Shown here piece by piece: positions 1 to 64,000 of a stretch of 64,000 nt of DNA. Location: assembly GCF_040958095.1 (NCBI RefSeq), contig NC_091173.1, positions 12,837,500 through 12,901,499 on the forward strand. Reading direction: 5' to 3'. The first letter of the stretch is position 1. Every line of letters begins with the position of its first letter. The position numbers were made by a program, and so were the translations under genes. The stretch comes from Procambarus clarkii (taxonomy: Eukaryota; Arthropoda; Malacostraca; Decapoda; Cambaridae). The notes below the pieces were generated by a model. The model saw nothing but the letters and a program-made list of their open reading frames with translations. It had not been told where the DNA came from and did not search any database.

Positions 1-340
1 TGAAGAAGGACTGAAAGAACTGGACCTATCGTTACTCACAAATGACACACACGATACATACAATACTAAGGGAGGCTTCACAAGGTTGTAAAAATCGACA
101 ATTATCAAAAGGAACATCACTAGAACAAGAAATCATGGAAGGAATATTGAGAAACATGAGCAATAAAAGGTTTTAACAAAATATTATTATTTTTTTAGTG
201 TAATAAAAGGAATGATGGAATGAACTAAAGGAGCAAGTTGTGGACGCCAACTCGATTCATAATTTCATAAGCAGACATGATAGAAAAATGAGTCATTGCA
301 CTAGACAATTGTCGACTGGAATAGAAGGATCTAAGATTAT
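1..340 (+). mobile_element. Degraded LINE reverse-transcriptase C-terminus
   Basis: The first 50 bases read as a short stretch (EEGLKELDL) resembling the 'YEERLREMHL' region of the better RT copy at 49.8-50.9 kb. After a gap, 235-330 reads VVDANSIHNFISRHDR, which lines up with VVEADSIHSFKCRYDR, the last part of that RT frame. The intervening sequence is not alignable by eye and frames shift. This is an old, decayed copy cut by the window edge. The assignment rests on short matches only. Confidence 0.45.
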
Positions 341-1207
341 GGAAAAAGGACCTAAGATTATCATGTTCGATCCTGCCCCCGCCCCCCCCCCCACCACAAA
401 TTGGCGAGTACACAAACATATGCACACATTCACATTCAACAAACACACAATATGCATTGAAAATCAACACACACACACCAACTAAACACACAGACTAAAC
501 ATACATTCATTCCCCCCCCTCACCCTTGACTCCCTCTGTCTGCTCCAACACACCCTCCACCCACGCAACCCTCCCTTCTCCACCTCCTACCCCCAACCCC
601 CTCCTTCCCCCTCCAACACAGCCAGCCCTCCAGACGTTTAATTAGCCTCCAGTATGACGCCTCTCCGGCAGGCAGAGCTCCTCCACTCTCGCAGCTCCCA
701 AGGCCCCCGTCCCCTTATTGCCAGCAGAGGACAGATGAAAATAATTAGAATTCTAGGTTCGTAAGTTGGCAAATCTAAATGGGCCATTCTGGAAGAGGGT
801 CGTTTCATTAACAAGTGACGCTCGGGATGCGTTCCAGGCCCTCATTCCCGATGTTGCCACAGGCTGAGCATGGGAATACAACTTCTCGTTTTTTTTGAGA
901 GGGGGGAAACCATCTGCGTTATTTCCGTTTATTATGACGCGAGTTTTGAGTTTATGAAGCCCCAGGTTAAGCCCCCATGCATGTTTGGCCTTGTGTTTGG
1001 GAGTGAGTGAGGGTCAGGTGGAGGAGAGGTGGAATGATGCGAGGCCCGGTTAGGAATATTCCAAGTGGGAATCTGGCCCCTCATAGCCTGGCTCCCTCGT
1101 CGATAATGGGAGTGGGAGGGACCTCCTACCCCACCCTCCTGCTCCTGCTCCCTCCACCCCCCATCCAACCTAAGACGCCGCCCCGCCAGCCTTCCTGTTC
1201 GTCTTCC
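341..1207. other. Unique sequence with C-rich tract, no gene seen
   Basis: A C-rich tract with AC dinucleotides (about 365-610) is followed by mixed-composition unique DNA. The stretch 640-860 contains homeodomain-type TAATTA/AATTAG cores next to GC-rich blocks and has no repeat similarity to the rest of the window. The overlapping open frames on both strands (932-1246) have no recognisable domain and are proline/serine-rich products of the C-rich bias, so I do not call them genes. Confidence 0.5.
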
Positions 1208-1319
1208 CGCCACACACAACCTAGCCACAACTTAGCCACAACCTAGCCACAATTTAGCCACAACCTAGCCACAATTTAGCCACAACCTAGCCACAACTTA
1301 GCCACAACCTAGCCACAAC
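1208..1319. repeat. 11-bp minisatellite (CCTAGCCACAA)
   Basis: About ten units of an 11-bp motif, CCTAGCCACAA, alternate between 'ACCTAG' and 'ACTTAG/ATTTAG' variants. This gives an apparent 22-bp higher-order period. The array ends abruptly at the ACGGGTG sequence. Confidence 0.9.
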
Positions 1320-1494
1320 GGGTGATACACGTAACTGAGTGTTTACAGTGATGTAAAAACGTGCAAAAATAGAACAAATAACGTGATAACATTTCGTGTT
1401 TGATGGGTTATACACTTTAAATTTTCGTTTACCTCATCATATTTACATTGATAATTTAATTTATTGATAATTTACATATTTACAGCTGTGTATC

Positions 1495-1800
1495 GAATTG
1501 GCTTCGATAACTTCCTCACATCAGGTCCGTGCCATTTAGTTACGACTCTTGACAATTAAAAAAAAAGTTCTTTCTGACATCTCTGACTCATCGGTGTTTC
1601 CAGTCAGGGGCCTCTCCTACGAATGCTCCTTAATTTGAGCATTGCTTCTCTATCTACTTCGTCAAGTATCTTGTACGTCGTTATCATGTCTCCCTATTCC
1701 TTCTTTGCAAAATTCGCAAAGTTCATCCTAATGAGCTTTTATCGTTCACAAAGTTCACTATGTCTCTCCTTCACTGTGTCAATCAAATATTACACTCCAG
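1495..1800 (-). mobile_element. LINE RT fragment, 3' part of ORF
   Basis: Read on the minus strand, this encodes GDMITTYKILDEVDREAMLKLRS followed by a sequence matching RRRG..LETPMSQRC.KELF. These correspond to GDMITTYKIL and to the HRW-to-VRKNFF stretch in the intact RT at 49.8-50.9 kb. Frames shift at least once and an A-run interrupts the region near 1558. It is a non-functional 5'- and 3'-truncated copy of the same RT class but a diverged subfamily. Confidence 0.7.
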
Positions 1801-2118
1801 AATAAAGTTATTTAGAATTTAAGTTAGTTAGAATTACAATAACTATTTTGTCAAATAATATTTTGTTTTCTTAATTGTGTAGAAAGTTGGCCGGGAGTTT
1901 GGTTAATTCCTAATATTAATTTGTGTGGAATTTGAAATATTTAAAAATGATATATAATAAAAACAGAGAGCATTCAAAATATAGCCGAAAAGTTCTACAT
2001 CTAAGTAGTTACTTATAATAATTACCAGAAGGATGAGCTAAGCCACTATGGCAATAGGGAATAAAATTTAATTAGTCTTTTCACATACAAAACTGTGACT
2101 GTCACGTCTCCATGGTAA

Positions 2119-2119
<1 letters not shown>
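1801..2119. other. AT-rich unique sequence
   Basis: I see no gene, tandem repeat or element similarity here. The sequence is AT-rich and ends at the (AC)n tract. Confidence 0.5.
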
Positions 2120-2198
<79 letters not shown>

Positions 2199-2330
2199 TA
2201 TGTTAGAGAGAAATATTTGTAGTAGACTTATAAAAAAATAGATTGATCTGAAAGGCGGGGTCCAAGAGCTAATAACTCAAGATTCTGCAGTCACAAACAG
2301 CAAATAACAGTAAACACAGTCTCGAACTGA
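2120..2330 (+). repeat. (AC)n microsatellite joined to a SINE/LINE-type tail
   Basis: A 77-bp pure (AC)n run (2120-2196) is followed by a degraded tail with TTTGTAGTAGACTTATA, AAAGGCGGGGTCCAAGAGCTA and TTCTGCAGTCACAAACAG. The same blocks in the same order form the 3' part of the tRNA-headed SINEs at 25.1, 32.0 and 49.1 kb. The microsatellite therefore sits where those SINEs carry their internal repeat. The upstream SINE body is missing or unrecognisable. Confidence 0.6.
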
Positions 2331-3135
2331 CCAACTCAAGTTCCCCAACCGTGGACCCCCACCTCCCCCCCCCCCCACCGCTCAGGGCCAGTGCCAACTC
2401 TCCCCATTTATTTTATGTAAATGCATCCTCTTCTCATTAGGTCCCAGGCGCCCTTATTGCCCGCCGGGCCCGACCCATTATGAGCCGCAGGGGGAGGACA
2501 CTTTACGACTCTCATCTTAAATGAACTTGGAAGCATATCTTTGTATTTCCTCCATAAGCGTTCCTTTACAAGCCCGTATTGTGTTATTCATCATGTGACG
2601 ATGAGGCTGTACTGAATTATTTAAGTTAAAAAAGTGAATAGTCATTTTTTCTTGATTTTGGAGTTAAAATTTAGAAAAACACCCATGTTATAATTTTCAG
2701 CTGAATATTATCACTATTCATGGAATAGTGATTTATAATGAATTGCGAGGAAGTCACAATGCAGTCGGTTTGACACTCCGTAAAAAAAAGGTAACTGTTT
2801 TGTCTAACCAGAAAATAATCTAACAGTTTTTTTTCCTTTTCAGGTAGATAACGGCTAAGACGTCACAGAAGACAACACACTCTTACCCCCTTAATAGTAA
2901 GGGCGATGATGTGCACCAAGAAAGTGTATTTCCAGCATGATTATAGGCCTATGGCGTGTCTCTTCTCCGTAGCCTCGTCTGCAACTATGGGAAGAATGGC
3001 AGCAATGAGGCGCGCGAGGCTACGGCCGCCCTGGTCACTCACAGCAATGTTGGTGGTGGTGGTGGCAACCCGCTGCTGCAAACCTTCTTTACCAAATTAC
3101 CCTGCCAAGAAAAATGGAAACGTATGGACTAGTGA
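2331..3135. other. Unique sequence, no gene supported
   Basis: The stretch 2395-2560 is GC-rich and unique with a TAATGAGAAG/CCCTTATTG-type composition. The open frame starting at 2906 (101 codons) has no recognised domain and runs into a SINE, so I do not call it. No splice-site-bounded coding block was recognised. Confidence 0.4.
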
Positions 3136-3330
3136 GAGAGAAGGACGGGAACTATCAGGAAAAAGCGCCAAGTCATTACAACTATATAGCACTTGGAAGG
3201 GGTTAGGATAAGGATTTGGGATGGGACGGGGGAAAGAAATGGTGCCCAACCACTTGGACGGTCGGGAATTGAACGCCGACCTGCATGACGTGAGACCGTC
3301 GCTCTACCGTCCAAGTAGACGGTAGAGCTG
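3136..3330 (-). mobile_element. tRNA-derived SINE, 'GGACGGT' family
   Basis: On the minus strand the head ends in a tRNA-like T-arm (GGTCGGCGTTCAATTCCCGACC), with the polymerase III B-box core GTTCAATTCCC. The body on the plus strand reads ATCAGGAAAAAGCGCCAAGTCATTACA...TATATAGCACTTGG. A second copy lies at 27.7-27.9 kb and a body fragment at 37.8 kb. Overlapping short open frames are not genes. Confidence 0.75.
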
Positions 3331-3770
3331 CAAAGTTTCCTATTTCAGCGCCTCGGTGTGGCAGACCAGAGGGGAGACGCCTGAAGTGTCCACCAGATGA
3401 GGAGCTCCAAGATATCCACAACCTTTAACATTGTAACTTGTGACAATTAAAAAAAAATGTCTAATAAAGAAAAATAAAAACAAAAGAATAGGAGGGGGGG
3501 GAGGATTAGAAAAAAAACATGGAATCTGCAATTGCCAAAAATCCCCTCTAATGGTTTGTATGTCCCTTCCTCCATGGCTATGGGTCCCGTTATTGCAAGA
3601 GGAGATGGTACATCCCTTAGTAATATATTAGATAAAACAAACATATTTTGTTAATTAAGACAAAGAGGGATGAGGGAGGAGGTGGTGGAGACGCAGGGAA
3701 AACACCGGCCATTGTTCCCCTGCCAAACACTATCACTAATTCAATATTTGTAATTTAATTCTCCCTTTCC
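3331..3770. other. Unique sequence, no gene seen
   Basis: Mixed-composition DNA with homopolymer A and G runs near 3450-3520. No repeat or coding similarity was recognised. Confidence 0.4.
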
Positions 3771-4005
3771 AGCGTCGTTGCTTCCCCCCCCTCCCAGTGC
3801 CTCCTCCCCTCCCCAACACTGCATTCTCCGCCCCCCCCCCCAACACTGCCTCACCACCAACACTGCCTCCTCCGCCCCCCCCCCCCAACACTGCCTCACC
3901 ACCAACACTGCCTCCTCCCCTCCCCAACACTGCCTCCCCCCCACCACTGCCTCCCTCCAACACTGCCTCCCCCCCCCACCACTGCCTCTTCCCCACCACT
4001 GCCGT
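3771..4005. repeat. C-rich minisatellite (CCCCAACACTGCCTC type)
   Basis: An irregular tandem array is built from CAACACTGCCTC and CCACCACTGCCTC units separated by C-runs of 4-12. The complementary strand carries many G-runs, so G-quadruplex or i-motif formation is possible. The glycine- and proline-rich open frames in it are composition artefacts. Confidence 0.85.
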
Positions 4006-4934
4006 TATGGCTTCGATAAACGTAATTTATGTTAGTAATGCCGTTTTGTCATGGCCACTGAACAAAGAAAACCCGTAATTAAATGGAAGTCATTATCAGG
4101 GGATTAAATAAACTCAATTATATCTTGTTCCTAAGCTTTTCATTGTTCAGTGGGACGTGAAGGAAACTTCAGAGGGGGAATAACGTGCTACGCCCACGTA
4201 GCTCGAAAGGAACACGACCACACGACACATTAATACAGAAAGCGACCTTCGGGGCATCGTCGAAATAGGTTCTTTGGGGGGGATTAACCTTTTAATTCTC
4301 TTTAAACAATTGGTGCAAAATTTGATAATCTTTTAATGATGCGAACCGGCAATTCAATAACTTTAATTGAAATGTGATTTATAGAATATTTCATATCGCT
4401 TGGCATTGTGCCTCGTGAGGGGGAGCAGAGAGTAACCTTTGGCTGTGATAAGCGTACATGGAACATTTATGAAATGTCACAGACAAAAAGAAAACGGGGG
4501 ATAGGTTGGAGGGACGGGTTAGGGGATAGGTGGAAGGGGGGGGGATAGGTGGGACGGGGGAAGGGGACGGTGGGGGGCTTAACTCTTATGGGTGTTTATT
4601 ATTTCTCACGATATTTTCAGCAGAAGATCGTGGTAGAAGAGTTTAATTAGTTGATTATTATCTAATGATGCTTAATCTATTATGGAGTTATTACAGTGGC
4701 TCCCCCCCCCTTCCCCTTACCGATAGAGTTCATTTTGTTAAAAGAAAATCTTTACTTGGTAGTGGTATAACACTTTGTGCGCGCACACACGCACGCACAC
4801 TAGGTGTTGTCAGTAGTTAACAGGAAGAGTCGAGTTAGATGAACACTGTGAACATTGTCTTAAAAATCTGTATGCAACTAAGTAAATACTAAGATACTCC
4901 AAGATGACTTAACAAGCAGGGATTTAAAAAAAAA
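4006..4934. other. Unique sequence, no gene seen
   Basis: AT-rich unique DNA has several TTTAATT/TAATTAG cores and a G-rich stretch (4490-4575) of repeated GGGATAGGTGG-like words. It shows no recognisable protein similarity. Confidence 0.4.
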
Positions 4935-5312
4935 TGGCTACTAGAGTTCAACAAAAGCCAGTGTAAGGCGATAGAAATGAGAATAGGTGCTAAGAGCGAA
5001 CACAATGAAGGGAAACAATCTCCCTATAACAGCCAGAGAAAAGAGAGACCTGGGAGTGGATATAACACCAAGCCTAACTCCGGAGGTACACACATAAATT
5101 CGATAACACCAGCAACATTACAACATGGACCCGGAGCACATCTCAAGTTACATGTTCCTGAACCATGGTATAAGGAGGCCTTTAGATCACAGTACACTAC
5201 CTACGTGAGACCAGCCTTACAATATGCCGCTCCATCTAAAAAGAGAAAAAATGCTCAGAGGTTCCCAATGAGGCCCATCTCAGCAATGCAAGGGACTGGG
5301 TATAAAGACTAA
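4935..5312 (+). mobile_element. LINE RT fragment, thumb/C-terminal region
   Basis: Translations in shifting frames give LLEFNKSQCKAIEM (matching LLKFNPSKCKVMKL in the good copy), then EKRDLGVDITPSLTPEVHT (EKDLGVDITPNLSPEAH) and FRSQYTTYVRPALQYAAP (FRILYTTYVRPILEYAAP). Several frameshifts and stops break it, including a loss in the central part. It is a decayed plus-strand copy. Confidence 0.8.
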
Positions 5313-5414
5313 AAAAAACTTGACCTGACGACGCAAGACAAAAGTTTTGTCCCTATCAAGTCTAAGGACAAAACCTTAAGAGAACAGACGGCGTATATAT
5401 AAAGCCATTCAAAA

Positions 5415-5491
5415 CAGAGACCAATATATCTTACGGGCTATTCATGCCCGTGCCACCTCCTGGGTGGCTTAATCTTTATCAGAGACCAATA
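5415..5491 (+). mobile_element. Hairpin retroposon family B, 53-bp copy with 12-bp TSD
   Basis: The element (5427-5479) is flanked by perfect direct repeats CAGAGACCAATA at 5415-5426 and 5480-5491. Inside are two hairpins in a row. The first is ACGGGC/GCCCGT with a 7-base loop. The second is GCCACC/GGTGGC with a 5-base loop. A TTAATCTTTATCA 3' tail follows. There are no polymerase III A or B boxes and no open frame. Four further copies lie at 12.0, 18.3, 37.6 and 41.1 kb. The tail-end orientation is inferred from the longest copy at 37.6 kb. Confidence 0.85.
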
Positions 5492-5689
5492 AACAAGATG
5501 CTTAAGGATGAAAGTTAAAAACAAAAAGTCGTAGAGACGGTAGGAAGTTTCCTTTTAGCGTAAACGTAGTGGACAAAATTAAATGAACTGAAGGTTGAAG
5601 AAGCAAACGCAATTCGTGTAAATTTTTAATGATAATTTCGACATTAGGTATGAAAAAGGAATATAGGCCAGGCATCACTGCTTCAGTCA

Positions 5690-5815
5690 ACCATCGGCTA
5701 GAAAGGCGTGAGGCCAAGAGCTAATGCTCGATCCTGCAGACACAAACAGGTGAACACACCTGAAGAAGCGGGACCAAAGTGCCGAAGCTCAACCCCCCAC
5801 AAGCACAACTAGATG

Positions 5816-5908
<93 letters not shown>
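5690..5908 (+). mobile_element. SINE tail and LINE 3' end running into (AC)n
   Basis: Two related 3'-end modules follow each other. The SINE-type tail has GCTAGAAAGGCGTGAGGCC and GATCCTGCAGACACAAACAG (5697-5750). The LINE-type end has GGGACCAAAGTGCCGAAGCTC, CAAGCACAACTAG and ATGAGTAC. A 90-bp (AC)n tract (5819-5908) begins inside that final ATGAGTAC, at the point where other LINE copies also pass into AC repeats. Confidence 0.75.
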
Positions 5909-5909
<1 letters not shown>

Positions 5910-6454
5910 ACGTGTGCAGTTTACGGCGGCGTGAAAACATATACATTAACTCACCGCTGACATTTGAATGAAAAAATTATGAAGCAAAGATGATGGGTTC
6001 GCCTCTGACCATTACCAAATATCAGACAAAATAGAATACCAAAAATTTAATTACATAAACCTGAATATAAACTAGATCAATTTTTTATCACTTATTACAT
6101 GTTTTAAAGTATAATTTTGCAATTTACTCTTGTCAGGACAGAAAATTGACGTTGCATTAGGAGCTCTGTGAAGATATCGGAAAATATATATGATACGAGC
6201 TCTGTGAAGATATCGGAAAATATGTATGATACGAAGTAAATACGATAGCGAGCACTGGCAGAGGGTGTATGAGTACACATATACACTCACTCTCACATAC
6301 ATACATATGAAATATACATGTGTATACATGTATACATACACAGTAGATGTTTAATATAGCATACATAGCAAGACGTAACTATTCACCAGCCACACTATAA
6401 AACACGTGAACAAGCAAAGGACGCCACATGGAGAAAAAAAAGTAGTTAGTAACA
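5909..6454. other. AT-rich unique sequence with 36-bp tandem duplication
   Basis: Mostly unique DNA. A 36-bp segment containing GAGCTCTGTGAAGATATCGG is present twice in tandem at about 6160-6235. It gives repeated YIFRYLHRA/YIFSDIFTE stretches in open frames that are not otherwise gene-like. Tandem ATACATA words occur at 6290-6345. Confidence 0.6.
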
Positions 6455-6525
6455 GTTGATTGACAGTTGAGAGGCGGGGCCCAAAGAGCAGAGCTCAACC
6501 CCCGCAAGCACAACTAGGTGAATAC
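6455..6525 (+). mobile_element. LINE 3' end fragment
   Basis: Carries TTGATTGACAGTTGAGAGG, CGGGGCCCAAAGAGCAGAGCTC and AACCCCCGCAAGCACAACTAGG, which make up the 3' untranslated end shared by LINE copies at 19.7, 32.8, 35.1 and 49.7 kb. No coding part precedes it, so it is strongly 5'-truncated. Confidence 0.8.
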
Positions 6526-7080
<555 letters not shown>

Positions 7081-7554
7081 TAAGATGTCCAGAGAAAATT
7101 TGTATACAAATTTAGCATTGGGTACATGGTAATTAATGTATGGTAGAGCGATCATAATGACAGCCAGACATACGCTATTCCTTAATTTCATTAATAGTGT
7201 TGTCGTATATTATTGTGCAGAATGATCATTTACATGCTGTTTTGCAGTATTAACCTGTAATATACTTTCCCCATCAGAGTTATGGAGATATTTTGAGTTA
7301 ACATGAGTGTGTGAACTCTCATCTCTAATTACTGTTGTTGAGTTGTACAAGAAATCTTAGTAATATTTGTATAAAAAATCTCCTTAAGTTGTAACTTTAA
7401 TTTACGCAAATTGTGATTGTGAGTACTGTAAATCACTCACGAACACAATCGATTTTATGTAAATTGTGACTGGTGATTGTAAGTACTGTATATGTTAGGT
7501 CTTTGTCAACCCAGTCAGCCGTTGTGGAGCGAATTTGTGCTGAGTACTGCAAGG
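7081..7554. other. Unique AT-rich sequence
   Basis: No gene was recognised. The block AATTGTGATTGTGAGTACTGTA recurs in slightly altered form about 60 bp further on (about 7408-7430 and 7458-7490), a short local duplication. Confidence 0.45.
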
Positions 7555-7601
7555 CTAACCTAACCTAACCTAACCTAACCTAACCTAACCTAACCTAACC
7601 T
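7555..7601. repeat. Interstitial telomere-type repeat (CCTAA)n
   Basis: About nine uninterrupted CTAAC/CCTAA units occur here. TTAGG is the canonical arthropod telomere repeat. It lies between ordinary unique sequences, so this is an internal tract. On this strand it reads as the C-rich telomeric strand. Confidence 0.9.
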
Positions 7602-8425
7602 ATTTTCCATCTGTACTTTAACTGGAGTCGGGTCGAGCCTATATTTGCAAGAATGATTACGTGTTATGCGAATGTGGTGATCGATAGGCCTTGATTGTGG
7701 AACAATGGGCAGTGTTTTAGTGATTAAGCTAGTGGATGTAATGTATAATGGGATTGAAAAAGACAACCTGTTAGTCACTGACCATATAAGCGTAGACGTG
7801 CAAACTATTACGATGAGCGGAGCCTGCCACTTGCCTCCTGCAACATCTTCAGTCAGTAGATGTAGACAGACTTCTCAGCAGGTTCTGCTGATCGTCGCTA
7901 CGGCAATAGTAAGACGTGTCTTCTAACTAACATAAATAGTGTGCAGGTATATTCTTACTGATTTAATTAATATGTGATTAAGGAAATAAATGCTGCCACC
8001 TATTGTATTGATTTTCTAAAGGTAATTTGTTTGTTTTTTTATTTTTTTTGGTGATTACTTGTATATGATTAAGTTCCATGATCTCATAACCAGTCATTCC
8101 TGTCGATTGGAACTAGGGGCCTTGCTGGCACTTTTCAAATTAAAGTGGTTATCACTCAATGTTGTGCAATTAGACTTTACTAATGAAGATTTTCAACTTT
8201 TACCAATAGTCTCATTGAGTTTCGACCTTGTACGATATCGGACTATAGGCAGACATTACGACATTTATTATTCAGCAGTAGGCTGAATTGGTGGGTGCTG
8301 GGCCTGTAGAGAGATAATTAGGATCATCAGTGCACTCATTCATTACCCCAGGCATAGGAGAAGGTCAGACGGAACCGAAGGCGACGTGGGAAGGTCAGGG
8401 GATGGTATAAAGGGCGGGAGAGGAC
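7602..8425. other. Unique sequence, no gene supported
   Basis: Open frames at 7705-7926 and 8059-8286 have no recognised family and no repeat similarity. Codon composition gives no clear coding signal by eye. Confidence 0.4.
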
Positions 8426-8628
8426 TAGGACATGGGTTACGGGCTCACCATAGCCCGTGCTACATGGACACTTCGTTCTGAGTAGCTAAATCTAAAAACA
8501 ACATAGGACATGTGGTTACAGCCCCGCTCCTGTGCCAGGCAAGTCCACTACGGGCTCACCATAGCCCGTGCTACTTTGGAACTTTTGTTCTAAGTAGCTG
8601 AATCTAAAACAACAACAACTAGGACATG
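8426..8628 (+). mobile_element. Two hairpin retroposons (family A) at one target site
   Basis: Three copies of TAGGACATG (8426-8434, 8504-8512, 8620-8628) flank two tandem family A elements, 8435-8503 and 8513-8619. Each has the hairpin ACGGGCT/AGCCCGT with loop CACCAT, then a second stem around CTAC...GTAG enclosing a GGAAC/GTTC-type core, then an AATCTAAA-AAC tail. The second copy has the longer 5' end (CCGCTCCTGTGCCAGG) and a clean (AAC)n tail. The shared duplication implies two independent insertions at the same site, or an insertion next to the first copy's TSD. Confidence 0.85.
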
Positions 8629-10008
8629 TTTGAGGGAGCTAGGGTAGGCATGTGAGGAAGGAGGAGCCTATCTCAGGGTATATATAATAGGCTTCACCCA
8701 CAGGTGATGCCTATTGAAAGTTCTTTATCACTATACAACAAATGTTATCATTTTCGCTAAGTTGCACTTCGTTCTGCATTACTCTCCACTGCGCTTCACA
8801 CAACTGCCAACACCAATTTCACTATCCTAATTAAAATGTTCATCATTTAAATAATTTATTACAATCATCAATTAGTTTGCCTTCAAACAATCGGCAAAAG
8901 GTGCGTGTGTCCCTGTGGCCGGCCCCACCATCACTCTCATGGTCATTATCACCATCATCTTCCTCCCAGACCGTCCTCATTATCGCATATTCATCTCCGT
9001 GGCGCCTGACCCTCCTCCTTCGACCCGGACGGCCCGTGTCATTCGAAAAAAGTCTCCCATGTCAATTTTCCAGCTCCTCAGCGGACAGCGTATCCCCTTA
9101 ATGCATTCCCCGTTTTCTTCCGAACTCACTCTTTTTGTTACATTAGTCAAACTACCCTTAGAGGACTGACTGTAAACAAATATTGAAATTTCTGAATACT
9201 TTAACGAAATTTGGCTTTGATAAGTGAGGAAATATATGATTTCTTTTTTCCACGGTGCGTTCGAACTCAATGTCAACTGGACCGCGCGGCTGTCCTCTGG
9301 TAAGCGGTGGTACCATCTCCTTACCTCGTTCCAGGATCTGACAGCTTCGGTATGGGATTGGTCGCGTCTGGTAGTGTCCCTGCGCCTTATCGGCGGGGAC
9401 CCTCTGGTACCTGGTTACCCTCCGACGGTAATGGATTGAATACCTAAGCCTATCAGGGGGTATAGCATTTTACCACGAGGGAGAGAGAGAAGGGAAGAGA
9501 CTAGCATGCTTACCTAATTGTCTTTCCCCCTCCCCCTCCCCTCTCCTCTAGCCTTCACTTCTCAAGTCCTCACCTCACCCCTCCCTCATCCACACCTCTC
9601 ACCCATTGAGCAACTCCCCCTTCCCCCTCCATGGCCCCACAGGAAGACCCTGGGGGCCGCCTCTCGCTGGGGGTTACATGCTAATAAGAACTCAAAGCCA
9701 GAGTGACGGCATGAGGGGGCCATCATGCTGGCGGGACTGGGAGCATCGCGTCGCTGCTCCCGTCAAGCCCATGGCCCTGCCTGCTGCCTGACGGGTTACC
9801 TGGGGGACAGGACAGTTGACGGCGGGATGGGGTATTCCTGGTTAAGGGTTCAAAGAGACGGGGTGGAGGGGGGCGGAGAAGGGTACAGGAGGGGGGGTAG
9901 GGGTTCAGGGAGAAGTAGGAAAGGTCTCAAAGTAGTAGGGAGGGGTAAGGGAGACTGGAGACGGGTCAGAGAGAAGGGGGGAAAGGGAGGAGCTAGAGGG
10001 GTCAAACC
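8629..10008. other. Unique sequence, no gene supported
   Basis: The stretch 8870-9430 is more GC-balanced with overlapping open frames on both strands (for example 9224-9439). None shows a recognisable domain. C-rich low complexity lies at 9525-9640, and G-rich sequence at 9840-10000 gives arginine/glycine-rich frames. Confidence 0.4.
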
Positions 10009-10119
10009 CAACAGACGCTCCACAAGGACCAACAGACGCTCCACAAGGACCAACAGACGCTCCACAAGGACCAACAGACGCTCCACAAGGACCAACAGAC
10101 GCTCTACAAGGACCAACAA
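10009..10119. repeat. 21-bp minisatellite
   Basis: Five near-identical 21-bp units (AACAGACGCTCCACAAGGACC) keep an open frame on both strands because 21 is a multiple of three (NRRSTRT repeated on plus, LLVLVER on minus). This explains the 161- and 98-codon frames here, which I do not regard as genes. Confidence 0.9.
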
Positions 10120-10447
10120 GGGAAGGGAGCTACCCGGGCCCACCAATGCTGGGCCCGGGTGGCTACAGCTACATATTTACTACAAATGTTGCCTCTTGGA
10201 TGCACTATAACACCAGGAGATTTGGTTATGAGAGTAGAGGGTCTATATCGACAGTCAGAATCACCAGGCCTCTCTATCTACCTTCACACACGGCAGACAG
10301 TCTTTACTCCTGGACCGTATATCTCCATCGGGTGGGTGAAGCAGCTTCACTTCAGGCAAGGGTTGGGTTCGATGCTCATCGTTCACTTAAAATAGTTTTT
10401 ACTGACTTTGTAATATGATTCACCTATATACGGTTTTTCATAATGTG

Positions 10448-10521
10448 GGTCCAATAGGATCCTGCCGCAGGAATCGAACCTGGAATTGTGTGGCTCTACC
10501 ACATGCTGAGGCAGAGATTTT

Positions 10522-10522
<1 letters not shown>
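10448..10522 (-). mobile_element. tRNA-like SINE head fragment
   Basis: The minus strand carries CATGTGGTAGAGCC (A-box-like) and CCAGGTTCGATTCCTG (B-box with paired T-arm). It abuts the (AT)n tract. It is probably the truncated head of a tRNA-derived SINE. I see no complete cloverleaf, so it is not called a tRNA gene. Confidence 0.5.

Positions 10523-10595
<73 letters not shown>
10523..10595. repeat. (AT)n microsatellite
   Basis: A pure AT dinucleotide run of about 72 bp lies immediately upstream of the retrotransposon 3' end. The IYIYIY open frame through it is artefactual. Confidence 0.97.
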
Positions 10596-10599
<4 letters not shown>

Positions 10600-11580
10600 C
10601 ACGAAATGGGGTGCCATGACAGACCCAGCACTCAGACCAGCCATGCCGAAAGCCAAGAAACAATCCAGTTGGGACAGCCCCATTGTAGACAAAGAAGCCA
10701 CAGCTTTGCTGGAGGCAGCAACAACCCCCAGTGATCGTGCACGCCTCACAGCTGTGCAGGCTCCCCATGCAGGGGACTTCCTTCTGGCAGTCCCTATGTC
10801 TGCGACAGGCACACGTCTTGATCCGCAGGAGCTCCGTATTGCAGTCGCTCTCCGCCTTGCTGCCCCTATCCACACTGTTCACAGGTGTATTTGCGGCGAG
10901 GCAGATGCTGACGAATATGGATTGCATGGCCTGCACTGTGGAAAATCGGGTGGTTGGCACACTAGACACGACGAAGTCAACAACATCATTAAAAGAAGCC
11001 TTGCCTCTGCTCAGTGTCCAGCGGAGAGAGAGCCCCGCAACCTACTGAACCGTGACTCTGTTAGCTTTGCCGGCCGACCAGACGGAATCACACTGCGTCC
11101 GTGGAAGGGTGGCAGGCAGTTAGCATGGGACTATACTTGCGTATCCACCCTGGCAACGACATACATCACCCTCTCTGCCGGCACAGCAGGAGCCGCAGCG
11201 ACACACAGAGAAAAACAAAAGTCAGTCAAGTACAGGCAATTAGATCAAAGGTACAACTTCGTTCCAATAGGGTCTGAGACCCTAGGCCCATGGGGTGAGA
11301 GTGCAAGAAGGTTTCTTAAGGATCTTGGTTCCAAGCTCATTGACACCACAAGAGACCCTAGAGCAGCAAGTTTTCTCTTTCGCGCCTCAGTGTCGCGATC
11401 CAGAGGGGAAATGCCCGCTGCATCCTCGGTCCCTGCCCGGCGTCGGAGGAGTTCGAGGAAATCTACAGCCTCTAGGAAGCGAACTTTTTCTTGTGTCCTC
11501 TTAATGTTCATTTTTTGTATAAAATCAGATATGTAACTGTATAACCTTGCATAATAAAGTGTACATCATAATAAAAAAAA
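10596..11580 (+). mobile_element. 5'-truncated non-LTR retrotransposon with poly(A) tail
   Basis: The insertion begins at the (AT)n boundary and contains the C-terminal part of an endonuclease-bearing polyprotein (10616-11475). A short 3' untranslated region follows, with AATAAA at about 11552 and 11569, and an A-run ends the element at 11580. A poly(A)-ended, 5'-truncated structure is typical of target-primed reverse transcription. No RT core is present. No target-site duplication was identified because the 5' side is microsatellite. Confidence 0.75.
10616..11475 (+). pseudogene. Restriction-like endonuclease C-terminal domain of a non-LTR element
   Basis: From 10616 about 255 codons stay open. 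A metal-binding cluster HRCICGEADADEYGLHGLHC is followed by RH..VN (residues about 82-113 from 10616). Next comes GRPDGITLRPW then LAWDYTCV, a PD...D arrangement expected of PD-(D/E)XK-type nucleases. This order, ending in a RLSVAIQRGNA-like motif and SEEFEEIYSL, is a C-terminus I recall from invertebrate RT-containing non-LTR elements. Near 11382 one base is missing. The upstream frame drifts into an arginine/serine-rich read, while the other frame holds the conserved end and stops at 11473-11475. The 5' RT part is absent. The clade is uncertain: R2-like architecture is an inference. Confidence 0.75.
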
Positions 11581-11704
11581 GGGGGTGGTAGGAGAAGTGA
11601 ACACTCTTTCGTATTCAGAGTTAAATGTCAAGTTTTTCCCTGAGTGCTCTGTGTTCCCTTCTCTGAGGCTGTGGGTCCCTATAATTGCACCAGTGGTGGT
11701 ACCC

Positions 11705-11707
<3 letters not shown>
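11581..11707. other. Short spacer with G-run
   Basis: Contains a G-run after the poly(A) and unique sequence. No gene is seen. Confidence 0.5.

Positions 11708-11786
<79 letters not shown>
11708..11786. repeat. (AT)n microsatellite
   Basis: A pure AT run of 79 bp. Open frames of IYIYIY type cross it in several frames. Confidence 0.97.
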
Positions 11787-11788
<2 letters not shown>

Positions 11789-11964
11789 TCCTGTGGAGCC
11801 CGCGCGCCGCTCGAACTCTCGGTCGTCTGAGGACTCCAGACTAGGATATTTATCTGTTTCCAAATGATGGAGTTCTCGAGTGTTACCTTTCTAGTTCCCC
11901 TTCCTTGCCCTACTGCTCTTACCTTGATGACTCCCCACCTTCCTATGACTTGCCTGCGTGTCTA

Positions 11965-12357
11965 GCTACACCCACAGTGCCAGCTCTGCTTACTGATTAA
12001 CTGATGAAGATTAAACCACCCAAGAGGTGGCACGGGCATGAATAGCCCGAAATCTGCTTACCAAAAATGGCCCACTAGCTACTCGGATCAGTCGCCGAAG
12101 CCTCAGCGTTCGAGCAAGCTCGGCATCTCACCGATTTAAAGTTTGAGAAAAGGTTGAGGACGTTTCGTCCCCCAGGGCCTCTTAATCATTCCCTTTACCG
12201 GGTGAAATTCATCTCACGAGTTCCAGCTATCCTGAGGGGAAACTTTCGGAGGGAACCAGGTACTAGATGGTTCGATTAGTCTTTCGCCCCAAAACCCAGC
12301 TCCGACGATCGATTTGCACGTCAGAATCGCTACGGACCTCCACCAGTTTCCTCTGGT
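11965..12357 (-). pseudogene. 28S rRNA pseudogene fragment, split by a retroposon
   Basis: The minus strand matches a well-known conserved stretch of large-subunit rRNA. Recognisable words include GGGCGAAAGACTAATCGAAC, CATCTAGTA.CTGGTTCCCTC, GGATAGCTGGAACTCGTGAG, CTCAAACTTTAAATCGG, CTAGTGGGCCATTTTTGGTA and AGCAGA.CTGGC. There are many indels and substitutions (for example an extra base in GAGGGGAAACTTTCGGAGG), so it is not a functional gene. A 59-bp hairpin retroposon (11994-12052) is inserted in the GGTAAGCAGA region. Matching stops at about 12357 and before 11965. It is a partial copy, far from the usual full 28S length. Confidence 0.88.
11985..12061 (-). mobile_element. Hairpin retroposon family B inside the 28S pseudogene
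   Basis: The element 11994-12052 (59 bp) is flanked by perfect TCTGCTTAC repeats (11985-11993 and 12053-12061). That word is itself 28S sequence (GTAAGCAGA reversed), so both sides of the insertion belong to the rRNA pseudogene. It shows the ACCACC/GGTGGC and CGGGC/GCCCG hairpins in series and a GATGAAGATTAA end corresponding to the family tail. Confidence 0.9.
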
Positions 12358-12417
12358 GGGAGCCCGCGAAGCCTCCACGCTACATCTGTGAGCCGCGGTA
12401 CACTGGCTAAACAAGGC

Positions 12418-12558
12418 TGTGTTGGTGTGTGAGGTGTTGGTGTGTGAGGTGTTGGTGTGTGAGGTGTTGGTGTGTGAGGTGTTGGTGTGTGAGGGTGTTG
12501 GTGTGTGTGTGAGGGTGTTGGTGTGTGAGGGTGTTGGTGTGTGAGGGAGTTGGTGTGA
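12418..12558. repeat. ~15-bp minisatellite (GTTGGTGTGTGAGGT)
   Basis: About nine units of GTTGGTGTGTGAGG(T/GT) occur here, with GT-slippage variants. The adjoining 12559-12660 is unique. Confidence 0.9.
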
Positions 12559-12674
12559 TTAACACCACCACCAACGCCTCACCATCCACATAGTATACTT
12601 TAGTCCACAATAAACGTCTCCCTGTTCAAAAATAAAGTAACCAATTAAATACAAAGACTAAAATGTTTGGAGCA

Positions 12675-12733
12675 GGTCAGTGACATCGAACCCGAGACAT
12701 ACACATTACCCACTGGACCACGATGTGCTTAGA
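12675..12733 (-). mobile_element. tRNA-like SINE head, left arm of inverted pair
   Basis: The minus strand reads CTAAGCACATCGTGG, then TCCAGTGGGTAATG and CGGGTTCGATGTCACTG. This resembles a tRNA 5' half with A-box-like sequence and a T-arm B-box. It is the mirror of the plus-strand copy at 12828-12915. Confidence 0.65.
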
Positions 12734-12827
12734 AAAAGAGTGTATACGGCAAAATATACAAAGTGGATTAGGCTTCAGTTCGGTGCCTCCAAACTCCTTA
12801 TAAGTTCGGGGGTGGACTTTTGGTTGA

Positions 12828-12915
12828 CTAAGCACATCATGGTCCAGTGGGTAATGCGTGCGTCTATGGTGGAGGGGGCGAGTCTCAGGACGCAGGGGGT
12901 TCGAATCCACTGGTC
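12828..12915 (+). mobile_element. tRNA-like SINE head, right arm of inverted pair
   Basis: CTAAGCACATCATGGTCCAG, then GGGTAATGCG and GGGGGTTCGAATCCACTGG with the B-box GGTTCGAATCC. The first 29 bases are an almost perfect reverse complement of 12706-12733. The two heads face each other across about 95 bp of unrelated sequence. Confidence 0.65.
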
Positions 12916-13499
12916 TTCTATAAAGATTTTCCCATAGTCACTGTAATTTCTTTGCGGAAGGTACCAAGCTCTAAGACTAAGCCATGACTGAAACACTACT
13001 TAGCTCCAAAACTCCCTCATTCAAGGCATTCCACTCCTTCTGATGTCAAATTCCTTTCCAAGTTCGATCTCCTTTCTTTTTCCCATGACCTCAAAATCCC
13101 CCAAAACCACCCTTGGAACCGTTAAACCATTTCTGAAACCGCTTTAAACTGCCTAACTTCTTCCTTAAACCGCTTCAATCCTCTCTAAGCGATTAGAATC
13201 AACTGTCCTCAATCTCCATTGTTTAGACTCGCCGTAATGATTTCTTGCGCGTCGTGGTCGTAGTGGGTGACGTGCCCAAACGGTTGTCTGATTTGACCCT
13301 CATTAATCAGGGGGGAAGGATAATCTTCTACAAAAATAGTTTTTTTAAGAGGCAAACCCCCAGTCTTAAGTTGTTTGAAAGATACCGAGATACTGAACAC
13401 TAAATGGAGATAATCGCTGCGAACTCGCATAGATGTGGGTTGAGGGCCGTGAGAGTGAGGGTGTGAATGAGTGTGAGTGTGTGAGTGAGTAAGAGTGAG
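12916..13499. other. Unique sequence; GT/GAG-rich end
   Basis: No gene was seen. The stretch 13435-13500 is a degenerate GAGTGTGAGTGAG low-complexity run leading into the SINE-type tail. Confidence 0.45.
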
Positions 13500-13562
13500 G
13501 TTTGCGTGTGTCTTGTGTGTTTACTATTTGTGTTTGCAGAATCAGCCTCTTGGACTCCGCCA
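13500..13562 (-). mobile_element. SINE-type 3' tail fragment
   Basis: GTGTGTTTACTATTTGTG, TTTGCAGAATCAGCCTCTTGG and ACTCCGCC are the reverse complement of the SINE tail (GGCGGAG-CCAAGAGC ... CTGCAxxCACAAATAGTAAACAC) seen intact at 49.1 kb. Confidence 0.65.
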
Positions 13563-13611
13563 TCCTAACCATCAGTTATCTACAGGTTTTAATTCGGTAA
13601 ATGATGTTTGT

Positions 13612-13694
13612 CTGGGGTCATCCACTCCATCCTGGGTGGATGACCCCAGCAAGGGCACTACCCCGCGCCCCCCGGGTGGATGACCCCAGCAAGG
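13612..13694. repeat. Hairpin with duplicated arm
   Basis: CTGGGGTCATCCAC at 13612-13625 pairs with GTGGATGACCCCAG at 13636-13649. The right arm with its follow-on (GTGGATGACCCCAGCAAGG) is repeated directly at about 13676-13694. The result is one inverted and one direct relationship within 83 bp. Confidence 0.85.
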
Positions 13695-13924
13695 ATTCTT
13701 ATGTTCTTAAATATAACAACATTTGCTTAAAATATAAATAGTGCTGGAGTTGGTAAAACAATGAACAGTTTGCCATTCAAGCGGAGACACAATGAGAAGA
13801 CAATGTGAAGGAAAACTAATATAAACATATTATAGCATGACGTTAAAGACACTTGCACACCTCAGCATTTTGTATCAACAGCCGTGCTTCCTCTCGTAGA
13901 CCAGTAGACTTAGCCCAGTGTTCT

Positions 13925-14160
13925 GCCTCACATGGGCAAGAAATATTACAGGAACAACCGTGGACATCTTCAAGAGGAAACTAAATTGTTTCCTTCAAGG
14001 AGTGCCGGACCAACCGGGCTGTGGTGGGTATGTGGGCCTGCGGGCCGCTCCAAGCAACAGCCTGGTGGACCAAACTCTCACAAGTCAAGTCTGGCCCCGG
14101 GCCGGGCTTGGGGAGTAGAAGAACTCCCAGAACCCCATCAACCAGGTATCAACCAGGGCC
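13925..14160 (+). mobile_element. C-terminal end of a RT-type element ORF and its 3' end
   Basis: A frame from 13918 to a stop at 14116 encodes NITGTTVDIFKRKLNCFL, then QGVPDQPGCGGYVGLR, then NSLVDQTLTSQV. I recall this as a recurrent decapod repeat at the end of an RT gene. The IFKRKL..FL helix resembles the SFKCRYD end of the other RT family. No RT core is present, so it is a short 5'-truncated copy. A GC-rich PGL-type end lies after 14100, and the sequence CCATCAACCAGGTATCAACC follows. Confidence 0.6.
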
Positions 14161-15240
14161 AGTAGGCCTACATGCACTGTTCCTGCCTCGCCTTACTCCC
14201 CCACTTAGCCTGCAGCAGTCCACCTAATTCCAAATTACATAATGGCACAATGTTTGAATCCAATACCAAACTAAAATAAATTATTATAAAACAAAGGCAG
14301 CATTAGTTTCCCAGACACACGTACAAGCTGGACCACACTACAACAAAAACTACGCCTTACCTTAAGTGTTATTCTCTAACCCACTACCCAACAGCGAATA
14401 TAAATTGAATCCAAGAAGAAAAATACTGAAAATACATCTTATAACAGCCAATTATATTATACAGAGAAGTGTATACACTTCTATAGCACGGAGAAGTGTG
14501 ACGTCACAACTCCATCTACATAATCTGGAGCTTCCATCTTGGTGAACTGGGGAGTAAATCCATCACGGCGACACTTCTCTGGTGCTCAGGTTGGGGCTAA
14601 TCCCTCCCTGGATTAATTTGCCATCATTTATGCTCAACCGTGGGTATTTGGGATTAATAATCGGGTCTGACTGGTGGCGCAAAGCACCCGGGGGGGATGG
14701 GGGGGGGGAGACACTAGTATCCATCATATTATCCTCAGTAATATTTTGCCTCTATATAAATTTATTTTATCAATTTATTTGATAAAGTTATGTTCAGGCA
14801 AACATTTATATATATGTTTATATCTCTGAATATGAATATGTTCGTTTATTCAGCTTGGATATGAAATATATTCATATTCATTTACATAACATGCTAGGAT
14901 ACGAAAGTGTTTACGTTCGCATTGTTTGAAAACAATACGAAAATTGTTTCGTATGTTTGAAAACTGTTTGTTTGGTGACTACCTTAACGCCAATTCAAAC
15001 CTGAATAAGGGATATTAACGGTGCTATAATAGTCTACTGATCCACCAGCAAGTATACTGAACATAGTCCAGGATTAAAGTAGACTCCCAGTTTTACACAC
15101 ATCAAGGAGCGGTCAACGTTTCTTAGCTGCATAATATCGCTCTACAATTTCTGGCGTGATGCGACATCTTTCAGGAACGATATATATAATGTATGGCTAC
15201 ACCCGTGAAATGTGAATATTTAAGCAATACCGTCTACATC
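14161..15240. other. Unique sequence, no gene supported
   Basis: AT-rich unique DNA. It includes a short inverted arrangement (AGAAGTGTATACACTTCT, 14466-14483) and AT-rich words (TATATTCATATTCAT) near 14830-14890. A G-run lies at 14690-14708. Confidence 0.4.
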
Positions 15241-15246
15241 TAAAAC

Positions 15247-15368
15247 CTGTACTGGCACAACACCAGCACCACCCAACACCAGCAACACACAACACCAGCA
15301 ACACACAACACCAGCGCCACCCAACACAACACCACACAACACAGCACAACACCAGCGCCACACAACAC
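15247..15368. repeat. CAACACCAGC-type minisatellite
   Basis: Irregular tandem units of CACAACACCAGCRCCAC occur here. Short cysteine/valine-rich minus-strand frames across it are artefacts. Confidence 0.85.
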
Positions 15369-16013
<645 letters not shown>

Positions 16014-16265
16014 TGGTCACGGTGTGTGTTGAGGACCAGTGTGCTCTACACTAGGCTCTGACACTAGTCACGGTGTGTGTTGAGGACCAGTGTGCTCTAC
16101 ACTAGGCTCTGACACTGGTCACGGTGTGTTGAGGACCAGTGTGCTCTACACTAGGCTCTGACACTGGTCACGGTGTGTGTTGAGGACCAGTGTGCTCTAC
16201 ACTAGGCTCTGACACTGGTCACGGTGTGTGTTGAGGACCAGTGTGCTCTAGATTAGGCTCTGGTC
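16014..16265. repeat. 51-bp minisatellite, five units
   Basis: The unit runs from GGTCACGGTGTGTGTTGAGG through ACCAGTGTGCTCTACACTAG to GCTCTGACACT. The five units are almost identical, so the array is recent or homogenised. The third lacks a GT and the last carries GATTAG for CACTAG. Confidence 0.95.
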
Positions 16266-16702
16266 AGGGCGTAGATATGAGAACACGTCGTTTAGTTTCT
16301 CTACAAAATGAAGCTCTTTTTGCCCACGTTTGAGTCATCAATGATGGAATCAGAGTCTGTCTCCTATGGATTCCATTTCACATTGGCCTCTGAATAAATG
16401 ACAGATGATGTAGCCAAACCATATGCTCTTAAAGAATGAATAGATTATTACCTAGCCTTTGAACAGCCCTGAGAGGAGTAATATCCCAGAAACTGCACCA
16501 AAACGTAATAGAACCTGCGACTAAAGTTAAAATTTCCATTAGTTATTCCAGCTACCATCATACAGATTTAAGTACATGTTTGATTATTTGATCTGAAGAT
16601 TTACTGGAGTAGAGAGCTTCTGAATGTTGTGTACAGCTTATCGCTGTAAATTTCTGGCTACTCAGAGTAATATGGAGAGAGAGAAGGAGCCTATCTTTCA
16701 AT
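16266..16702. other. Unique sequence
   Basis: No gene or repeat was recognised. Confidence 0.4.
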
Positions 16703-16787
16703 GTTCTTCATGTTGTTGTTTAAGATTCGCCACCTAGAACAAAAAGTTCGAGGCAGCACGGGCTATGGTGAGCCCGTAGTTCTACAT
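16703..16787 (-). mobile_element. Hairpin retroposon family A, 67-bp copy
   Basis: The element 16712-16778 has a GTTGTTGTTTAAGAT end (reverse of the AAC tail), GAACAAAAAGTTC and GCACGGGCT/AGCCCGTA hairpins. The flanks GTTCTTCAT and GTTCTACAT match at 8 of 9 bases and are probably the target duplication. Confidence 0.8.
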
Positions 16788-18158
16788 ATTGTGCGTGACG
16801 TGTGATATTTTGAAGATGTTCAAACGAGTGTTTACAGAGTTTCTCGAGACATCATTATTCCTGAAATTAGGAGGTTTATGTAAGTGCATACGCACAAGTA
16901 TACCCAAGGTGTATGTAAACCCGTATACCCAAGGTGTATGTAAATAAGTATACTCCCAGGGAATATAAAGTATACTCCCAGGGAATACATACATACTGTT
17001 ATCTTCCGGGGATTAAACCGTTACCAACATACAGTACACCTGAAAATATTCGTCTCCAGCATACGCCTTTCACCATACCTGGAGTATACCTGGAGAGGGT
17101 CTCGGGAGTTCTACTCCCCGAGCCAGGGCCCCATACGCCTTCAGAATATGATACTCCTCCAGCATTCACCTCCAAGCAGCGCCACAATGGATATACCTCT
17201 GGCACCACAATTTCTCATCAATGAGTGCAATAAGGCGTTGCTTGCCATTCACGCTGTCCGCAGATCAAAAATGAATTAAGACAAAATGTAAACAAAAATA
17301 AAATAAAAATTACGAAAATAAAAATCCAACAGATTTGACTCAAATACTGGACAATGACAACGACGCTAAACCTTTACAGAATATTTTCATAACATGGCAA
17401 TAGACTTGTGTGATATCTAGAAGCCTAATAGAAGAGAAAAAATGCAATAGTATTATAATTCTGAATAAACTGGCGATTCCTACTCTTTTTTTGCGATTCA
17501 GTCCCCCCCCCCCCCCCTCACCCCCTTGTGGATTACCCAATATGTCCCCCATACCCCCCATTCGCAACACGGTTGAAATCCCCACCAATATGACTTCCAA
17601 ACTTGTCAATAACTTTGTTTTACTTTACATATAGATAAGTAGGAACACAACAGCCTAGAGAAAATCATAGGGACTGTATCCTATTCATAGAAAACGGCAA
17701 ATGACAAATACACAAATTAGAATTAGTAAGAGTTTCGCTGTTTTTATGTAATAAAAACAATGGACCGAGGTACTGACGGTGACAGTTAACTCGCATCTGG
17801 AAGAACAACTTTTGCTTTTATTTGTCAAAGACCGAGCCCCATACCGCCCCCCCCCCCAGGTTAAGAACCACTGGGATGAAACACTACCAAGTTCAACAAC
17901 AGCTTCGTCTAGTTAGTTCACTTTAATTCAACTCCCCCCTTGTGTTTTACTTGCATAACCAAGCTTGCTCCTTCAAAGCCACTACCGACTTGGGGTCGGA
18001 GACTAGTAATTTGGTTCAAGTGCACCGCGAGATCTTGATGAGTCTGTGTAGCGCGGATGAGTCCGTCTCATCCACCGAGTGAGCGCTAGAGGTGATGACA
18101 GCGGGCTACGGGTAGCCAACAACCGCACAACCTAATGGATCACAGGCTAAGATATGTC
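16788..18158. other. Mostly unique; local GTATAC duplications and a hairpin cluster
   Basis: The stretch 16895-17000 has back-to-back copies of GTATACCCAAGGTGTATGTA and TATACTCCCAGGGAATA. C-runs lie at 17500-17520 and 17845-17858. The stretch 18049-18117 folds into nested stems: TAGCGC/GCGCTA around GGATGAG/CTCATCC, then GGCTA/TAGCC. Open frames here have no recognisable family. Confidence 0.5.
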
Positions 18159-18249
18159 AAGCATTTACGTTGTTGTTGTTGTTTTAGATTTAGCTACTCA
18201 GAACGAAGTGTCCATGTAGCACGGGCTATGGTGAGCCCGTAAGCATTTA
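18159..18249 (-). mobile_element. Hairpin retroposon family A, 73-bp copy with 9-bp TSD
   Basis: The element 18168-18240 is flanked by perfect AAGCATTTA (18159-18167, 18241-18249). It starts with a long GTTGTTGTTGTT tract (complement of the AAC tail), then ATTTAGCTACTCAGAACG, then the ACGGGCT/AGCCCGT hairpin which ends exactly at the 3' duplication. It is the shortest fully bounded family A copy with a perfect TSD. Confidence 0.9.
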
Positions 18250-18337
18250 TGCATCCGACTGATTGATGAAGATCAAGCCACCCAAGAGGTGGCGCGGGCA
18301 TGAGAATAGCCCGTAAGAGGTAGTTACGCATCCAGTA
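18246..18337 (-). mobile_element. Hairpin retroposon family B, ~70-bp copy
   Basis: GATTGATGAAGATCAAGCC leads into GCCACC/GGTGGC and CGGGC/GCCCG hairpins. The flanks TTATGCATCC and TTACGCATCC (18247-18256, 18328-18337) differ at one base. It lies directly next to the family A copy. Confidence 0.75.
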
Positions 18338-18859
18338 ACGAAGCCTGTTTCCCCCCCCCCCCTCCCCACCCTCAGTCATGGCGGCTTTCTTTACACATAT
18401 TACACAGTTTATAAACTCCGAAGACACTTCGGGGTTGTAGATAACGATAGTCCCCTCGGGTTGTGAGGTTCAGATTCAGTACAGATTCAACTGACAGATT
18501 CAGTAACAGGCTTAAGGCCTAAATTTCAATACATAACAAGTCTTTTTTCTGGTGCAGCGTTGTCTGTGACAAATACATTGCGTTTAAAACAAAAATTAAT
18601 ACCAATAAGCAATAAACGATGGACGAGTCAAGACTTGAGAGAAGTAAGTTCTGTCTACGAATCTCACTAACTTTATCAACTCCCAAGTTCCACTAAAGTA
18701 TTATTTATAAAGTCATAATTTTTAACAAGTTTTTCATATTGTTATTTGTATTATATATATTCATAGTCTTTATATAAATGTTAGTTTTCATAACTAATAG
18801 TTTTCAAATTTATTAGTTTTTTGTTGTTTATCAATGTAGAAGTTATTTGGCAACTTTTG
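18338..18859. other. Unique sequence, AT-rich
   Basis: No gene was seen. A C-run lies at 18350-18363. Confidence 0.4.
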
Positions 18860-19165
18860 TAGGTAGGGGCAAAGGGGAGCGTGTAGGTAGGGGCAAGGGG
18901 AGCGTGTAGGTAGGGGCAAGGGGAGCGTGTAGGTAGGGGCAAGGGGAGCGTGTAGGTAGGGGCAAGGGGAGCGTGCAGGTAGAGGCAAGGGGAGCGTGTA
19001 GGTAGGGGCAAAGGGAAGCGTGTAGGTAGGGGCAAGGGGAGCGTGTAGGTAGGGGCAAGGGGAGCGTGTAGGTAGGGGCAAGGGGAGCGTGTAGGTAGAG
19101 GCAAGGGGAGCGTGTAGGTAGGGGCAAGAGGGAGCGTGTAGGTAGAGGCAAGGGGAGCGTGCCTG
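18860..19165. repeat. 23-bp minisatellite (GTAGGTAGGGGCAAGGGGAGCGT)
   Basis: About 13 units. Because 23 is not a multiple of three, the minus strand cycles through all frames with no stop. This produces proline/leucine/tyrosine-rich frames of 119-227 codons with a 23-residue period. These are not genes. Single-base variants (AGAGGC, CAAAGGG) mark individual units. Confidence 0.95.
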
Positions 19166-19684
19166 ACGTCGGGAGGACGAGAGCCCCGAGGCACCGTGCC
19201 ACAACAAGGGTGCCGAGGGGGGAGGGGGGGACAAAAACGCAGCGTGGCGGGGGATGGCAGGGTGGTGAAAGTTACATGAAGGATGAGACCACTTAGCCAG
19301 CACGCCCCTCGTGTCCTCGCCCAGACCTGCAGAATGTACAGCTCTGTTTGTTCCCGTCGCCTCTCCTGCCTCCACACCTCCATCACCCCCACCTGCCACA
19401 CCCCCCTTCCTCCTCCTTCCCCTACCTCCTCCTTCCCCTACCACTCGCCCTCCTCTTTCTCCCCCCCCCTCCCACACCCACTCTCCCCTCTTGCCCTTCT
19501 ACTCAAGGGCTACCCCCTACAATACGCAGTGATGTATCGGAGGCTTCGACAGCCTACCACACAACCCTAAAATACGAAATCTCTGAAGCTAGGGAATACA
19601 ATTAAATGACGGAATAAACAAAGCAAAAACAGCCATAGGCAACCAGAGAAGATTCCGTAACTAATTGGCACGAACACACAGCTA
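19166..19684. other. GC-rich then C-rich unique sequence
   Basis: The stretch 19370-19500 is CT-rich low complexity. No gene was recognised. Confidence 0.4.
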
Positions 19685-19772
19685 CACTTATACACCAGTT
19701 GATTGACAGTTGAAAGGTGGGACCAAAGAGCCAAAGCTCAACCCCCGCAAGCACAAATAGGTGAGTACAAGG
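19685..19772 (+). mobile_element. LINE 3' end fragment
   Basis: CCAGTTGATTGACAGTTGAA, GGTGGGACCAAAGAGCCAAA and GCTCAACCCCCGCAAGCAC then AAATAGGTGAGTACA. This is the shared LINE 3' end without coding sequence. Confidence 0.85.
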
Positions 19773-21189
19773 CTCTAGTCAGATCACATATCTAATACCA
19801 TCCACTACCAACACACGCACCATATAGAAAACTAACATGGAAACCTTCCAGCAGTGCAAAAACAAAAGTACTTATTGAAGTAGTAAAAAAAATTCTGTTC
19901 ATAGTATGAGCCGACAATCCAGGAGTTTCTTTTATTCAGAAACCTACAACCACTAAACTCATCTCCTCTCCCTTCCTTCTTGCTAGCCTTCACTATAACA
20001 AAAAACAACTTAAATCAAGTTCAAGTATGTTTATTGAAACAAGAAAAAATACATCTCAAAGGGATAGAGTAGCTTAGGTTATTTCTACCTCCCACAACTT
20101 AAGTCCCCTCTACCGGCCGCGTCTCTGGCCTTCATTACACAGCTTCGTGTCCTCTCTTCACTCTCACCCTAGAACCCACCCTCACCCTCATGACACACCC
20201 TCGTACCCACCACACACATCCTGGAACCTTCTCTCCCTCGACCCTCCCCCCCCCTCACTATATATACTCACCCTTGAACTCCAGCTCACATTACCCTTGA
20301 ATTTTCCCTCATCCTCCAACTTCTTCGTGCCGTTCATGCCCTGTTCCTGGACGTCAGCGGGTGTTGCTGACCACCCCGCCGCTCTCCACCCAATAGGTGC
20401 AGGATGCAGAACAAAGCGACGTCATTCCGCAGGTAGGAAGGATCGAGGCTCCCATCAGCCCAGCCAAATCACCAAACATGAATGAACTCAATACTTTAAT
20501 AACATTGTGGATTCTATTGGGAATTCTAATAACATTGTGGATTCTATTGGGAATTGAAGGGAAGAGAGGATCATTATCCTCTCTTCCCTTCAACCATATG
20601 TCTCGAATCACCATAAAATTAACATTAATAAATAACTCTTAACTTTATTGTTTTCAAACCTTTAACCTAAACAAAAATTGAAATTAGATATGCATTCTGT
20701 ATCAGCTACGAATTTCAAATGACATTTAATCTACAGACTACAGTGCGAACGGAGACCCAATTATCGATATTCCTTCCTCCGGAGAGAAGGAGTCTCCAGG
20801 AACCTCAGAGTGTGTTTAAGGCGAAGCTCACCTGACCTTACCGTGGAAAGGCAGACATAAAACAAAAGACGTGACTACAAAAATAAATGACTGGGCCGGA
20901 AGAGAATATGCAACTACACATGATACACCTCCCTGCTCGAATACTTGCAATGCCAACACACACAAAAATGATTATTCTTTAAATATACAATATAAAACAA
21001 TTTCTCTGAAGAAAATGTACTATTAATTAGGCTAAAACCATGCAGGCAAAACAGCATTCACTGCTGCATACGATACGATATTTTATTAGTTAAACGTTAA
21101 TTATAAAAGCGAAATGTGATGAACAAAAAAAAAAAGGACAAAAAAATGTTGTGAGTAGTAATCAGAAGGTCGCAGGGAATTTCCCCCGC
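19773..21189. other. Unique sequence, no gene supported
   Basis: Includes a 25-bp tandem duplication (ATAACATTGTGGATTCTATT type) at 20498-20550 and a small hairpin AGAGGATCATTATCCTCT (20571-20588). C-rich low complexity lies at 20160-20260. Confidence 0.45.
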
Positions 21190-21440
21190 TAGAAGTTTCC
21201 CCAGATAATCAGCCGCTATTCAAGCCGGCCCTGCCGACTCGGCGGCTAACCGACCGACTCGAATAAACAAACTGATCGAAAACTTCCCCAATCGAAGGCG
21301 GTAAACATGGAGCTGCAATCCCGGCGTTGCGCGGGCTTTTCCGTTTGCCTAAGAACAAGAGCTGGAGGCAACAGCCAATGAGCGCCGAGCGCGCGCTAAT
21401 CAGCCGCCAATAGGAGCACGCCACCACGACCGAAAACAAA
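21190..21440. promoter_or_regulatory. CpG-rich region with two CCAAT boxes, candidate promoter/enhancer
   Basis: In an otherwise CpG-poor window this 250-bp stretch is dense in CpG (GCGCCGAGCGCGCGC, GGCGTTGCGCGGGC, CGACTCGGCGGC). It holds AGCCAATGAG (about 21370) and GCCAATAGG (about 21407) about 37 bp apart. CCAAT-box spacing like this is typical of TATA-less promoters. There is no TATA box or adjacent convincing exon. The regulatory role is an inference from composition. Confidence 0.4.
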
Positions 21441-22221
21441 CGGAATTTAATTACTGAATTAGAAAAGGCTATTCTGAGTGCTTTGAACTGTGAAGGAACA
21501 GATCTCGCAGTTTTCTGGCTGATATTTTGTTGCTGTTGATATCCACTCTAAAATGTTTTATATTTATTTTGGATTTAAACTTTTAAAAGCAAGAATATCT
21601 CGAGATGAACATTTAGAAAATCTTTTTATCTCTTACAGACGGCGAAGATAAACAGAAACGGCGAAGAGAGATGAAGAGCGCTGGATAAATAGGGATTCTG
21701 AGTACGGGGTTAATGACAATTCGACTGAGTATTGTCCTAAGAGAGGGAGAGGAGAGCGGAGGAACTCATGTCTTTGTTGGGAACTAACCAAGGGAAAAAT
21801 CTTAAAAGATAATGACAAGGCAGACGGACCATCAAAGACCAAGATTCCAATCAATAATTTCATTACGGCATTACTTCATTACTCTCCGTGGCCTGATTCA
21901 TCATGGATTACTGGACACTGGAATAACGTCTTCACCCAACACGTTCCAAACGTGTTTGTGTGTTCGTACATATTATTAAGTACGAGCATGTGCATGGTTT
22001 AGAGTTGGATTTTTAAGCCAATGAGCCATGGAAAGGCACTCTGACACTAGCTTACCGACTATCCAACAAGTATATTTGATTCCTCAACATAATTCAGAAC
22101 GAAAAAAATTATGTATATATATAATGACAAACAGTTTACTCATTGTGTAAATTAATAATAATAATAATTATATATTATATATTTGTGTATATATAATATC
22201 TATGGACACTTGGCACATGCC
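21441..22221. other. Unique sequence
   Basis: AT-rich unique DNA with no gene recognised. Confidence 0.4.
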
Positions 22222-22396
22222 ATCCAGAGCCAAAGGGCATCCAGAGGCCCAGGGCATTCAGAGGTCGAGGGCTTCCAAAGGCCCAGAGTTTCCAGGGGCC
22301 CAGAGCTTCCAGGGGCCCAGGGCATTCAGAGGCTCAGGGTTTCCAGATACCCAGGGCTTCCAAAGACCCAGGGCTTCCAGAGGCCAAGGGCTTCTC
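22222..22396. repeat. 18-bp minisatellite (GCCCAGGGCTTCCAGAGG type)
   Basis: About nine diverged 18-bp units occur here. The period keeps frames open on both strands with a six-residue repeat (for example RPRASR). Confidence 0.85.
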
Positions 22397-22399
22397 AAT

Positions 22400-22816
22400 C
22401 TGCGTGGATATAATTGTTCCGATTTCCGATATGGTGAAACCACAGAGCGAAAGATAAGGGGAATGTTTAGATACTATGCGAAAATTGACTGCCTGTGAGT
22501 TGTTGTGGATGGCAAGCAAAAGCAGTCTTTTAAAACAAGTATTTCCTGTTTGGAACTGCCTAAATATTTCCACAAAGCCTGGGAATATATGACGATGCGC
22601 ATAGTGTGGGCAACCCAGCATGTATCCCGGCAGATGATGAAGCTCTAAAAAATGCAGAGCTTTCTTTTGTAGAGGCTCTAAAGGCCTGGTGTTGGGAACT
22701 GGGGTTGAGAGAACCTCCCACTCTTGGAGGGCTGTTCTCTCAGTAGGGCGAGAAGACCTACTGGACCAGTAGGGTCTAAAACCTGCACCGTCGTCAACAC
22801 TTAACAGTGACGGCAC
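22400..22816 (-). other. Unrecognised open frame, possible decayed repeat ORF
   Basis: The minus strand stays open from 22816 to the minisatellite (about 140 codons). It has ordinary-looking composition, including RPYWSSRSSRPTERTALQ and FRQFQTGNTCFKRLLLLA. I do not recognise a family. It abuts a hairpin-retroposon cluster and ends in a minisatellite, so an old mobile-element reading frame is as likely as a gene exon. Confidence 0.25.
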
Positions 22817-22827
22817 ACCATAGTCTC

Positions 22828-23030
22828 TCTCCTGTTGTTATTGTTATAGATTCACCTACTCTGAACAAGTTCCAAGTAGCACGGACTATGGTGAGTCCGT
22901 AGCTTATCTGGCACAGGAGCGGGGCAAGTAGCACGGTCTATGGTGAGCCCGTAGCTGATCTGGCACAGGAGCGGGGCAAGTAGTACGGGCTATGGTGAGC
23001 CCGTAGTGGACTTACCTGACACAGGAGCGG
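22828..23030 (-). mobile_element. Hairpin retroposon family A with triplicated hairpin unit
   Basis: The tail-end (TTGTTATTGTTATAGATTC) and GAACAAGTTC hairpin are followed by three tandem ~52-bp units (about 22873-22924, 22925-22976, 22977-23030). Each has a CACGG.CTATGGTGAG.CCGTAG hairpin and a CTGGCACAGGAGCGG end. In unit one both stem strands are changed (ACGGACT/AGTCCGT), which keeps pairing. Unit two has a single unpaired change (ACGGTCT/AGCCCGT). Confidence 0.8.
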
Positions 23031-23538
23031 TGTCCTGGGACGGCCTAGCTCCTATTTTCGTTACTTTATATTGGATCAGGTTAGAATAGGTTAGGTGTGT
23101 TTAAACGGTATCGCTGACGTACAGGTGTCCAATATTTCTCCGTGAGGCTGCACATCCCCCACCCAGCGACCCGAGTACTCCAAATAGGATTCCCTTCGCC
23201 AATTTATCATCAGGTGTAAATGAATGGAAAACTTTCACGGTAATATCTGACCGCGTGTACTACGCCTTGGCTGACACAGCTCTTGTAAACCTTGGTTTGT
23301 TTACACCATGAACTGGCAATAGCGTGATGTATCCCTGAGACAATCACCGGGACAGGAGGGAGGCAGGAACCCGGGATGCTGCCTCCATCACGCCGCCCGG
23401 CTCAAAAGGATGCTCCTCGCAGCTTGTTTCATCTCCGGGCCACACAGAGAAGGTTGATGATTATATGAATACATGAATATGAATATGGGAATACATTATC
23501 CTATTTTATCTCGACGGCCTTAGATACAGGAACCCATA
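23031..23538. other. Unique sequence
   Basis: No gene was recognised. One short TTAGGTG word lies near 23090. Confidence 0.4.
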
Positions 23539-23666
23539 CAGGGTGTATCATAAGTCCCTTCTCATAGGGGGATGATTATTATTTTATACTGTTTATAGCA
23601 TTTTTAATGTTAATATTTAATGTTATTAAATTGTTCTCTACGAGAACGGACTTCAAATACACCCTG
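23539..23666. mobile_element. Small mariner-like MITE
   Basis: CAGGGTGTATCATAAGTCC (23539-23557) and its near reverse complement GGACTTCAAATACACCCTG (23648-23666) bound a 128-bp AT-rich core without coding capacity. CAGGGTGT..ATAAGT termini resemble mariner-type inverted repeats. The left end follows TA. The right end lacks a clear TA, so the target duplication is not proven. A third terminus-like word (CAGGGTGTATTAA) starts at about 23695. Confidence 0.6.
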
Positions 23667-23989
23667 TTTATAACTGACACACCCAAGTTATAGACAGGGT
23701 GTATTAAAGATGCTTAATAAGGCCTCTATTGGGACCCTTATTAGCGTTTTTAATACTAATAAGTATTACAAATTCCCGAGGCGTGGGAATGTTGACACTA
23801 TCTATGGTCAGCGTCAATATCACGGTGTACTGTGAGCAGAGGTGACCGTCTTCCACCACCTGCAATGGTGTACTCTTCTTTGGCACAAATGGCGCGAGTT
23901 TTCGACTTTTTGTTCTGAATGGCAAAGCACAAGTATCGAATAGAAAATGTTTCTATGCCTCCCCCCCACACACACAGTCAATGCCAATG
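23667..23989. other. Unique sequence
   Basis: No gene was seen. A short CACACACA run lies at about 23967. Confidence 0.4.
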
Positions 23990-25030
23990 TTTGCAGATGA
24001 TGGAAAGCTGATGAAGAACGTGACAACAGAAGAAGGTACGGCAGAAAGTTACAGGACTTTGACAAACTTCAGGAGTGGTCAGACAAATGGTTGCTGGATT
24101 TCAATCCCAACAAGTGTAAGGTAATGCAGATGGCAAAAGGGGGGGGCGGGAGGAGAGAGAGGAGACCAGAAGACATCTACACCACACGGGGAAGGCAGCT
24201 ACAGGAACCATAAAGAGACAAGACTGTGAGTGGATATAATTGCGACTCTCACACCGGAGGCACACATAAACCAGATAATATCGGCAGCATATGAGACGCT
24301 GAAAAAATATAAAACATCGTTTAGGAATCAGGACTCTTTCAAAGCAATCTACACAATATTTGCTCGACCAATACTAGAATCTATGCATCTTGTGAAGCAT
24401 AAAGTCAAATTTGAAAACGTACAAAGGCTTGTAAGAAGACTGAGGCCAGAGTTAAGAGGTCTAAGCTACCAGCATAGGCTAATGGAACTATATCTCACAA
24501 CCCGAGAGGATAGAAGGAACAGAGGGGATATGATCACAACTTACAAGATACTGATGGGAATAGATAAGGTGGACAAGGATAGTCTCTTCAGACTGAGAGA
24601 AAGCAGGACAAGAGGACACAGACTTCATTGGTCAAACTATTATGTATTAGCGATAAGACCTACCATTAAAGTATAATGACTTACTGTAAATATATGCTCT
24701 TGAAATAGCACTTACTCTGTAACTAGCTGACATTGTAACTATAAGGTGTGAAGGATAGATGAAATTGTTTATGTAATAATCTAAGATGAGGTCTGACAAA
24801 GACCTTTTGTGCCTTCTGTAATGCTTTTTGCGCTACCGCTCACAGGATGAGTATGGGGTGCACAATAAACTAGCCGCCTCCGGCGGCAACAATCAATCAA
24901 GGTGGAAGCTGGAAGCACAAATGAGCCGAAGGGACGTAAGAAAGTACTCGTAGCCTGTACGGGGAGTTAATAAGTGCAATGCTCTAAAAGAGGAAGTTGT
25001 GGAAGTCACCTATCCAGAAATAAATGCGCA
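23990..25030 (+). pseudogene. LINE reverse transcriptase, frameshifted and split by an insertion
   Basis: The read begins MPMFADDGKLMK (RT motif C, FADD), then LQEWSDKWLLDFNPNKCKVM in another frame, then an intact 130-codon stretch (from about 24235) with RPILES, LVRRLRPELRGLSYQHRLME, GDMITTYKILMGIDKVDKDS and RTRGH. At 24621 the frame is cut inside the HRW codons by a 279-bp element. It resumes at 24901 with WKLEAQMSRRDVRK. The CR1/Jockey-like group is inferred from similarity to the 49.8-50.9 kb copy. G-runs near 24140 and stops make it non-functional. Confidence 0.85.
24622..24900 (+). mobile_element. Element C: 279-bp insertion with 3' hairpin and CAAT tail
   Basis: This sequence lies precisely between two halves of an RT codon block, so its ends are set by the interruption. 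It ends GCACAATAAACTAGCC, then a GCCGCC/GGCGGC hairpin, then AACAATCAATCAA. Related copies lie at 58631-58766 (plus) and 60101-60345 (minus). No open frame or polymerase III boxes are seen. A target duplication is not evident. The short tandem tail and hairpin place it with the hairpin retroposons. Confidence 0.85.
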
Positions 25031-25275
25031 GAGTTTCTTTCAACTGGTGCCTCTGTTTACCTATCAGTAAATAGGTAAATAGGAACCATGGAGTTAGACA
25101 GCTGCTGTGGGCTGCTTCCTGGAGGTGTGTGTGAGTCATATCTACTGTATAGTAGATATGATAAGAGACAAAACAGGTCGGGAGTCAGTACATCAGACAA
25201 CCGACGGTTAGAAAGGCGGGGGCTAAGAGCTAAGAGCTCGATTCTTCAGGCACAATTAGTAAATATATCCTCCCC
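25031..25275 (+). mobile_element. tRNA-headed SINE, body and tail only
   Basis: The body reads CCTATCAGTAAATAGGTA..GGGCTGCTTCCTGGAGGTG. A short GTGTGTGTGAG and then the tail TAGTAGATATGATAAGAGAC, GAAAGGCGGGGGCTAAGAGC and AGCTCGATTCTTCAGGCAC follow. The tRNA-like head is missing. Confidence 0.8.
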
Positions 25276-26754
25276 CTCATCCCCAACCCACCACCCAACA
25301 GAGAGAAACTCTTTTTCTAATGTCCCGTATATTCCGCCAGTCCTGTTGGTCCAACAGATGAACTCGCCAAATCAAACAACTACAAGGATCTAGGCCAGGA
25401 TTCCTCAATGATTTACACAATCACTCACGAAACCTCTACATCATTTCCTAAATCATGGCGATGGTTTTTACATGTATTCAACAGGCCATGCACGAGCTTT
25501 CTAAATTTCACAACCCAAGATTATTATTTTTATAATTAAACGTCGCAGAGCTTCGCAACTCACAGACTTTAATTAACTTAAGCCGTTATAATTAAGGAAA
25601 GGTGTACAGGTTTGGTAAACACTTGATGACTCATAACTACCCAACCAGTTTCCGGCCGTACCTCAGGGCACTAACAAACTTATGGAATGACCGGTCACCT
25701 GTCCAAGGAAGGTCAAATGAAACTCTCCTCAGAAGAAATCGGCCACACATGTCCCCAGAGGTATACAGTTTCTAATTTGATTATAAACAAATCAAAATAT
25801 CAACAAATAATGTTAAATTATTCATATATTTAAACATTGATAAAAATTCTACACAAGATTCACATATATGTATCCAATACAATGCTGGGTAGGGATCATT
25901 ACCCTGTGAGCGAGTTTCCATCAATCCCCCCTGGCCATTAGGCCACCTCGCGTTCCATTTTCTTTAACAGGCGATGCGTTTTTCCTTCCCCCTGGGCGCC
26001 CCGCCGAGACATGCTGCGCCTAAATCGCCTTCCAATCGTATTTCTCCCTCACACCACCTTTTATTGCCGCTACTTATTGAATTCAACGACGGAACAATGT
26101 GGCAAAGGGACCCAGAGTTGTAGGAAATGGAATATTAGTCTCCGAGGTCGCTCATAAAGCCTCAGGACTCCTGCAGCGTCCCAAGGCTCGTGCCTTGGAG
26201 CCTAAGTGGTCCCCATTTTTCAGCCGGGGTCCTATTGGCAGCCCTTCGCCATTTACAATCACTCATTTTCTGCAGGTTTCCGTTTTCTTTTTCCATAGAG
26301 TTGTGGCTGGTCCTACTCCATCAGTCTCCCCCCTAACTCTGGTGCAGTGTGTTCCCCCTCCCCTCTCCCCCCACACCGTTTTCTTTGTCTTGGTTCAGGA
26401 TTCATCAAGAACTCATATGCGTCCACGTATCGTAATCTTTACATCTTTTCATTAATCATGATGCACAGGTTTCGCCAGTGGGCATATAAATGCTGGGTAA
26501 AACCTGGTCTTGGACACTTTCTCCGCCTGGCGTTTAAAAATAAGGTATCTTCAAGCAGGTTTCGATATGGAGATATCACGGACGCATTTTCTTCAGAGAA
26601 ACCACACCACGTGTCGTCTGCCCTTCACCTTCAGATGTCAAGAGACGTGACCAAGAGGTCTGGCACCTTGTGACTGTTCCTGAGACGGCATTATCCTCGG
26701 GAGCTCTGTCTTTTTTTCATTTTGTTATTTATTAACATGTTTTAATATTCGCTG
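25276..26754. other. Unique sequence; no gene supported
   Basis: The stretch 25890-26060 has GC-rich blocks and may be conserved non-coding DNA. Open frames at 26099-26455 and 26347-26673 have no recognisable domain. C-rich low complexity lies at 26325-26370. Confidence 0.35.
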
Positions 26755-26940
26755 TTTGAATTTTATATTGCTGTTTTAAATCTCTTTTTTTATTGTCGTT
26801 TGAAACCTGCCTTTTCCGTTGCTGTTTGAAACTTCCTCTTTTCATTGCTGTTTGAAACCTCATCTTTTCATTGCTGTTTGAAGCCTCCTTTTTTATTGTC
26901 GTTTGAAACCTCTTGCTATCGCAGACTGAAACCTTATTTT
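26755..26940. repeat. ~27-bp minisatellite (TTGCTGTTTGAAACCTCCTC type)
   Basis: About six to seven diverged units of (CA)TTGCTGTTTGAAACCT followed by a T-rich stretch. It gives a KQQ-repeat open frame on the minus strand that is not a gene. Confidence 0.85.
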
Positions 26941-27282
26941 CATCTTCATGGTTTTTTTTTAAATGATTCTTCGTTATTCCTTCCTCAATGCACCTTTGCA
27001 CCACCTTATACTTTTCCTTTTTACGCAATCGACCCCATCGTCTAAAGTGCAATGGTTTACTAAATTTCAAAACACCGCAATAGTGACGCTTCTATTACAC
27101 AATGAACACCGGTCGCAGTAGTTCAGATGGAGGGGTTGCACAGCTTCTTGTGTTTCTGGTTAAGCGAAAGCTTAATCTTACCCTTTGACACTTGTCAAAG
27201 GGTAAGAAAGGACCACACCCAAACCGAACGTCAATGACACGAAGGATTTAAACGCAATAAAGACATTTGAAAAAATAGCGCT
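26941..27282. other. Unique sequence with short inverted repeat
   Basis: TCTTACCCTTTGACA and TGTCAAAGGGTAAGA (27176-27190 and 27193-27207) form a perfect 15-bp stem around a two-base loop. No gene was seen. Confidence 0.6.
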
Positions 27283-27940
27283 GATTACCCACAAACAAGG
27301 CGCTAACTGCCACAAACAAGGGGCTAATTACTCACAAACAAGGGGCTAATTACTCACAAAGAAGACGCTAAATGCAAAAAAACAAGAGGCTAACTAGCCA
27401 CAAACAAGGCCCCGAACTACCCACACACAATGCGCTAACTGCCTACATACAAGGGGCTAATTACTCACGAACAAGGCGCTAAAAATCCACAAACAAGGGG
27501 CTAATTACCCAAAACAAGGCGCTAACTGCCCATAAACAAGGTGCTAACTGCCCATAAACAAGGTGCTAACTGCCCTCAAACAAGGGGCTAACTGCCCGCA
27601 AACAAGGCGCTAATTATTCATAAACAAAGCACTAATTATTCATAAACAAGGCGCTAACTGCCCTCAAACAAGGCGCTAATTACTCATAAACATGGGTAAG
27701 GTAAAGTAATTATCAGGAGAAAGCACAAAGCCATTACTTGGAAGGATATAGATTTAGTATAGGACGGGGGAAAAGGAATGGTGCCCAACAACTTGGACGG
27801 TCGGGGATTGAACGCCGACCTGCAAGAGGCTAGACCGTCGCTCCACCGTCCAACCCAAGTGGTTGGGGATACGAGCGGTAACTGCCTAACTGCCAAGCGC
27901 TAGCTACTCACAAAGATGCGCTAACTAGCAAAAAAAAAGC
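27283..27940. repeat. ~22-bp minisatellite (CAAACAAGGCGCTAACTGCC), interrupted
   Basis: About 18 units alternate between GGCGCTAACTGCCC and GGGGCTAATTACTC endings. The array is broken at about 27693 by a SINE and resumes at about 27880 with TAACTGCC...GCGCTAGCTACTCACAAA units. Confidence 0.9.
27695..27880 (-). mobile_element. tRNA-derived SINE, 'GGACGGT' family, inside a minisatellite
   Basis: Matches the 3.1-3.3 kb copy block by block: ATTATCAGGAGAAAGCACAA, CATTACTTGGAAGGATATAG, GGTGCCCAACAACTTGGACG and the T-arm GGTCGGCGTTCAATCCCCGACC on the minus strand. Minisatellite units lie on both sides, so it inserted after the array formed or while it was expanding. Confidence 0.8.
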
Positions 27941-28087
27941 GAACACAGCAACAACAAAAAAGCATTCGAACACAGGAACAATGAAACAGCCGAACACAAG
28001 ATTATATCCAGGCTCTACTACGAACGAGAACGGTAATCAGGTGCAAAAGCTAGGACCAAACAACACAAGCCATGGTGCAGGAACTAG

Positions 28088-28088
<1 letters not shown>

Positions 28089-28118
<30 letters not shown>
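28089..28118. repeat. (AC)n microsatellite
   Basis: A 30-bp AC run. Confidence 0.95.
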
Positions 28119-28120
<2 letters not shown>

Positions 28121-28144
28121 ATATAATACGAGAGAAGCTTTATT

Positions 28145-28315
28145 TTGATCAAAAGTTTTAATGCTAAATTATACTTGCATGTTGGTCACTCACTTGAGAC
28201 CTTAATAACCGGTTGTGGTCTTAGTAACTGGTTGTGGCCTTAGTAACCGGTTGTGGCCTTAGTAACCGGTTGTGACCTTAGTAATGAGCTGTGACCTTAT
28301 TAACCAATTGTGTTC
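28145..28315 (+). repeat. 19-bp minisatellite (AACCGGTTGTGGCCTTAGT) with unique flank
   Basis: About five units, preceded by AAATTATACTTGCATGTTGG. The whole arrangement recurs in reverse complement at 39577-39712. Confidence 0.85.
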
Positions 28316-28736
28316 CTTGTCACAAGTGAACACAATAAACAATCAAACGTCAGAACAACTAACCGGCTTCTTTAAACAAAAACAACACATGATCCGAACA
28401 CAACGAACCCATCACTCGAACACAAGCACACGCACCAAACCAAATATGAACATTACCATTCGTTCAGAATACCAAAACGAAGACAACCTCAAAATATGCC
28501 AAGAAATATATTAAAACGACGCGAGGAAAAAGGCAAAATAATCACAGCTCACGTGAGAACGCAATATAATGACATTATTTCATTGCTATGTGTGAAAAAT
28601 ACAATGAGGAATGCAAGAAAAATACAATGGAATATCAAAAATACAAATATATAAACGCGAATAACAGGAATAATAATAAAAAGTAATAGAAATAATACAC
28701 TTAAAAATTTTGATTCAGTAGAGGACACAGTTGAAT
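28316..28736. other. Unique AT-rich sequence
   Basis: No gene was seen. Confidence 0.4.
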
Positions 28737-29310
28737 CCGAGGGCAAGGCGTGGAGGCCGGGGGCAAGGCGTGGAGGCCGGGTAGCCAGGCGTGGAGGCCG
28801 GGTAGGAAGGCGTGGAGGCCGGGTAGCCAGGCGTGGAGGCCGAGAGCAAAGCGTGGAGGCCGGGGGCAAGACGTGGAGGCCGGGTAGCAAGGCGTGGAGG
28901 CCGGGTAGCAAGGCGTGGAGGCCGGGTAGCAAGGCGTGGAGGCCGAGAGCAAAGCGTGGAGGCCGGGGGCAAGACGTGGATGCCGGTAGCAAAGCGTGGA
29001 GGCCGGGAGCAAGGCGTGGAGGCCGGGTAGCAAGGCGTGGAGGCCGGGTAGCAAGGCCTGGAGGCCGGGTAGCAAGGCCTGGAGGCCGGGTAGCAAGGCC
29101 TGGAGGCCGAGTAGCAAGGCGTGGATGTCAGGAGCAAGGCGTGGAGGCCGGGAACCAGGCCTGGAGGCCGGGAGCAAGGCGTGGAGGCCGGGTAGCAAGG
29201 CCTGGAGGCCGAGTAGCAAGTCGTGGATGTCAGGAGCAAGGCCTGGAGGCCGGGAGCAAGGCGTGGAGGCCGGGTAGCAAGGCCTGGAGGCCGGGAACAA
29301 GGCCACAGGG
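28737..29310. repeat. 21-bp minisatellite (GTGGAGGCCGGGTAGCAAGGC), ~27 units
   Basis: The longest tandem array in the window. The 21-bp unit keeps all frames open, which gives 93-214 codon frames on both strands (WRPGSKA on plus, ALLPGLH/CYPASTP on minus) that I reject as genes. Variant units (GAGAGCAAAGC, GGGGGCAAGAC, GTGGATGTCAGGAGC, AAGGCCTGG) recur in blocks. For example GAGAGCAAAGC then GGGGGCAAGAC occurs at about 28840 and about 28945, showing higher-order duplication of about 100 bp. Confidence 0.95.
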
Positions 29311-29580
29311 TAACCACCATCTACACTACGGGGGAACACAGCCACCCAGCTACCCCCAGGAACAACACCAGGGGCCCAGACGCGGGAGGTAATTATAACC
29401 CATCAACAAATGAGACGTTTTTGCTCCCTCAAAAAAAGAAAAAAAAGACTAACAGCCATGGAAGATAGTGCTAAGAAACACATGTATAGCCCAAGCCGAG
29501 TAATTAAATCAAGCCTCATTACAGTGTGGTTGTTGTATGTATTGAACACAAAGGGAACGGGTAGTTGATAGTGGTATAAG

Positions 29581-29675
29581 GGGGTAGATTGTGGGGGGGG
29601 GGGGGTAGATTGTGGGGGGGGGGGGGTAGATTGTGGGGGGGGGGGGTAGATTGTGGGGGTTAATGGGGGGTGTAA
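29581..29675 (+). repeat. G-rich minisatellite (GGTAGATTGTG plus long G-runs)
   Basis: Four units of GGTAGATTGTG are separated by G-runs of about 12. It is a strong candidate for G-quadruplex formation on the plus strand. A C-rich block follows at 29700-29760. Confidence 0.9.
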
Positions 29676-31505
29676 TCATATTTCCCTTGACTTACTCCTG
29701 CTTTCTCCCCCCCCCCCCTCCCCCCTCCACATGACATACACCTTCCCCCCCCCCCTCCTCCTTTCCCCTCTCTTTCTCAAAGATAAGAAAATGTAATTAC
29801 AGCAGTCTCCGCATCGATAGCTTCTAATTGCACAGTAAATTATCTGCAGCCGATATCAACTTTGCTCTTCATCTCTGATGTATACAGAATTATGATACTT
29901 GCGCGTCCTAAGTGAATGATGCCGCCGAATACGCACTTATTTCATTGCATTCATTTCACTGCATTCATTTACTTCAAAACTTCAATCCAAACAACGAAGC
30001 AACACTAACGCGAGCGTGGTAATTTAAACTCCAGGTCATGTCGCAATGTTTTAGTCAATAAAATATAAAGTTAATTACACTAATAATCCTTGTAATAATA
30101 CTTACACAAGGCTCTAATAAGCAAATGAAAATTCGAGTTTAATTATGATTGATCACCTGTAAAAAATGACCCCTGGAACAATAGGTCGAAACTCCTTACG
30201 TTTGTAATAAAGTATTAAGACATATTCATCCACAATTAAGGCTCTTCCAGCTCTGGGGAGCGTTTCAAGGACACGTCCGGCGTTACCTCTCTGGATGGCG
30301 ACACTGTGGCGCTGGAACAGGACGCTGGCAGCTTGTAAACACAGATAATGTAATTATCTGTAATTAGCAATAATAACGTATTATTATTGATAATGTAATT
30401 AAGAACATTTGTGGCATTATTAAATACAATTCAACTGAAATATTTATATAGATACATCGCTTCATACTTCCGAAATTATGAAGTCATCTATAACAGTATA
30501 CAAATGTCGGGGCATTAGGGAAATTAAAATAACTAACATTGACGTTTTAAGCAAACATTTGAACGGTATCAAAAGAAAAACAATATATGACAGAAAGCGT
30601 TCAGAGAAATCTTTCTAATACTAAATCTTCTTTATCTCAAAGATCACATCATTTACTAACACCAAATCACCAGCAGAGAGATCGTGACAAGCATCACAGA
30701 AATGATAAGATACAGCTCCATAAGAGATTATATAGCCGAAGAACTACATATCAAACACATCCAATTATCAATAGCCAGCTGGCACTTACTATCGCCAGCC
30801 GACCAATGGAAATGCAAGGTTAGACTACCTAATCTCATCGACAATGTAGCACCTCATCTCCCCCTTATCCTACGTGGTATACTGCCACTTTTGGCAACTT
30901 TGTATTCACTTTCCTCTCTTCCTCTGAAGATGATGAAGAGTGCTTCAGCCAAACGTGTCCTATAGTAGCACAGGCCAGCCCCATCAATATTGTAAAAAGG
31001 AGCATTGATGAGTTAATTTTTTCAACTTGTTTCCGAAGTGAAAAAGACCATTAGTAATATATCCTTTTGCTTATATCCAATAACCCAAGTCTACAAGAAC
31101 AGACTTCCAAAATACACTATTTTATATAAGTGCAAACTGGCAGTTCAGTTCCCCTGGTATTGAACTGTCAGATGTATGGTACCCTGGCGGATCAGGTTCG
31201 ATTCCTTGGGGGGATCATAGTTTACAGCTGTACATTGCCTTAGAGCCCATTCAAGCTGAAAAACACATATGTAATTTCGTTTACAGAAAACGCACATGTA
31301 AAGCCACCATTGCTCTAAGACCTCGTCTAGCTCTGCAGAGGTGGGTACGTGCCCAAGACAAAGCAAGCATTTCCTCTCTGGACTGCGACACTGAGGCGCT
31401 GAAACAAGACACCGACCGCTCTTCAGTCTCTGCTTAACCTCTTTTAAGAATATCAGTGCACATTTCACCCCAGGCGTCAGGGGTCTCAGAGCCTATATTA
31501 AAATT
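29676..31505. other. Unique sequence, no gene supported
   Basis: The stretch 29790-29880 contains ATCGATAG, TAATTGC and ATCTGCAGC motifs in unique DNA and could be conserved non-coding sequence. The open frame at 30684-30965 (93 codons) has no recognised family. Confidence 0.35.
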
Positions 31506-31513
31506 ATATATCA

Positions 31514-31627
31514 CAATGAAATCCACCGCTCCTGTGCCAGGTAAGTCCACTACGGGCTCACCATAGCCCGTGCTACTTGGAACTTGTTCCGAGTAGCTGA
31601 ATCTATAACAACAACAACAATGAAATC
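31514..31627 (+). mobile_element. Hairpin retroposon family A, 94-bp copy with 10-bp TSD
   Basis: The element 31524-31617 is flanked by perfect CAATGAAATC. In order it has CCTG/CAGG with a TGC loop, ACGGGCT/AGCCCGT with a CACCAT loop, a long stem CTACTTGGAAC/GTTCCGAGTAG with a two-base loop, and an ATCTATAACAACAACAAC tail. It is the best complete family A copy and serves as its reference. Confidence 0.92.
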
Positions 31628-31671
31628 ACAATGGCATGAGCGATATAGCCATGAAAATCATTTTGAGACAA

Positions 31672-31843
31672 TGGAACCATCGTGGCCGAGTCGGTTAAGG
31701 CAGGTGTAGCAGAGGCAGAAAGAAATGGTATTTTTTTTTTTTACCTGCTTCCACTATTTACCTAGCAGTAAATAGGTAACAGGGAGTTCGTCACCTGTTA
31801 TGGGCTGCAACCTGGGGAGGTGTGTATGTGTGTGTGTGTGTGT

Positions 31844-31937
<94 letters not shown>

Positions 31938-32065
31938 CATAAATAAATAGTGGACAGGGTAGAGAACACATAGTTCTGGAGTCAGTATATTAGACAGACG
32001 GTTAAAAAGGCGGAGCCCAAGAGCAAACACCTCCATTCTGCAGACACAAATAGTAAATGCTTGAT
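31672..32065 (+). mobile_element. tRNA-headed SINE with internal (GT)n
   Basis: The head reads CATCGTGGCCGAGTCGGTTAAGGC (tRNA-like A-box region, without a good T-arm). The body is TTTACCTAGCAGTAAATAGG and GGGCTGCAACCTGGGGAGGTG. A 116-bp GT repeat (31821-31936) follows, then the LINE-like tail TTAGACAGACGGTTAAAAAG, GCGGAGCCCAAGAGC and TTCTGCAGACACAAATAGTA. Confidence 0.8.
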
Positions 32066-32681
32066 TGGTGTGCCATTTAAGTGCTGGGACCCTCCAATGA
32101 AAAACACTCAGCACAAAAATATCAAAATTCAGATATATGGGGTCGTGGAGGTCGCAAATGGGGGATTCAACCCACGTTAAAGATGGTACAGAGGGGACGA
32201 CTACAACCAACTTATGATAGTACCCTACCACCCATTACTCACCCTGCAAAGTAGAGAAAAACGATTCCCAAGCATCTCCCCCCCCCCTCCTATCCCCTCA
32301 ACCTCGGACAATATACACACAAAGGTGCATAGTAATAATTCAATTACTTATCTTAATCTACAAAATAAATGTTACACAAATAACGAACATAAGTAAAACA
32401 AAGAACAAAATGAAGACATCGATACTGCGTTCCAAAAAATATATACAACAACAAAGGCGGCCCACCAAACCACAAGAGATGCATTAGATAAAGAGACGGA
32501 CGCAGGAGGCTGCTAAACAAAGGAATGACAGAACAGATAATCAATGCAAATGGGGTGATGCACACGCGGACGCAGCCATTGACGCACACGGACTCGAGAG
32601 ACGCACGTGGACGCAACCAGAGACTAAGGCAATAGCTGAGAGGAGCGTCGGAGAGGAAGTGTCACGGTGGCCACGTCTAGC
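32066..32681. other. Unique sequence
   Basis: No gene was recognised. Confidence 0.4.
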
Positions 32682-32694
32682 AACACACACACAC

Positions 32695-32740
<46 letters not shown>

Positions 32741-32945
32741 AATGGAAATGTAATGCATTAGGAAGTGATGTGGTGGAGGCTGACTCCATACACAGTTTCA
32801 AGTGTAGATATGATAGAGCCCAACAGGCTCAGGAATCTGTACACCTGTTGATTGACGGTTGAGAGGCGGGACCAAAGAGCCAGAGCTCAACCCCCGCAAA
32901 CACAACTAGGTGAGTACAACTAGGTGAGTACACACACACACACAG
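32682..32945 (+). mobile_element. LINE 3' module with (AC)n on both sides
   Basis: An (AC)n tract (32682-32737) leads directly into EWKCNALGSDVVEADSIH, then SFKCRYDRAQQAQESVHLL (RT C-terminus). The LINE 3' end GACGGTTGAGAGGCGGGACC, GAGCTCAACCCCCGC and CAACTAGGTGAGTACAACTAG then passes into (AC)n again at 32930. It is strongly 5'-truncated, at the same point as the copy at 49488-49677. Confidence 0.85.
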
Positions 32946-33129
32946 ATGTCAATCTACAAGAAAGAGGAAAGACAGAAACTGTTAAACTATACCCCTCATA
33001 TCAATAACAAGTAGCCCCTGCAAGTTGCTCGGGGCTGATCCGAAGGTAGCTGGTAGAACATTTGGTACTAATCAGTTTTGTCTCAAGGCACTAACACGGT
33101 TTTTGGTAAAATAAAATCTTGATAAACTT
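32946..33129. other. Unique sequence
   Basis: No gene was recognised. Confidence 0.4.
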
Positions 33130-33368
33130 GCAGGAGTTCTAGTAGAAGACAGAAATCAACCAAGAGAGAGAAGGATGGGCAGACTGCACATTCATAGACT
33201 GTCAGAAAGCATTTGATATGGTCCCACAAGAAGCAGGCTGGTGTATCGGAAAGTCTTTAGGTGGGTCAGAGTCTCTCTCTCAGGGAGGAAACAAAGGGTC
33301 ACAGTGAGGCCAGAGACATCAGAATGGAGAGTGGAGTACCACAAGGGTCAGTTTTAGAACCCATGCTG

Positions 33369-33979
<611 letters not shown>

Positions 33980-34614
33980 AACAACCTGGCAGGAAATTCG
34001 CTCCTTCATATCAATCTTTGCAGATGATGCAAAACTGATGAAAGTCAGGATAGAGATAGATAGTGAGGCATTGCAAACGTATTGGAACGAGTGCGAAGGC
34101 CAGTAGAGCAGTGTAGGACGAAGGGAAGACATTCTTCAATCAGAAAAGGAGAAAGACCTGGGAGAAGACACGACCTCAAATCTGATGGAAGAGGCTCACA
34201 TTAGCAGAATAACAACAGCTGCATATGACATACTGGCTAACATCCGTGTATCCTTCAGAAATCTGGACAAATATCTTTCAGGGTCTTATATACTATGAAG
34301 GTGAGACCCACTCTTGAATATGCATCCCCAGCATGGAACCCTTACCTGAAAAATGACAAGAAGAAAATTTCCAGAGCTTGGATTGCAACAAAACTCGTTC
34401 CCGAGCTGAAGGGATTAAGCTACAAAGAAACACTGAGAGAATTGGACCTATGAAAATGGAGGAGTGATAGAATCTTATCTGTTATCATATCCCCTAAAGA
34501 AAACTGATAAATTAGGCAACGCAGCATTGTTCAAAGTTAGGAACAGTAGAACGAGGGATAATAGATGGAAACTAGAGACGTAAATGAGTCACAGGGACGT
34601 CAGAAAGAACTTGT

Positions 34615-34790
34615 GTTCAGAGTTAGAACAGAGTTCAGAGTTAGAACAGAGTTCAGAGTTAGAACAGAGTTCAGAGTTAGAACAGAGTTCAGAGTTAGAA
34701 CAGAGTTCAGAGTTAGAACAGAGTTCAGAGTTAGAACAGAGTTCAGAGTTAGAACAGAGTTCAGAGTTAGAACAGAGTTCAGAGTTAACT
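34615..34790 (+). repeat. 18-bp minisatellite inside RT coding sequence
   Basis: About 9.6 units of TTCAGAGTTAGAACAGAG follow directly after MSHRDVRKN. In intact RTs that point reads FFSVRVVSKWN, and the repeated unit encodes FRVRTE, close to F-S-V-R-V. The array thus grew from the RT sequence itself. Units are almost identical. Confidence 0.95.
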
Positions 34791-34984
34791 TGTTAAAAGT
34801 GGAATAGGGCTTTGAAGCCGATTCGATTCAAAGTTTTAAATTAACATGTGATAAAAACGTGAAAACTGAGTCATTGCATTAATCTAAGAGCGTTCGGAAA
34901 GCGGGGCCCAGGAGCCTGTAGATCCTTCCCTGCAAGCACATCTAGGTGAGTACACACTCAAGTGTGAACTCACCTAAATACTTA

Positions 34985-35216
34985 GTACCTGAACGAGCCA
35001 CAGATACATTAGAAATAACTTTTTCGTCGTCAGAGTAGTTAACAAATGAAATTCATTATGAAGTGATGGAGACTAACTCCATACTCGGTTTCAAATGTAG
35101 ATATGATACAGCCCAACTGGCTCAGAAAAATTGTACACCAGTTAATTGATGGTTGAGAGGCGGGACCAAGGAGCCAAAGCTTAACCCCCGCAAGCACAAC
35201 TAGGCGAGTACACACA
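34985..35216 (+). mobile_element. LINE RT C-terminus and 3' end
   Basis: The remnant of SVRVVNK-NS-SEVMETNSILGFKCRYDTAQLAQ is followed by TTGATGGTTGAGAGGCGGG, ACCAAGGAGCCAAAGCTTAA and CAAGCACAACTAGGCGAGTACACAC. It is a 5'-truncated copy close to the shared 3'-end consensus. Confidence 0.85.
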
Positions 35217-36716
35217 AGGAAATACCAATAAAGAACATTTTATAAACGTAAGATTGCTGGAAATGACGAAAGAACAGAGGTCTGGGTGAGAGGTGAGAAA
35301 GGGGAGAAGTTAGAGATTGAGAGAGAGAGGGGGAAGAGAGAAATAGAGGAAGAGATGAGAGAGATGTGAGATGCGAGAGGGGGAGAGGTGAGAGAGGGAG
35401 GGGGCAAGAGGTGAGGGGAAAATAGGGACCTAGGGATGGGGAAGAAGTATGAGAGAGACGGGAGACTTAGGGATTGAGAGTAAGAAAGATCGAGAGGAAA
35501 AAGAGACAGCAAGAGAGAGAGTGAGGAATGACATAGTGACAAGCAAGAAAGTGAAGAAACAGAGAGGGAGGAGAGAGAGAAGAGAGAAAGAGACGAGGGA
35601 TGCTCGGTCCAGCCATCTCATCTCCAATACCAATTAAATCAATAAGTGTAACTGGCGACTGTGGTGCGATGGTGGGTGGTGGTGGGTGTGGGGTGGGGGA
35701 GGGGGTAGGGGGTGTGGGCAGTCGTTGATGTGGGGGGGGGGTAGAGTGGGGGGTAGAGTGGGGGGAAGGGGGGGTTAGCAGGGAGGGGCAGTGTGGCCGG
35801 AGTCCTAATTCACAGAAATAATTATCTTAAATTGCTCTTGATCAAAGGATAACCACTTTAGATAATGACTTCCATAAACTGATTACTAAGAACACATTCC
35901 GATCCCTTTATGCCAAAATGTATACGTTTTTGGTCAGTACAGGAACTCGCGTAAAGCTTCAGCAACACAATAAAGCTCTTTGAATATCTATAATTACAAC
36001 ACTGACAAAACAAAACAGTATATGATATGTAAACATTCAAAGAAGACCGAGACGACGTAGTGACGGGGGGATGGGGATACGAGGGGGTGGAGATCTGTCC
36101 GTCGAGGGCTCGTTGATTGATCGCAACGTTGTTAGTTTCCCCGCTGCTCAAGAGATGGCGGGCACCTCAACTCCATGGGTGCTCAACAGATGGCGCACAC
36201 CGCCCCAACCTCGGGTCCAGGGAGCATCAGCAAGCGGCTGTTGCAAGGCACGCGTGCTGCCTGCCAAGTTCCGATGCCTTAGACGCCCTCGCGGGGAATT
36301 TGCTGGAATTGGGTTATATTCCAAGATTTCGGAGTTTATTACCGCCGCCATTACAGCGTGGTAGTAAAAGCAGAGAGTAGTGGGGCTGTGTTGAGTTGCC
36401 ACTATAGTACGCTTGCGCGGGACGAGGGCGTAACATGTGCAGGGATAACCATATTTATCCTCACTCGCAAGAGCGTGGAAAATGCAGTATTCAAGGCTAC
36501 AGTATATTAAGAATGTTGAAAGATTTGTCAATATTCTTCAAGTCAATTTATCAAGTCCGAATCAATTTATCAAACTAAACGGCTAAAACAGGAACTGAAC
36601 ACATCAGTAATAAATGTGTTCGAGTGCATGGGGGGAGTTGTGTAAAACCCTCGTTTGTGCCTCGGAGAGGCTGCAGGATCCAGTAAGTTCAGTAGAACTT
36701 CGGTTTCAACTCCTTT
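35217..36716. other. Purine-rich, G-rich and unique sequence
   Basis: The stretch 35260-35610 is GA-rich low complexity. The stretch 35660-35800 is G-rich with TGGGGG repeats. The stretch 36060-36380 is unique and CpG-containing. It holds two copies of a 21-bp word (GCTCAAGAGATGGCGGGCACC at 36146, GCTCAACAGATGGCGCACACC at 36181). Overlapping open frames there have no recognised domain. Confidence 0.45.
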
Positions 36717-36830
36717 TCCATGTCGTAGCTCAGTCGATTAAGGCAGCGTCTGGGATGCTCTCGGACGCAAGTTCGAATCCTCGTCACGGCCCTTGTGGAT
36801 TTGTACATCAGTAATAAGACCTGATTTTGC
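36717..36830 (+). mobile_element. tRNA-derived SINE, 'GTCGTAGCTCAG' family
   Basis: The tRNA-like head has TCGTAGCTCAGTCGATTAAG (A-box) and CGGACGCAAGTTCGAATCCT (T-arm and B-box). The tail CACGGCCCTTGTGGATTTGT follows. The anticodon arm region is irregular, so this is not a functional tRNA gene. Copies form the palindrome at 37.3-37.4 kb. Confidence 0.8.
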
Positions 36831-36928
36831 TAGAGGAAGCATACGAGTACTCATGATCTCACGAGCGTGTGTACTCACCTAGATGAACTTGCGTTCCTAC
36901 CCCCCCCCCCCCATAACATGACAGAAGA

Positions 36929-37029
36929 GAGAATCTTTCTGTTGTTATAGATCCAGCTACTCGGAATAAGTTCCAAGTAGCACGGGCTATGGTGAGCCCG
37001 TAGTGGACCTACCTGGCCGAGAATCTTTC
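36929..37029 (-). mobile_element. Hairpin retroposon family A, 79-bp copy with 11-bp TSD
   Basis: The element 36940-37018 is flanked by perfect GAGAATCTTTC (36929-36939, 37019-37029). It has a TGTTGTTATAGATCC end, the CTACTCGGAATAAGTTCC..GTAG stem, and the ACGGGCT/AGCCCGT hairpin. Confidence 0.92.
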
Positions 37030-37258
37030 GTGTCAGCAAATTTAACAACTCTCAGGTTCTTTGCAAGACTACACAAGCATCACTAAAGTATTGGAGAGAA
37101 CAAGAGGAACTGGAAATATAGTAAGCGCAGCGGCACTGGAAGCAGTAGGAGGAGGAGGAGCAGTGTGTGAACAAGATAACTGGTTTGTTGAAAGGCGAGT
37201 TATATGTCAAGGAGACGAAGGGAATTAGTGAGAGTTTTTAAGTAGAGATATGAAGGAA

Positions 37259-37456
37259 GGCGAAGCTGAGGGAACAAATCCACAAGGGCCGTGACGAGGA
37301 TTCGAACCTGCGTCCTGGAGCATCCCAGACACTGCCTTAATCGACTGAGCTAGGGATGCTCCCGGACGCAGGTTCGAATCCTCGTCACGGCCCTTGTGGA
37401 TTTGTTCATTTGATGCATCACGTTATTGTGATCTCTGTGTGTGGCGAAGCTGAGGG
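37259..37456. mobile_element. Palindromic SINE with 14-bp TSD
   Basis: A perfect 14-bp duplication GGCGAAGCTGAGGG (37259-37272, 37443-37456) flanks a unit made of two SINE copies in opposite orientation. The minus-strand arm (37273-37353) covers tail to A-box. The plus-strand arm (37354-37442) starts at GGGATGCTCCCGGACG and runs to the tail end. The arms pair over about 55 bases around a spacer of about 25. Confidence 0.88.
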
Positions 37457-37603
37457 TTTCTGGTGCGGGAAGCAGACTTAGGATGAAAAGTTATTTTAGC
37501 TCAAGAGTCGGCGATTGATAAAATTGAGGGGAGAGCCAAGACGAGAGTACGACTTGTAAACTCGAAAAAAATTGTCGAATCAAGAAACTGCGGTTCGGAG
37601 ATG

Positions 37604-37785
37604 CGTAAGCACAGATGACTGATTGATAAAGATTAAGCCACCCAAAAGGTGGCACGGGCATGAATAGCCCGTAAGTGGTGGTGGCCCTATTGAGCCATTA
37701 CCAGTATCAAGAGCTGATACTGGAAATCTGTGGAGGTGCGACTGCACCCTGCGTGACGGGAGATGTCTCCCGTCGTAAGCACAGA
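37604..37785 (-). mobile_element. Hairpin retroposon family B, full 158-bp copy, five hairpins, 12-bp TSD
   Basis: Perfect CGTAAGCACAGA repeats (37604-37615, 37774-37785) flank 37616-37773. Inside are five successive hairpins. They are GCCACC/GGTGGC (37637-37653), ACGGGC/GCCCGT (37654-37672), CCAGTATCA/TGATACTGG (37701-37723), GGTGC/GCACC (37735-37748) and GACGGGAGA/TCTCCCGTC (37755-37774, two-base loop). In the inferred sense direction (minus) the unit ends AATCTTTATCAATCAGTCA. The shorter copies at 5.4, 12.0 and 41.1 kb retain only the two 3' hairpins, as expected of 5' truncation. No coding frame or polymerase III boxes are seen. Confidence 0.92.
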
Positions 37786-37814
37786 GGATCAGGGAATCGA
37801 TAAAAACACTTCAG

Positions 37815-37865
37815 AGGAGGATATCAGGAAAAGAAATGACTATATAGCACTGTGCATAGGCTTGC
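37815..37865 (+). mobile_element. SINE body fragment ('GGACGGT' family)
   Basis: The block ATATCAGGAAAAGAAATGAC then TATATAGCACTGTGCATAGG resembles the ATCAGGAAAAAGCG..TATATAGCACTTGG body of the 3.1-kb copy. Only about 50 bp is recognisable. Confidence 0.5.
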
Positions 37866-37957
37866 GGTAGACAGAGTGATAAGCTAGCTCGGTTTTCATG
37901 ATTTACATTTCCCCTTGTCCCTCACCACCTCTCTTGCCTTAAAACGGCTTTCCCCTC

Positions 37958-38053
37958 TTTTTGCTGCTAGTGTATTACGCGCTCACTATAGCCCGTGCTA
38001 CATAGAAATTTTGTTCAGAGTAGCTGAAAATAAATCAACAACATTTTGTTGCT
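37958..38053 (+). mobile_element. Hairpin retroposon family A, decayed copy
   Basis: The element spans about 37970-38043 with CGCGCTCACTATAGCCCGTG, AGAAATTTTGTTCAGAGTAG and AAATCAACAACA tail. The flanks TTTTGCTGCT and TTTTGTTGCT differ at one base. The first hairpin has decayed (ACGCGCT against AGCCCGT). Confidence 0.75.
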
Positions 38054-38109
38054 CAATTCCGACTTTATTAGGGCTCCAAGAAGGACCGAAACGTTGCTAC
38101 TTTCATTTT

Positions 38110-38345
38110 ATTTCACATGTGTAGGTTGGATGATCTTTGTTGAAGTCCAGTTGCAATATCTTAGATCACATCTGTAGACTGTCTAGTTCATTGTACATTG
38201 TATTTCAGTCCTCATTATCGTCAGCAAACATTGATAGGCTAAGCCTACTTCCTACTTTGAGTCGTATACGCATATTAGGAACATGATGGGCCCCTGCTAC
38301 TGACCCTTGAAGTCCTCCACTCATTATCTCTCACCATTCTCATCT
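38110..38345 (-). mobile_element. LINE RT fragment around motifs B and C
   Basis: The minus strand reads LQGSVAG and GPIMFLICVYDSK (PQGSVLGPILFLVYVNDL in the good copy), then SLSMFADD (motif C), then LQLDFNKDHP in another frame. It is short, frameshifted and non-functional. Confidence 0.75.
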
Positions 38346-38671
38346 TACTCATTATCTCTCACCATTCTCATCTTACTGTAATACGTAGCCCTTTTCTTTC
38401 TGAAGGGTAATTCACCCAAATTAGCAAAACCAGATCCACCACCCAACTACATTAGTTTACACAAGAGTAGTTTGTTAAGAACAAGTGTCAAAAGCTTCTT
38501 GGCAATGCAGTAAAATGCAGTTAGTAAAAGTTAGTAAACGATGGCACAACCTAGTTGTGTTATGCTATTTTTTATGCTATAGTTATGCTATTTTTTTTAT
38601 TCAAAACTCGACCCAATTAGCAACAAATCCCAACACCAACAAATACTGGCTTGCAAATTATATTAAGTTGC

Positions 38672-38868
38672 GAAAATATTATTATCAAATTTATTATTAT
38701 CAAATATTGTTATCAAATTTATTATTATCAAATATTATTATCAAATTTATTATTATCAAATATTATTATCAAATTTATTATTATCAAATATTATTATCAA
38801 ATTTATTATTATCAAATATTATTATCAAATATTATTATCAAATTTATTATCAAATATTATTATAAAAC
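38672..38868. repeat. AT-rich ~28-bp minisatellite (TATTATTATCAAATTTATTA)
   Basis: About seven units with 14-bp half-repeats (ATTATTATCAAATT) occur here. The I/K/Y-rich frames are artefacts. Confidence 0.92.
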
Positions 38869-39329
38869 ACTATATCAAGTTGCTGAAAATATTATCCTGG
38901 CCTTTTAAGCTGGTCCTGAATGTTCTTGCACTCCTCAAGGGCCACAGTATATCCAAGGAACCCAAGTGGTACTATAGTGGCAAGAAATGAGGATGAATAT
39001 AGATGAATACCATAGATGAGTCAAGAAAGACGCTGAAGCACACGTGCCGTCTTCCATCCTAACAACATCACTACAATGGAGCTAGAAACAAAAGCATAAC
39101 TTTAACCGGAGTCAATTGAGTAAATGAATAATAAAAAAAAATTTAAGAGGAAGTATCTCCTGTCGAATATAATATATCACATGTTGATTAATTAACACTT
39201 TAATCTATTGTTGCAAGGCATAGCTTGCCCCTTTAAATGCTGATTTAATTAACTTGTATAAGCCTTTAATAATGATCACTAATCACCAAATGTTACGTCT
39301 TCTACTATTATTAGGAATTTAAAGGGATA

Positions 39330-39472
39330 AAATAACGATAAATGAACAGAACAAAATGCGGACTAGTGAACAGGACAAAATGCGGACTAGTGAACAGAAT
39401 AAAATGCGGTCTAGTGAACAGAATAAAATGCGGTCTAGTGAAGAGGATAAAATAGTTAAATGAACAGGACAA
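39330..39472. repeat. 24-bp minisatellite (GAACAGAATAAAATGCGGTCTAGT)
   Basis: About five to six units, with ACAAAATGCGGAC and ATAAAATGCGGTC variants grouped in pairs. Confidence 0.92.
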
Positions 39473-39576
39473 ATCCGGATAAATGAACTGGACAAAAATG
39501 TCCAATTAACTTGGACAATTAACTTAAGGTCTATTAAGGTCTTATCCGCCTTGTGGGTTTCTAGGGGTCGCAATCA

Positions 39577-39712
39577 AGTTACCAAGCTTACAACCGGTTA
39601 TCAAGGCCCCAACCGGTTATTAAGGCCCCAACTGATTAATAAGGCCCCCAACCGGTTATTAAGGTCACAACTAGCTTAATGACCAACTTGCAAGTATAAT
39701 TCCAATAAAACT
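39577..39712 (-). repeat. Inverted counterpart of the 28.2-kb minisatellite
   Basis: The reverse complement reads GGAATTATACTTGCAAGTTGG, then GACCTTAATAACCGGTTG units. The same unique flank and unit occur at 28145-28315 on plus. Sequence order is preserved, so the flank and array share ancestry. Confidence 0.85.
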
Positions 39713-39734
39713 TAGGATGAAAATAAACTTTCGT

Positions 39735-39868
39735 ATGTGCGCTCACCTAGTAGTGCTTGCGTGTGTGTTTACTATTTGTGCCTGCACAATCGATCTATTA
39801 GCTCTTGGACTCCGCCTTTCTAACCAGTCTATTTTCCCCTCTGTGATGTCTACTATATTATATATATA

Positions 39869-39928
<60 letters not shown>

Positions 39929-40095
39929 ACACATCCCCAGGAAATAGCCCGTAGCAGCTGTCCAACTCCCAGGTACCTATTTACTGCTAGGTGGACAGGG
40001 GCATCAGGGTGAAAGAATTTCCATTTGTTTCTGCCTCAGCCGGGAATCGAACCCTTACCCTTAGGACTACGACCCCTGAGCGCTGTCCCCTCATC
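39735..40095 (-). mobile_element. tRNA-headed SINE with internal (AT)n
   Basis: On plus, the tail (GTTTACTATTTGTGCCTGCA, CTCTTGGACTCCGCC) is followed by (AT)n at 39853-39925. The body CCCGTAGCAGCTGTCCAAC..GTACCTATTTACTGCTAGG and the head T-arm GCCGGGAATCGAACCC..AGCGCTGTCC follow. It has the same layout as other copies but with AT in place of GT/AC. Confidence 0.85.
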
Positions 40096-40106
40096 CCCGA
40101 AACCCC

Positions 40107-40107
<1 letters not shown>

Positions 40108-40181
<74 letters not shown>
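40108..40181. repeat. (GT)n microsatellite
   Basis: A pure GT run of about 73 bp. Confidence 0.97.
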
Positions 40182-40182
<1 letters not shown>

Positions 40183-40208
40183 AACCATTCAGGGTTCAAG
40201 CTATAGTC

Positions 40209-40450
40209 TGGGAGCCGGTCGGCCGAGCGGACAGCACGCTGGACTTATGATCCTGTGGTCCCGCGTTCGATTCCGGGCGCCGGCGAGAAACAATGGGCAG
40301 AGTTTCTTTCACCCTATGCCCCTGTTACCTAGCAGTAAAATAGGTACCTGGGTGTTAGTCAGCTGTCACGGGCTGCTTCCTGGGGGTGGAGGCCTGGTCG
40401 AGGACCGGGCCGCGGGGACACTAAAGCCCCGAAATCATCTCAAGATAACT
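40209..40450 (+). mobile_element. tRNA-headed SINE, near-complete reference copy
   Basis: The head GGAGCCGGTCGGCCGAGCGG (A-box region) continues through CACGCTGGACTTATGATCC to CGCGTTCGATTCCGGGCGCC (B-box and T-arm), a class II-like tRNA shape. The body is GGGCAGAGTTTCTTTCACCC, CAGTAAAATAGGTACCTGGG and GGGCTGCTTCCTGGGGGTGG. The end is GGACCGGGCCGCGGGGACAC, then CCCGAAATCATCTCAAGATAAC. The altered anticodon region and following body rule out a functional tRNA gene. Confidence 0.9.
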
Positions 40451-41091
40451 TTACTAACTCGCCAGTATATTTTGTTCCAATGATATACAGTATCTCACCA
40501 AGAAGTATAACCCCAATGGTGTCGGTGTTATACACACCAGAGCTACTTTAGTCGTGGTTTACGTGTGAGTTATAATGGCACCGAACCCCTCTCAAGTTCC
40601 TATCTCTGTATCTACTTCTACAGTGCTCTTAAGAAGTAGATACAGAGAAGTAGATTTATGTCCCCTCCCCCCTCTCTTAACTTCACGCTCAGTTACTGCA
40701 CAAAGTGAGATCTCCGGCTCCCTCGTACACTCTGTATTGTCTTTTCGTCATAGCGGTTGTGCCCTCAAGAATGTAAAAGGCTTATATAATGCAAAGAGCT
40801 GTGTTCTGCCGGAGCCTCAGCCAGTCCATCGAGACAAAGACTGAGGGGCAGATATAGCCCAAGCTGCTTTGTCCCCTTTGAGATGTCTCTTATTGTCTCA
40901 ATAAACTCACTTGAACTTGAGACGAAGACTGTTAATGATATATGTCTCGAGTGACATACCCCGTGAACATAAAGAGCATATAAAGTGTATAAGACACTGC
41001 AGAAGGTCTACTGGCCTATACAAAGGCACCTGCAAATTATATGTCCCCTTTGCTTCTCACCTTTCTCTAGCCTATTTATTGCCTGCATTTA
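40451..41091. other. Unique sequence
   Basis: The stretch 40585-40660 contains inverted ATCTCTGTATCTACTTCT/AGAAGTAGATACAGAGA arms (40603-40620 and 40633-40649). No gene was recognised. Confidence 0.5.
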
Positions 41092-41168
41092 CTTCCTCAT
41101 CACTTACGGGCTATTCATGCCCGTGCCACCTCTTGGGTGGGTTAATCTTTATTAATCTTCCTCATCAC
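41092..41168 (+). mobile_element. Hairpin retroposon family B, 53-bp copy with 12-bp TSD
   Basis: The element 41104-41156 lies between perfect CTTCCTCATCAC repeats (41092-41103, 41157-41168). It carries the ACGGGC/GCCCGT and GCCACC/GGTGG hairpins and the TTAATCTTTATTAAT tail. It is the same 53-bp length as the 5.4-kb copy. It sits at the start of a foldback-family repeat (ATCACAATCGACTTGAG). Confidence 0.92.
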
Positions 41169-41285
41169 AATCGACTTGAGAATGGTCCAGGACGGACCGA
41201 AACGACGTCGTCCCTTCACCTTCCAATGTGTGGTCTGGTCATCATACTTTAGCCACGTTATTGTGACTCATCGCCTATACATGTC
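41163..41285 (+). repeat. Single arm of the 'GGTCCAGGACGGACC' foldback repeat
   Basis: AATCGACTTGAGAATGGTCC, AGGACGGACCGAAACGACG and CCCTTCACCTTCCAATGTGTG, then CACGTTATTGTGACTCATCG. This is one arm of the palindromes at 47.5 and 52.7 kb. Confidence 0.8.
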
Positions 41286-41319
41286 CCCTACATTGATATA
41301 TATTATGTCTAGCCTACGC

Positions 41320-41790
41320 CCTGAAACAATCAAATGATCCTACGTTTGTTGTGCTATCCGGTAATTTGTTCCATAAATCTATAACCCTATTTCCACATCA
41401 GTATTTATCCAGGACTTTACTGCATCTAAACTTATCCCAATTATATCTAGTGTTATGTTTATTAATGCATTTAAAACTGTATTTACATCCCGTTTGTTAC
41501 CCTTTAATCCATCTGTATACCTCAGTCATGTATACCACAGTCATGTATACCACAGTCATGTATACCACAGTCATGTATACCTCAATCATGTACACCTCAG
41601 TCAAGTCCCCTTTACTCTCATTCTACAGAATGTAAATTAAGCATATTTTAATCTCTCTTCTTAAGGGAGGCTCCTGGGATTAACTTTGTCATCCTACCGC
41701 ATAAGCTTTTAAGTAAAGTTGTGCCCACCCGTTCGAATTTCTTGATACTTTCTGACAACTAAGAGTTGCCCAGCATGATGGGGATTTTAG
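41320..41790 (-). mobile_element. LINE RT fragment with an internal 15-bp minisatellite
   Basis: The minus strand encodes RMTKLIPGASLKKRD, then KGDLTEVYMI expanded into VYMTV units, then EVYRWIKGNKRDVNTV and NYRIAQQT. These follow the order RATRLVPELRG, RGDMITTYKILRGIDRV of the good copy but look like another subfamily. The 15-bp unit (ACCACAGTCATGTAT, 41519-41605) is repeated about six times in frame with the gene. Confidence 0.7.
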
Positions 41791-42775
41791 ATTCCTAACT
41801 CACAAATCTGGAAATCGAAGAATTGACGACGCTTCCGTCAGTTCGGAAGCCTTAGCGCGTCAAATTGTGGGAAAGAGTAGTAGAGAAAGTCAGTTTATAA
41901 GGTAAGAATGATGATGAAAGATTAGACAATGAGATGATAGGTGAGAACGTTTTAAAGAAAAGGAGTAAGATAAGAAGGAATAGTTATAGGAAACGGGGTT
42001 GAAGTAGGGGACAAAAGGTCAAGTATAGGAATAGGTCAGAAGTGTGTGGGAAAAGGTAAAATTAGGAAAAAAGGTAGAAGGAAAAAATGTAGCAGTGAAG
42101 GAATAAGGTTTTAGGACACCATCTTTACACAAACCATTTCACCCTTCAAGTAGTCTAGGGGAAGCTGCATAAATGCGCATGTTCATGTGTTAATAAAATT
42201 AAAACCAACAACGAAACACTTAAAAATTTACCCCTAATTAATATTAAAGTCCCCCCCTCCAAAAAAAAATAAATATTTAAGGTCCCCCCCTCAAAAAAAA
42301 ATGCATTTTATTTAAGGACCTCCCTCCCCCCCAAAAAATTGTATTTTATTCAAGTTCCACACACTCCCAAAAACCAAAATGCAGTTTATTTAAACCATTT
42401 CAACATATTCCAAACCCCGTGTAGGATCCCGTTGCTCCGCAAGCCCCCCAATGTTCAACAAACAGAATGTTGACGACGTCTATCAACGTTCACAGTGAAC
42501 AAGAGAACAAAGGAGACATGTTCCCCCCCGTGTTCACCACCTCCCTGTGTAGTGATGGTGGACGGTAAGTTAAATGATACCGTAACTCACTCGCACCGCC
42601 AACAGTCATAAAGCACTCGTGACGTGTCTTATCATCCCAGTAAATAACGAGATATTAAGAAAAATATTGCAACTCATTATATAACACACACGATATGCTT
42701 CAACATCCCAACACGGATTAGGTATACTATACTAGACGAACGCTGAGGCGTTCCGAGGCGCCACTGCATGTCAAC

Positions 42776-42776
<1 letters not shown>
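41791..42776. other. Unique sequence
   Basis: The stretch 42245-42390 has three imperfect copies of a TTTAAGGTCCCCCCCTCAAAAAAAAAT-like unit. No gene was recognised. Confidence 0.45.

Positions 42777-42839
<63 letters not shown>
42777..42839. repeat. (AC)n microsatellite
   Basis: An AC run of 63 bp. Confidence 0.97.
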
Positions 42840-42840
<1 letters not shown>

Positions 42841-43420
42841 AACTTGGCGTCTCATGCAGACGGGCCTCTCAAACGGTATTAAATCATCTCTTTCCAGAGC
42901 CGTTTACTGGCAGGCAGAGAACGGGGTGGGATGGGGGGCTCACTTCAAGATGACTATCTGCTGCACCAAGGAATTTTTATTCAACAAGGTGTGTCTAGCA
43001 GGGCAGAGGAGGGGGGAAGGGGTTCACGGGAGACGTGTTTGATCACGTCTAACCTGCACCCAAACGTGGTCAAACACTCTCCTGGTGACCCCCTGGGGCT
43101 CCTGCCACAGCACACAGTCTATTCTCCTCATAGTCTCGTGGAAGCGTTGGATTGTCGCCTGAATTTATGGATTAAAACGATGACGAATGCAGTCTAGGCC
43201 ACTATAAAAAAAATGGTAGATTCATCTTTTCGGAGTAAATAAAGAGGTGGACGGAGCACCTGGTGAGATACACTGTGGATCACAGCGATACACTTTTCCG
43301 CCCACTATGGAACAGTGGAGAGACAATATTATTTCCGATTTGACGATAGCCGCAAGGCCCGTGTCGAGTGCTCCCCTTCAACACACTCTAGTATATCCAG
43401 ATCACATAATATACATATTA

Positions 43421-43424
<4 letters not shown>
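42840..43424. other. Unique sequence
   Basis: Short open frames show no recognisable family. Confidence 0.35.

Positions 43425-43511
<87 letters not shown>
43425..43511. repeat. (AT)n microsatellite
   Basis: An AT run of 87 bp. Confidence 0.97.
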
Positions 43512-43515
<4 letters not shown>

Positions 43516-45231
43516 TTTCACTCAGGATCATTCTGATTACACTACTTGTTAGATATTCTAATTAACATTTAAAAAGGGGAAAAAAATACTACAGGGTCCA
43601 CATGGTACTTCTTTCGTAATATACTGGGCATTCTATAATATATAACATTATTCATGCCTCATATACATCATTATAAGCAAGAGTAATGTTGATGGTCGTG
43701 CTGCAGGTATCCTCAGGATCGTCCATCGCTAATAGCAACAATATCCCGTGTAAGCGCTGCAGCAGCAACTAGCGAGATCCTTCAAGGAGGGGGAGTCGAT
43801 CTCTGGAGCGCGCTGGCCGGCTACCGATGTCCGATAATTCCTGCCTCCTTATCTCCCGGGTTGAGAGCCGCACGCTAGCATCTCTCAGGACGGCCCGACC
43901 CGCTGTCAGGGAGATGGGTGTATCGCCGCTGAAGATAAACAGAGGAGCTAATCATCTATTCAGGTAATTACAATGATCCATCACCTGTGCTGCGAGTGAA
44001 GAGGTAAACAAGAATTGCTCCACGATTTGCTTCTTGTACTCCCCCTTCCTCTCCCCCCCACTCCCCCCCCCCCACTCTCCCCCCATCTTAAAGACCGGAT
44101 TTTTCCCCCCAGTACAAACAGGGACGCGATTACCAGCGACCTGGTTGCGGGCGATAATAATTACCGGGCTTAAAAATATACTCTACCTCGGGTTAAATTA
44201 ATTGGCATTAATTCATATAAAATATGATTTAAGTTGAATAAAGGCAAGTGTTCTCTAAAGTGAAACTCTTGATAACGTCCTTGTACATCATACGAGAACA
44301 AAAAATCGGTTCGGACGCTTGATCTGTTCTTGACGTTTTGGGTTTTAATCACATCCAATACGAAGCCTCAACCCCACCCCCCACCCCCTAACAACCCTAA
44401 ACTCTGTTATTGTGAATGGTGAAACTTCAAAGAATCTTTCGACAACCTCGAAATTCAGTCTATAAGATTTAATTAAACAATTTCACGCAAGAATTGATTT
44501 TTTTTCCCCGTATTTATCTGCTTTTTATGAACCCATTTTATTCTAGATTGTAATGCAAGAAGAGCGCTTGCTTCGCGATCCGCACATGCCGCAGTTACCC
44601 CGCTAGATCTGATGGTCGGAGATATAAGCATAATAGCATCAGTGATGGGGATAATGTCAAGAAGATTTAAAACAATCAGATTGCAGACCTTCCCGCACGA
44701 CGCGCGAGGAAAAACTGGGAGAGCGTGTACTGACGAGGGCGGTTATTATACAAACACGGTGATTTTCTTGACGCTCGGCACCCTAGGCAAAGAAAACGGA
44801 GGGTAGAGGAGGGAGGACTTTGGCTTCTCTCATTAACTCGCTTTTTGACCAGTTATCAACTTTTTTTGCGAGTGTGCGCGCCCGGGTCTGGGTTATAGGG
44901 TCGGTCACGAACTTATTAAGAGCGTGTTGGTGTGTTCTTGCGTCTCACTTTGTTCTTAAATGTGTTTTAGTGGCAGTATAGTGCTCCTTCAGATGGCTGC
45001 AATTACTGGGTTATTCAAGCTGGTATCAACCCATATTGAAAGTGTTATTAAAATAGAAAATTATATATAAATTCCTTCCTAATTCTCAGTGTATATACAT
45101 CACACATATATAAATTTATAGTTAAAGACAAAGGCCGTAGCTCGGCTCGTCTGTCACTACAAAAACAAAAAATAAACTAATAAGCCGTATCTTTCTTTTT
45201 ATTATTCTCGCTAACAAATTATAATTGGATT

Positions 45232-45233
<2 letters not shown>
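43512..45233. other. Unique sequence, partly GC-rich; no gene supported
   Basis: The stretches 43700-43960 and 44100-44170 combine GC-rich blocks with TAATTACC and ATAATTACC cores, and 44560-44790 is unique and CpG-containing. They may be conserved non-coding elements. No open frame shows a known domain. C-runs lie at 44040-44090. Confidence 0.35.

Positions 45234-45314
<81 letters not shown>
45234..45314. repeat. (AC)n microsatellite
   Basis: An AC run of 81 bp. Confidence 0.97.
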
Positions 45315-45316
<2 letters not shown>

Positions 45317-45530
45317 CCTCGCGAACCCGGAGTGTTTCCCGGCGCCGGCGGAAACAGATGGGCAGTTTCTTTCACCCTGATGACCCTGTTTACCTTGCCA
45401 GAACTAGGAGGCATGAGTTACGAGGAAAGGCTGCGTGAAATGCACCTCACGACACTGGAGGACAGAAAGGGTAAGGGGAAACATGATCACTACCTACAAA
45501 ATTATCAGAGGAATTGACAGGGTAGATAGC
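45315..45530 (+). mobile_element. Chimeric junction: SINE fragment fused to LINE RT fragment
   Basis: A SINE piece (GGCGCCGGCGGAAACAGATG, GGGCAGTTTCTTTCACCC, TGTTTACC) passes at about 45400 into LPELGGMSYEERLREMHLTT, then LEDRKGKGKHDHYLQNY. The last part matches RGDMITTYKI in the next frame. It starts directly after (AC)n. Both parts are truncated. Confidence 0.8.
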
Positions 45531-45602
45531 CCGTGGGGTGGAGGGGGGGGGGGGGGTACGGCAGCTCTAGTATGATCGCTCACAATTATATTTACGTTCT
45601 AA

Positions 45603-45684
45603 TTCCAAGCTCTCCACTTATCCTTCAAACTCTCCACTTATCCTTCAAACTCTCCACTTATCCTTCAAACTCTCCACTTATCCC
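45603..45684. repeat. 20-bp minisatellite (TCTCCACTTATCCTTCAAAC)
   Basis: Four identical or nearly identical 20-bp units. The preceding 45535-45560 is a G-run. Confidence 0.93.
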
Positions 45685-45949
45685 ACCACCCGTCAGTACT
45701 AGAGCTAAGCATCCACCTCAGCCAAAATACCCACGCAATATCCTCAGCAGGCGCCTCCCTGGAAACACAAACCGTAACTGTCTCTATTTTCTGCTTGTTA
45801 CAACTTGTAATAAAGTTGTTACATCTTGGCTTAACGTGTTTATGACGTATTAGAACGTTGTTACAACTTGCTATATTGGTTGTTATAACTGGTTAGGTGT
45901 TAAAACTTGTTCGAACGTTGTACCAACGTCGTAGTTTCGGTGTGTGTTT
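45685..45949. other. Unique sequence
   Basis: No gene was seen. Confidence 0.4.
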
Positions 45950-46225
45950 GGCGGGGTGACAGCTGGGTGGACAGTGCTTCGGATTCGTAGTCCTGAGGTT
46001 CCGGGTTCGATCCCCGGTGGAGGCGGAGACAAATGGGTAAAATATTTCTTTCACTCTGATGCTCCTGTTACCTAGCAGTAAATAATACCTGGGAGTTAGA
46101 CCGCTGCTACGGGCTGCTTCCTGGGGGGAGAAGGGGTGTGTAACAAAAAAGGAAGCCTGGTCCAGGACCGGGCCGCGGGGACGCTAAGCCCCGAAATCAT
46201 CTCAAGATAACTCAAGATAACACTT
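45950..46225 (+). mobile_element. tRNA-headed SINE
   Basis: The head AGCTGGGTGGACAGTGCTTC has a T-arm GTTCCGGGTTCGATCCCCGG. The body is GTTACCTAGCAGTAAATAATAC and GGGCTGCTTCCTGGGGGGAG. The end is GGACCGGGCCGCGGGGACGC, then (TCAAGATAAC) repeated twice as a short tandem tail. Confidence 0.9.
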
Positions 46226-46271
46226 ATACATACTTGATATGCAAAATATAACCATCAAATACCACTAGCTT

Positions 46272-46396
46272 CAACATGACATCGCCAAACATCACCAGCT
46301 GCGACACAACATCGCCAAACATCACCAGCTGCAACACGACATCGCCAAATATCGATCACCAGCTGCGACACGACATCGCCAAATACCACCAACTAC
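46272..46396. repeat. ~30-bp minisatellite (GACACGACATCGCCAAACATCACCAGCTGC)
   Basis: About four units with small indels, starting soon after the SINE tail. Confidence 0.9.
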
Positions 46397-46945
46397 ATCT
46401 TAATTACCAAATACCGGAGAAAAACTCCCCCTTTACTACGCCAAAAACCACAACGCGGAGATAATGAAGAAGTGCTCGAACAGTGCCCGAAGCTTGATTA
46501 ATTAAAGCTGTGATCATTATTAAAATCTTGTGCAAGTAGCGAACTAAACGGGCAGCAACACTGCCGTATCCTCCAGCCAATTTCCTGGTGGATTGGCCCG
46601 TAGTATTCCAGAGCGTAAGATCGTAAACTGATTGGTACTGGCTGAGTTTACACCTATTAGACTTTGAGCACGAGAAGCTAGAACCGAGCCTTAGGGAGCC
46701 TTCTGTTTGGGATCAGGGAAAGGGGGGAATTGAGGGGTTGAGCATTGATACGCTGTAGCCAATGTGACTGTGAACACTATGAGGCAGTCATTAGAGCAGT
46801 GTGTTTGTGTGTGTGTGACGGGAGGGACTTGTACGGCCTGGGGAGACACGCTGGTCACTCCCATGCAGCCCCCTCTGACACCATCCCCCCAGGGACAGGA
46901 TCAGAGTCCACACGGTGAATGAAAAACCTCTCGCCTCACCCCCAG
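46397..46945. other. Unique sequence
   Basis: No gene was recognised. Confidence 0.4.
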
Positions 46946-47060
46946 CAGCACACGTTGTTGTTATAGATTCAGCTACTCGGAACAAGTTCCAAGTGGCACG
47001 GGCTATGGTCAGCCCGTAGCTTACCTGGCACAGGAGCGGTACTGTCGACGACAGCACACG
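46946..47060 (-). mobile_element. Hairpin retroposon family A, 97-bp copy with 9-bp TSD
   Basis: The element 46955-47051 is flanked by perfect CAGCACACG (46946-46954, 47052-47060). It has a TTGTTGTTATAGATTC end, the CTACTCGGAAC/GTTCC hairpin, the CACGGGCT/AGCCCGTA hairpin and CTGGCACAGG at the 5' end. It is near full length. Confidence 0.9.
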
Positions 47061-47475
47061 AGCCTTGACCCACTAAATATCTCACGCCTGAGGCGCATGG
47101 AAAAAAAGGTTTCAACCTGGAATGGAAACCCAGAGTTATATTCTCCCATTTACTTCCAACAACTATTTTGGCCCCACATAAGGCTACCTCTTGGAGAAAT
47201 GGAGAAAACGCTAAAGGTGGAACGCATAGGTCATGTTGAGTCGGCGTTTCGACGTTGGGGAAACGTCTTCAGCAGCACAAGAACCTGGAGTTGGACTCGC
47301 CTGTGAGTAGGTCACTCCGTCACAGCGATACACAGGGGGGGAGGGTCGCCCCGGCATTGTTACGCTCTTGGTGTTCACGGATTACTACACCACTCATGGT
47401 CTAGTAAACCACACAGTAGTACAGTAGTACATGAAGTAAGAAATACACTCTTGCTAACCGACGTGAATCAAGCAG
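47061..47475. other. Unique sequence
   Basis: No gene was recognised. GGCGTTTCGACGTTGGGGAAACG (about 47243) contains an imperfect short inverted repeat. Confidence 0.4.
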
Positions 47476-47672
47476 CACGTGATTCACGTGATGAATAACG
47501 TGGCTGAAATATGTTGTCCAAACCACACACTAGAAAGTGAAGGGACGACGACGTTTCGGTCCGTCCTGGACCATTCTCAAGTCGATTGTGATCATAATCG
47601 ACTTGAGAATAGTCCAGGACGGACCGAAACATCGTCGTCCCTTCACTTTCTAGTGTGTGATTTGATCAACAT
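47476..47672. repeat. Foldback palindrome ('GGTCCAGGACGGACC')
   Basis: The left arm, about 47518-47585 (CACACACTAGAAAGTGAAGG ... CAAGTCGATTGTG), and the right arm, about 47588-47665, are near-perfect reverse complements over about 68 bases around a spacer of only a few bases. Mismatches are few (for example ACCATTC against GAATAGT). The left side continues as GATGAATAACGTGGCTGAAA, the mirror of the element's other end at 41.27 kb. Confidence 0.88.
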
Positions 47673-48319
47673 GTACACAGGATGCAGCTAAAGCAGGTAA
47701 GTGGTGCTGAACGAGTAATAATGACCAGTAATGCTCAGTTCTGCCGCTCAATCCTCAAACACTCATCAGCTGATCAATAAATTCTCAAAACCTCTCTCTC
47801 TCTCTGGCTCTTCTTCCTGGTGTAATTCCCGGGTATTCCAGGCCTTTATTGTGGCCCCGGCTCGGCCAACTCACATCCACAATTATAACGAGAATTTCAA
47901 CCACTTGCCGGGACGAGAATTGGAGAATAGCGTGTCCTTTAGAGCGAGAGGCTCTTAGGAACTAAACACAACTTTTGTCTTTATCACTGTAATACGCTGA
48001 TCCCTCAAGGCGAAAAGATAATGTTAAGGGACGTCGAGGCTGCGTGGTGGAAGAGAGACGAAACCCACTAACACAATCAAGGGTCACGACTCCTTGATTA
48101 GCAATAATGGTTTTGGGCCTTAAGAACAGAGGGGTTGTATAAGTGTCACAAGCAAGACTGGCCGTGAAGAACAAAAGAGAATCGTAATGAGGAGAATCAT
48201 GGAGGAATATAAAGGGGGATTATCCTCTTGGGTAGCTAACATTACCTTTGATCCTTGTTATTGTTGGTGATCATGATTCGTTTATTGTCACACATGCGGG
48301 GACGCACATCATGTCGTGT
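47673..48319. other. Unique sequence
   Basis: No gene was recognised. Confidence 0.4.
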
Positions 48320-48490
48320 TGTTATTTACATGAAATCTTCCAGTTATTATTTACATGAAATCTTCCAGTTATTATTTACATGAAATCTTTCAGTTGTTAT
48401 TTACATGAAATCTTCCAGTTATTATCTACATGAAATCTTCCAGTTATTATTTACATGAAATCTTTCAGTTATTATTTACATGAAATCTGC
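48320..48490. repeat. ~24-bp minisatellite (TTATTTACATGAAATCTTCCAG)
   Basis: About seven units ending exactly where a minus-strand SINE tail begins (AGATTATCTTG repeats). Confidence 0.93.
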
Positions 48491-48755
48491 CAGATTATCT
48501 TGAGATTATCTTGAGATTATCTTGAGATGATTTCGGGGCTTTAGTGTCCCCGCGGCTCGGTCTTTGACCAGGCCTCCACCCCCAGGAAGCAGCCCGTGAC
48601 AGCTGACTAACACCCAGGTACCTATTTACTGCTAGGTAACAGGGGCATAGGGTGAAAGAAACTCTGCCCAATGTTTCTCGCCGGCGCCTGGGATCGAACC
48701 CAGGACCACAGGATCACAAGCCCCGCGTGCTGTCCGCTCGGCCGACCGGCTCAAA
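48491..48755 (-). mobile_element. tRNA-headed SINE, near-complete, with 11-bp tail repeats
   Basis: On plus: three copies of AGATTATCTTG (tail), GATTTCGGGGCTTTAGTGTC, CCAGGAAGCAGCCCGTGAC, TACCTATTTACTGCTAGGTAAC, then the head with GGGATCGAACCCAGGACCAC and GCTCGGCCGACCGGCTC. It is the mirror image of the 40.2-kb copy, with about 90% identity by eye. Confidence 0.92.
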
Positions 48756-48849
48756 AAATCATACATGGCTCATATCTCAATGTGACACTAATTATTAATA
48801 CCAGATAAGGACTTATCCTAGTCGAAAACTGCGTGTATAACTATTTCCA

Positions 48850-49210
48850 CCTTCAGGATCGAGCTGTTAGCTCTTGGACCCCGCCTTCCTGAGCTTTCCG
48901 GCCGAGCGGATAGCTTTCGGGGATCGCAGTCCCGAGGCCCCGGGCTCGATTCCCGGCCGAGGCATATAAACAGATAGCTTCTTTCACCTGATGCGTCTGT
49001 TCAACTAGCAGCAAACGGGCACCAATTAACCGTTGTAGGCTACATCGTGGTGATGCGCGCGCACGTGTGTTAAAAATATATGTAGTAGATATGATAGAGG
49101 AAAATAGGTTGGGAGTTAGTACATTAAAGAACAGACGGCTAGAAAGGCGGGGACCCTAGGGTTAACAGATCGATCCTGCAGGCATACATTGTAAACACAT
49201 ATGCTCACAT
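48850..49210 (+). mobile_element. tRNA-headed SINE with LINE-like tail; minus-strand tail scrap upstream
   Basis: The stretch 48855-48890 is a minus-strand tail scrap. The main copy (48893-49210) has head TTTCCGGCCGAGCGGATAGC and T-arm CCCCGGGCTCGATTCCCGG. A diverged body and a short GCGCGCACGTGTGT spacer follow, then the tail TGTAGTAGATATGATAGAGG, GCTAGAAAGGCGGGGACC and GATCGATCCTGCAGGCATAC with GTAAACACA. It shows tail and head in one copy. Confidence 0.85.
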
Positions 49211-49487
49211 CTGCAATACACATTCATACATACATACATACATATACACACACTAGTCACTGCCTCAGAACATCGTCACAATCTTTGGTCTTAATATATA
49301 TTGACTCTGGAAGGTTCTTCTCCTCCGTCGTAACCTCGTTTCCAAAATCAATAACAGAAAAATAATATAAATTTCGGATTCAGCGTCACTACTATGTTCC
49401 AATCCCACAAGCTTCCAAGGAGACTTATTATTCTCTTCACACAATTCTGATCCTTACTCTCTATCGTATGTGTGTATACTCATCTAT
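49211..49487. other. Unique sequence with ATAC repeats
   Basis: ATACATACATACATACATAC runs at about 49225-49246. No gene was recognised. Confidence 0.45.
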
Positions 49488-49675
49488 TTGTGCTTGCGGG
49501 GGGTTGAGCTTTGGCTCTTTGGTCCCGCCTCTCCACCGTCAATCAACTAGTGTACTTCCACCGTCAATAAACATGTGTACAGATTAATGAGCCTATTGGA
49601 CTCTATCATATCTACATTTTAAATTGTGTATAGAGTCTGCCTCCACCACATCACTGCCTAATGCATTCCATTTCT

Positions 49676-49677
<2 letters not shown>
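49488..49677 (-). mobile_element. LINE 3' module adjoining (AC)n
   Basis: The minus strand starts right after (AC)n with AAATGGAATGCATTAGGCAG, then the RT C-terminus (TATACACAATTTAAAATGTAG region) and the 3' end. The CCACCGTCAAT block is present twice, a small duplication. The 5' breakpoint is within a few bases of that of the 32.7-kb copy. Confidence 0.85.

Positions 49678-49706
<29 letters not shown>
49678..49706. repeat. (GT)n linking two LINE copies
   Basis: A 29-bp GT run. On the minus strand it follows the GTGAGTAC end of one LINE copy and precedes the next copy. Confidence 0.95.
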
Positions 49707-50887
49707 ACTCACCTAATTGTACTCACCTAATTGTGCTTGCGGGGGTTGAGCTCTGGCTCTTTGGTCCCGCCTCTCAACCGTCAATCAACTGGTGTACAGA
49801 TTCCTGAGCCTATTGGGCTCTATCATATCTACATTTGAAACTGTGTATGGAGTCAGCCTCCACCACATCACTTCCTAATGCATTCCATTTACTAACTACT
49901 CTGACACTGAAAAAGTTCTTTCTAACGTCTCTGTGGCTCATTTGGGTACTCAGCTTCCACCTGTGTCCCCTTGTTCGCGTCCCACCAGTGTTGAATAGTT
50001 CATCCTTGTTTACCCGGTCGATTCCCCTGAGGATTTTGTAGGTTGTGATCATGTCCCCCCTTACTCTTCTGTCTTCCAGTGTCGTGAGGTGCATTTCCCG
50101 CAGCCTTTCCTCATAACTCATGCCTCTTAGTTCTGGGACTAGTCTAGTAGCATACCTTTGGACTTTTTCCAGCTTCGTCTTGTGCTTGACAAGGTACGGG
50201 CTCCATGCTGGGGCCGCATACTCCAGGATTGGTCTTACATATGTGGTGTACAAGATTCTGAATGATTCCTTACACAGGTTCCTGAACGCCGTTCTGATGT
50301 TAGCCAGCCTCGCATATGCCGCAGACGTTATTCTCTTTATGTGGGCTTCAGGAGACAGGTTTGGTGTGATATCAACTCCTAGATCTTTCTCTCTGTCTGT
50401 TTCATTAAGTACTTCATCTCCTATTCTGTATCCTGTGCCTGGCCTCCTGTTTCCACTTCCTAGTTTCATTACTTTGCATTTACTCGGGTTGAACTTCAAC
50501 AGCCATTTGTTGGACCATTCACTCAGTCTATCCAGGTCATCTTGTAGCCTCCTACTATCATCCTCTGTTTCAATCCTCCTCATAATTTTTGCATCGTCGG
50601 CAAACATTGAGAGGAACGAATCTATACCCTCTGGGAGATCATTTACATATACCAGAAACAGTATAGGTCCAAGGACTGACCCCTGCGGGACTCCACTTGT
50701 GACGTCTCGCCAATCTGAGACCTCACCCCTCACACAGACTCGTTGTCTCCTGTTGCTTAGGTATTCCTCTATCCACCGGAGTACCTTCCCTCTCACTCCA
50801 GCCTGCATCTCCAACTTTCGCACTAGCCTCTTGTGTGGCACTGTATCAAAGGCTTTCTGACAATCCAAAAATATGCAGTCTGCCCAC

Positions 50888-50889
<2 letters not shown>
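49707..50889 (-). mobile_element. CR1/Jockey-like LINE, 5'-truncated, well preserved
   Basis: The minus strand begins at the edge of (AC)n (50891-50929) with RT coding sequence. It continues to a stop at about 49810 and ends with the 3' untranslated region TTGATTGACGGTTGAGAGGC, GGGACCAAAGAGCCAGAGC, CAAGCACAATTAGGTGAGTAC. The last ACAATTAGGTGAGT block is duplicated before (AC)n. The copy is bounded by AC repeats on both sides. The upstream ORF1, endonuclease domain and RT N-terminus are absent. Confidence 0.9.
49810..50889 (-). CDS. Reverse transcriptase, C-terminal 359 codons, open
   Basis: RNA-dependent DNA polymerase part of a non-LTR retrotransposon polyprotein. From the first codon at 50889 it reads GWADCIFLDCQKAFDTVPH (motif A region). 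Then come SGVPQGSVLGPILFLVYVND (motif B region), SMFADDAK (catalytic motif C), WLLKFNPSKCKVM, EKDLGVDI, and the C-terminal region ending FKCRYDRAQ. It is uninterrupted by stops or frameshifts, unlike every other copy in the window, so this is the youngest. The frame can be extended upstream through a HTHTHT microsatellite to 50979, but that start is artificial. No promoter or N-terminal domains remain, so it is probably not expressed as an active enzyme. Assignment to CR1/Jockey-like clades rests on motif recognition, not a tree. Confidence 0.9.

Positions 50890-50890
<1 letters not shown>

Positions 50891-50929
<39 letters not shown>
50891..50929. repeat. (GT)n microsatellite at LINE 5' junction
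   Basis: A 39-bp GT run at the 5' truncation point of the LINE. Confidence 0.96.
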
Positions 50930-51553
50930 GAATAAATTCCACCGTTTTGTAAAATGTAATAAAAAACAAATTCACCCATAAATCACCGATATAAATCACC
51001 GGAATATTGCGTCAGCCTGGCCTTCAAGACGGCTCTATTAGCAAATCGTATTATATCTTATGCTAAAGCTCACGTAATTTCTATTTAACATCAAAAGGTA
51101 CCAAATTACTAATTGAAACCTCTATACGACAGGATTAAAGTCTATGTAAAAGCGAAAGTGTAGAAATAAGCCCCAAAGTCAAAAAGACTTGAATTCCTCC
51201 GGATTTCACCAATTCATCTCAACAGCAAAGGGCGGTTTGTGGTTATACGTTTATACTGAGGATCGAAACTAGTTTCCTGACCATATTCCCTATCATTCTT
51301 TTAAGTGCAATCCGGTTATGCCATGGGGGGAGGGATAACTCCTAAACCATAGATTAATATAAAATATTTATAGGACAATTCTTGACTATTAATACAAATG
51401 AGTAGTTATTACTTTATATAAATTAAGCTAGGAGCCTCATGTAATTAGATTAATTAACATCTCTTGCCAGTAAATACAGAGATACCTGCGTGTATTAATA
51501 TAATCAGAACATGATATTTATGGAGGGTGTACATTACAGGAGATCGAGACAGC
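50930..51553. other. Unique AT-rich sequence
   Basis: No gene was recognised. Confidence 0.4.
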
Positions 51554-51845
51554 TTTCTTTTGTACCACTGTTTTGTACCACTTTTGTACCAGTTTTGTAT
51601 CAGTTTTGTACCACTTTTGTACCACTGTTTTGTACCACTTTTGTACCACTTTTGTACCACTGTTTTGTATCACTGTTTTGTACCACTTTTGTGCCAGTGT
51701 TTTGTGCCACTTTTGTACCACTTTTGTGCCACTTTTGTACCACTGTTTTGTACCACTGTTTTGTACCACTGTTTTGTACCACTTTTGTACCACTGTTTTG
51801 TACCACTTTTGTGCCACTTTTGTACCACTTTTGTACCACTGCGCT
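51554..51845. repeat. 11/12-bp minisatellite (TTTTGTACCAC[TG])
   Basis: About 25 units of TTTTGTACCAC or GTTTTGTACCACT, with ATCAC and GCCAC variants. The mix of 11- and 12-bp spacing cycles reading frames and yields overlapping 79-145 codon frames on both strands (FVPLLYH, GTKVVQK). These are not genes. Confidence 0.95.
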
Positions 51846-52050
51846 CACCCCCCGAGGTGTTAATACCAGAGGCAGGCTCTCTGATGCCTCGACACAGGCG
51901 AACACTCAATGGGCAGCTAAGCCCTATAACATTTATTACTTTTGATTTCTTGCTTATTTTTTAAATGTTTTTTTCTGCCTTGTGGTGGTTTAGGGGGTTC
52001 AAAGTCCCCCCCCCCCTCCACACCCCCGCGGCCCGGTCTCTAACCAGGAT
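51846..52050. other. Unique sequence
   Basis: A C-run lies at about 52005. No gene was seen. Confidence 0.4.
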
Positions 52051-52135
52051 TGTGTGTATTCGCCTAGTTGTATTCACCTAGTTGTGCTTGCGGGGGTTGA
52101 GCTCTGCTCTTTCGGCCCGCCTCTCAACTGTCAAT
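52051..52135 (-). mobile_element. LINE 3' end fragment
   Basis: On plus: TTCACCTAGTTGTGCTTGCG, GGGGTTGAGCTCTGCTCTTT and GCCCGCCTCTCAACTGTCAAT. This is the shared 3' end in reverse, with a short duplicated CGCCTAGTTGTATT start. Confidence 0.85.
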
Positions 52136-52185
52136 CAATCAACTGTTGCTAAATATTAATAAAAAAACAAATTTTACACACACAT

Positions 52186-52365
52186 ACACACAGGAAGCAG
52201 CCCGTAGCAGCTGTCTAACTCCCAGGTACCTATTTACTGCTAGGTAACAGGGGGCATCCGGGTGAAGGAAACTTTGCCCATTTGTTTTTCCGGCGGTGCC
52301 GGGGATCGAACCCCGGTCCCTAGATCCACGAGTCTAGAGCGCTGTCCACTCAGCCACCAGCCTGA

Positions 52366-52368
<3 letters not shown>
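52186..52368 (-). mobile_element. tRNA-headed SINE, body and head
   Basis: On plus: AGGAAGCAGCCCGTAGCAGC, ACCTATTTACTGCTAGGTAA, AAACTTTGCCCATTTGTTTT, then the head with GGGGATCGAACCCCGGTCCC (paired T-arm) and GCGCTGTCCACTCAGCCACC. (GT)n follows directly at 52369. Confidence 0.9.

Positions 52369-52437
<69 letters not shown>
52369..52437. repeat. (GT)n microsatellite at a SINE 5' end
   Basis: A 69-bp GT run. Confidence 0.97.
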
Positions 52438-52440
<3 letters not shown>

Positions 52441-52565
52441 CGCACGTGCAGGAAAATCACAGTGAAAAGGAAAGGACAACTGGAGCCCTTTCGGCTTTCC
52501 CCCTTCAACAATACCTGACTGAGAGGGCCCAGTGCAGCGGGGCAGTATAAGAAGAGAAGCAAGTG

Positions 52566-52664
52566 GAACGGAAGCTTACGGGGCTCACCATAGCCCGTGC
52601 TACATGGACATTTCGTTCTGAGTAGCTAAATCTAAAAGCAACAACAACAACAGGAATGGCAGCT
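52566..52664 (+). mobile_element. Hairpin retroposon family A
   Basis: TTACGGGGCTCACCATAGCC, CTACATGGACATTTCGTTCT and AGTAGCTAAATCTAAAAGC, then (AAC)n. The flanks GGAACGGAAG and GGAATGGCAG match at 8 of 10 bases, so the TSD is plausible but imperfect. It is closest to the first 8.4-kb copy (ATGGACA..TTCGTTCTGAG). Confidence 0.8.
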
Positions 52665-52730
52665 ATGAGGTAGGCAGATTTCAGAGTCTGCCTACTCTGC
52701 AGACGAGGAGTCACAATATACACTGACCAA

Positions 52731-52842
52731 ACCACACACTAGAGAGTGAAGGGGCGGCGACGTTTCGGTCCGTCCAATCGACTTGAGAATGGTCCAGGAC
52801 GGACCGAAACGTCGTCGTCCCTTCACTTTCTAGTGTGTGGTC
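52731..52842. repeat. Foldback palindrome, left arm shortened
   Basis: The left arm ACCACACACTAGAGAGTGAA...CGTTTCGGTCCGTCC and the right arm GGACGGACCGAAACGTCGTC...TTCACTTTCTAGTGTGTGGT pair over about 50 bases. The left copy lacks the inner TGGACCATTCTCAAGTCGAT part that the right copy retains, leaving AATCGACTTGAGAATGGTCCA as a loop. Confidence 0.88.
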
Positions 52843-53221
52843 TGCCTACTCTGTTTACCGCTGAATGGAGCGTGAGCAACAAGGCCCCTGGGTATGGTGA
52901 ATTATTGTCAAACTGACGGCATATTATATTTGTATTAACTAAGTAACCACGAGCGGTTCTAATTATTTTTTACCGCATGAGGACTGAAGGAATAATTGCA
53001 ATAATTATATAAGCAAACTGAGATAAATTATAGTCAGTCACTCTTAGAGCAGAAAAAAAGGATAGCATATTATATATTTATTATATATATATTATACATA
53101 TGCAACAATGATCACAAAAACACTGATCCAAGTATACGGAAAAAACACATGTGTTTAGCGCGTTTAAAATGCTAAAAAAACGCGTTTAGCATTCTCTATT
53201 TCTCAAATGTGTTTTTTTCCG

Positions 53222-53225
<4 letters not shown>
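52843..53225. other. Unique AT-rich sequence
   Basis: No gene was recognised. Confidence 0.4.

Positions 53226-53268
<43 letters not shown>
53226..53268. repeat. (AC)n microsatellite
   Basis: An AC run of 43 bp. Confidence 0.97.
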
Positions 53269-53270
<2 letters not shown>

Positions 53271-55067
53271 CTCTTGAACACAGAAAGTCACTCGAGTCAG
53301 GAACTAGGACGATCATACAGCCCAGCCTCACACACCATTACCCAATTCCAAAAGAAAATATTTGTGCTAGTTACTGCTGGAGTGTAGAGGAGAGACGTGA
53401 CCCCGGACTCAAAGTTCCCCACAAGATGATTCTTACCAGATCTCACATACTTGTAACGCTCGCTCTATGCGCTCTGGCATTCTGGATTTTCTTCAATGAA
53501 ACATTTTGTGTATTCAACATATGTTCTCATCATATGTATTCATCGTATGTACTTTTCATATGTATTCACTGTATGTATTCGTCATATACACTCACAGTGC
53601 TTAAAGGATGTATTATCATGATTAGTAATCTTAATATACATAGTGCTAAGATGGATAATTCTTCAATTTTGTGTATACGTATACCTTAAATTTGTTTTTT
53701 CATATGTATACCTAAAATTTGTTTTACATGAAATACCTTAAAATTGGTTTCTCGTAGATAATTCTTAGTATTTGAATGTGGAAAGATGACTACAGTTTCG
53801 GACCAGGCGTGCTTGTTACATTAAAAAGATAATTGTAATTGTACGAAGATTAAGTATCCTAGTGCCCAAGACCACAAAACAAAAAGCCTAAAGCATGGAG
53901 ATTCATTGTAGTCTCCAAGCCTCACATCTTCTAAAAGCCCAGAACTTGTGTAATCAAATTTGAATGAGGCTTTAATTTCCAGCGTCTCTAACATCACTCG
54001 AAGCATCAATTCTAAACTGCCTATGTTTCACAGTTATAGTTAAGCTCGATGCAGAACTCTGTCATTGATCAAATACTCAATGATCAAACACACGGCGAAT
54101 TCGCAAATTAAATATCAAACGTTTTTATATCCAGAATTTTCACGATCAAGCTCATTGAATTCGTAAGTTCTATATTATATTCACGGCTTTCGAATGGCGA
54201 GCATAAAATTTCTCAAAACTAAAACTAAAACAATCTCTTGTCACAAACCCAGTAAGTCTCCCACTCTAGAAATTCATTTGTAAACTATTCCTCGTTTCCC
54301 GACTATCAATGATAGTCGGGAAACTAAATCATTTACCTACAATATAACTCTTTAGATCATTAATCTCCAAATAGGTCATTAACCTCCAAAACAACTCCGT
54401 AGATCATTAACATACAAAGTAAGTCCCTAGATTATTAAACCCCCCAAATCCAAACTTCCTTGAATTTATAACGATCAAAATTATCCTACATACATTCTCC
54501 TGAACTAGGACTGAGGATTTCCAAGATCAGGCGTTTCTGGGCTGAAAATGGTTACCGATATGTAAGCGTTTTCTAGAAATCAATATGATAAAATCCTTAG
54601 GATTTCCTTTTCAGCTGTTCTATTCCTACCCATTCATATGTACAGTAAAACCAAGTTGTTGAGACCTTTTTTTTAGGTCGTGCTGGTATATAGGGGTCTT
54701 TAGTAGGGTGTTCTTTAACCGTGCAAAGGTTAAGACCTTTACCTTTAGTAAGACACTTTTCATGTTCTACAGAAATTTCGAATTTCTGTAATGGTACAGC
54801 TCTTACTTATACCGGTGCCGTTATCCTGTTATTATGTTTGGGAGTTTCTTTGTTTCAATGTTCATAATTCTTACACCACCTTGGGTTACCATTTTCTGTG
54901 AATCCCTACAGGTAGGCCTATGATCATTAATGGAAGAGTCCTTATGATAAATTTATTTTCAATTACATATTTTTTTAAATGACAGTACTCTACAAGCTAC
55001 CTTTCTGAATATTTTATTCGTTCAAACTTAAATATGTGTAGATTATGCGGCTTAATACATAACTTCA
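53269..55067. other. Unique sequence, no gene supported
   Basis: The long open frame here (53207-53689) crosses the AC run and has no recognised domain. CATATGTATTCAT-type words repeat at 53520-53590. A perfect hairpin lies at 54294-54324. Confidence 0.4.
54294..54324. repeat. Perfect 15-bp stem, 1-base loop
   Basis: GTTTCCCGACTATCA at 54294-54308 and TGATAGTCGGGAAAC at 54310-54324 are exact reverse complements around a single A. No T-run follows and no element was recognised. Confidence 0.95.
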
Positions 55068-55195
55068 TGTCACCCCTCCGACAACGCCGACATAACCCCA
55101 TGTCACCCTCCGACAACGTCCACATAACCCCTGTCACCCTTCGACAACGACCACATAACCCCTTGTCACCCTCCGACAACGCCCACGTCACCTCT
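55068..55195. repeat. ~30-bp minisatellite (TGTCACCCTCCGACAACGCC)
   Basis: Four units of CATAACCCC-TGTCACCCTCCGACAACG-NCCA. Frames on both strands stay open locally and are artefacts. Confidence 0.92.
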
Positions 55196-55407
55196 CTCAA
55201 CCTATATGACCACCCAAGTAAGTGTTTTCACCCCTGCCGCCCGCTGCTAATGCGTCGATCGATAGCTAAAACCTGCCATCACAAAAGTATAGTGAATAAC
55301 TGCGGTGTATCGCAGTAACGTGTGGATCATTTCCTTGTTAAGGGCCGTCCATCGTCACGGCGGGCGACTGACGCCTGCGCTGAGTGGTCACGACATGTGT
55401 CCTGCAC

Positions 55408-55480
55408 GCTCTGCCTGGCTGCCAGCCTGCCTGCCAGCCTAGCTGCCTGCCTGGCTGCCTGCCTGCCTGCCTGCCTGCTT
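55408..55480. repeat. (CCTG)n tetranucleotide repeat, imperfect
   Basis: GCCTGCCTGCCTGCCTGCC runs with GGCTG and CAGCC interruptions. Confidence 0.93.
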
Positions 55481-56039
55481 CCATATTCCAGCTCGTTCTT
55501 TTGATTTCGTGGCAAACCCAACCTCCTAAGTTATCTAACCCACCTAAACTATCAAGTCCGATGCATAGAAAACGTAGATATTTCACGAGCCGTTACCTTT
55601 GTATTAGTGGGTTGCATTTGTGACGTGAGTTACCATAAGGTAAACATGCGTATCTGTTCAGAGGACGGGTTCTCCCTAGGGGTCATTAGTGACAGCAAAT
55701 CATGCAACGCAATCTGATGCCAATTTTACGTTCAGATAATGTTCAATATTTGTCTGGTGTGTAAATTATAGTAACCGACTGCTTGCCACCTGGACGGCGC
55801 GTGTTAACCCCCTTATTTCCTCATCCACTAACAAGTACACCATCAGTTCGCTAACTTGTCATAACATTATCGAAACTCTTTCAAAAAATAATTATTTAAG
55901 GACCAATAAAGTACACTAAATGTGGTTATCTCATTTCACGTGAGAATTCTGAACGTTTGTTTCGTGGAAGTTCTATTCGACAACCCGTCCTCATGCCAGG
56001 CTCGTTAAAGCCGCGTCCCCTCGAGTCCCATTTAAAAAT
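55481..56039. other. Unique sequence
   Basis: No gene was recognised. Confidence 0.4.
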
Positions 56040-56680
56040 TTTAACGTATTGTGTATGAACAATTTATTTTATCTCATTTATATATTAATATTAGTTTTTG
56101 TTAAAGTTTTATGCATAGCCAGGCGTAGATTAGGCTAGGTGTTTAGGTTCTGTTCGTCATTATTTGTATGTGTTCGTGGGTGAAGCTTTTACAGACTTGC
56201 GATTTGAAAAGAGGTCAACAACGAAACACTCTTCAAGAACTATTCGAACGTCCTCATTTGAGAGTCAGCCTATCCTCCAAACAACAGCCCGTCCTCCAAA
56301 CAAAGACCCAAAAGTGATTCCATGCACCCGCCAAACCCTCCCTGTTTATGAATGAAAAACGGTTTACACACGACTCACAACCGATTACGTTCGAACACTT
56401 CCGGAACAAGTTCGTCACTGACGAATTTTGTTCGAACCACAAGGCTGTAAATGCTTCACCCGCGTACTACAATTACAAATAATCGCCAACAGAACCTAAA
56501 ATACCTAACCTAACCTAACTAGTGCCTAAATATGTGCAATATGGTAATATAAGATAATATTAATTTACATTTGAGAAAATTCCTGTTTTGAATGATCATA
56601 TTAAAATTGATGAATGCGTCTTTGGGGTCAACCGCTGGATGGAATGGACTTGGTCTGAGGACGGGTTGCAGCCGTATGTA
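56040..56680. mobile_element. Long-inverted-repeat foldback element, copy 1
   Basis: The left arm contains TAATATTAG, GCTAGGTGTTTAGGTTCTGTT and ATTATTTGTA..GTGGGTGAAGC. The right arm contains GCTTCACCCGCGTACTACAA, AAATAATCGCCAACAGAACC, CCTAACCTAACC and AATATTAATTTACATTTGAG. The arms extend over roughly 130-150 bases each with mismatches. The loop carries a minus-strand frame with LAGAWNHFWV. The right outer part is GGGGTCAACCGCTGGATGG and ATGGACTTGGTCTGAGGACG. Copy 2 lies at 62.86-63.48 kb. Confidence 0.75.
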
Positions 56681-57399
56681 AAATGCTTTTCATAAACAGG
56701 GGGTTTAGCGGTTGAATTAACGAGCATTTGGCGTTTGTTGATGAGGACGGGCTGCTTCGACCTCATGTGAAAATTTTAATCACACTAAGTGATGGAAATC
56801 TACACTCCATTTTGGAACCGTCAACAATGGAATTTGTTGCTAGCATCATGAATGTAGTTCAGAAACAGTGCCAAAAATCATGCCGAGGTTACCTTACCTT
56901 GAGGTTACCTGAGGTGCTTCCGGGGCTTAGCGTCCCCGCGGCCCGGTCGTCGGCCAGGCCTCCTGGTTGCTGGACTGATCAACCAAAAGCTAACATCTCA
57001 AATTACCGCTTACCCCTAAAAATTAATTAATTAATGCAGTATACTGACAACAGCTAACAACCTTTATTTTGGTTATCAAATGTACTTTAATTGCATATCG
57101 ATGATAAAATATACGAAAAAAACTGTAAAATTAAAACATAGTTTTGAATAGATTTTGTGACACATATTTAGTCATTCGACCCAACCCAGGAGTGAGAGGG
57201 TTGGAAAAAAGATTTACTAAACATGGCAATTGTGTGGGAGTTTCCAGTATTGAGGTTGCCAGTGTCGATGTTCTAAATACTAACAATAGACACTGGGAAT
57301 TCCTGATGCCAAAGAATCATTTGTGGAATTACGAAGTCAGTGTTAGGAGTACGTATAAGTACGTACGTAGCCTGAGGAAAGCTACGCTAAACATGATGT
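56681..57399. other. Unique sequence with a SINE/LINE scrap
   Basis: The stretch 56883-56990 (TGAGGTTACCTGAGGTGCTTC, GGGGCTTAGCGTCCCCGCGG, CCTCCTGGTTGCTGGACTGAT) is a decapod-type repeat end that I recognise from memory and shares the CCCCGCGGCCCGGTC block with the SINE ends. The rest has no recognised gene. Confidence 0.5.
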
Positions 57400-57825
57400 A
57401 CTCACTTGGTTGTGTTTGCGGGGATTGAACTCTGGCTCTTTGGTCCCGCCTCTCAACTGTCAATCAACTGGTGAACAGGTTCCTGAGCCAACTGGGCTCG
57501 ATCATATCTACATTTGAAACTGTGTATGGAGTCAACCTCCACCACATCACTGCCTAATGCATTCCATCTGTTAACTACTCTGACACTGAAAAAGTTCTTT
57601 CTAACGTTCCTGTGGCTCATTTGGGTACTCAGTCTCCACCTGTGTCCCCCTTGTTCGCGTACCACCCATGTTAAACAGTTAATCTTTATCTACCCTGTCA
57701 ATTCCTCTGAAAATTTTGCAGGTAGCGATCATGTCTCCCCTTCTCTTCTGTCTTCCTGTGTCGTGAGGTGCATTTCACGCAGCCTGTCCTCGTAACTCAT
57801 GTATCTTAGTTCTGGGACTAAGGGA
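57400..57825 (-). mobile_element. LINE RT C-terminus and 3' end
   Basis: The minus strand runs LVPELRYMSYEDRLREMHLT, TQEDRREG (frameshift), RGHRW-like EQGGHRWRLSTQMSHRNVRK, NFFSVRVVNRWNALGSDVVE and SFKCRYDRAQLAQEP, then the 3' end. It is close in sequence to the 49.8-kb copy but has two frameshifts. Confidence 0.9.
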
Positions 57826-58209
57826 AGAGAAACGAATGATGAGTGAAGAATTGGTATAAAGGGAATGAGGAGTGATGACTGGAGAAATAGCGAGAGAGAG
57901 AAAGAGAATATACACTTTGCAAAAATCTTAACAACAGTGTCCAGTATCAGGCTTCTTGAACATGCATAATCCACATATGAAAGCTACTCCTAACCTTGAA
58001 AAAACCTAATTTTAGTAATAATAATACAAAAACAGTGAAGAGGGAGAGATAACCCATACCTTGTGCCCGTTGTCTCTATGCATTTAGGGCCAAAGTGACC
58101 GTTGTGGGAACCTGCAGTAACGGTGACAAGTCATTCCACCCAGCTCTACACCCCCTCCCCCCCTACCCCTTCCGGCGTAGCACGTGCCTTTGCCTGAACC
58201 CTGGCACGT
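57826..58209. other. Unique sequence
   Basis: No gene was recognised. Confidence 0.4.
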
Positions 58210-58253
58210 GTTGCCTCACTATTTTGATGGCTTACTCCCTCAAACACACACAC

Positions 58254-58301
<48 letters not shown>

Positions 58302-58810
58302 ATAATCACAAAATCACGTGTTCCGTGTTATATTTTGCATTTATATATTTGTCACCTTATTCAAACAGCAATGTTATACTCTACCATTCATTTGCATGCG
58401 TCAGCCGTGCCCACCCTCGCTCTCCTTCTTTTTACAGAACGTAAATACATATTTTTTAATGTCATAAGACGACTTTTGGCTCGTGTTAACAAGCTTCAAG
58501 CTTTTCCTTCCCACTGTTCATTTGAAGCCTTATCCAAGTAAGTTTTCTGGAACACAACCCGGCAATCTGTTTACATTCAGGTTCTCCAATTACTGCTAGG
58601 CTAACAGGTGAGAAAAATATCGGACATATGTAGCCGACATTGTAACTATAAGGTGTAAAGGATAGATGAAATTGTTTATGTAATAATCTAAGTTGAGGTC
58701 TGATAAAGGCCTTTTGCGCCCTCTGTAATGCTTTTTGCCGGGTGAGTATGGGGTGCACAATAAACACGATGGTGTTTGAGGGAGTAAGCCATCAAAATAG
58801 TGAGGCAACA
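58210..58810. repeat. Inverted arms enclosing (AT)n and element C
   Basis: GTTGCCTCACTATTTTGATG...CCCTCAAACAC at 58210-58246 is the near-exact reverse complement of 58772-58809. Both arms encode LPHYFDGLLPQT in opposite strands. Between them lie (AT)n (58254-58298), unique sequence and a copy of element C (58631-58766). Confidence 0.85.
58631..58766 (+). mobile_element. Element C copy, 5'-truncated
   Basis: Runs from TAGCCGACATTGTAACTATA through ATAATCTAAGTTGAGGTCTG to GAGTATGGGGTGCACAATAAAC. Relative to the 24.6-kb copy it lacks the first ~90 bases and a GCTACCGCTCACAGG-type segment. Confidence 0.85.
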
Positions 58811-58990
58811 ATTCAAAAATTCTCATCTTATGGTAGGCTTCTAGAATTTTTGGGATTAACTTTGTCATTCTTCTCTGTCCATCTTCCAGTGAATTTACAC
58901 CCTGTCTACAATATGGTGCTCAAAGCTGAACTGAACTTGTCCTAACAAGGGCAATGTAAAACTGAAGAACGACATTAAATGCTATATTAC
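58810..58990 (-). mobile_element. LINE RT fragment, second subfamily
   Basis: The minus strand reads VVLQFYIALVRTSSVQL, APYCRQGVNSLEDGQRRMTK and LIPKI. It follows the pattern FRILYTTYVRPILEYAAPAW..VKHKTKLEKVQRYATRLVPEL of the good copy, with RRMTKLIP as in the 41.3-41.8 kb copy. One stop is seen. Confidence 0.75.
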
Positions 58991-60100
58991 TAACGCTCCC
59001 AGATACGAATTCCTGTATTCCGTTTTCGTAATTTCGAATATTTATATATAGATTATTTTTGGCCTAGCCTAATATCTCTTCTAATCATGACTTTCAGATA
59101 TGTGTTTTGCATTGAGATTTAACAATTTCAACGTTTAAGCTGTCCCACCTTGAACCTAGGTCTCTCGATGGTGAGTCAATGACATGACCACATACGATGG
59201 TGAGTCAATGACATGACCACATACGATGGTGAGTCAATGACATGACCACATAGTAAACTTGGCGAGTTTTCGGCCAGTAGCATGCGAGTATTAACCTTCT
59301 GAGCGTCCCTTCTTACATCCGATCTTGCTCCAAGTTCGTGTAATAAGCATACGATATTTTCTACCAAAACTCCTCTGAAAACTTTCCCTGCCGTTTGTGA
59401 TCTCTGCTCTAAACGTCAACTTTCAGACCATTTCCAAGATATTCTTCATTTTCACTAATAACATTACTTCCCTGTAGAAGGTCTTGTGCCCTAACTTGTC
59501 ACAGTGAGTTAGAGATATGATTTACGGAGAGTGTGGAGGTATGGGCAAGGGGCAGAAGAACGAGAAAGTGGGGAGGAGGCAAGATGAAAAAGGTAATCTA
59601 ATGAAAATAACAATTTATGAAATTAAAAGATGTGAGGAGGTAAATCAAATTATGTTGATAAACGTGATCAAGACAAAAGGAAAGGGAAGATATCAGTTAT
59701 TATAATTCAGTGGGGAGAGTGAGAGGAAGGCATCACTCACATCATATATTTACTAGATTCTGTCTGGATATCTTAGGTAAAGATAGAAAACCAGAAGGCT
59801 CTCTGCCTGCACGCTCACACTATCAGTGGGAAATAAAATGATTCAACACTGCAGTATTGAAGACGAGGACGGGAACTCTTACCACCCCACGACAACTATT
59901 TGAGTGTAATTACTGGAGGACTCTAACTCTGGTAGTTAATTATTCGTGACATGGACATGCAAGAGGCTAGAGTGATCGTCAAATTGTTCAAAACAAATTT
60001 GAAATTATAAACTGGGGGACTATAACGTACAAAATGAGATGTACTAGTTGAGTGACAGAGTTGTTAGGCTTCTGATACTTTATACTCTACATTGATTTTA
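58991..60100. other. Unique sequence with 29-bp triplet repeat
   Basis: The stretch 59168-59251 holds three 29-bp units (GATGGTGAGTCAATGACATG plus ACCACATAC). The rest has no recognised gene. Confidence 0.5.
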
Positions 60101-60345
60101 GTTTATTGTGCACCCCATACTCATCCTGTGAGCGGTAGCGCAAAAGCATTACAGAGGGCACAAAAGGTCTTTATCAGACCTCATCTTAGATTATTACATA
60201 AACAATTTCATCTATCCTTCACACCTTACAGTTACAATGTCAGCTAGTTACAGAGAAAGTGCTATTTCAAGAGCTATATATTTACAGTAAGTCATCATAC
60301 ATTAATGGTAGGTCTTATCGCTAATACATAGTAGTTTGACCAATG
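60101..60345 (-). mobile_element. Element C copy
   Basis: The reverse complement runs from CATTGGTCAAACTACTATG through TAACTAGCTGACATTGTAAC to CACAATAAAC. It matches the 24.6-kb copy nearly end to end at about 90% by eye, but lacks the terminal hairpin and CAAT tail. Confidence 0.88.
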
Positions 60346-61089
60346 GGAATATTACAGAGTCTACATTGTAGTAACGAATCCTAGTTTTCTGTTGACTTTT
60401 GTGACTGAACATTGTTTGGTACTTACTTCTTAGTGCTTACCTGTCGGTACCTACCTATTAGTTACTCCGGAGGGGGGGGGGGGTGATATCTATAGCTCTT
60501 TAGGTCCAGACTCCTAGTCGTTTATACCTGGTTTGTTAATTACCTCTCAACGTAACATTTTCAAACTATTTGTTCTCAAAGTACCTTGTGTACTCCAAGG
60601 AACTTATCTTATGAGTTGCCTAATAGTTTACCACACATTCTGTATCCATGCCAAGAGATACGAGTAGAAGAGATAAAAAGAGAGAAGAGAAGATAAAAAG
60701 AGAAGAAGCGATAAAAAGATTTATGTCAGGGATTGGGAAGAAATAATGGAGAAAGGGGTGAGCCTGACAGAAGAGTGAGAGAGAGAGAGAGGGGTAGGAA
60801 GGTCAAGAAGGTGGAGAAGTCTTCATCACACACGTTAGTACGCACCAGAGACGGGAATTACACATCACACTACAAACAGTCGGATACAAAAACCACGAGG
60901 AACAACGCCCACGAACGGAAGCAGAGCATGGAGGCTGCGCGGGGCAGGAACGTAGTCACGCATCGGCGCCATGATGGTCGATAAACCTCAACTCGAGTGG
61001 CGTAAAACAAGCATTACAACCCGCTAATCTCCCGCATGGACGAGCATGGGCGACATCCGAGCTCGGCTGCGTATTCTAGGCGGGTTGTG
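60346..61089. other. Unique sequence; purine-rich part
   Basis: The stretch 60660-60800 is GA-rich with a GATAAAAAGAGA repeat. The arginine-rich open frame at 60733-60984 has no recognised domain. Confidence 0.35.
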
Positions 61090-61400
61090 CGTACGTGTTC
61101 ACCCACCTGTGCGTGCAGGATCGAACTGTTTGCATGTGGTCCCAGCCTTTCCAACCGTCGCTTTTCTGACGTATTTTTCCAATCGTATCTATTATACATA
61201 TTACAAACGTGCACACGCGCGCGCACTCACAAGCGCCCATAATTCATCCACCTTAGGATGCAGCCCACAGCAGCTCTCTAAATTCCGGGTACTTATTTAC
61301 TTCTAGGTGAACATGGGCATCAAGTGAAAGAAACTCTGCCCATTCGATTCCTGCCTTGGCCGGCCCGGGCTCTAAGGATACGACCTCCCAAGCGGTAGGT
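61090..61400 (-). mobile_element. tRNA-headed SINE, diverged full-length layout
   Basis: On plus: tail GCGTGCAGGATCGAACTGTT, GGTCCCAGCCTTTCCAACCG and ATCGTATCTATTATAC, then a CACACGCGCGCGCAC spacer. The body is AGGATGCAGCCCACAGCAGC, ACTTATTTACTTCTAGGTG and AGAAACTCTGCCCATTCG, and a degraded head follows. The order tail-repeat-body-head is the same as at 39.7-40.1 kb. Confidence 0.8.
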
Positions 61401-62189
61401 AATCTGTCCTCTTACAAAGAACGTCGCTTCTCGATCGTATGCGTTACATAAGGCCAGATATTGTCGTACTGGAAAATGAAAGCGGTGTACTGTCCCGCTT
61501 TCTGTTTTAGGTCCTCTGGTAGGTTAGGAGAGGCCACTTTACATTGACCGTTTTCTTGAAATTGGGTAGCCTTAGGAGGACGGGCTTTGCATACAACTAC
61601 GCCCGCACACTACGAACGTAGATAAATACGAACGTAGATTAAATACGTAGATAAATACCTTCATAAATACGTTCACACTCGCCTCGAATAGGCGCACGGC
61701 GAGTGAACGCACGTAGGTGTAAGCGAGTGTGCGCACGTACATGTGTTCATACGTGCACAGTGTGTGCGTGCGCCAAACGGAAGCTGGCAGTCGGGCTGAG
61801 CCGAGTGAATGAAACAGGTAAGCCGAGGCCCATAAGCCATAATCAAAAGAAACTGACAATATTAGACCTTCTAGACTAGAACAATATGACGATAAAGCCC
61901 CTTTGGGAAACCCCCTGTGTAATATAATTCGTTTTTTTCTGTCAAGGTGTTTTATTCTTTCCGATTTATCTGAATAGGCGTCTTATCATTTAAAGTCGAG
62001 TTCAAGTTACCCATGTGCTGCTGCTCAAGCGCTCAGAGTTTTGAAATGTATTAAAACGCCTGTTTGTACATACAGCTAAACAACCCCCTCCCACCCCACC
62101 TTTCCCCCACACACACACACACACACCAGAAAAGGAACAGAAATTTGCTACGAGGTTGGTTGGGGAACTATGCATCTTAAGGTCCAAAG
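61401..62189. other. Unique sequence
   Basis: Three ACGTAGATAAATAC-like units lie at 61615-61660. A short AC run lies at 62110-62127. No gene was recognised. Confidence 0.4.
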
Positions 62190-62730
62190 AACGGAGAATC
62201 AACTGAAACTATCTACATGAAAGAGACAAGACAAATGTAAAACGCTTGTCCTAATTGACTGAAAAAAATATGGACGTAGTTGTCAACGAGTAACAACAGA
62301 ACAAAGAGGCCACGAATTCAAACTAGACATTCTAGTCCATGGTGATGAGATAAAATACTCCTTTAGCTTAATTCAGAGTAGGAAAATGCTATGAATTTGA
62401 AGAGGTAGTATTAATATTTGAAGTCAGTGAGACTTGCTAGGGAAGGGAAACATAGAAACAATGCGAAAATGGCCAATATTGCTACACAAACCCCATGCGG
62501 CAGATAACTCACAAGAAACTATAAAGTAGTGATGCTTACCTGGAGTAGAGAGAATGATGAACGGTTGCGAAACAAGTTAAATAAAAGGTCTCAAGAGGTT
62601 TTCAGACAGGAGCTGGACCAATTACAGACATGTAAGGGAAGACGCCTCCAGAGACTCAACCAAGTACTGCATTAGATGACTGACAGTCCGAAAGGCGGAG
62701 CCCAGGAGACTACGTTTAAGGACATACTGG
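62190..62730 (+). mobile_element. Degraded LINE remnant
   Basis: RTTEQRGHEFKLDILVHGDE then IKYSFSLIQSR resembles the RTRGHRWKL...VRKNFFSVRVV region. It ends with TTAGATGACTGACAGTCCG and AAAGGCGGAGCCCAGGAGAC, a decayed form of the shared 3' end. Only patches are recognisable. Confidence 0.45.
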
Positions 62731-62859
62731 AGGACACTCGCGCGTAGGCGAGTGTTCCTGCTATACTGATACGGCGTTGCTATACAGTCGAGCCTCTTGG
62801 ACTTGTAGATGTTCCCAAAACTACCCTAATCCTCAGGCCAGGCTCATTAAGGAGGCGGC
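62731..62859. other. Unique sequence
   Basis: No gene was recognised. Confidence 0.4.
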
Positions 62860-63480
62860 CGAGCCCGCAGTTATTAATTTGAACATACAGTGTAATAAAA
62901 ATATTTATTTTTCTCTCGTTCCTAAGTTAATATTATACATTATAATTCTATGTTCGGAGTAGGCTAAGTGTTTAGATTCTGTTGTCAATTATTTATTTGC
63001 ATTTGAAGTACGTGGCTGAATAGCGCTTTTAAAGTTGAAATTCGAACAAAGCGTATCAGCGAAACACTGTTCGAGAAATATTTGAACGTCATGAGTCAGC
63101 CCGTCCTTCAAACAGACCCAAAAGTGATTCCATGCTCCAGCCAAACAACCCTTGTTTATGAATGAAAAACGGTTTTCACACGACTCACAACTAATTTTGT
63201 TCGAACACTTCCAGAACAAGTGGTTCACTGACGAATTTTGTTCGAACCACAACGCTGTAAATGTACGAACACCCACGTACTACAAATATAAATAATCACC
63301 AACAGAACCTAAACACCTTACCTATGCCTATATGCACAATATGCTGATATTATAATATTAATTTATATTTGAGAAAATTCCCGTTTTGAATGAACTGCTT
63401 GTAAAAAATTATGAATGAGTTTGTGGGGTCGACCGCTGGATGGAATGGACTTGAATCGAGAACGGGTTGCATAAACAAAC
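62860..63480. mobile_element. Long-inverted-repeat foldback element, copy 2
   Basis: It is direct-oriented relative to copy 1. Shared words include GACCCAAAAGTGATTCCATG, TTTATGAATGAAAAACGGTT, CACTGACGAATTTTGTTCGA, ATCACCAACAGAACCTAAAC and CCGCTGGATGGAATGGACTT. The left arm GTGTTTAGATTCTGTTG and ATTATTTATTTG..GTACGTGG pairs with right-arm CCACGTACTACAAATATAAA. The minus frame in the loop keeps LAGAWNHFWV and WFEQNSSV, as in copy 1. Confidence 0.75.
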
Positions 63481-64000
63481 GCCAACACCAAGCTTCGATT
63501 TTCACAAACTTCACCAAAACAACGTTGTTATTGGTCTGCGCAAAGTCAGGTAGGTGCGCATTTCCTTGTGCGGCTTTTATTTATAAGCAATAAAACAGCA
63601 GTGTCAACTGCAATTATGAGAATAGTTTCATAAATTAATACATTTAGATATTATTGAACAAGGGTCTTTGTTCAGCTGAACACAAAATAACTCCAGAAAA
63701 ATCAAAACAAAGGGCGTTTCGTTGCTACATTCTCAGAAAGGAAAAAATAAATTTATATTAAGTACAGTCTGCTTGATAATTAAATGTCGTATATAGAGAG
63801 GAGCAACTGCGGCTCCCAGAGCATAACACCATGTGTATACGCGCTTCACTGGCTGCCAAATGCCGCCATAATTGCCAAGCGTGAAATCCCATCATCATTT
63901 AGATACTCTTAAAACTCATCGACACACACATCCAGCATGTAATTTTATCCTCCCATGCCTTGATGACATTCTATTTGTGGCGGGTAACAGGTCGGCTTCC
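63481..64000. other. Unique sequence to window end
   Basis: No gene was recognised. Confidence 0.4.

Follow-up and report, generated by a model that had tools for sequence, protein, structure and literature searches.

The stretch of Procambarus clarkii DNA analysed here (the window, 64,000 nucleotides in length) contains a 158-bp sequence that consists of hairpins throughout and is enclosed by a perfect target-site duplication. A SINE would normally be expected to contain a Pol III promoter, and the insertion of LINEs and SINEs is usually loose. The locus raises the question of what kind of element this is, by which machinery it moves, where it inserts and how it comes to be transcribed.

Structure of the window element

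The first-pass annotation of the window, made from the letters alone, placed a perfect 12-bp duplication around 158 bp, and its coordinates are exact: CGTAAGCACAGA occurs at 37604-37615 and 37774-37785 and flanks 158 bp (37616-37773). The description of hairpins throughout also stands, with the correction that the fold of the minus strand yields six of them rather than five. The ATCA-type tail had been recognized as well; it lies at 37616, so that the element reads on the minus strand. The hairpin with a two-base loop is present (9-bp inverted repeat, 37755-37763/37766-37774), although it borrows one base of the duplication. The 158 nt fold better than dinucleotide shuffles (z of -5.7 for the plus strand and -6.7 for the minus strand), with 0 of 200 shuffles as good on either strand. 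The parts of the element are the following.

37604..37615, no strand: target-site duplication, tail side (3' copy in the orientation of the element), identical to 37774-37785
37774..37785, no strand: target-site duplication beside the 5' end of the element, identical to 37604-37615
37616..37773, minus: 158-nt hairpin retroposon (family A, 158 form), with genome matches of equal extent
37756..37773, minus: hairpin 1, 7 bp (9 bp with the flanking base), 5' end of the element (fold)
37734..37749, minus: hairpin 2 (fold)
37701..37723, minus: hairpin 3, 9 bp (fold)
37682..37697, minus: hairpin 4 (fold)
37654..37672, minus: hairpin 5, the first hairpin of the LINE-shared 3' module (fold and LINE comparison)
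37637..37653, minus: hairpin 6, the last before the tail (fold)
37616..37636, minus: tail TTAATCTTTATCAATCAGTCA (sequence; (AATC)n ends other copies)
37616..37674, minus: 3' module, TTACGGGC through the tail, common to an RNase H LINE; its extent is that of the short form

The element, here called family A, shares with the classical SINEs (derived from tRNA, 7SL or 5S RNA) the small size, the lack of autonomy, the high copy number and the target-site duplications. It differs from them in having no internal Pol III A and B boxes beyond chance, as had been claimed from the window copy: the best A box in the extended consensus scores 7/9, which is matched by 38% of 500 shuffles, and the best B box 7/10, matched by 85%. 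Hence, no Pol III promoter of the kind that an internal piece of a SINE would show was found in the consensus, and because this test failed, family A is filed as a SINE variant rather than a classical SINE. A further difference is that the head of the element matches no known small RNA, the Rfam search having returned no family at the gathering score or at E-values up to 10; ARAGORN found no tRNA in the 64-kb window. Adjoining the 158-nt element, the stretches 37272-37403 and 36726-36808 contain inverted and direct copies of a sequence with a B-box-like GATTCGAACC, recognized by eye.

Families A and B and the partner LINE

The genome assembly that contains the window consists of 4.03 Gb in 2308 contigs. 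The genome search with the 158-nt element yielded 1245 first-look candidates. Forty of these were scored, and among them the 39 long matches other than the window copy start at positions 7-18 and end at positions 169-181 of the 182-nt query, with 95-97% identity. These 39 fetched loci are the copies nearest to the window copy and, for this reason, the divergence figures are biased low. For a 23-base core that covers the two 3' hairpins, exact matches number 11,115 in the forward and 11,115 in the reverse direction (each of these equal counts is possibly a lower bound), and its reversed control has none. Family A is thus present in thousands of copies in the genome. In a decapod survey, SINEs are described as rare in the studied genomes, with a low-divergence rise in both Procambarus species (PMC10454600). 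Exact matches to the family patterns were absent from IMG/VR and prokaryote genomes, which are non-decapod collections and have no bearing on the spread of the families.

The last ~60 nt of family A, i.e. the two 3' hairpins and the tail, are common to a LINE that encodes RNase H (Pfam PF00075, E = 3.1e-10; the sole domain seen in this partner). Among the core matches, 15 of the 30 in the first sample (several of these being near-duplicates) and 9 of the 46 in the second end coding-like RNase H sequence, and the 3' part of the LINE consists, in this order, of the RNase H, a C-terminal stretch, about 55 nt, the same two hairpins and an (AATC)n tail. The proposal, made from the window alone, of an RNA-derived mobile element with target-site duplications that shares a 3' stem-loop and a short tandem tail with a LINE, in the manner of the UnaL2-type pairs, is borne out by this comparison: family A is a non-autonomous, SINE-like retroposon with a 3' stem-loop and behaves as if dependent on a LINE. 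The enzyme of the partner LINE presumably moves the family A SINE, as the common 3' end suggests. At one locus (L114), a single duplication located downstream of a TATA-like box encloses LINE sequence fused to the 158 form, and this chimera can be read as the outcome of a template switch that occurred at the 5' end of the SINE RNA. Among the six LINE boundaries inspected by eye, only this chimera combines a duplication with a TATA-like box; the boundary at L099 has TATATCC 26 nt above the start and no clear duplication, and the other four show neither. The SINE head had no match in six 9.9-kb stretches around LINE copies, none of which is proven to contain a complete LINE.

The LINE-shared 3' end, the LINE-SINE chimera within one duplication, the variation of the 9-17 bp duplications from locus to locus and the variable (AATC)n tails all argue against two readings, a DNA transposon (MITE) rich in hairpins and a tandem-duplication artefact, which the hairpins and the location of some copies in arrays might call to mind but which can hardly be entertained.

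The annotation had also reported shorter members with two hairpins and the tail. There are four such copies in the window, so that the short form accounts for four of its five family A copies. These are listed below together with the copies of a second family, B, in which the first hairpin is similar to that of family A (TTACGGGCT...AGCCCGT), the second hairpin is different and the tail is (ACA)n.

5394..5403, plus: TATA box TATATATAAA, 8/8, 21 nt upstream of duplication CAGAGACCAATA
5431..5481, plus: family A short form, duplication CAGAGACCAATA (sequence comparison)
8406..8413, plus: TATA box TATAAAGG, 7/8, 20 nt upstream of duplication TAGGACATG
8437..8504, plus: family B short form, duplication TAGGACATG, with the similar first hairpin, the other second hairpin and the (ACA)n tail
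8549..8617, plus: family B copy adjoining the copy at 8437..8504, the same duplication being reused
11994..12052, minus: family A short form in a 28S-like rRNA fragment, duplication GTAAGCAGA, best TATA 4/8
18257..18324, minus: family A short form, imperfect duplication GGATGC(G/A)TAA, then a family B copy
31551..31616, plus: family B copy with 5' head CCGCTCCTGTGCCAGGTAAGTCCAC, duplication ACAATGAAATC
36940..37002, minus: family B copy, duplication GAAAGATTCTC
37975..38043, plus: family B copy adjoining the 158-nt element
41073..41080, plus: TATA-like box TATTTATT, 6/8, 19 nt upstream of duplication TTCCTCATCAC
41104..41157, plus: family A short form, duplication TTCCTCATCAC (sequence comparison)
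52583..52646, plus: family B short form

The 28S-like rRNA gene fragment (11963-12386, minus strand; Rfam LSU_rRNA_eukarya, 100.8 and 74.7 bits) is split by the short-form element that it contains. The window also harbours, at 49810-50982 on the minus strand, the reverse transcriptase ORF of a different LINE (Pfam RVT_1, 4.5e-24), followed by another repeated end, AATTAGGTGAGTAC.

The short members had been interpreted as the products of 5' truncation, an interpretation that is contradicted by the distribution of the 5' ends. Among 118 distinct core copies, 98 start at five points, one of which is that of the LINE: 17 copies at reference positions 1-3 (the 176-nt form), 8 at 12-15 (an intermediate form), 49 at 24 (the 158 form), 7 at 118-120 (the short form) and 17 at 114, the latter mostly LINE. 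The remaining 20 include ends of fetched pieces that were cut, copies with swapped or missing heads and ends that lie 2-3 nt off the main points. The copies do not run far past the ends defined by the duplications; some are ~22 nt longer, namely those of the 176-nt form. In contrast to the SINE, LINE copies start at scattered points (1163, 1219, 1284, 1306, 1392 and 1406 of the 1730-nt reference), as do ordinary 5'-truncated LINE and SINE copies. In the chromosome sample, 6 of the 46 copies are of the short form, one of these (L095) with no visible duplication, and in this sample and the window together, no short copy starts more than about five bases from TTACGGGC. Sequences in which the last hairpin and the tail lack the hairpin in front of them occur at 10 places genome-wide, six of which merely have an extra CCA before the hairpin, compared with 11,115 + 11,115 cores; the ratio is rough because the two patterns are unequal in length (29 versus 23 bases that are fixed or nearly so). 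A minimal hairpin parasite of a LINE, subject to ordinary 5' truncation and with no target preference, as first envisaged, would be compatible with the LINE-shared 3' hairpins, the tail and the duplications. The five preferred starts, the scarcity of copies with the last hairpin only and the TATA spacing in several forms described below make it highly improbable.

The variation within family A involves entire modules of the head: hairpin 1 is doubled in L116 and swapped for a different stem in L054 and L123, hairpin 2 is absent in L104, and the 5'-end sequences of the 158 and 176 forms differ. The stems vary less than the loops (1.8% versus 4.1% in 94 copies), as expected by the annotation. 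The covariation check that it proposed gave, in 94 copies and 44 pairs, with many of the copies picked for closeness, 0 compensatory, 54 one-sided and 94 broken cells, which weighs neither for nor against the stems. Some copies are joined or clustered. A junction of two family A units, TTAACACATTCACAAGGGAGAC, recurs in L049-L052, L058-L060, L085, L102, L110, L112, L117 and L118, and suggests a subfamily of dimers; several loci in this list overlap or are duplicates. Exact family A cores form a cluster of five at C1:5405655-5406486 (L053-L057) and one of four at C1:4919223-4919955 (L049-L052); some of these cores are 168-193 bp apart, with the same short target sequence between them. In the 5' flank of the L062 element, immediately upstream of it, the 5' extension recurs in partly inverted form (GTGACCAAACCAAAGTGGTGACCAAA before CACCATTTG), an arrangement that could arise if the cDNA folded back while it was being made.

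Family B, likewise, comes in short forms that start at or near TTACGGGC and in longer forms with a head. At L008, the first hairpin occurs six times in a family B head, once every 52 nt. Tandem repetition of a ~52-nt unit, composed of a hairpin and CCGCTCCTGTGCCAGGTAAG, was observed in the heads at L008:1162-1444 and in the window at 22836-23005 on the minus strand; the linkers, where seen, contain the 5' splice-site-like CAGGTAAG, and the family B head stretch CAGGTAAGT also resembles a 5' splice site.

The recurrence of a few 5' ends could mean that the forms do not reflect fixed transcription starts but are RNA fragments shielded against nucleases, either by stable stems or by LINE proteins that sit on the 3' hairpins, so that the templates begin at the base of a hairpin, with the TATA targeting being a separate matter. 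The starts of the 176, 158 and short (58-nt) forms indeed lie at, or within 2 nt of, the base of a predicted hairpin, and the short forms of both families begin at TTACGGGC. The 5' ends of the 158 and 176 forms, however, differ in the manner of subfamilies rather than of trimmed products, and the origin of the RNA itself is left without explanation, so protection of fragments seems a doubtful source of the forms.

Insertion sites and TATA-like boxes

The position of the insertions was analysed on loci delimited by a duplication. The starts examined (80 A158, 16 A176, 21 A165, 71 family A TTACGGGC, counting those inside long copies, and 20 family B, the classes overlapping) gave 70 loci, which were retained when a duplication was found within 5 nt of the canonical start. 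Setting aside 14 of these (12 flagged as nested, one TA microsatellite and one duplicate) left 56 loci; the final set comprises 55, with L041 recognized as not nested and the two L049 entries, which represent one element, as a false duplication inside the head. These 55 loci were picked for the duplication, regardless of TATA. The duplications differ between loci and range from 9 to 17 bp, 45 of the 56 being 10-12 bp long.

Upstream of these duplications, the mean composition at -20 to -16 is T.47, A.49, T.53, A.51, W.87 (55 loci). A match of at least 6/8 to TATAWAWR is found 17-24 nt upstream in 34 of the 55 loci, compared with 6 to 12 in eight control windows farther upstream, and one of at least 7/8 in 18, compared with 1 to 4; the 56-locus set gives the same picture (34 versus 7-12, and 18 versus 1-4 at 7/8). 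By form, the TATA-positive loci amount to 19/35 for the 158 form, 8/11 for the 176 form, 7/8 for the short form and 0/1 for the family B short form. The first T of the box is about 20 nt from the start of the duplication and about 31 nt from the first base of the element, in the sense orientation. The 21 loci that lack a 6/8 match include the 158-nt copy of the window, above which the best TATA score is 5/8 (a TATA miss), and the copy in the rRNA fragment (4/8). Insertion antisense to a promoter was also considered and rejected: the 3' flanks of the 56 loci contain no comparable TATA signal on either strand. Among the duplication-defined loci of family B, 8 of 16 have a TATA match versus 1 to 3 of 16 in controls, with one of the eight located in a TA microsatellite and one in the tail of another element.

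The same spacing emerges from genome listings, in which TATAWA was sought 16-46 nt before the canonical start (allowing spacings of 22-52), with the bins for the peaks picked after the peak was seen and the expectations derived from a binomial with uniform spacing. The 158 form has 1164 + 744 such near-window matches genome-wide; among the matches listed (the first 100), which contain 82 elements or 68 without identical sequences, the nearest TATA lies at 28-33 nt in 47 of the 68 distinct sequences, against 13 expected, the choice of the nearest TATA slightly favouring short spacings. For the 58-nt form (982 + 624 matches), 64 of the 79 elements among the first 100 matches listed, with identical sequences still included, fall at 28-33 nt, with a mode of 31 and 15 expected. 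The peak is less clean in family B than in the 158 and 58 forms: the short form has 693 + 439 near-window matches, and among the first 100 listed, 42 of 62 elements lie at 27-33 nt (14 expected) once two clusters, taken as duplicates by their coordinates, are collapsed, whereas before the collapse the count is 43 of 86, with 28 of the 86 at 25-26 nt (mode 26) that come from the clusters. In the far window (56-86 nt), there are 334 + 103 matches for the 158 form and 545 + 332 for the 58 form, many of those listed being TA microsatellites. The raw counts, 1908 near versus 437 far for the 158 form and 1606 versus 877 for the 58 form, show a weaker contrast than the distinct elements among the matches listed in the same chromosome span, 82 to 6 and 79 to 25, respectively. 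Several of the TATA boxes are provided by a repeat with GACTATATAGCAC (window 37838-37850; TATATAGTCGTAATGGCTT in the genome lists), which may itself be a promoter-bearing repeat.

Elements also gather at the same sites, as would be expected if an upstream TATA box keeps steering insertions to one place. In at least 8 of the 70 loci, the 5' duplication directly follows another A or B element; this number is what is left of the 12 flagged as nested after setting aside L041 (false), L085:153 and L117:180 (dimer junctions) and L123 (not directly abutting). Elements share one duplication in L008 and L015 (CAACTTGAAGCA), L129 (CACTAATGTC) and L053 (CTCTGGAGGC). A 158 form (L037) and a 176 form (L062) occupy the same GAATAGCAAAC site below one repeated TATATAAG sequence, and L117 has the same 3' flank as these two, with an ambiguous 5' side.

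In the 19 strongest loci, the TATA box is 19.6 nt (sd 1.5) from the start of the duplication and 31.7 nt (sd 2.6) from the element. Because the former distance is the tighter one, it is the nick that seems to be measured from the TATA box. A purine directly follows the duplication in 26 of the 34 TATA-positive loci (38 of the 55 overall), and the YR dinucleotide at the junction is weakly enriched (22 of 56 versus a 23% background, with two other offsets giving 20). Proteins of the R2 type bind DNA near their nick, and the main rival explanation holds, accordingly, that TATA-like DNA is simply a motif to which the LINE protein binds some 20 bp from the nick, such that promoters are incidental and no transcription is captured. 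The tighter spacing to the first nick than to the start site fits this possibility, as do the weak YR start signal and the occurrence of several sites in repeats rather than in recognized genes. The boxes, nevertheless, are found in the sense orientation only and at the Pol II distance, 26 of the 34 TATA-positive loci have a purine at +1, and an element that lacks its own promoter still needs to be transcribed. Binding to a plain motif is thus a serious, even if unlikely, possibility.

Proposed promoter capture and comparison with known elements

The best explanation for these observations is probably that family A is a promoter-less, LINE-dependent retroposon family that is targeted to TATA core promoters and transcribed from the captured promoter. 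The enzyme of the partner LINE would copy the SINE RNA by target-primed reverse transcription, with the 3' hairpins providing a handle for the LINE protein, and the head hairpins may shield the 5' end of the RNA. A LINE protein that reads the TATA box, or else the initiation machinery, would steer integration to the TATA core promoters of Pol II. In the open complex, the DNA is melted from about -11 to -1; the duplication would span roughly -11 to -1 of the promoter and so correspond to the melted region. The new copy would then sit at the start site, where the captured host promoter could transcribe it from its first base, and the RNA made in this way would move to the next promoter. Transcription from such a captured promoter would explain how an element that lacks its own promoter comes to have fixed 5' ends. 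The broader proposition is that a non-LTR system, probably comprising a LINE and at least two SINE families, integrates where Pol II TATA promoters are melted for initiation and lives by promoter capture, with the first base of each insertion placed at +1, the next RNA made by the host promoter with that very 5' end, and newcomers stacked at the same promoter; it might equally turn out right or wrong.

Several of the features of family A have counterparts in known systems. UnaL2 belongs to the L2 clade, and the non-LTR machinery of R2, SART1 and others has a preferred target. The target of family A differs from these in being a short promoter motif at a fixed distance rather than one gene sequence, and, unlike in the R2 type, the duplications vary between loci such that only the TATA box and the spacing recur. 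With respect to Pol II core-promoter targeting, insertion occurs at a fixed place relative to the TATA box, and the initiator is weak. The sharing of a 3' stem-loop and a tandem tail between SINE and LINE is the same as in the stringent-type systems of UnaL2 with its SINEs and of ZfL2 (PMC4176376); family A differs from these pairs in its head of hairpins that lacks Pol III boxes, the RNase H of the partner and the TATA spacing. The integration of Tf1 and Ty1/Ty3 (Pol III genes) is also promoter-guided (compare PMC5911963), whereas family A has no LTRs, carries 9-17 bp duplications and LINE tails, and inserts in the sense orientation at the presumed start site. The trypanosomatid SINE-like and SIDER elements (Pr77), like family A, are short non-autonomous relatives of LINEs (PMC4748587 and PMC8190864); they have a promoter of their own at the 5' end, whereas in family A none is recognized and the host TATA box lies outside the element.

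A literature search by sequence string and by topic, which covered mainly abstracts, few subscription journals and no Repbase, brought up neither a LINE or SINE targeted to TATA boxes nor a named family that matches.

To our knowledge, no TATA-targeted LINE or SINE has been described. If the favoured explanation, targeting to TATA core promoters with promoter capture, is true, these elements embody a novel answer to the problem of how short retroposons are transcribed and a novel mode of targeting for the non-LTR machinery, with a possible use as a tool for placing sequence at Pol II start sites. For the genome of P. clarkii, it would account for several elements gathering at one site, and the insertions would mark candidate TATA start sites across the 4-Gb genome.
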